From positions 1 through 25,428 of the IMG/VR virus record IMGVR_UViG_3300044225_000906: a stretch of DNA of 25,428 bases, one strand, 5' to 3'. Below, in pieces: positions 1 to 25,428 of the stretch; position 1 is the first letter of the stretch; every line of letters starts with the position of its first letter. Source of the stretch: a virus. The translations under genes were made by a program, and so were the position numbers. The notes beneath the pieces were generated by a model. That model was not told the DNA's origin. It did no database searches and was given only the letters and a program-made list of their open reading frames with translations.

Positions 1-214
1 CCAACCAACTAGAGTGTGCTTGTGAATCCATACCCCACCTTTCTGTGACATTCTTTTGCATATTTGATTCTGCATCAATAAAAACCTGCGTCATTTCTTT
101 TTCAAATCTTGCTCTGTCTTCTTTACTAAATGTATGCTTAGCAACTATATTACTAATTTGCGTTGCTATTCCACCACCTGCGTTGCCAAATATTTTAGCC
201 AAAATTTGCTTCAT
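1..214 (-). CDS. 3TM-type phage holin-like protein, C-terminus beyond window
   Basis: Only the first 71 residues are visible; the gene runs off the left edge. The start ATG (214-212) overlaps the TGA of the upstream gene as ATGA. The visible part has a Gly-rich stretch (NAGGGIATQI), then an amphipathic acidic and basic helix, then TERWGMDSQAHSSWL. That last segment strongly resembles the stretch preceding the membrane segments of the GTA/3TM-type holin family, where a Trp-Leu is followed by NIRPL and three transmembrane helices. The membrane helices themselves are outside the window. The position after an M15 endolysin fits a holin that permeabilises the inner membrane at lysis. The family call is from memory; the holin role is inferred. 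Confidence 0.6.
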   Translation of the reverse strand, partial: MKQILAKIFGNAGGGIATQISNIVAKHTFSKEDRARFEKEMTQVFIDAESNMQKNVTERWGMDSQAHSSWL

Positions 215-504
215 TTTCTATAAACCTTTTTTTCTAAATCTTTTACTTGTTCTTGTAAAACATCTATTTCTTTTTGTAAAAAATCCATTCTTTGTTTTAC
301 CTCTCCTTTATTGACAGATATTACAGTTGCTTCTGGTAATTGTTTTGCTATTTCTATTTCTTGTTTTAGATTATTATAACCCATTGTTCCACTAATTACA
401 AAACCAATTACGATTGCTATGCTTTTAATATCTATTTTAATATCTGGTTTTTTATCACCGTCAATATCTATTGCCAATTTTTTGTTTAATATTTCGTCTG
501 CCAT
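211..504 (-). CDS. Small single-pass membrane protein with coiled coil, lysis region
   Basis: A 97-aa protein with a hydrophobic segment around residues 28-43 (SIAIVIGFVISGTMG) and a heptad-like charged helix from about 50 to 95 ending in basic residues. The N-terminus has an acidic loop, DIDGDKKPDI at about 13-22, that looks like a calcium-binding DxDxD loop; this may be coincidence. Its start overlaps the previous stop as TAATG, and its TGA overlaps the ATG of the holin-like gene, so the genes are probably translationally coupled. One membrane helix plus a long periplasmic or cytoplasmic coil in a lysis cassette suggests a spanin-like or holin-accessory protein, but I recognise no specific family. 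Function unknown. Confidence 0.7.
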   Translation of the reverse strand: MADEILNKKLAIDIDGDKKPDIKIDIKSIAIVIGFVISGTMGYNNLKQEIEIAKQLPEATVISVNKGEVKQRMDFLQKEIDVLQEQVKDLEKKVYRK

Positions 505-848
505 TATTTCTTGTCAATTTGTTTTAGTTTATTTATTGCCCAATTAATTCCTGCTGAACCACCCCAAGCATCCCACATAATTCCACCGCATCCCTCTGAA
601 TATGGTGTGTCTTTATTTTGTTGGTGTCTTTTAAAACTTGCCATTCTAGCAATAGTACTTCTTGTGATATTTTTACCATCTGCTAATTGACGAGCTCTTG
701 TCCATCCTACCTGTGTTCCACAAGAACTTCCATTTTTTTCTTTCCAATCAATAGCTTTTTTTGCATTATTTCTTGCACCTTTTGGATAGTCATTATACGA
801 TTCCAAATTAACTAATATCCTTGATACAAAGTTGTTTATTAAAGCCAT
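504..848 (-). CDS. Conserved phage protein with N-A-x-K-A-hydrophobic-x-W and VGWTRARQL motifs
   Basis: A 114-aa soluble protein starting at ATG 848; a TTG three bases upstream is unlikely because the preceding small ORF ends TGATG, placing its stop directly on this ATG. It carries ARNNAKKAIDWKEKNG, VGWTRARQLADG, ARMASFKRH and a glycine/tryptophan-rich C-terminus (GGIMWDAWGGSAGINWA). I recall this motif set as a small domain common in phage proteins, sometimes fused to head maturation proteases, without a settled function. Here it stands alone inside the lysis cassette. Two cysteines (in SSCGTQ and EGCGG) are present. I would not assign a role beyond conserved phage domain. Confidence 0.75.
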   Translation of the reverse strand: MALINNFVSRILVNLESYNDYPKGARNNAKKAIDWKEKNGSSCGTQVGWTRARQLADGKNITRSTIARMASFKRHQQNKDTPYSEGCGGIMWDAWGGSAGINWAINKLKQIDKK

Positions 849-1000
849 CAATAATAAATTTTAAAATGTAATACGAAAAAAGCGAAGTATAAATTGATTT
901 CTAAAAAATCATTTTCATAATCTTTTGGGTGAATTGTTAACCCAAATATAAGTGATACCGACTCTTGTAATATTAGTGCAACTTCGTATCGCTTTATCAT
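848..1000 (-). CDS. 50-aa hypothetical micro-ORF between endolysin and 114-aa gene
   Basis: This ORF fills the otherwise empty 851-996 gap. Its ATG (1000-998) overlaps the endolysin stop as ATGA, and its TGA (850-848) overlaps the ATG of the next gene as TGATG. Such exact coupling at both ends is hard to explain by chance in a genome built this way. The product begins MIKRYEVALILQESVSLIFG, continues with LTIHPKDYENDFLEI and ends in a very aromatic stretch (NLYFAFFVLHFKIYY). The C-terminal 15 residues could form a short membrane or amphipathic segment. I recognise no family with a function. Confidence 0.65.
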   Translation of the reverse strand: MIKRYEVALILQESVSLIFGLTIHPKDYENDFLEINLYFAFFVLHFKIYY

Positions 1001-1479
1001 ATTATATGATATGTAACGCTTGAGCCACGATATTTTGCCCTTAATACTCTATTTCTGTTTGATTTTTTATTTATATAAGATACGTGAATCCATTTTGGCG
1101 ATTCTTCATTTCCAAATTCCCAAATTAATTGGTCAAATTCTAATTTTTCTTTTATATATTCAAAAAGTTCTCCATTTGTTTTTTCTCCTAAAGATGTTAA
1201 ATCAATTGCGTATCCCTGTATATGTTGTGAACCTAAACTTCCATTTAATGCAGTATTTAATTCTTCACACCTGTACATTGAATTAATCCTAATTGGATGG
1301 TCTGCCCATTCTCTTAATGGTTGAAAAACTTTTTCTGCAACAACTTTCATATTTTTAATATGTTCGGTTGTCGGTATGTTTTTAATCTTTAATTTTCTTG
1401 CTGTTTGCGAATATGTAGCTTCTTTATAAGAAATATTTTTGCTTATCGCAACATCAACTTTACTTTTTGTTTTTTTCAT
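997..1479 (-). CDS. Peptidase M15-type endolysin (D-Ala-D-Ala carboxypeptidase-like)
   Basis: A 160-aa zinc peptidase of the Peptidase_M15_3 type, expected to cut peptide cross-links in host peptidoglycan at lysis. Visible family motifs are SYKEATYSQTARKLKIKN near residues 17-34, NMKVVAEKVFQPLR at 43-56, the substrate-pocket stretch INSMYRCEELN at 65-75, and the zinc ligands His86 and Asp93 in SQHIQGYAIDL plus His132 in WIHVSY. All three expected metal ligands are present and the length is normal. No signal peptide is visible, so release would depend on the holin-like proteins next door. The start overlaps the previous gene by 20 bases. The alternative name is phage-encoded carboxypeptidase; endolysin is favoured by context. 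Confidence 0.85.
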   Translation of the reverse strand: MKKTKSKVDVAISKNISYKEATYSQTARKLKIKNIPTTEHIKNMKVVAEKVFQPLREWADHPIRINSMYRCEELNTALNGSLGSQHIQGYAIDLTSLGEKTNGELFEYIKEKLEFDQLIWEFGNEESPKWIHVSYINKKSNRNRVLRAKYRGSSVTYHII

Positions 1480-1642
1480 ACATTATATACCATTTATGTC
1501 CTGTATAGCCAATCGTGGCTAATACTAGAACTATCTTTAACATTAAATCTATGTCCGTTAAACTTATACCAAATGTTGTAGCATTTAAAATATAAATTTT
1601 AAAATCAGTAATGTTCATTCCATCTTCATTATTTAGATTCAT
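1460..1642 (-). CDS. Small membrane protein, possible holin
   Basis: A 60-aa protein, or 52 aa if the internal ATG at 1618 is used (MNITDFKIYILN...). The later start would leave an 11-base gap after the upstream stop; the first start overlaps it by 14 bases. There is one clear hydrophobic helix (LMLKIVLVLATIGYTG) followed by a basic tail (HKWYIMYEKNKK), with a weaker hydrophobic segment before it (IYILNATTFGISL). One- or two-helix proteins of this kind are common just before the endolysin in Bacteroidetes phages and are often suspected holins. A holin role is inference from size, topology and position only. Confidence 0.65.
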   Translation of the reverse strand: MNLNNEDGMNITDFKIYILNATTFGISLTDIDLMLKIVLVLATIGYTGHKWYIMYEKNKK

Positions 1643-1868
1643 CCTCTTTTATTTCTGTATAGCTTCCATCTTTTAAATCAATATTAACTTTGCCATATTT
1701 TTCTTCCAATTCTTTTTTGGTTTCATTTTGTTCAGCAACGATTTGGCTATACATATGATTTAACGAGTGCTTTTGTGTTGCCAACAGACCTAAGTCGTGT
1801 AGGATAGCACCTTTTTTTTGCTCTTGTTCTTGTAATCCTTGTAGTTCTTCTTTACTTATTTTACTCAT
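1629..1868 (-). CDS. 79-aa coiled-coil hypothetical protein
   Basis: A small, highly charged, Glu/Lys/Gln-rich protein predicted to be mostly helical from residue 4 to about 58 (EELQGLQEQEQKKG, then IVAEQNETKKELEEKYGK), ending in VNIDLKDGSYTEIKEDESK. The closing KYGKVNIDLKDGSYTEI segment resembles a small family I recall from Bacteroidetes phages, always of unknown function, found near fibre and lysis genes. It has no membrane helix and no signal peptide. It follows the tail fibre by 50 A/T-rich bases and overlaps the next gene. It could be a fibre chaperone or a packing subunit, but nothing in the sequence shows that. Confidence 0.7.
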   Translation of the reverse strand: MSKISKEELQGLQEQEQKKGAILHDLGLLATQKHSLNHMYSQIVAEQNETKKELEEKYGKVNIDLKDGSYTEIKEDESK

Positions 1869-1918
1869 TTTTTAAAATTTAAATTAATAATACTCAAATA
1901 TAATATTTTCATTTTAAT

Positions 1919-4900
1919 TTATGCAAAAGTTACATCTCCCAAAGCTACACAAACATCATAAACATTGATAGTTTTTAGAGTAGTATGACTAATTGCTTTT
2001 ACTTGTAATGTTCTAACTCCACTAACATCTGTAATTCTAAATTCTACATCTTTAGAATGTGAGTGTCCTGAATCTCCTAATTCAAATTTAAGACAAGTAC
2101 TTTGATGAACAGAACCGCTTACTCTATACATTTGCGAAAAATTATTTTCACTACTAGACAATAAAACTGAATAAGCCCTATTATTAGTTATTGTATCAAA
2201 AGTTAGTATATCAGTATAATTAGTTGTGCTACTTGTACCATATTGTGTTGCCCCTTTACTTACTCCTGAAACAGTTTTTACTACACTACCATAGGCATTA
2301 ATAGCAACATTTTCTACACCACCATCTCTAAATTTAATAGGTATTCCACTCGGTGCATTTATATTCATAGCACCACCAACCATATTAATATAACCTGTTT
2401 GACTTGAGTTGCTTCTTATAACACCGATTCCCTCATCAAAAGATGAATCCTGTGAAGATTTAGAGGTTATTTTACCTCCAAAAGTTGCACCTGAATCTAC
2501 TTGAAATATACCACCACCACTAGAGTTTTCAGATAATCTTAAATTTTCACCATTACCATAAATATCCCATTGTGCCGTACCACTACCTGCATATAACCTT
2601 ACATAGTCTCCACTTGATGAACTAGAAGAAATAAACTTTTTACCTGATGCTACATATAAGTCTCCATAAAAAGCACTATTTCCTGCACCATTTACTGTTA
2701 AACTTCCTGCAAAAGTTGTATTTGAATTTGCTGACTCTATTTGAATAGCAGTTGCACCTGTACCATAATTAAAAAAATAAAAATCTTCACTTGATAAACC
2801 TCTTAATCCTGTAAACCATTTTATTGTACCATTAGTATTATATTCAAAAGTTGCACCACTTGTGTCGTTTCCTCTATCAACAACATAACTAGCACTTCCT
2901 GTATTATCTACTTTAATTGTACTTCCTGTTGTAGTTACATTACCTGAAAAAGTACCACTACCTGCAATTATACCTTTTGTACCTGTGCTAAAACTTCCAT
3001 TACCATCTCCCGAATTTATATTAAGATTTCCACTTGCAGCATTAATAGTCCAACTTCTAGTACCTGATTGGTCAAAACCTAATCTTGAACCACTAGCTAT
3101 ATTTACACCTGAATCTCCTGTAGAATTTACATTAGCACTTGTACTAAAACCACCTACTGGAGAACTAATTTGTCCTGCAAAAGTTGCATTTTTTGTATCG
3201 TGGTCTAAAGTTAAAATATCAGTTGCACCATCATTTTGAGTAAATGTCAATAATTCTCCACTAACTGTTATAACAAAATCTTTGTCAGTATCTCCCTCTA
3301 TTCTTAATGATGGCTCTGTTGTGCCTTTAGTTAATGTTAAAGTATCTCCTGATGAGTTGTTAATATTAACACTACCTGCAAAAGTTGCATTTTGAGATGC
3401 GTCTAAGGTTAAAGCTGCGTTTGAACCATTAGTTTGAAGTATTAAACTGCCACTTGAACCTCTTAAAAAAGTATTTGTGTCATCAGCACCAATTAAGATA
3501 TTAACATCATTAGTTGTATCTTTTATTGTTAATAATGGAGTAGATGCATTTTGAATATTAACACTACCTGCAAAAGTTGCATCATTATCTGCTAAAGTTA
3601 ATGCTAAAGAACCACCTGTAGCAAAACCTATTGTATCAGTACCACTTCTAAACATACCAGTATTCAAATCACTACTAAAAGTATGTGATGGTGCGCCAAC
3701 ACTACCATTTACTGTTTGTATTACACTTGAAGTTTCAATAAGTCCTGTTGCTTGTATAGAACCATCAGCTACAATTTCTCCATTTTCTCCAAATTTTACT
3801 TTTTCTGATTTACCTGATGCATTTATTGTAATAAAATCTGTTGTACCTGAACCTGATTCACATCTAAATAACCAATTTTCATTACCACTATGATTTATAG
3901 TTAGGAAAGCATTACCATCAGTTATATTTGTTAAAGCTATTGGAATAGATGCACCTGATAATGAAATACTTGTAGCAGTTATACTAGAATTAAAAGTAGC
4001 CCCCGAACTGCTTACTTGTAAAAAATTAGTATCGTTATCTTGATTTCTTAAGAAAATAGTATTTCCATTAAGAGCTAATTGTCTATCTAATAAAGATTGT
4101 ATATGATTTACATTTGTAGTAGAATTATGGAAGATTTCAAAATCAGGAACTGCACCAAAAGTTATTTTAGTGTTATCTCCTAAAGCAACATTTCCTACAT
4201 TCAAGTCTGCTAAGGTATATCCTGTTGCAGTTGTATCTACTGTTGTTGTAGGTTCTGTTGTTGTACCTTTAAATAAATTAAAAGTATTAGAATCAGAAGC
4301 ATCAGCAAATAATCCTAAATATCTATTTGAACCATCATTATACCTACCATAAAAACCAATATCAACTGAATTAGCAGAATTGTCTTTTGCCATAGATATA
4401 AGAGGGTCTTCTACTGCTAGTGTTGATGTATTTACAGTTGTAGTTGTACCATTAACTGTTAAGTCTTGTGCTATAACTACACTTCCTGCAAAATTTGCTT
4501 CTTTTGTATTTTTAATAGTTAATGCTTCAACAATTTCACTTCCACCAGCACCATTATTATTAGGTACTGAAAAAATTAAATTTCCATCAAAACTATTATT
4601 AGCATTTTCTTTTAATTGAATACGAGCAATAGAATCTGGAGAACCACTATGTCCATATCCAAAATCTAAAGTTGCTGTACTTTGTACACCTGCATTATGA
4701 GTAGAACTATTTATATATAATTTACGAGCAGTACCACCTTGTATTGTTATATCATCACTTGTTATTATCCCACCTGTAACTGTTACACCTGTACTTGTAG
4801 TAGATAATTTTTCATTTCCAGCTTGTCTTAATGATACATTTTCTGTACCTGTATTCATTGCAATAAATGTATTTCCATTAGATTGATTTCTAAAGAAAAT

Positions 4901-6550
4901 ATTTGTTCCATTACTTTGAACATATAAATCTCCTGTACCTACTTCATTTATATATGAGTTTGAACCGTCGTGGTATATTTGAAGGTCGTACGAAGCACCG
5001 AGTAATAATTTACCAGAATCTGTATTTATACCTACATTTCCATTTGCCCCTGTTACAGTAATTGTTCCAGTTGAATCTATCGTACCATTTACTATAACAC
5101 CACCTGCTGAAGTTTCAAATTTCTTTGAATTGTCGTAATATAATTCAACAGCACCATTTTCTACTGAATTAATTATTAATTCATCTACTGCCGAATTATA
5201 TACTCTAAATTGATTTGTAGAAAGTCTTAAACCACCACTTCCAGTATCTTTTATGTAACTATTACTACCATCGTGATAAATTTCTAAATCTCCACTTGTT
5301 CCTAATTCTAATTTTGCATTATCAATAAACCTAAAATTTTTATTTGATGTAACTCTGTTTTCGCTACCATCTAAAAAGAAATAAGTTTCTAAACCACCTG
5401 AATTATCATCACATCTAAATAAAATATCTTTGTCATCAGCGTGATTTTCTATTTGTAAATCTCCTGTGTAATTTTGTACATAGGTATTATTATTAGCAGA
5501 TGTATGTACGATTCTAAAATCATCACTACTTCCAATATCTAATTGTACATCATCTAATAATCTTAAACTTTTACTAAATATATTTCTTTCGACACCACCA
5601 TCAACTCTAAAATATTCTGTTACTCCACCAGTACCATCATCTGACTTAAATATAATATCACTATCATCAGCTACATTAGATATATTTAGATGCCCTGTGT
5701 GATTTGTTATAGAACCCTCACTACCTGAGTGTGTCATTCCTAAATCATTTGAATTACCTGATGATAAAAATTCTCCATCAGGAACTCTAACACTACCAGT
5801 AGGTATCACATTTCCTGTAACATCTATGCCTGTGTTTGTTGTAGAAATTTTTAAATTGTTATTATAATATAAATGTGAACCACCACCACCTGTGAATTGA
5901 GCTATATTATCTCCATTGCTAACTCTTTGTATATATAAACTTTCACTTGTTCTTAAATATAAATTTCCTGTGCCACCCTCATCAATATAAGAATTTGAAC
6001 CATTATGATAAATTTCAAAGTCATTATCTGTGCCAAATCTTATCCTACCATTATCTCCAAAGGATAAATTTCCACCTATTGTTACATTTGTTGGTAAACC
6101 TATTTGTAATTGCTGACTACCTACTGATGTTGATGTTTCTATTTCGTTAGCAGTACCTATAATTGCAAACACTTGTGAATCTAAATCCACTGATGATTGT
6201 ACGGAAGCGTCATCTCCTCTAAAATCTAAATCCTCTAATGTTATTTGTGAGGTAACAAAATCTTTTACTGCTGCACTTGTAGGAATAGATGTGTCGTTGT
6301 CATTATTTCCTATTCCGTCAGCTTCATCTACAAACTTTGTGATTGTTATATTTTCCCCTGTGTCTTTTAACGAGCCAAATTCTAAAATATTTGTTACCTT
6401 AAAATCCCCTGCGTTGTTTAGGTGTATTCCTGTTGCGTTACCAGAACCATCTGTTAATTCTCTTAATGAAGAACTAATTACTGCATTATCAATGGTCTTA
6501 ATAAGCCCTACATAAGTATTCGATATTTTATTATTAAATAGACTTGCCAT
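1919..6550 (-). CDS. Giant repetitive tail fibre / adhesin
   Basis: A 1543-aa Gly/Ser/Thr/Asn-rich beta-structured protein, by far the largest gene here, expected to be a virion fibre contacting the host. The N-terminus (about 1-110, YVGLIKTIDNAVISSSL and SIPTSAAVKDFV) is non-repetitive and probably anchors to the tail. Residues ~170-550 hold diverged repeats built on an (F/L)xIYHDGSNSYI core followed by a short tail with G-[DN]-L. Near residue 700 the segment VNGTTTTVNTSTLAVEDPL resembles a motif common in marine phage fibres. From ~690 to ~1290 modules begin with TFAGS or similar. The C-terminal ~90 residues (SKGATQYGTSSTTNYTDIL onward) look like a distinct tip. No intramolecular chaperone motif is evident. 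A 32-aa ORF overlaps its start. Confidence 0.85.
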   Translation of the reverse strand: MASLFNNKISNTYVGLIKTIDNAVISSSLRELTDGSGNATGIHLNNAGDFKVTNILEFGSLKDTGENITITKFVDEADGIGNNDNDTSIPTSAAVKDFVTSQITLEDLDFRGDDASVQSSVDLDSQVFAIIGTANEIETSTSVGSQQLQIGLPTNVTIGGNLSFGDNGRIRFGTDNDFEIYHNGSNSYIDEGGTGNLYLRTSESLYIQRVSNGDNIAQFTGGGGSHLYYNNNLKISTTNTGIDVTGNVIPTGSVRVPDGEFLSSGNSNDLGMTHSGSEGSITNHTGHLNISNVADDSDIIFKSDDGTGGVTEYFRVDGGVERNIFSKSLRLLDDVQLDIGSSDDFRIVHTSANNNTYVQNYTGDLQIENHADDKDILFRCDDNSGGLETYFFLDGSENRVTSNKNFRFIDNAKLELGTSGDLEIYHDGSNSYIKDTGSGGLRLSTNQFRVYNSAVDELIINSVENGAVELYYDNSKKFETSAGGVIVNGTIDSTGTITVTGANGNVGINTDSGKLLLGASYDLQIYHDGSNSYINEVGTGDLYVQSNGTNIFFRNQSNGNTFIAMNTGTENVSLRQAGNEKLSTTSTGVTVTGGIITSDDITIQGGTARKLYINSSTHNAGVQSTATLDFGYGHSGSPDSIARIQLKENANNSFDGNLIFSVPNNNGAGGSEIVEALTIKNTKEANFAGSVVIAQDLTVNGTTTTVNTSTLAVEDPLISMAKDNSANSVDIGFYGRYNDGSNRYLGLFADASDSNTFNLFKGTTTEPTTTVDTTATGYTLADLNVGNVALGDNTKITFGAVPDFEIFHNSTTNVNHIQSLLDRQLALNGNTIFLRNQDNDTNFLQVSSSGATFNSSITATSISLSGASIPIALTNITDGNAFLTINHSGNENWLFRCESGSGTTDFITINASGKSEKVKFGENGEIVADGSIQATGLIETSSVIQTVNGSVGAPSHTFSSDLNTGMFRSGTDTIGFATGGSLALTLADNDATFAGSVNIQNASTPLLTIKDTTNDVNILIGADDTNTFLRGSSGSLILQTNGSNAALTLDASQNATFAGSVNINNSSGDTLTLTKGTTEPSLRIEGDTDKDFVITVSGELLTFTQNDGATDILTLDHDTKNATFAGQISSPVGGFSTSANVNSTGDSGVNIASGSRLGFDQSGTRSWTINAASGNLNINSGDGNGSFSTGTKGIIAGSGTFSGNVTTTGSTIKVDNTGSASYVVDRGNDTSGATFEYNTNGTIKWFTGLRGLSSEDFYFFNYGTGATAIQIESANSNTTFAGSLTVNGAGNSAFYGDLYVASGKKFISSSSSSGDYVRLYAGSGTAQWDIYGNGENLRLSENSSGGGIFQVDSGATFGGKITSKSSQDSSFDEGIGVIRSNSSQTGYINMVGGAMNINAPSGIPIKFRDGGVENVAINAYGSVVKTVSGVSKGATQYGTSSTTNYTDILTFDTITNNRAYSVLLSSSENNFSQMYRVSGSVHQSTCLKFELGDSGHSHSKDVEFRITDVSGVRTLQVKAISHTTLKTINVYDVCVALGDVTFA
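3174..3582 (-). repeat. TFAGS-type coding repeats in tail fibre
   Basis: Within the fibre gene a 29-base sequence is repeated exactly at 3362-3390 and 3554-3582, 192 bases (64 codons) apart. Its 16-base core, cctgcaaaagttgcat on the plus strand, recurs at 3174-3189, 67 codons from the next copy. The translated unit reads ATFAGSVNI or ATFAGQI. Diverged copies occur near 2700 and 4487. The spacing is a multiple of three, as expected for duplicated protein modules. Confidence 0.8.
4065..6030 (-). repeat. IYHDGSNSYI-type coding repeats in tail fibre
   Basis: At least three strong copies of a segment encoding (F/L)xIYH(D/N)GSNSYI lie near 4962, 5265 and 5997, with weaker relatives near 4100 (FEIFHNSTTN), 5500 (FRIVHTSANNNTYV) and 5720 (LGMTHSGSEGSI). 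Strong copies are 303 and 732 bases apart, both multiples of three, so each unit is roughly 80-100 codons. The repeats explain why this part of the window appears internally similar. Confidence 0.75.
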
Positions 6551-6632
6551 AATTTATCTTTATTTTTTTATCCTCTTTTTTTAAAAAAGTTTTTAATTTC
6601 TCAATATTTTTCCTTTTTGGTTTATATGTCAT
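6534..6632 (-). CDS. 32-aa lysine-rich micro-ORF bridging to the fibre gene
   Basis: This ORF starts at an ATG (6632-6630) overlapping the TGA of the head-completion-like gene as ATGA, and stops 17 bases inside the fibre gene in another frame. The product reads MTYKPKRKNIEKLKTFLKKE and continues with lysine-rich sequence. The lysines partly reflect A-rich leader DNA, so it may simply be a leader read through by coupled ribosomes rather than a functional protein. The ATGA junction matches the style of other real genes here. No family recognised. Confidence 0.35.
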   Translation of the reverse strand: MTYKPKRKNIEKLKTFLKKEDKKIKINYGKSI

Positions 6633-7141
6633 AACACCCAACCATTAAATGTAGCATCTTGACTTGGATTAATGTCGTCGTTACTATTGCTTGTATACTC
6701 TGGATAATCACTATTTCTAAAACTAATATAATCTATAAATCTCCTTGTGTACCATTGAGCATTATCTCTTGCTTTTTCAACCAAATAATCTACTTCATTC
6801 TTTGAGACCGTTTCACTTGTCTCGCTTGTGTGTTTAAAAATTCCACCATTCCTTATTTGATATGCTGCAAATGGAATATAATCCACTTGACTATACCAAA
6901 TTAACATTGGAACTATATAATCATTTAAAAGTGTTTTATATTTTGCGTTTGCATTTAAGTCAATATCGCCACTTGTAATTAATGTTCCAATCTTATTATA
7001 TAACTCCGTTCCGAGATAGTTTTGTATATGTATCTCTTGTGCAAGTTTTATAAATTGTATGAACTTGTCTGTGTCAACATTCCCATCCATTATGGAGTTG
7101 CGAATTAAATCTGTTCTATTTATAAAAAGTGCCGTTGCCAT
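6629..7141 (-). CDS. Head completion / connector-like protein (DUF6712-like)
   Basis: A 170-aa mainly helical protein. The sequence (NVDTDKFIQFIKLAQEIHIQNYLGTELYNKI, near residues 21-51, then IVPMLIWYSQVDYIPFAAY and the ending DATFNGWVL) matches a family I recall from Bacteroidetes phages as DUF6712. This family sits beside portal and capsid genes and resembles the helical head-tail adaptor class. It starts on the portal stop as TAATG, consistent with coupled production with the portal. A role in closing the head under the portal is inferred from family position, not from catalytic or binding motifs. Confident as a structural gene, less so on the precise role. Confidence 0.7.
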   Translation of the reverse strand: MATALFINRTDLIRNSIMDGNVDTDKFIQFIKLAQEIHIQNYLGTELYNKIGTLITSGDIDLNANAKYKTLLNDYIVPMLIWYSQVDYIPFAAYQIRNGGIFKHTSETSETVSKNEVDYLVEKARDNAQWYTRRFIDYISFRNSDYPEYTSNSNDDINPSQDATFNGWVL

Positions 7142-8985
7142 TATTTCTTTTTGTTTTTAGGTTTCCAATTTGGGTGGTGCCCATTGTTTGCCATATCTTT
7201 TGGTGCTTTTTTTGCATCTCTCCAACCTCTTGGTCTGCCTTCATATGTTTTTGGTATGCTATCAACTTCTACATAATCCTTCATTTTGTCGGATTTTTCT
7301 ATGTATTTACCATTTGTTTTCTTTTTTAATCTATAAAGTTGTTGCTCCCAATAGTGTCCACAATTTACCCCACCTTTAAAACGGAATAAATCATAAGGTT
7401 TGCCTTTGTGTCCAAAACTTTTATTTACCCCTGCTTTACTTGCAGCGTCAATATCTTCTATTCTGTAAACTAAATTTCTTGCCATCATAGTTCTACAAAA
7501 TTTTCTTGTACTTGTACTGCTATATTTTTGTGCGTATTTATATCTAACTTTGTAAAAACTTTTATCCAATACAGAAAAATCTCCTTTACCTTTTTTGGTA
7601 ACTGCATTTGCTAATTGTTGAAATAAATTTTCTTTTGCTTGTATATGTTCATTAGCCCAAGTTTCAATGTCAGAATTTTTTTCTGAATATTCTCTTGCGT
7701 CAGCTAATACCCATTCATCAGATATTTCCTCGCCTTTTAAATTTTCAAGTATATAATCTTCAGTTTCTGCTGATAATTCTTGCACTTGTTCCTCTTGCTT
7801 TACCCCTGTTTCTTCTTCGATACTTTCTTCGTCTTGTACGTCTTCGTCAATTTCAGTAAATTCAAGTGGTTGTAAAGTCACAAAATAAAGATTTAAGGCA
7901 ATATCATTAACAGCAAGTATTTTATCAAATGCATCTATTAAAAGTTCTTGAAATGGCCTTATAACCGTGTTATCCATTAATAGCGAAGCTGTTTTAATTT
8001 CCTCTGCATTATTACCTAACCCTGTATTGTCTTTAATACCTAAAAGCATAGGAGATACAATACGGTGTGCAACCATAATTTTTTTACTTGATTCATCAGA
8101 TAAAAACTGATATTGATTATGTGCGTCTGATAATTGTACAGGCGTAATATCTGCTTGTGCTTCTTTATTGTCGTTAAATGCCAATATAAATTTACCTGCG
8201 TTACTACTGCCACTAAACTTTTGTGCTATTCTGTGTTCTATTAATTGTCTTTCCTCTTGATTAGGAATTCCATTGTTAAAATTAATAAGCATTGATGGAC
8301 TTAATCCATTCATTATGTTATTAAGATGATAATTGGATATTTCCTCTTCCAACTCTGCATATTGTAATCCACCTTGATAATCAACAGGACTATAATAATA
8401 AAATCCTGCTCTATATGGTTGAATATATAAAATTTCTAATGCTTCGTTACTTTGACCAAACGCTGGTATACGCTTTGGCTCATCTGATGGTTTTATTTTA
8501 CTCCAATCTTTAAAATAATAATATGCTTCTACATCTCCATCATCATTGGCTTTTTCTGCCCTTAAAGTTTCTACAGGAAAGTGTTCTACTTGTGCAACTT
8601 CTGTTTTTGTTTTATTATAAATTACTTGTACTGCACATTGACCCATTAGTTTTAAATCGTAACATAATTTTCTGACACAATCTTTTTTAAATAGTGTCAT
8701 CATCTGTGCATATTCATTTGGTTTATCACTTGCATCTGTAGCATTTAATCCTTTACCAAATATCTGTTGCGATATTCCGTTTATGGAAGCATTATTTGTT
8801 GGACTTCCATTATATCTATCTATTAAATATTGAAAATAATTATTATCCTTTCCATATTGTACCCAATCTCTCCTTGCAACTTCTTTAACTTCTGGAGATG
8901 TATATGTACTTAAATTCACAAAACTAACTTCGCTTTGTTTATTTTTAATAAATTGTCCTAATTGATTTCTTTTTCGTGTTTTCAT
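7141..8985 (-). CDS. Portal protein with C-terminal minor-head-like extension
   Basis: A 614-aa protein. Residues 1 to ~380 have the features of a phage portal: an N-terminal arm, FQYLIDRYNGSPTNNASING, a central helical stem, and LSDESSKKIMVAHRIVSPMLLGI near 295-317. The portal ring is the motor's docking site and the DNA channel of the head. After an acidic linker (~378-412) there is a second region of ~200 residues with a conserved Cys/His set (FCRTMMAR at 496-503, GGVNCGHYWEQQLYR at 538-552, GHHPNW at 602-607) and many aromatic and basic residues. I recall this tail on Bacteroidetes phage portals; it may be a MuF/gp7-like minor head domain, which is inference. The start overlaps the upstream stop as ATGA. 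Confidence 0.8.
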   Translation of the reverse strand: MKTRKRNQLGQFIKNKQSEVSFVNLSTYTSPEVKEVARRDWVQYGKDNNYFQYLIDRYNGSPTNNASINGISQQIFGKGLNATDASDKPNEYAQMMTLFKKDCVRKLCYDLKLMGQCAVQVIYNKTKTEVAQVEHFPVETLRAEKANDDGDVEAYYYFKDWSKIKPSDEPKRIPAFGQSNEALEILYIQPYRAGFYYYSPVDYQGGLQYAELEEEISNYHLNNIMNGLSPSMLINFNNGIPNQEERQLIEHRIAQKFSGSSNAGKFILAFNDNKEAQADITPVQLSDAHNQYQFLSDESSKKIMVAHRIVSPMLLGIKDNTGLGNNAEEIKTASLLMDNTVIRPFQELLIDAFDKILAVNDIALNLYFVTLQPLEFTEIDEDVQDEESIEEETGVKQEEQVQELSAETEDYILENLKGEEISDEWVLADAREYSEKNSDIETWANEHIQAKENLFQQLANAVTKKGKGDFSVLDKSFYKVRYKYAQKYSSTSTRKFCRTMMARNLVYRIEDIDAASKAGVNKSFGHKGKPYDLFRFKGGVNCGHYWEQQLYRLKKKTNGKYIEKSDKMKDYVEVDSIPKTYEGRPRGWRDAKKAPKDMANNGHHPNWKPKNKKK

Positions 8986-9434
8986 ACTACAATATACTCA
9001 TTATTATAAGAATTATTTGATGTGTATTGTCCATTGTTAATGTTATAATGTTCGTTGTCGTTTAATTGGTCTATGTCTTGGTCTGTTACAAATATTCTAT
9101 CTTTAAAAATAATTTGTTTTTGGTCGCTATCGGTTTGCCATAATTCATCATACATTTGCCATAAACTTAAATTTGTATTCCAATAATTAAAATCGGCAAA
9201 TAATTCTAAAGCATAAAATCTTGCTTCTTTATAAATACTATTACCAGAACTATCTACATAATTAATTGTAAATGTTTTTCTACCTTCTGTGTCCTCTGAA
9301 ACAGAACCACCATCAACATAATAATTAAATGTTTTATTTAATGATTCGTCAATAACATTAACACGCATTGAAGCAAGAAATTCACGAGGAATAACTGTAA
9401 ACGTTTGCTGTGCTGTTGTAGTAGATATTATCAT
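8982..9434 (-). CDS. 150-aa structural protein of unknown function, upstream of portal
   Basis: A 150-aa protein with beta-like sequence in the first two thirds (QQTFTVIPREFLASMRVNVI, then a conserved-looking FYALELFADFNYWN) and an Asn/Tyr-rich C-terminus (NINNGQYTSNNSYNNEYIVV). I recall similar proteins next to portal genes in Bacteroidetes phages without an assigned role. Its TGA overlaps the portal ATG. It is the first gene after the terminator at 9473-9499, so its transcript either comes from read-through or a local promoter. The 11-base sequence TCGTTATATAG lies just before its start and also before the tail-chaperone gene at 19739. Head-tail joining is possible but unproven. Confidence 0.65.
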   Translation of the reverse strand: MIISTTTAQQTFTVIPREFLASMRVNVIDESLNKTFNYYVDGGSVSEDTEGRKTFTINYVDSSGNSIYKEARFYALELFADFNYWNTNLSLWQMYDELWQTDSDQKQIIFKDRIFVTDQDIDQLNDNEHYNINNGQYTSNNSYNNEYIVV

Positions 9435-9437
9435 TGT

Positions 9438-9448
9438 CTATATAACGA
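9438..9448 (-). promoter_or_regulatory. TCGTTATATAG element just upstream of 150-aa gene start
   Basis: An 11-base sequence identical to one at 19742-19752. Each copy lies 2-3 bases before a start codon and downstream of a terminator. It may be a translation-initiation or promoter element; the function is inferred. Confidence 0.3.
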
Positions 9449-9472
9449 ACAAAATAGATTAATTTGTAAAAT

Positions 9473-9499
9473 AAAAAAAGCCCTCTGAAATAGAAGGCT
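9473..9499 (-). terminator. Rho-independent terminator after tail-tube-like gene
   Basis: On the minus strand AGCCTTCT pairs with AGAGGGCT (8 bp with one G-T) around a 5-base loop, followed by seven T residues. Stem arms are 9492-9499 and 9479-9486. It lies between the end of the 173-aa gene and the start of the 150-aa gene. Confidence 0.8.
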
Positions 9500-9528
9500 C
9501 TTTTAAATAAAAACTAATTGTTAGAATA

Positions 9529-10050
9529 TTAGTTAGGTGCGATTTGTGTAGCACTTGCTGATATTACTCCAGCATCTACAAAAAACGGTGCTTTTTCCTC
9601 TTGGCCTTCAAAAACCAAAGTAAAGCCAGATAAATCTCCAGCTGCAGCACCAGTAACTATTGTGCCACCTGTACACTCTACCCCATTTTCAACACCACAT
9701 AATAATTGGTTACCATAATAATCTTCTACCACTAAGTGTGGATTACTAACAGCAAGTAATTGAATTTCTTCTTTAGTTGCATTTTCTAAATATGTTAGTG
9801 TTAGATTTAATGTTTGTGCGTAAAATGTTGAACCATTTTCTCTTGAACTATTAATAGCGACTTCCAAAGATGAATTACCTTTTACATCGAATTTAAACCA
9901 AGCAGGTGAACCTGAAAAAGCAGAAATAGTTTTATCTGCATCATAGGTTACCGTACCCAGCGTGCCAAAATCGGCAAAATAGACAGCTTTTATACCACCA
10001 AACCCCGTTTTACACGGTAATTTTCTTCCTGTTGTTAAATTACAAGCCAT
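9529..10050 (-). CDS. Probable major tail (tube) protein
   Basis: A 173-aa protein, beta-rich and low in charge, beginning with GRKLPCKTGFGGIKAVYFADFG and carrying INSSRENGSTFYAQTLNLTLTYL around residues 66-88 and VTGAAAGDLSGFTLVFEG near 132-149. This combination matches a family I recall in Bacteroidetes phages that behaves as an abundant structural protein, most plausibly the tail tube. It follows the capsid gene and is isolated by a terminator on each side, which suits a high-copy structural protein. An alternative is a capsid decoration protein, and the sequence alone does not exclude it. Confidence 0.55.
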   Translation of the reverse strand: MACNLTTGRKLPCKTGFGGIKAVYFADFGTLGTVTYDADKTISAFSGSPAWFKFDVKGNSSLEVAINSSRENGSTFYAQTLNLTLTYLENATKEEIQLLAVSNPHLVVEDYYGNQLLCGVENGVECTGGTIVTGAAAGDLSGFTLVFEGQEEKAPFFVDAGVISASATQIAPN

Positions 10051-10066
10051 AATTATTTATTTTTTT

Positions 10067-10098
10067 AAAAAAAAAGGTAGGTAGTCAAACCACCTACC
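10067..10098 (-). terminator. Rho-independent terminator after major capsid gene
   Basis: On the minus strand GGTAGGTGGT pairs with ACTACCTACC (10 bp including one G-T) across a TTG loop, followed by nine T residues. Arms are 10089-10098 and 10076-10085. It is the strongest hairpin in the window and directly follows the capsid stop. Confidence 0.9.
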
Positions 10099-10126
10099 CT
10101 TTTATGTTACACATTATTTTATGTTA

Positions 10127-11074
10127 TTATGCTAAAGTTAAAAGCACTAAATCGCTTCCGATTCCATACTGTACACCAGCTGTGAATCTCATAACAACTC
10201 TCACGTTTTGACTTCCGTCTATGTCTGCCATATCAATTAACTTTACTTCGTTAAAATCTGATACTAAACCAGTTCCAAAATAAAGATTTGATTTTTGACC
10301 AGCAACTGCGTGGTCAGCAGGCATTCCTGGGCAATTAATCACTTGAATTCCTTCAAATGAAAGTGCGTTACCCATACTGTACCATTGTGAACCTTTATCC
10401 TCAAAACCTGCAGCACCTAAACCACTTGCACCAAAACCACCAAGACTTCTAATATATGCTTGGTATGCAGTTGGGTTTACATAGATTGCTACATCTTCTT
10501 TACCATAAACACCACTTGGAAGACCATCAACGATATTTCCTAAAAGTGTTGCGATATTAGATGATGAAAAAGATGTTTGTGAGCCATTAGAAGCGTCAAC
10601 AACATCTGAATCTGCAGCCATTAAAACTGTTAATCCATCAAATTCTCCTGCGTTAGCATTAACACCACCCCAAATATTTTGTTCGTTCTTTTCTGCTACT
10701 AATCCTGCTACGTGCGAGATTAAGAAATCAGAAAATTTAGGTGGCATATTATGAAATGCAGAGTAACCCATCTCAATTGCTTCCCAATCAGAGATGAAAT
10801 CTTTTTTACATAATTCTAAATTTACTTGGAATTCTTCTGGTTGTAGAATTCTTTCTGTTAATGTTACCGAAGCTGTATCTGCAAAATCACAAGAAGCATT
10901 TTTGATAACATTTGCGTCTGTTGCAACTTTTTTGATTACATCTTTGTACTTAACATTTGGTTTAATTGTAATGTTACCATTATCTAATGTAGGAGAACTT
11001 AGGAGGGCAGCAGATATATACTTACCCGAAAACTCACCTGCATATGTACTTGTTATACTTACTGTAGTCGCCAT
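10127..11074 (-). CDS. Major capsid protein (HK97-like fold)
   Basis: A 315-aa protein of normal length for a small HK97-type coat subunit. It has Gly/Ala/Ser-rich sequence, an early LSSPTLDNGNITIKPNVKYK segment, the long helix-like stretch EEFQVNLELCKKDFISDWEA, VAIYVNPTAYQAYIRSLGG near residues 195-213 (P-domain-like), and a C-terminal beta segment (NVRVVMRFTAGVQYGIGSDL). These match the capsid family of Bacteroidetes phages as I recall it. The upstream neighbours are scaffold-like and protease genes, the standard assembly set. A strong terminator follows. The leader before the ATG is a run of TAAA/AAAT repeats, typical of Bacteroidetes initiation sites without Shine-Dalgarno. Confidence 0.8.
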   Translation of the reverse strand: MATTVSITSTYAGEFSGKYISAALLSSPTLDNGNITIKPNVKYKDVIKKVATDANVIKNASCDFADTASVTLTERILQPEEFQVNLELCKKDFISDWEAIEMGYSAFHNMPPKFSDFLISHVAGLVAEKNEQNIWGGVNANAGEFDGLTVLMAADSDVVDASNGSQTSFSSSNIATLLGNIVDGLPSGVYGKEDVAIYVNPTAYQAYIRSLGGFGASGLGAAGFEDKGSQWYSMGNALSFEGIQVINCPGMPADHAVAGQKSNLYFGTGLVSDFNEVKLIDMADIDGSQNVRVVMRFTAGVQYGIGSDLVLLTLA

Positions 11075-11089
11075 AATTTATTTATTTAT

Positions 11090-11722
11090 TTAATTGTTTA
11101 CTATTCTATCTAAAACTCTATCCCTTACAGACATTCTTCTTTTTTGTGCGTATAAGTGTTGAGCTTTCTTTTTACCACCCTCTGGGCTATGTTTAATTGG
11201 TTGAGTTGCAGGTTCGGATAATTCCACTTCCTGTTTTTGTTCAACCTCTTTATTCTCTTTTGAAAATTCTTCCTTAACTGTTCTTGATTTAAGAGGTTTT
11301 TGTTCCTCTACCTCAGCTTCAGCTTCGACTTCTTCCTCTTCTTTAGGCATCATTTCTTGTAAAGCCATTTCGATTTTAGAAATTCTTTCGTCCATCTCTT
11401 TAACTTTTTCTTCCATATTATACCCTTTTTCTTTTTCTTCGTGTTCGTCTAAATCTTCTGCAACTTCTTCTGGTTTTTCCTCGCTGTTTTTTACATCAGC
11501 AATTATACCCTCTTGCTCAACAAGTAATACTTGTCCATTTTCAAGAGAATATTCTCCAACAGGCATTGCAACTTTTTCATCTTCTGTTTTAATAAAGACT
11601 TCCTTGCCTTTTTCAAATGATTCTGCTTCTAAAACAGTACCATTTTCTAACTTTAGTTCCTCAAGTTTTATGTCGAGGTCTAAAAGCGTACGAATTTTGT
11701 TTATCATATCACTACTTTTCAT
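11090..11722 (-). CDS. Acidic coiled-coil scaffold-like protein
   Basis: A 210-aa, very Glu/Lys-rich protein. Residues 1-80 include a small beta domain with LKLENGTVLEAESFEKGKEV and MPVGEYSLENGQVLLVEQEG. Residues 80-180 are acidic and helical (MDERISKIEMALQEM). The end is basic (KKAQHLYAQKRRMSVRDRVLDRIVNN), like capsid-binding tails of scaffold proteins. It lies between protease and capsid genes, where a scaffold that is later degraded or expelled belongs. The capsid lacks an obvious delta domain, which supports a separate scaffold. The role is inferred from composition and position. Confidence 0.65.
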   Translation of the reverse strand: MKSSDMINKIRTLLDLDIKLEELKLENGTVLEAESFEKGKEVFIKTEDEKVAMPVGEYSLENGQVLLVEQEGIIADVKNSEEKPEEVAEDLDEHEEKEKGYNMEEKVKEMDERISKIEMALQEMMPKEEEEVEAEAEVEEQKPLKSRTVKEEFSKENKEVEQKQEVELSEPATQPIKHSPEGGKKKAQHLYAQKRRMSVRDRVLDRIVNN

Positions 11723-11762
11723 AATTAACTAATTAACGGTTTATAAATTTAATTTTGCATTT

Positions 11763-11918
11763 TTAACTTGCAATTCTATTGATTGTGCCTATTCCTTGTG
11801 CCCATAAAGAACCATCACAACACTCGATTGAGTATAAATCTGTTTCCTTACAAAGACAAGCCCTTCTACTTGCTTTTGGACTTGTTCTACTTGGATAATA
11901 TTCTCGGTTTTTTTTCAT
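11763..11918 (-). CDS. 51-aa Cys-rich conserved phage microprotein
   Basis: Starts at ATG 11918, one base after the protease stop; a longer version starting at 11957 would overlap the protease by 38 bases and is less likely. The product has YYPSRTSPKASRRACLCKE followed by SIECCDGSLWAQGIG. The order CLC then CC within 20 residues, with the basic SRTSPKASRR lead, is a pattern I recall from small Bacteroidetes phage proteins encoded near capsid genes. Four cysteines suggest a zinc-bound or disulfide knuckle. No function is established that I know of. It could bind capsid, scaffold or DNA during assembly, but this is speculation. Confidence 0.65.
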   Translation of the reverse strand: MKKNREYYPSRTSPKASRRACLCKETDLYSIECCDGSLWAQGIGTINRIAS

Positions 11919-11919
11919 A

Positions 11920-12774
11920 TTAGTCAATCGGTACACAATTTGGTACCTTTTTACCATTTTTCATTTTAAATCCAATCATTTCATATCCAGCCCAACAAGG
12001 TGCTTTTAATTCGTGTGATTCACAAGGCATATACCAAACTTGATTTTCAAATTCGTGTTCGTGTGAACCACTACAACCAATATCTTCTGCGATTTGCTCT
12101 GCTTTTTCTTTTGAAGCATAAGCAAGTCTATCATCAATTACAGCAAAATTTTCATCTATAACCATACTGGCTAAATCGACACCACTAACAATATTTTCTA
12201 TTTGTTTTAATAATGCTTTGGATAATCCTTCTACTGAATATTTTCTTTTTTGTTTTTTCATTTCCATTTTGTCTGCAAAATAACCCTCAATACTAAAGCC
12301 TTTGACTTTTCCACTTTTTACATATTCATTCCAAACTTCGTCATTATTTACTTTTACTGAACCCATCCAAGTACCAACAGGCACATCAAAACCATATTTT
12401 GCTGATTTATCGTGCTTTTTATCTTCTACAATCCAACTTTCCACCAATGTTAATCCATTTATTTCGTGTTGGTGTTCTAGTGTTGAATTACTTTGGTTAT
12501 TATTTTGTAAATAAAGCTGACTTGCTTTTTCAACTGTTTCTCTGCTAAAATAAATATAGTAATCCTCATCCTCTTGTGTTCTAAAGATTGGTTTATTTGG
12601 TATTAATAGTGGACCCATTAATATCTTTTTTTCTTTATTTATTTCTGCTAATTTTAATTCCTCTGATTTTAAAGCAATAAAATCTTTTTCAATTGCTGGA
12701 CTTTCCACAATAGATATTGCGTCAACACCCATCACATTTTTTGCTTCATCAAGTATTAATTCTACAATTCTCAT
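11920..12774 (-). CDS. XkdF-like prohead serine protease with C-terminal Cys domain
   Basis: A 284-aa protein. Residues ~1-170 match the phage XkdF / Peptidase S78_2 type: FRTQEDEDYYIYFSRETVEKAS, then HQHEINGL with candidate catalytic His101/His103, VESWIVEDKK at 111-120, the PVGTWMGSVKV loop at 132-142 and VKGFSIEGYF with candidate Ser161. This enzyme class processes scaffold and capsid during head maturation. After residue ~175 there is an additional region ending in CSGSHEHEFENQVWYMPCESH and PNCVPID, with four spaced cysteines and several histidines. I recall this tail on other phage proteases; it may bind metal. The gene precedes scaffold and capsid, in the usual order. Confidence 0.8.
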   Translation of the reverse strand: MRIVELILDEAKNVMGVDAISIVESPAIEKDFIALKSEELKLAEINKEKKILMGPLLIPNKPIFRTQEDEDYYIYFSRETVEKASQLYLQNNNQSNSTLEHQHEINGLTLVESWIVEDKKHDKSAKYGFDVPVGTWMGSVKVNNDEVWNEYVKSGKVKGFSIEGYFADKMEMKKQKRKYSVEGLSKALLKQIENIVSGVDLASMVIDENFAVIDDRLAYASKEKAEQIAEDIGCSGSHEHEFENQVWYMPCESHELKAPCWAGYEMIGFKMKNGKKVPNCVPID

Positions 12775-12808
12775 ATTTCTGTAACGATTTAATTAAACAA
12801 TTTTGTAT

Positions 12809-14644
12809 TTATATTGACGCACCATCAATAATATTTCTTTCCAAACCTTGTGCTGTTGTAACATCATTGCTAACAACAAATGCTTGTACAGGTTGTTGCG
12901 ACTGTCCACCTATTGCATCAGCTAACTGATTTATTCCACTTGCACCTACTGTATTTATATCTGGTAATACAGGTGGTGGTGGAGCAGATGGCGTTGATGG
13001 TGCACTTGCACCTCGACCGCTTCCCCCTTTTGCAAAACTTGGTGCTGGTGGTGGTTTTTTACTTGTTATAGTTTTCACATTGGCGATACCTGAAGCTATT
13101 ACTGCTGCAGCACCTATGAATCCAAATAAACCACCTTGTGCTAAAGCTTTATTTGCACCAACATAAGTATCTATAATTGCTTGTGTTACTGCTATTGCTT
13201 TTCCAAATTTAGAATTTTCTCCAACGATACTTGCAATATTTCCAAGCGCACCCTGTACTTGTGCTACCTTAGCCTCTGATAAACCTTTTTCAATTTTCTT
13301 TTGCTCGTTGGCATTCGCTTGTTGATAATCTAATAATTCATTATTTGCGTCAATATATGCCTGTGTACCCTCTTTAAATGTATTTCTTTTTTCTGTTAAT
13401 CTTTTTTCCTCTTCTTCTCTTTCTGTTTGTAAATTATCCAAAGTCATTTGTAATCTCTTGACTTCGTTTTGTTCCATCTCTACATTAAAATCTCTTTGTG
13501 CTTGTTGTCTTAATGCAGTTGCTTCATCTCTTGACAATTGTAAAGCGTCTGATTCTTTTTCTAATGCAACTAAATTTGATTTTTGTTCTGATAATTGTCC
13601 TTCAATTTGTGCTGCAATAGCCTTTTTTTCGTTTTGTGCTTCTAATACGGCTATATAATCCTCATCTGCACCTGTTAATTCGTATTGTGCCTGTGCATTT
13701 GCTAATACAGCATCGGCATTTTCCATCATAACTTCTTTTTGTTCAGTTAAGATTTCCAATAATTTATTATTAGCTTCCTGTCTTTCAGCTATACTTAATC
13801 TATCATCATCTCGTAATTGTCTTTGTTGTTCTGCTTGTCTATCGTATTCCTCAATTAACCCTTGATTTGCTACACGAGCAATATCTGCTGACTTTTTAAG
13901 TTGTACGTTTGTCTGTGCTGTTTCAAAAGCAGTTTTAACACTTACCTCTCCTAACTCTTTTACAACTGTTTTACCAATATCTGATACTTCTGATACTGCT
14001 TCACCAATATTTGTTACAATATCAACTCCTGATTTTACTGCACTTACACCAATTTCAATAGTTTCTTCTTTTATTGTTTCTAGTTCAGCTTGTAATTCTT
14101 TGATTCTGCCTGGGTCATTACCACCAAAAAATGATTTTTCCCAAGCTAATTGTGCACCTACTATTGTAGCTTTTATTCCATTAAATGCTAATTTAAATGG
14201 TGTTACAGCTATATTTAGTACACCTTTCATAACCTTACCAAGTGCGTCAAAATTATCACTGCTTGATGCTACACTTTTACCAATATCTATTAATGCACCA
14301 AATACTTGATTAAATACAATTTGTGCTGTTTCAAAACCTACTCGTAAACCATCTAATACTTCTTGGTTTCTACCTATTGCTTCTTGTACAAATTCAAACC
14401 CTTTTTGTAAAACTGTTAAAACAACTGCAGCCCCAGCAATATTTTTTAATGTTAATCCTACTTTTTTAACACCTTTTGCTGAATTTTCTGCTGTTTTTTC
14501 TACATCTTTTAATGATTCCTCTGTTTTTTTATTAGCAGATTGTACTTCTTTTTGTAGTTCTTCGTATTTTTTAGTTAAATCGTCTAAACCTTTTAAAGCT
14601 TCTTTATATTTTAATTCAAAATTTACCTCTACACTTTGTGCCAT
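12809..14644 (-). CDS. Tail tape measure protein
   Basis: A 611-aa protein made of long coiled coils (about 15-60 and 230-480, Glu/Gln/Lys/Ala-rich), a hydrophobic stretch near 70-80 (IAGAAVVLTVLQ), a hydrophobic Gly/Ala segment near 510-530 (FGFIGAAAVIASGIANV), then a Pro/Ser/Gly-rich linker and the closing AFVVSNDVTTAQGLERNIID, which I recall at the end of Bacteroidetes phage tape measures. Such proteins set tail length and help DNA entry. By the usual 1.5 angstrom per residue rule this predicts a tail of about 90 nm. The start overlaps a 42-aa ORF as TAATG. Confidence 0.85.
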   Translation of the reverse strand: MAQSVEVNFELKYKEALKGLDDLTKKYEELQKEVQSANKKTEESLKDVEKTAENSAKGVKKVGLTLKNIAGAAVVLTVLQKGFEFVQEAIGRNQEVLDGLRVGFETAQIVFNQVFGALIDIGKSVASSSDNFDALGKVMKGVLNIAVTPFKLAFNGIKATIVGAQLAWEKSFFGGNDPGRIKELQAELETIKEETIEIGVSAVKSGVDIVTNIGEAVSEVSDIGKTVVKELGEVSVKTAFETAQTNVQLKKSADIARVANQGLIEEYDRQAEQQRQLRDDDRLSIAERQEANNKLLEILTEQKEVMMENADAVLANAQAQYELTGADEDYIAVLEAQNEKKAIAAQIEGQLSEQKSNLVALEKESDALQLSRDEATALRQQAQRDFNVEMEQNEVKRLQMTLDNLQTEREEEEKRLTEKRNTFKEGTQAYIDANNELLDYQQANANEQKKIEKGLSEAKVAQVQGALGNIASIVGENSKFGKAIAVTQAIIDTYVGANKALAQGGLFGFIGAAAVIASGIANVKTITSKKPPPAPSFAKGGSGRGASAPSTPSAPPPPVLPDINTVGASGINQLADAIGGQSQQPVQAFVVSNDVTTAQGLERNIIDGASI

Positions 14645-14772
14645 TATTTATTTTTTAGTTGTTTAAACATCTCTTTAACACTCTCTGGCATTTTATATTT
14701 ACCCTGTGCAATCTTTATTGCTTCTGTTTCGCCTTTGACAAATTGTAATAAATCTAAAATGTGTTTTATCAT
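14644..14772 (-). CDS. 42-aa micro-ORF preceding tape measure
   Basis: This small ORF starts at ATG 14772 and ends in TAA overlapping the tape measure ATG (TAATG). The product, MIKHILDLLQFVKGETEAIK then IAQGKYKMPESVKEMFKQLK, is amphipathic and helical with a basic end. The composition and exact coupling suggest a real gene. The position before the tape measure is where small tail assembly proteins are often encoded, but no homologous family comes to mind. Confidence 0.55.
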   Translation of the reverse strand: MIKHILDLLQFVKGETEAIKIAQGKYKMPESVKEMFKQLKNK

Positions 14773-14795
14773 ACTATATTTAATCAGTCTATATG

Positions 14796-14882
14796 TTACT
14801 TACAGCATTTACTATCACACCAACCTAGACATACTTTATTGAATGTAATTTTACAAATTGCTATACAAATTTTTTCTTTCAT
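14796..14882 (-). CDS. 28-aa six-cysteine micro-ORF
   Basis: The ATG (14882-14880) overlaps the TGA of the 703-aa tail gene as ATGA, and the ORF ends at TAA (14798-14796). The product has Cys at positions 6, 10, 18, 22, 26 and 27 in 28 residues, plus a Trp at 21 (VCLGWCDSKCC). Six cysteines in such a short peptide encoded by ~30% G+C DNA is far above expectation. It could chelate a metal or iron-sulfur cluster, form a disulfide knot, or be a lipidated or membrane-associated peptide. I recognise no characterised family. Confidence 0.5.
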   Translation of the reverse strand: MKEKICIAICKITFNKVCLGWCDSKCCK

Positions 14883-16990
14883 ACTATATTTAATAATTCT
14901 AGGTTACTTTCGCCATTTATTAGGTTAGTTGTAATACTATTAATTCTATAATTGTTATTATTTAACGATATTTTGTCGTTTAATTTTAAATTATATAAAA
15001 TTTTTAATGGTAAATATGCTTTAACCTTAGTTAAACGCCTTTTATTTTTAAAAACATCTTGTATGTATGTTTTATAATTTCTTTCAAATAAAGTATCTGT
15101 AAATGCACTTGCATAAGTATTTTCTGCGTTGTATTCGTTTATTTCTGCATTAAAATTTATATTTATTTTACTTGTTGCTTGATTAGTGCTTAATGAATTT
15201 GACGGAATAATATAATCGTTTACTGATGCAATAGTTCCACTATCATTTCTTAAAGCTATGTTTGTACCATTATTAACTTCTATTGCATAAAAAATTAATG
15301 GGTTACCAATATATGATTGTTTGTTGTCATCTACTGACCAACCCCATTGTATATTTTTAACTGCACTTGTAGTTAAATCAATTAAATTTTGATACTGCAT
15401 ATGTTCAAAACCTACATTTACTTTATATTGATTTTGTGGTCCATCAAAACTACTATCATCAGAATAATCCAGCGAACCCCATTTTCTGTTATTTAATTGC
15501 TCATATTGTTTTGCTAAAAATGTTCCTAAACCTGTATATGAAAAATCAATCTCTTTAAATGGTAAAGCTACATCAACAGTACCTTTCGTTGAATCTACAT
15601 ATTCATCAATATTATGTACCACAGACGAAGCATTATAAAAATCATCTAATTTTTGTACCACAATTTTATTTTCCTCGTTTACAAAAGCAGTTAGATTAAA
15701 CATCTTAAAAATATTTGTTAAAAAATCTATAACCTTTATTTGTGGTATTTGTGCTGAAATATTAAAAGGAATAGTTGTACTTGTTGTAAATGCTTGTGAA
15801 TTTTTAAATGCAATAGTAAAACCAGAAATTCCACCCCCTTGTGGTTCATCATCATCCTCTGTTATAGTTACAGTAAACTCCCAAGATATATTAAATTGAT
15901 TAAATGTTACACCTGCTACTGATGCTATTTCTATTGAATAAGAACCTATTGGTACAGTTACATTACTAAAAAATGTTTGTAAGCCAGTTACATTACTTGC
16001 TTCTGAATAAACGCTTCCGTTTCGTAAAACTCTAACACTATATGTTGCATTTGTAGATGGATTAATTGTTAATTCGTTTGTTTCTAAAGTATATGTTGCA
16101 GGTAGTGGTTGATAAATTAATGCGTTACCTGATGCACTAAAATATCCACTTGAACCACTAACAATTCCCATAGGTGCTGCAGTTACAAAAACCAAACTTA
16201 ATTGTGTTTCTGCTTCTACATTCCCTTTTTTTCTATGTAACCACATCCATAAATTATAAAATTCTGTTGCAGAACCATTATTAAAAAAATCACTACTAAA
16301 TGTTATTTCACTATACTGTGCTTCTATTTGGTCTATAATATATTGTAATCGTATTGCATATTTTAGTTCTTTCCAAGAAATACCATTAGCATTATAAGAA
16401 GAATTTGAATTATAATACAAATTACCTAATTGAGCATTACTTGCAGCACTATCATATATTAATTGTTGCGTATGTGTAATTAATGGAACACATAAATTGC
16501 TACCTGATAATGTTGCTTCTATTTTACTTTTAACCTGTGTGTATGTATAATCTGTATCCAAAGAACCTAAACCACTTAAATTCCCTAACTCATCATCTCC
16601 TAAAACATCTTTTAAATTAACTGTGTTACCAAAAAACGTTATTTTATATGTATGTGCTATATTATTTTTAGTTTCAACCCCCTCTAATTTTACAAAGCCT
16701 GTTTTAAATGGAATATTATTTAATTCTATTTTGGCTTTTCGTTTTCTTCTACCATCAAAAGTACCATCAATATGAAAATTATGATAATGTCTAAATAATT
16801 TATTGTTTGTTTTGGAAGCTGGTAAACTAAATGTCTGCGTAAATTCAGTAAATATTTTTGCAATATCTTTTACATTCTGAATTGTTTGTGTTATTGACAC
16901 ACTTTCATCAGCAAATAAATCCATTCTTACATATATAGGAGTTAAATCTTGGTCAATATTTTGATTTATATATAATTGTAGTTTTTGCAT
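14879..16990 (-). CDS. Large tail protein of Bacteroidetes-phage type (baseplate/tip candidate)
   Basis: A 703-aa protein. The N-terminal ~150 residues carry YVRMDLFADESVSITQTIQN, IFTEFTQTFSLPAS and TYKITFFGNTVNLKDVLGDD, a set I recall from large tail proteins of Bacteroidetes phages. The middle (~270-390) is Ser/Thr/Asn-rich beta sequence with an acidic DDDEPQGGG linker. The C-terminal third includes INEYNAENTYASAFTDTL and LPLKILYNLKLNDKISLNNN. It is the last large gene before the tape measure, next to other tail genes, so a tail-tip or baseplate hub-like role is plausible, but no enzyme motif is visible. It starts on the previous stop as TAATG. Confidence 0.65.
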   Translation of the reverse strand: MQKLQLYINQNIDQDLTPIYVRMDLFADESVSITQTIQNVKDIAKIFTEFTQTFSLPASKTNNKLFRHYHNFHIDGTFDGRRKRKAKIELNNIPFKTGFVKLEGVETKNNIAHTYKITFFGNTVNLKDVLGDDELGNLSGLGSLDTDYTYTQVKSKIEATLSGSNLCVPLITHTQQLIYDSAASNAQLGNLYYNSNSSYNANGISWKELKYAIRLQYIIDQIEAQYSEITFSSDFFNNGSATEFYNLWMWLHRKKGNVEAETQLSLVFVTAAPMGIVSGSSGYFSASGNALIYQPLPATYTLETNELTINPSTNATYSVRVLRNGSVYSEASNVTGLQTFFSNVTVPIGSYSIEIASVAGVTFNQFNISWEFTVTITEDDDEPQGGGISGFTIAFKNSQAFTTSTTIPFNISAQIPQIKVIDFLTNIFKMFNLTAFVNEENKIVVQKLDDFYNASSVVHNIDEYVDSTKGTVDVALPFKEIDFSYTGLGTFLAKQYEQLNNRKWGSLDYSDDSSFDGPQNQYKVNVGFEHMQYQNLIDLTTSAVKNIQWGWSVDDNKQSYIGNPLIFYAIEVNNGTNIALRNDSGTIASVNDYIIPSNSLSTNQATSKININFNAEINEYNAENTYASAFTDTLFERNYKTYIQDVFKNKRRLTKVKAYLPLKILYNLKLNDKISLNNNNYRINSITTNLINGESNLELLNIV

Positions 16991-17982
16991 TATCTAATAT
17001 TGTTTATAAAATCAAATGCTTCTTGGAAATCTATTGTATATTCTATTAATCTGTCGTTTAATTGTGTTTTTCTTGTAAATGAACTTGTAATAACTTTAAC
17101 AGGAACAGTTTTCATTGTTCCAGAATAGCTTGGTTTTTGAATCCATACATATTCAGAAAGTAATAACTCCTCAAACCATTCATTTGTAAACTCAGGATAA
17201 TAACCTGAACTTAATTTAATATTACCTTTGCCTTGTTTGTTTAATGTTTTTACGCTATGTTTTTCTGTGTCTAATGTTGCTGTATTATTAGTAGCAAATG
17301 TAACTACACTTCTTTGATATTCTTCTTGTTTAGTATTTAAGGTATCTACTTTTTTAGTTTGGAACCATAATTCTTGTATTGTACCCCACTTATTTAAAAA
17401 TAAAACTTTTATAGGCGTAAATCTTGAACAATCCAATCTTTCAATAGTCATTGTTTGACTTCGTAATGTTACGCTTGATTCACTTGAATCAAACTCGTTA
17501 TATTGCACATTTCCATTTGTGTCAAGATATGGAAAAGAACCCTCGAAACCACTTGGTGCATATACTTTATAACTATTTGCCCCTACATAATTTGGACTAA
17601 ATAAAAAAACTTGACCAGGATGTATTGTTGGATTAACTCCATCTGTAAATATTCCATAACCATCTAACCCTGTATGTGCAACAGTATCAGTACTACCTAC
17701 TTGTGTTCCCTGTGCATTGGCTTGTGGATAAAATTTAATTGCTCTTGATATTGCAATAGTATTTGAAGGGTGACTAAATCCTTGATTATTATCAACTCCA
17801 ATATTTAAATAATCTCTACATAATTCAGATATTTCAAATTCAACATTGCTACCTGCTGTACAATCTTTTACAATTGTATATCGTAATGTACTATCTATTG
17901 TTAATTCTAATTTTGCCGATACTGCTGTTGCAGGTGTTAATTTAACTTCGTATCTAGGGCTTCTTAATTTTATTATTGCCAT
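16990..17982 (-). CDS. 330-aa tail-associated protein of unknown function
   Basis: A beta-rich 330-aa protein beginning MAIIKLRSPRYEVKLTPATA, with SAKLELTIDSTLRYTIVKD and FEISELCRDYLNIG near residues 20-57, and a C-terminal block with KTVPVKVITSSFTRKTQLND and EYTIDFQEAFDFINNIR. I recall this family as conserved in Bacteroidetes phages next to the 703-aa type protein. The paired order suggests the two products interact, perhaps in the tail tip. No catalytic residues are apparent. It begins two bases after the gp10-like gene ends. Confidence 0.65.
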   Translation of the reverse strand: MAIIKLRSPRYEVKLTPATAVSAKLELTIDSTLRYTIVKDCTAGSNVEFEISELCRDYLNIGVDNNQGFSHPSNTIAISRAIKFYPQANAQGTQVGSTDTVAHTGLDGYGIFTDGVNPTIHPGQVFLFSPNYVGANSYKVYAPSGFEGSFPYLDTNGNVQYNEFDSSESSVTLRSQTMTIERLDCSRFTPIKVLFLNKWGTIQELWFQTKKVDTLNTKQEEYQRSVVTFATNNTATLDTEKHSVKTLNKQGKGNIKLSSGYYPEFTNEWFEELLLSEYVWIQKPSYSGTMKTVPVKVITSSFTRKTQLNDRLIEYTIDFQEAFDFINNIR

Positions 17983-17984
17983 AT

Positions 17985-18542
17985 CTATTTATTTTGTCCG
18001 TATAAAAAATTGTTTTCTATGTCTAAAGAAATTGCTTCTGTAAATTTTTGTGAAAATCTTTTTAATGCCTTATTATATGGTTCAGTAAAAAACATTGTAG
18101 CTTTTATACCTGATAGATAAATACTTCTTGTAATTAAATACTGCATTGTTTTACGACTTAAAAATCTACCTTTGTCATCTCTAACTCCCTTTAGGTTTTT
18201 TTGTACAGTCCATCTGTTTATTGCTTTACGCAAACCCTTGCTTTTCATACTACCAAATTTATATGGACTTTTTGGTGCTTTTTGTGTACCAAACCATTTT
18301 GCACCTTGTGGTAATTGATTTGGATTTTTTCCTTTAACACCTTGGTCTACAAATTTACCATAGTCTTCCATTAAAAATTCTACCAAAAATGCGTCCTTTT
18401 CTTGTATTATATTTGCGTCAATAGAATCATATAATTTACCAGAACTTTTTTTATCAGCTTCTACTAATTTTTTTCTTGCTTCTCTGATAACATAGTCAGA
18501 AAACTTTTTTAATTCTTTTTCTAATTCCTCAAACCTTAACAT
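17985..18542 (-). CDS. HK97 gp10-like head-tail connector / tail completion protein
   Basis: A 185-aa basic protein. The signature is EDYGKFVDQGVKGK at residues 59-72, the central element of the HK97-gp10-like family, preceded by two helices (KFSDYVIREARKKLVEAD, KSSGKLYDSIDANI) and followed by the basic SPYKFGSMKSKGLRKAI. The family includes neck or tail completion proteins that join head and tail. The C-terminal half is longer than in the shortest members. It overlaps the preceding tail-terminator-like gene by 7 bases and sits next to it, the normal gp10 and tail-terminator pairing in siphoviruses. Confidence 0.75.
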   Translation of the reverse strand: MLRFEELEKELKKFSDYVIREARKKLVEADKKSSGKLYDSIDANIIQEKDAFLVEFLMEDYGKFVDQGVKGKNPNQLPQGAKWFGTQKAPKSPYKFGSMKSKGLRKAINRWTVQKNLKGVRDDKGRFLSRKTMQYLITRSIYLSGIKATMFFTEPYNKALKRFSQKFTEAISLDIENNFLYGQNK

Positions 18543-19006
18543 ATTGATATATCGTTTCTAATTGTTATATCCATTGTAACAGACCAACCTGCTAACTGAT
18601 TTTCAAACCTATCAACAAATGGTTCTGCATTTGGTTGTCCGTCTAATTGGTATCCACTTGTATGTAAATCCCCTCTACTTAATAATTGTATTAATTCATT
18701 AACAACAGATAATTGTGTGTTTAATATATCTTGATGGTTGTCGTTACCTCTAAAAATATCTATTGTTTCTGCTTTAGAATCATTTACAATATCCATCGCC
18801 ATTACACTTACATTAAAAGTCAAAGTTTGTTCTCCTATAACTACATTGTTTACCAATATATGTGCAAGTGGAAAAATATTTTGTTTTCGTAAATTAACTT
18901 GTGATATATCTCCAGATGTAACTTCATTGACATTTGCATCTTTTAATAATTGGTCTTTTAATGTGTTTGTAACTAAATAATAACCTCTGATTCCTGTATT
19001 GCTCAT
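18536..19006 (-). CDS. Tail-terminator-like protein
   Basis: A 156-aa protein with TNTLKDQLLKDANVNEVTSGDI, a helix then a beta strand with FPLAHILVNNVVIGEQTLTF, and a long acidic helix (ILNTQLSVVNELIQLLSRG). Alternating helix-strand layout and a position next to the gp10-like gene resemble the tail terminator or neck Tc1-like family; I recall close relatives in Bacteroidetes phages without functional data. Its ATG overlaps the TGA of the frameshifted chaperone frame (ATGA). Function is inferred from position. Confidence 0.6.
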   Translation of the reverse strand: MSNTGIRGYYLVTNTLKDQLLKDANVNEVTSGDISQVNLRKQNIFPLAHILVNNVVIGEQTLTFNVSVMAMDIVNDSKAETIDIFRGNDNHQDILNTQLSVVNELIQLLSRGDLHTSGYQLDGQPNAEPFVDRFENQLAGWSVTMDITIRNDISIC

Positions 19007-19317
19007 TTAAAATTTCTTTTTATTTGTGTTGATTCCAATTCTTGTTTTTCTTTCATAAATGTTAGCATCATTAAACATTCGTGTAACTCTAATTTAGTGA
19101 TATTTTGGAATTTTGTAATATCTCCTCCAGCGAGTGCATAAATTGATTGATACCATCCCCATTTCCTATTGAAGATAGATAAGCCGTCAAGTCCTCTCTC
19201 TGATGACTGTCCAAATAGTTCGTCATAACTTTCGACAAGTCCAGTCCTAAACGAAAAAAAAAACTTATAGAACCAAGAACTACATTCATTGGCATATCTA
19301 ACATTTTGTCTTTTGTA
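19003..19317 (-). CDS. -1-frame extension of tail assembly chaperone, no own start codon
   Basis: This open frame lies -1 relative to the preceding 216-aa frame and runs from just after a stop at 19318-19320 to TGA at 19005-19003. There is no ATG, GTG or TTG before its conserved part. It encodes RKWGWYQSIYALAGGDITKF and then TKLELHECLMMLTFMKEKQE, a pattern I recognise from proteins of Bacteroidetes phages. The zero-frame reading of the same DNA (GNGDGINQFMHSLEEILQ) is lower in coherence. Its stop overlaps the next gene's ATG as ATGA, the local coupling style. I infer it is translated as the C-terminus of a 245-aa frameshift product, similar in logic to lambda G/GT. Confidence 0.7.
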   Translation of the reverse strand, partial: YKRQNVRYANECSSWFYKFFFSFRTGLVESYDELFGQSSERGLDGLSIFNRKWGWYQSIYALAGGDITKFQNITKLELHECLMMLTFMKEKQELESTQIKRNFK

Positions 19318-19739
19318 TCAGTTTTATAATCTTTTATAAGATACTTTTCTCCAACTTGTGATTTAATTGGTCTGTATAACACATTCATTGCTACGTGCAT
19401 ATTTTGCCAATCGTTTATATAAGAATCCAAATCAATATATTCTCCAAAAGTCATATTTTCCAAGTCTGGTATAAAGCCATAGTTTGTACCATTCATTGTA
19501 AAATTTCTAATAAGTTTGCTTTGTTTGTCAAACATATTATTAATGATATTGGAAATTTTTGTTACATCTCCAACTTTCATTAACCTTACTGTTTTACCAT
19601 CTAAATTGCAAAATATTTCTATCAGCTTACATTGTAAAAAATAAGGGTCGTCATTGTTTTCCTGTATTTTTAAATATTTCTGATATTGTCCTAAAGTTAT
19701 TTCACTTAACTTATTTGGAACTTTTAAATTTGCTTTCAT
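19089..19739 (-). CDS. Tail assembly chaperone-like protein, zero-frame product
   Basis: A 216-aa reading frame from ATG 19739. Residues 1 to ~162 (KLSEITLGQYQKYLKIQENN, IEIFCNLDG, FIPDLENMTFGEYIDLDSYI, NVVLGSISFFF) look like a genuine helical protein family seen before tail genes in Bacteroidetes phages. After a T10 tract at 19254-19263 the zero frame continues to a stop at 19089, but the -1 frame carries the recognisable sequence. The gene probably makes both a 216-aa protein and a 245-aa -1 frameshift product, as tail chaperones often do. It is the first gene after a terminator. Confidence 0.65.
   Translation of the reverse strand: MKANLKVPNKLSEITLGQYQKYLKIQENNDDPYFLQCKLIEIFCNLDGKTVRLMKVGDVTKISNIINNMFDKQSKLIRNFTMNGTNYGFIPDLENMTFGEYIDLDSYINDWQNMHVAMNVLYRPIKSQVGEKYLIKDYKTDTKDKMLDMPMNVVLGSISFFFRLGLDLSKVMTNYLDSHQREDLTAYLSSIGNGDGINQFMHSLEEILQNSKISLN
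19254..19263 (-). other. T10 slippery tract, candidate -1 ribosomal frameshift site
   Basis: Ten consecutive T residues on the coding strand at codons Ser159-Phe160-Phe161-Phe162. The tract contains the T TTT TTT form of a slippery heptamer and lies upstream of the -1 frame encoding the conserved C-terminus. A sequencing or assembly indel in the homopolymer would give the same picture. Confidence 0.6.
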
Positions 19740-19741
19740 AA

Positions 19742-19752
19742 CTATATAACGA
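19742..19752 (-). promoter_or_regulatory. TCGTTATATAG element just upstream of chaperone gene start
   Basis: An 11-base sequence identical to 9438-9448, two bases before the ATG at 19739 and shortly downstream of the terminator at 19801-19828. The repeated post-terminator placement suggests a shared expression signal; the function is inferred. Confidence 0.3.
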
Positions 19753-19800
19753 GTTTTATTGTATTTTTTAGTACAGAAATTTAAGCAGAATTTTTGGAAT

Positions 19801-19828
19801 AAAAAAAGGGGACCGATTAAGCCCCCTT
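19801..19828 (-). terminator. Rho-independent terminator ending the packaging-side operon
   Basis: On the minus strand AAGGGG (19828-19823) pairs with CCCCTT (19811-19806), followed by a run of T residues from 19807 down to 19801. It lies between the coiled-coil gene that ends at 19857 and the tail chaperone start at 19739, separating terminase-side from tail-side transcription. Confidence 0.75.
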
Positions 19829-19856
19829 ACACCAAACTACAAAGTGCTAAACACAC

Positions 19857-20141
19857 TTACACTAATTTAATATTTTTTTTCAATGTTTGGTATTTTTCTT
19901 GAATATCTTGTAATTCTAAAAGTGCTTGATTTTTACGTTCACGATAATCACTAACTGCAATTTTATGTTTCTGTAACTCATCTTGTAACTTCATAGTATA
20001 AAAAGATATATCAATAATCGCTGTGGAAAATTTTTGCAAGTCTTTGCTTTTGCTTTTATCAGTCCATTTTTTTAACAGACCTAAACATAAAGTCATATTT
20101 GCATAGTATTCCATATCGCTTAGGTTTTGTATTTTATCCAT
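19857..20141 (-). CDS. 94-aa coiled-coil hypothetical protein
   Basis: A fully helical-looking protein: LSDMEYYANMTLCLGLLKKW, then DLQKFSTAIIDISFYTMKLQ and a charged coiled coil (ELQDIQEKYQTLKKNIKLV). No motif points to an enzyme. It follows the 62-aa gene by two bases, so they are likely cotranslated, and its transcript ends at the terminator about 30 bases beyond its stop. The start ATG at 20141 has an A/T-rich leader. Function unknown. Confidence 0.65.
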   Translation of the reverse strand: MDKIQNLSDMEYYANMTLCLGLLKKWTDKSKSKDLQKFSTAIIDISFYTMKLQDELQKHKIAVSDYRERKNQALLELQDIQEKYQTLKKNIKLV

Positions 20142-20143
20142 AA

Positions 20144-20332
20144 TTACGGTTTAATTAAATCTAAATCGTATTCGTTGGCAACATAATTAATATGTTTTTG
20201 TGTGGTCTGCGACCAATAACCTAATTGAAATAATTTAGTACCAGCTATGATACCAACTCTTGTGTTGTAACTCCAAACATCATCATTGATGACTTTGAGG
20301 TTCTGTTTGTATTTGTCTAATGTATATGTCAT
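20144..20332 (-). CDS. 62-aa hypothetical protein
   Basis: A small protein, MTYTLDKYKQNLKVINDDVW followed by YNTRVGIIAGTKLFQLGYWSQTT, ending YVANEYDLDLIKP. The aromatic-rich sequence suggests a compact fold. It shares with the next gene upstream an 18-bp leader element (20349-20366). No family is recognised. The coding case rests on the good start, codon usage like its neighbours, and a two-base spacing to the next gene. Confidence 0.6.
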   Translation of the reverse strand: MTYTLDKYKQNLKVINDDVWSYNTRVGIIAGTKLFQLGYWSQTTQKHINYVANEYDLDLIKP

Positions 20333-20348
20333 TTGTATAATTTTTATA

Positions 20349-20366
20349 GTATAAATATAATAAAAA
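20349..20366 (-). repeat. 18-bp direct repeat upstream of 62-aa gene
   Basis: On the coding strand TTTTTATTATATTTATAC, identical to 20847-20864. It is 17 bases before the 62-aa start. A shared promoter -10-like or translation element is possible. A/T-rich composition raises the chance of coincidence, but 18 identical bases in matching leader positions is notable. Confidence 0.5.
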
Positions 20367-20385
20367 ATCCTCTATTATTAACAAT

Positions 20386-20844
20386 TTATTTAATAATTGT
20401 TTCTTTTTTTGTAGCAATTTTATATTTCTCTGCTTTATAATAACGCCAATAAGCTACAATACTGCATTTGTCTTTATATTGGTCTGGCATACATTGTGGA
20501 GGTTGCACAAATTTAGTTGTTGGCATATCACTTGGTGCGTGTTGTAAAGGTATTACGCATTTAGAAGCCGTTAGATGCTCTCTACCGTATCTTCTCTTGA
20601 ATTCCATACCTATACCTATTAAATGGTAATAAAGCCAGTAGTAATGCTCTGTATTAGCCCTACACCACTTTGTTGATGGGTGGTTATAATATGCTTTTGC
20701 ATAAGGCACATTGTGTCCATTGTCGTAATGGTGATGAGCTGTACATAACATTTGTGCTGATTCTATAATCATTTTACAGATATGCTTGTTGTAAAGATAT
20801 TTGGCAGCTATATAAGGGTTTTTGTCTAGGTAAAATATGTTCAT
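20386..20844 (-). CDS. Conserved marine-phage protein, possible pyrimidine-dimer glycosylase-like family
   Basis: A 152-aa protein with MNIFYLDKNPYIAAKYLYNK, then HICKMIIESAQMLCTAHHHY, NHPSTKWCRANTEHYYWLYYH, and GMEFKRRYGREH. I recall this set (N-terminal IFxLDxxP, KMxxEsAQxL, HPsxxW, YRYGxxH) from a family in marine and Bacteroidetes phages sometimes annotated as pyrimidine dimer DNA glycosylase; that name may derive from weak similarity, and the protein differs from T4 DenV. It is rich in His and Cys, consistent with metal or nucleic-acid binding. A 7-bp inverted repeat (TAGGTAT/ATACCTA) spans its leader and the first base of its ATG. Confidence 0.6.
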   Translation of the reverse strand: MNIFYLDKNPYIAAKYLYNKHICKMIIESAQMLCTAHHHYDNGHNVPYAKAYYNHPSTKWCRANTEHYYWLYYHLIGIGMEFKRRYGREHLTASKCVIPLQHAPSDMPTTKFVQPPQCMPDQYKDKCSIVAYWRYYKAEKYKIATKKETIIK

Positions 20845-20846
20845 AG

Positions 20847-20864
20847 GTATAAATATAATAAAAA
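20847..20864 (-). repeat. 18-bp direct repeat upstream of 152-aa gene, within an inverted repeat
   Basis: Coding-strand TTTTTATTATATTTATAC, identical to 20349-20366. It lies two bases before the ATG at 20844. It is mostly enclosed by TAGGTAT and ATACCTA arms, which could form a hairpin that masks the start codon. Confidence 0.5.
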
Positions 20865-20890
20865 TACCTATATATAAACAATTTTGTTAA

Positions 20891-22054
20891 TTATTGTATG
20901 ATGTATTTACCAAAGTTTGGTCTGCTTAAAATACTATATGTTGCGTAACGACAGGGGTCGATAATATGATTATGTTTATCCTCTGGTATATTGGTTAGCC
21001 TACCCGTTCTATCCTCTGTCCATTTATAGTTTCTAAATTCTTGTATGGCATTATTGCTTGTGGTTAATATATGTATCTTGTATCGCTTTAATAAATCAAT
21101 TCCTGCATTAACTGAATCCTTACCTTTCATACTTGGAAATATATTGTGCCCCATACTTCTTAATTCTGTAATCAATCTTGGCTCGGCACTATCTGCGTAT
21201 ATTGGATTTCTATCTAATTGTTGTTCCAATAAAAATAAGTGTATGTCTCTTGTTGTCATCTGTGTTCTATATAAATACTCTCGTATATATAAGTTGTATT
21301 CTAATGTATAAACAGCAACCAATGTTGTAGGGTCGTTGGTAAATCCAAAATCCATTCCGTACGCTAATAATTTAGCTTCCTCTGGTATTTGTTGTATTTC
21401 AATGTAATTAAATATTGTTGCCCTACTTGCTGCCCTTTCCCCTAAACCATATATCTGCCAATATTGTTCGTCTGTATCTCTTAACCTTTCTATTTCTTTT
21501 ATAATTGCTTTCTCTATAAATGGATTGTCTTTGTAGGTTGTTTTAAAAAAATCACAATCGCTTCTTGGTATTACTTTGTCATATATCCAATGATACTCGT
21601 CTGATGGATTAAAATCAATAACAATACGTTCTTTGGTTCTAAATACAAGTTGTTGCCAATCCTCAAAATATAATTCGTTGGCTTCATTTATAAATAATAG
21701 ATTTCTTTTCCTACCTCTAATCTTCTGTGCTTGGTCTAATGCTATAAATTCTATTAAATTACCAAACAGATTATATTCAGAGTTGGATTTATTATGGTAC
21801 AATTCGGAATACATATTGTTGTTTACCAATATCTCCATAAAATCCCTTAATACTGTAGCTCTTAAACTTGGAAACGATTTACGACAAATTGTGATTATTT
21901 TTTTCTTGTTATTGGCACAATAGTCAAATATAATCCACATAAGAATATTGTAGGTTTTCCCTGACCTTGTACCACCTTGCTCAACTACTATTTTTTTATC
22001 ACTATTGGCTAAGTGCTTATAAACTATATTAGTCTGTATCTTTTGTTTTATCAA
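20891..22054 (-). CDS. terL: Terminase large subunit (packaging ATPase and nuclease)
   Basis: A 387-aa motor protein. The ATPase half has Walker A GGTRSGKT (27-34), Walker B LLFINEAN (119-126, catalytic Glu124) and the coupling-like IDFNPSDEYHW (146-156). The nuclease half has three acidic residues: Asp235 in GMDFGFTNDPTT, Asp288 in IYADSAEPRL and Asp366 in HIIDPCRYA. All motifs are intact. No ATG precedes Walker A, so the start is most likely TTG at 22054, inside the small subunit gene, which is a 26-base overlap. The family is PBSX/Terminase_3-like by sequence style. It packages DNA into the prohead through the portal encoded at 7141-8985. Confidence 0.92.
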   Translation of the reverse strand: MIKQKIQTNIVYKHLANSDKKIVVEQGGTRSGKTYNILMWIIFDYCANNKKKIITICRKSFPSLRATVLRDFMEILVNNNMYSELYHNKSNSEYNLFGNLIEFIALDQAQKIRGRKRNLLFINEANELYFEDWQQLVFRTKERIVIDFNPSDEYHWIYDKVIPRSDCDFFKTTYKDNPFIEKAIIKEIERLRDTDEQYWQIYGLGERAASRATIFNYIEIQQIPEEAKLLAYGMDFGFTNDPTTLVAVYTLEYNLYIREYLYRTQMTTRDIHLFLLEQQLDRNPIYADSAEPRLITELRSMGHNIFPSMKGKDSVNAGIDLLKRYKIHILTTSNNAIQEFRNYKWTEDRTGRLTNIPEDKHNHIIDPCRYATYSILSRPNFGKYIIQ

Positions 22055-22388
22055 TTATCTCTATTTGAAAGTTATTAGGCATTCCGTCTGCACCTGTAAT
22101 TTCTGTCCTTTCAATGTAACCTCTGTGCTTTCCTTTTGTCTTTAGATAAAACATAGTTGAACTTGGTATTCCTTTACCTATTTGTTGGTGCAGTTGGCTT
22201 TCTGCAAAATCAAGTGCTACATTTTCAATGTCCTTTACCTTTTTAGCAAAATCATCATCCTCACTTAACCATTTATAAAATGTGCTTCTTGGTACTTTTG
22301 CTTTTTTACAAGCCATTGTTACAACACCTAAACTTTGTTCAAGTGCTTTTAAAATACTTTCCTTTTTTATGTGTCTACTTTTGTCCAT
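22029..22388 (-). CDS. terS: Terminase small subunit (HTH, phBC6A51-like)
   Basis: A 119-aa protein from ATG 22388 (a TTG three bases earlier is less likely). Residues ~10-41 form a helix-turn-helix (ESILKALEQSLGVVTMACKK then VPRSTFYKWLSEDDDF). This is followed by a helical stretch with VALDFAESQLHQQIGKGIPS and TMFYLKTKGKHRGY, typical of phage small terminases of the phBC6A51 type. It binds packaging DNA and recruits the large subunit, which starts inside this gene's 3' end. Its start overlaps the epimerase stop by 14 bases, linking the sugar cluster and packaging in one transcript. Confidence 0.85.
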   Translation of the reverse strand: MDKSRHIKKESILKALEQSLGVVTMACKKAKVPRSTFYKWLSEDDDFAKKVKDIENVALDFAESQLHQQIGKGIPSSTMFYLKTKGKHRGYIERTEITGADGMPNNFQIEIIDKTKDTD

Positions 22389-23205
22389 CAATATATTTTT
22401 TTAAATCATATTTAATTTCCCAATTCAGTATTTCCTTTGTGGCATTTACCATTGTTATTGCGTGTTCTCTCTCTCCTTTTCTTCTCGGTACAAAAACAAT
22501 ATCATCTGTAAACATCTTTGCAACCTCTAATATACTATAACTTTTATCGCTACTTAAATACCATTCTTTATTACTGTTTTGCCTTAGTATTTTATATAAC
22601 GCAATAATTATGTCGTTTATGTGTGTGAATTGTCTGGTCTGTGTTCCATCTCCAACAACTGTTAGTGATTTACCTTCTTTGTATTGCTTTTCAAACTTTG
22701 CAATAACTGTTGCATAATCACCTGTTGCAATATGGTTTTTACCATAAACATTATAAAAATAACAAATCTCATATTGTAAATTAAACCACTTATTGTAGTT
22801 TTTTATTAATTCTACCATTTTTGCTTTAACCCAAGAATATGGAGACAAATCTTCGTTGCCACCAAACTTACTACTAGAAGCAGAATAAATTAATTTACAT
22901 TTCCATACTTTACACAATTCTATTATCCTTGTTGTGCCTTGTAAATTAGTTCGTAAAACATAAGCAATATCTTTAAATGATGGTACAACTCTGGAATATT
23001 CTCCAAAATGGAAAACCAAATCTTGTCTTTCAATATCCAAATCCCAAGTATCGCACTTTATATATTTAACTCCTTTAATGTGATTTTTTTCTGTGCCTGT
23101 AAAATAATTATCTACTGATGTTATTTTTGCCGAAGTGTTTTTTTTTAAATATGCAATAAGGTTACTGCCTATAAAACCTGCACCACCTGTTACTAATATT
23201 TTCAT
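22375..23205 (-). CDS. NAD-dependent epimerase/dehydratase (extended SDR, GalE-like)
   Basis: A 276-aa Rossmann enzyme. The cofactor motif GGAGFIG is at 7-13, Asp32 in VDNYFTG suggests NAD preference, and the catalytic set is Ser108-Ser112 in SASSSKFGG plus Tyr123/Lys127 in PYSWVKAKM. VVGDGTQTRQFTHINDI is the family's C-terminal substrate-side motif. It probably changes a nucleotide-linked sugar (UDP- or dTDP-sugar 4-epimerisation or dehydration). It is slightly shorter than the usual 310-340 residues. Coupled directly after the TAGT-like glycosyltransferase (4-base ATGA overlap), it likely supplies or tailors that enzyme's donor sugar. Confidence 0.85.
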   Translation of the reverse strand: MKILVTGGAGFIGSNLIAYLKKNTSAKITSVDNYFTGTEKNHIKGVKYIKCDTWDLDIERQDLVFHFGEYSRVVPSFKDIAYVLRTNLQGTTRIIELCKVWKCKLIYSASSSKFGGNEDLSPYSWVKAKMVELIKNYNKWFNLQYEICYFYNVYGKNHIATGDYATVIAKFEKQYKEGKSLTVVGDGTQTRQFTHINDIIIALYKILRQNSNKEWYLSSDKSYSILEVAKMFTDDIVFVPRRKGEREHAITMVNATKEILNWEIKYDLKKYIDGQK

Positions 23206-24086
23206 TTGTGTTTATTATAAAATTTTTTTAATTCTTTATTTTTTATTTTATTTAGTTTTTTAAGTTTTATGTCTTGTTTTTTATTTTTAATTTTTTCCCA
23301 ATCAATATCTTTTCTGCGTTTTAATGGATGTTTAAATTGCATCCAATTAATTATGTGATGTGGTCTGTCATATCTTATTTTGGTTTCAACATACTGTGGC
23401 CAAACTTCTTCCAAACTTCTTGTCTTTAAAAACTTTTTTTCTTGCGCATTATCTTTGTATAATTCTGTTTGGTTACCACCTTTCATCTTTGCAACGGTAC
23501 TTGTTTTATCAACTGTAAATGCATTAAATAAAACTGTACATAATTTATTGTGTAACACTTGCAAACAAATATCTACATCCTCATTATACTTTAATCTCCA
23601 TTTATAAGGCATATTGTTTTTAATTAACATAGCAGAATAGGCGTGTACATTTAACCTAAATGGAATGTTATCTGATGTTCCGGGTACTACAAAACTTGTA
23701 TAATTAAATCCTGTAATTGCAATATTTTCGTATCTATCTGTAAATTCCTCTAGTATCTTTATTGCTTTTAATCCATTACATTGTATTTTTTTACCCTGTG
23801 TTATTCTTCTTATTTTTCTAATATTATCATCAAATACCCAATGCCTTTCGTGTTTATTTTTTTGGCTGTGTTCCCAACAAAAATTTCTTGCAGGATATGA
23901 GCCAATACCTAAATTGGAAAATGGTAGTTTTAAAACATATTTTTTACCTACTGATTTACAATAATTTTCATATTCTTGTGGCTCAACAACTATTTTAAAA
24001 TCAACTCCATCTTTTTTAAAAAAATTTGCTGTTAATGGGTGTTCCCATCTACCTTTTGATACAATATAAACAGGGTATTTATTCAT
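23202..24086 (-). CDS. TET-associated glycosyltransferase-like (TAGT-like)
   Basis: A 294-aa GT-A type enzyme. The N-terminus YPVYIVSKGRWEHPLTANFF, then VVEPQEYENY, LPFSNLGIGSYPARNFCWEH at 55-74 and RHWVFDDNIRKIRRI (metal-binding DDN at 86-88), and KYNEDVDICLQVL at 166-178, match the TAGT family as I know it from phages. That family was described in association with TET/JBP oxygenases and sugar modification of oxidised DNA bases. No TET/JBP gene is in this window. The C-terminal ~45 residues are very basic (KRRKDIDWEKIKNKKQDIKL...), consistent with nucleic-acid binding. Coupled to the epimerase and overlapped by the other glycosyltransferase. Confidence 0.75.
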   Translation of the reverse strand: MNKYPVYIVSKGRWEHPLTANFFKKDGVDFKIVVEPQEYENYCKSVGKKYVLKLPFSNLGIGSYPARNFCWEHSQKNKHERHWVFDDNIRKIRRITQGKKIQCNGLKAIKILEEFTDRYENIAITGFNYTSFVVPGTSDNIPFRLNVHAYSAMLIKNNMPYKWRLKYNEDVDICLQVLHNKLCTVLFNAFTVDKTSTVAKMKGGNQTELYKDNAQEKKFLKTRSLEEVWPQYVETKIRYDRPHHIINWMQFKHPLKRRKDIDWEKIKNKKQDIKLKKLNKIKNKELKKFYNKHK

Positions 24087-24999
24087 TTAATAAAATGTGT
24101 TTCCAATTTTTACCTAAAATAAATTCTGCTTCTTTAGCCAATAATGTTTCGTCAGGTAAATTAATCCAAAAATCTTTTTCTTTTTTTTCTGACTTTGTAA
24201 ATGTACTTTCAAAAAAATGTTGTACAACAAAACTTTCATTTAATATTTTTTCAATGCTTGGTAATTTATAGCCAAATAATTCTGTTTTATTATTGAATTT
24301 AGTTGGTTTTTGTATTGAATAACATTTGTTTTTTCCAAGCCAAGCTGGTACTGGACAAAAATATATTGGCTCATATACTTTATAATTTTTATCTTTTTTC
24401 ATAATTTCTTTTATGTTCCAAATTACAAAATTCCAATTTGTTTTTTTAGGTTTTAATAATTTATGCATAATTATATGAGATAAATTTTCAATATATTTTG
24501 ACATACTTTTATTTACTTTCACAGGAAATGCTGCCAATTCTTTACCATCCCAACTTTTATCGTGTATTGTTAACGGGGGGTGGCTTTTCCCCCATTTAGG
24601 TGCAACACCACCACTTTTTTTTGCAGGCATACTCGCAAACCAACCGCTTTGTTCTGGTAATTTTTTTAATACAATAGCATCAAAATCTATAACAACTCCA
24701 TTTACTTGACTTGCGTATTTTAGTCTTATAGCATCAGAAATGTGTGCGATACTGTGTCCGCTTTTTAAAATTTCATAAGCAATATTTGTAGGTATATATT
24801 GATTGGCATTTTTAATAGTTACATTTTTAGGTAAATGTGTTACTATTTTTTGATACGTAAATAATATTACTTTATTATTTAATTTTTTGTGTGCTTTTAA
24901 TACAAGTTTATGAAGTATGGATAAATTTATATTTTTATTTATAAATTCATTATAAGACATTTTGTTGTCATATTCAGACCAAAATAATATGTATTCCAT
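24079..24999 (-). CDS. DXD-motif glycosyltransferase (GT32-like sugar-binding region)
   Basis: A 306-aa protein. Residues 85-115, AHISDAIRLKYASQVNG then VVIDFDAIVLKKLP with Asp105-x-Asp107, form the nucleotide-sugar and metal-binding core of the Gly_transf_sug (GT32-like) class. The rest is Lys/Asn/aromatic-rich with a Trp/Phe-rich C-terminus. No membrane helix is visible, so it is likely cytoplasmic. It transfers a sugar to an unknown acceptor. In the cluster with a TAGT-like enzyme and an epimerase it may elongate the same glycan. It begins on the ParB-like stop as TAATG and overlaps the next gene by 8 bases. Confidence 0.7.
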   Translation of the reverse strand: MEYILFWSEYDNKMSYNEFINKNINLSILHKLVLKAHKKLNNKVILFTYQKIVTHLPKNVTIKNANQYIPTNIAYEILKSGHSIAHISDAIRLKYASQVNGVVIDFDAIVLKKLPEQSGWFASMPAKKSGGVAPKWGKSHPPLTIHDKSWDGKELAAFPVKVNKSMSKYIENLSHIIMHKLLKPKKTNWNFVIWNIKEIMKKDKNYKVYEPIYFCPVPAWLGKNKCYSIQKPTKFNNKTELFGYKLPSIEKILNESFVVQHFFESTFTKSEKKEKDFWINLPDETLLAKEAEFILGKNWKHILLNE

Positions 25000-25428
25000 T
25001 ATTCATATTTTAAGCTGTTTAAATCTTGTTTTTCCTTAAATGGATAACTTGTACTCCAAGCTTTTTTACCTTGTATGGAAAATTTCATATTATGTTTTTC
25101 AGCAAATTCTTGTCTCAATTCTTCTGTTGCAAATGCTATAATAATTTTAATGTCTTTTTCACTTGCTTCAAATTCTGGCATTCCTACCCATTCAGAAAAC
25201 TCATCTCCTTTATTTATCATCTCAATATTATCATCTGTATTTTGCCAAACATCTAAACCCCAATCATCCAAGTCTGTAGTTTTCCATTCGTTGCCTAAAA
25301 TGTCCCAATCCCAATCTCCAAAATTTACATTATCCTTTACAATAAATTCTTCTTTTTGTTTATCTGTTAAATCTTCTATTTTATCTACATATACTTCTTT
25401 AAGACCTGCGTCAATACAAGCTTTATTC
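24999..25428 (-). CDS. ParB-like domain phage protein, N-terminus beyond window
   Basis: The open frame continues past the right edge; Met at 25271 is internal, so this is a 5'-truncated gene with 142 residues visible. It starts NKACIDAGLKEVYVDKIEDL, then TDKQKEEFIVKDNVNFGDWD and WDILGNEW, the second half of phage ParB-like domains, followed by a linker with WVGMPEFE and a small C-terminal beta-alpha domain (KIIIAFATEELRQEFAEKHN) I recall with such proteins. The N-terminal CTP/nuclease motifs are off-window. Such proteins are found near terminases and base-modification genes. A DNA methyltransferase fusion is absent at this end. Confidence 0.75.
   Translation of the reverse strand, partial: NKACIDAGLKEVYVDKIEDLTDKQKEEFIVKDNVNFGDWDWDILGNEWKTTDLDDWGLDVWQNTDDNIEMINKGDEFSEWVGMPEFEASEKDIKIIIAFATEELRQEFAEKHNMKFSIQGKKAWSTSYPFKEKQDLNSLKYE

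Follow-up and report, generated by a model that had tools for sequence, protein, structure and literature searches.

In the 25,428-base IMG/VR virus record analysed here (the whole stretch is called the window), a minus-strand gene of the late module carries a T10 tract at which its expression almost certainly changes reading frame. Conservation shows this to be one recoded gene with two predicted functional products, of 216 aa and 245 aa, that share a 161-aa N-terminal domain. The explanation that best accounts for the whole, to which we assign a probability of about 0.55, is that RNA polymerase slips at a T9/T10 tract and that the two products would resemble lambda G and GT. The parts of the gene are laid out as follows.

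19089–19739, minus strand: 0-frame open reading frame of 216 aa (common N-terminal domain and 0-frame tail), from the ATG at 19739 to the stop at 19089
19257–19739, minus strand: common N-terminal region of 161 codons, present in both products (fusion reconstruction and AlphaFold2 model)
19254–19263, minus strand: T10 tract, the putative slippage site (U10 in the mRNA, A10 on the plus strand; from the sequence)
19263–19257 and 19260–19254, minus strand: two in-phase U_UUU_UUU registers (from the reading of the tract)
19003–19257, minus strand: −1-frame C-terminal domain, 84 codons plus the TGA at 19005–19003, with a KWGWY motif (sequence and alignment)
19089–19256, minus strand: 0-frame tail behind the tract, its first ~6 codons (LGxDLS) constrained jointly with the −1 frame and the rest differing in length among lineages
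19247–19249, minus strand: TAG in the +1 frame immediately past the tract (from the sequence)

The codons at the tract read AGT TTT TTT TTT CGT, and the −1 frame stays open from a point ahead of T10 as far as its TGA, which forms an ‘ATGA’ overlap with the next gene's ATG at 19006. In the window sequence, the −1 frame contains no ATG, GTG or TTG between its upstream stop and KWGWYQSIYALAGGDI, and none ahead of the KWGWY motif. Joining the 161 common codons to the 84 codons of the −1 frame gives the 245-aa fusion product, whose C-terminal domain is missed by ordinary ORF calls in the window. The AlphaFold2 model of the N-terminal region is confident up to a helix at residues 151–175 that crosses the tract, so both frames are predicted to extend one helix with different sequences.

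A preliminary description of this DNA, made from its letters, had proposed a −1 frameshift in a tail chaperone. On re-reading the sequence, we found that it had placed the gene and the T10 run correctly, that its product sizes of 216 and 245 aa hold, and that the −1-frame region indeed has no start of its own and ends in the ATGA overlap. Its statement that the tract contains no classic heptamer was mistaken: U_UUU_UUU is a standard slippery heptamer and is in phase in both registers.

Conservation of the tract and of both frames

Loci were gathered from IMG/VR, GTDB genomes and cultured phages with N-domain and C-domain queries, and those long enough to judge numbered 408, corresponding to 327 distinct genes (104 clusters at 70% identity, 25 at 50%). 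In all 408 loci the longest run at the junction was T9 or T10 and the C domain lay in the −1 frame; T9 was present in 218 of the 327 distinct genes and T10 in 109, none of the 327 had a T7 or T8 tract, and a fused single-frame version was found in none of the 408 loci of the clade. Every tract surveyed contained an in-phase U_UUU_UUU. The seed of the last search was placed ~70 residues upstream of the tract, which kept the resulting loci from being selected for the tract, and T9/T10 with the −1 offset was again found in 79 of 79. These counts strongly support the earlier suggestion that the gene uses two frames and shifts functionally between them at the T tract, as every close relative keeps the T run and offsets the C-terminal frame by −1, and independent assemblies carry the same tract length, with no run that would join the frames.

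The set spans the cultured Nonlabens phages P12024L/S (~29% identity), Flavobacterium sp. MFBS3-15 and freshwater contigs, and phrog_32199 was matched by 55 of 55 members scanned. Searches of Bacteroidota genomes gave few matches, and an N-domain query (L229) against viral_contigs gave none. Annotation splits or truncates the recoded gene: in P12024L/S, GenBank lists it as two hypothetical ORFs (_40 and _41 in P12024L).

Synonymous change was assessed in 40 roughly independent codon-aligned pairs, and the tract showed 0 synonymous differences out of 154. In the −1 frame, synonymous change was 0.058 over the first 19 codons past the tract, 0.09–0.12 further on and 0.144 beyond the 0-frame stop, and in the N region it was 0.18–0.33. 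The suppression falls on the 0-frame motif LGxDL, of which both L residues and the G are invariant in an 18-sequence alignment; in a wider alignment of 55 sequences the first L is invariant and the second at least 90% conserved. The F and R immediately behind the tract in the −1 frame are nearly invariant. The position of the 0-frame stop differs between branches, and the openness of the 0-frame tail beyond about 20 codons, a weak test, departs only mildly from chance in each sequence (median P 0.12 in the 50–60-codon class). In every informative locus the +1 frame closes at most 21 nt past the tract, in part a consequence of TTTAGG encoding LG and FR; because it closes at once, transcripts in this frame would yield the N part only.

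These data bear on three explanations that do without recoding at the tract. Homopolymers are error-prone, and the occurrence of an N-domain homologue and a C-like region within one ORF in distant Duneviridae phages would suit a fixed frameshift mutation in a formerly single-frame gene; nevertheless, T9/T10 and the same offset recur in all the loci, including cultured phages, with both frames conserved, and the recurrence of identical tracts across independent assemblies rules out an assembly error. The universal −1 offset refutes assembly error and pseudogene for the clade, and we regard the probability of an assembly error, a pseudogene or such a mutation as negligible. That the C part is a separate overlapping gene with its own start is suggested by the two ORFs annotated in P12024L, where an internal ATG exists in the C part. 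In the window, however, no start codon precedes the motif, and conservation of the −1 frame sets in at the tract, the near-invariant F and R lying upstream of the P12024L start; the separate gene was therefore rejected as very unlikely. Long homopolymers are capable of phase variation in phages as in bacteria, and this general knowledge speaks for a contingency locus, in which the length of the DNA tract would toggle the fusion on and off. Yet the fused frame occurs in 0 of 408 loci, and lengths 9 and 10 occur only with a compensating phase, which keeps the offset always at −1; phase variation was rejected on both counts and is extremely unlikely. Recoding at the T tract is nearly certain.

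Polymerase or ribosome slippage

To separate run length from heptamer, we let u and d denote the numbers of Ts before and after an in-phase heptamer. The sum u+d is at least 2 without exception, and u and d each change often (parsimony 14 and 16). Among the clusters at 70% identity, u=2 in five of the five with d=0 (background 6/99; Fisher 5e-6) and d is at least 2 in three of the three with u=0 (p 0.013), and 0 of 200,000 permutations kept every u+d at 2 or more; these p-values are optimistic because independent changes are few (~4 for d=0, ~3 for u=0) and the clusters are less than fully independent. Some of the flanking Ts are dictated by amino-acid constraints. It appears that total run length (at least nine), not the heptamer, is what selection keeps, and that the flanks compensate each other.

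As background, a further 397 ORFs from these contigs (278 kb) were used, with expectations from synonymous shuffling. Runs of at least nine Ts were absent from them (0 seen against 8.6±2.1 expected), a depletion that could also stem from replication slippage. In T7 runs, in-phase U_UUU_UUU was seen 29 times against 40.2 expected, and out-of-phase T7 11 times against 20.6, so that the in-phase heptamer is not specially avoided. Shuffle z-scores gave no downstream RNA structure (mean z +0.1 against −0.5 in the control), RNAalifold found 0 consensus pairs near the tract, and SD-like elements were not enriched (8.3% against 9.2%). Of the features of ribosomal shift sites, the in-phase X_XXY_YYZ heptamer is present, and a downstream structure or upstream SD-like element, usual there though not universal, is not; a feature of programmed transcriptional slippage sites, an unbroken and conserved stretch of about nine or more A/T whose length is under selection, is found. 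In many bacterial genomes, selection against A/T runs sets in at a length of nine (PMC1088944), and the RNA polymerase of E. coli slips at ~5–10% on T7/T8, with a preference for poly(T) (PMC6260861).

The conserved length, the depletion of T runs of at least nine elsewhere and the lack of a structural or SD-like stimulator together favour the polymerase over the ribosome, and, granted that the recoding is real, transcriptional slippage is predicted from the sequence with modest confidence. Of the −1 frameshift in the preliminary description, the shift into the −1 frame is upheld, and its ribosomal sense is not the better-supported one.

Tail chaperone frameshifting is a textbook case of ribosomal recoding, and programmed −1 ribosomal frameshifting on the U_UUU_UUU in the tract, with the long run only boosting efficiency or adding registers, is the main alternative. 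Any T9 run contains an in-phase U_UUU_UUU, as all tracts here do, and a ribosomal shift is consequently physically possible everywhere. Tail chaperones of other phages use, or are proposed to use, U-run heptamers for ribosomal shifts (P2 T6G, Smp131 T7G, SPP1 UUUUUUC; PMC3931495, PMC6316719), P2-like phages and SPP1 managing with only six or seven Ts, and the lambda G/GT shift is ribosomal (PMC5009743). Against this reading, T7 and T8 never occur among the distinct genes although seven Ts suffice for the heptamer, the compensation between flanks keeps the total at nine or more, neither a downstream structure nor an SD-like element accompanies the site, and other genes show no special avoidance of in-phase heptamers, whereas T runs of at least nine are absent there. 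We therefore consider a ribosomal shift a possible, but somewhat doubtful, explanation.

In the mechanism that we propose, with polymerase slippage as its core, the T9/T10 tract would be the switch between the two products. RNA polymerase would slip on the tract, so that some mRNAs would gain one U (or lose two); the slipped mRNAs would be translated normally into the −1 frame, giving the 245-aa fusion, and +1-frame transcripts would terminate translation at once. The product ratio would be set by the length of the tract, held at 9–10. The N domain would serve as an abundant tail chaperone, as lambda gpG does, and the N–C fusion as a minor form coupling the tape measure to the tail tube, as lambda gpGT does. 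For the wider statement, that a large Bacteroidota phage clade sets the ratio of two tail-assembly proteins by polymerase slippage and not by ribosomal frameshift, we consider the odds to be even.

Gene neighbourhood and a probable tail-chaperone role

The genes around the recoded gene that bear on its function are given below.

20891–22054, minus strand: terminase large subunit, upstream and in the same direction (synteny with Nonlabens phages)
18536–19006, minus strand: next gene, phrog_30964, whose start codon overlaps the −1 stop; the same neighbour is found in Nonlabens phage P12024L (PHROG match)
17985–18542, minus strand: phrog_29822 gene, whose P12024L orthologue also matches phrog_5 (tail completion or Neck1) (PHROG match)
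12809–14644, minus strand: tape measure protein, with four genes between it and the recoded gene

The late module runs in a conserved order from the terminase through the recoded gene, phrog_30964, phrog_29822 and distal genes to the tape measure, and the order is the same in P12024L. The recoded gene, ending at 19003, does not immediately precede the tape measure gene, as a gene of the G/GT type would. Some members give weak hits to phrog_166, ‘tail protein’ (best 1.8e-4), and a BFVD match (E 0.021, probability 0.98, low TM) was obtained to a protein annotated as a tail assembly chaperone. No chaperone match for the products of the recoded gene was found in Pfam, NCBIfam or PDB, searches of solved structures with the 0-frame product returned nothing usable, and Foldseek with the C domain returned no PDB chain. 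The two-product arrangement of the G/GT type, a common N part with a frame-shifted C extension, is present by sequence conservation. Gene order and the two-product design argue that the gene probably works like the lambda G/GT tail assembly chaperone; the role named in the preliminary description is plausible on these grounds, and comparison by sequence and by solved structure found no match to an established family of chaperones.

The lambda G/GT, P2 E/E', SPP1 gp17.5/17.5* and HK97-type systems likewise combine a common N part with a −1-frame C-terminal extension, and the likeness extends to a stop that overlaps or lies near the next gene, a place in the late tail module and an expected fixed ratio of two products. 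In contrast to the short heptamer of varied sequence in these systems, the gene described here has T9–T10 without exception. Its C domain begins in the middle of the last N-domain helix, its 0-frame tail is long, four genes separate it from the tape measure, similarity in sequence or solved structure is not detectable, and the polymerase rather than the ribosome probably slips. With the transcriptional-slippage genes (Thermus dnaX with A9, Shigella spa13/mxiE, IS elements with A9/T9) it shares a selected A/T run of at least nine, no need for a stimulatory RNA structure and a quick stop in one alternative frame. It differs from them as a phage tail-module gene with U9–U10 whose useful product is the −1 fusion and whose conservation spans a large phage clade.

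Two-product tail chaperones and transcriptional slippage are each already known. Our literature search, which covered few subscription papers, found no described phage tail chaperone with transcriptional slippage and no tail-module gene of a phage with a T9–T10 site whose length is conserved throughout a clade. If the proposed mechanism is true, two different machines arrived at the same solution for a two-product ratio, and hundreds of natural T9/T10 sites would be at hand for studying RNA polymerase slippage in Bacteroidota.

Distant homologues and other features of the window

Proteins of ~270–300 aa from Duneviridae and Bacteroides phage BT-TP2 (phrog_25418) show homology to the N domain (hhalign probability 95.7%, E 1e-8, to A7), with a similar neighbourhood (portal, adaptor ... 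tape measure) and a C-like region at the end. They differ in being encoded by one continuous ORF with no T9 tract, and the homology of the Duneviridae C-like region to the C domain of the clade was not significant by alignment. In Cellulophaga phage Ingeline, the Duneviridae homologue lies upstream of the tape measure gene, from which two genes separate it.

In Flavobacterium phage 6H (KC959568) the gene at 10047–10927 is broken, and the 6H sequence departs from that of 2A within a short segment, the net difference being two bases. Since the relatives 2A, laban6-1 and Ingeline have a single ORF, 6H was rejected as a split case and probably reflects a sequence error or a local rearrangement. 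In BFVD, uncultured-phage proteins of 226–280 aa (A0A516L5A8, A0A6J7WDG4, A0A6J5N0W0 and others) match the N and C models in one chain; they may represent single-frame genes or homopolymer assembly errors. Every fetched locus of the recoded clade had the two-frame layout.

Elsewhere in the window, T9 on the plus strand at 23138–23146 corresponds to A9 on the coding strand of a sugar-epimerase-like gene (22375–23205). Runs of at least nine As are depleted in ORFs of the same contigs (13 seen against 37 expected), which makes this A9 a second possible slippage site. The gene belongs to a stretch (22375–25271) of sugar-epimerase and glycosyltransferase-like genes, as judged by their translations, that lies upstream of the terminase in the same orientation. 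At 11920–12774, the window encodes an XkdF-like protease (Peptidase_S78_2) with a C-terminal match to DUF3721.
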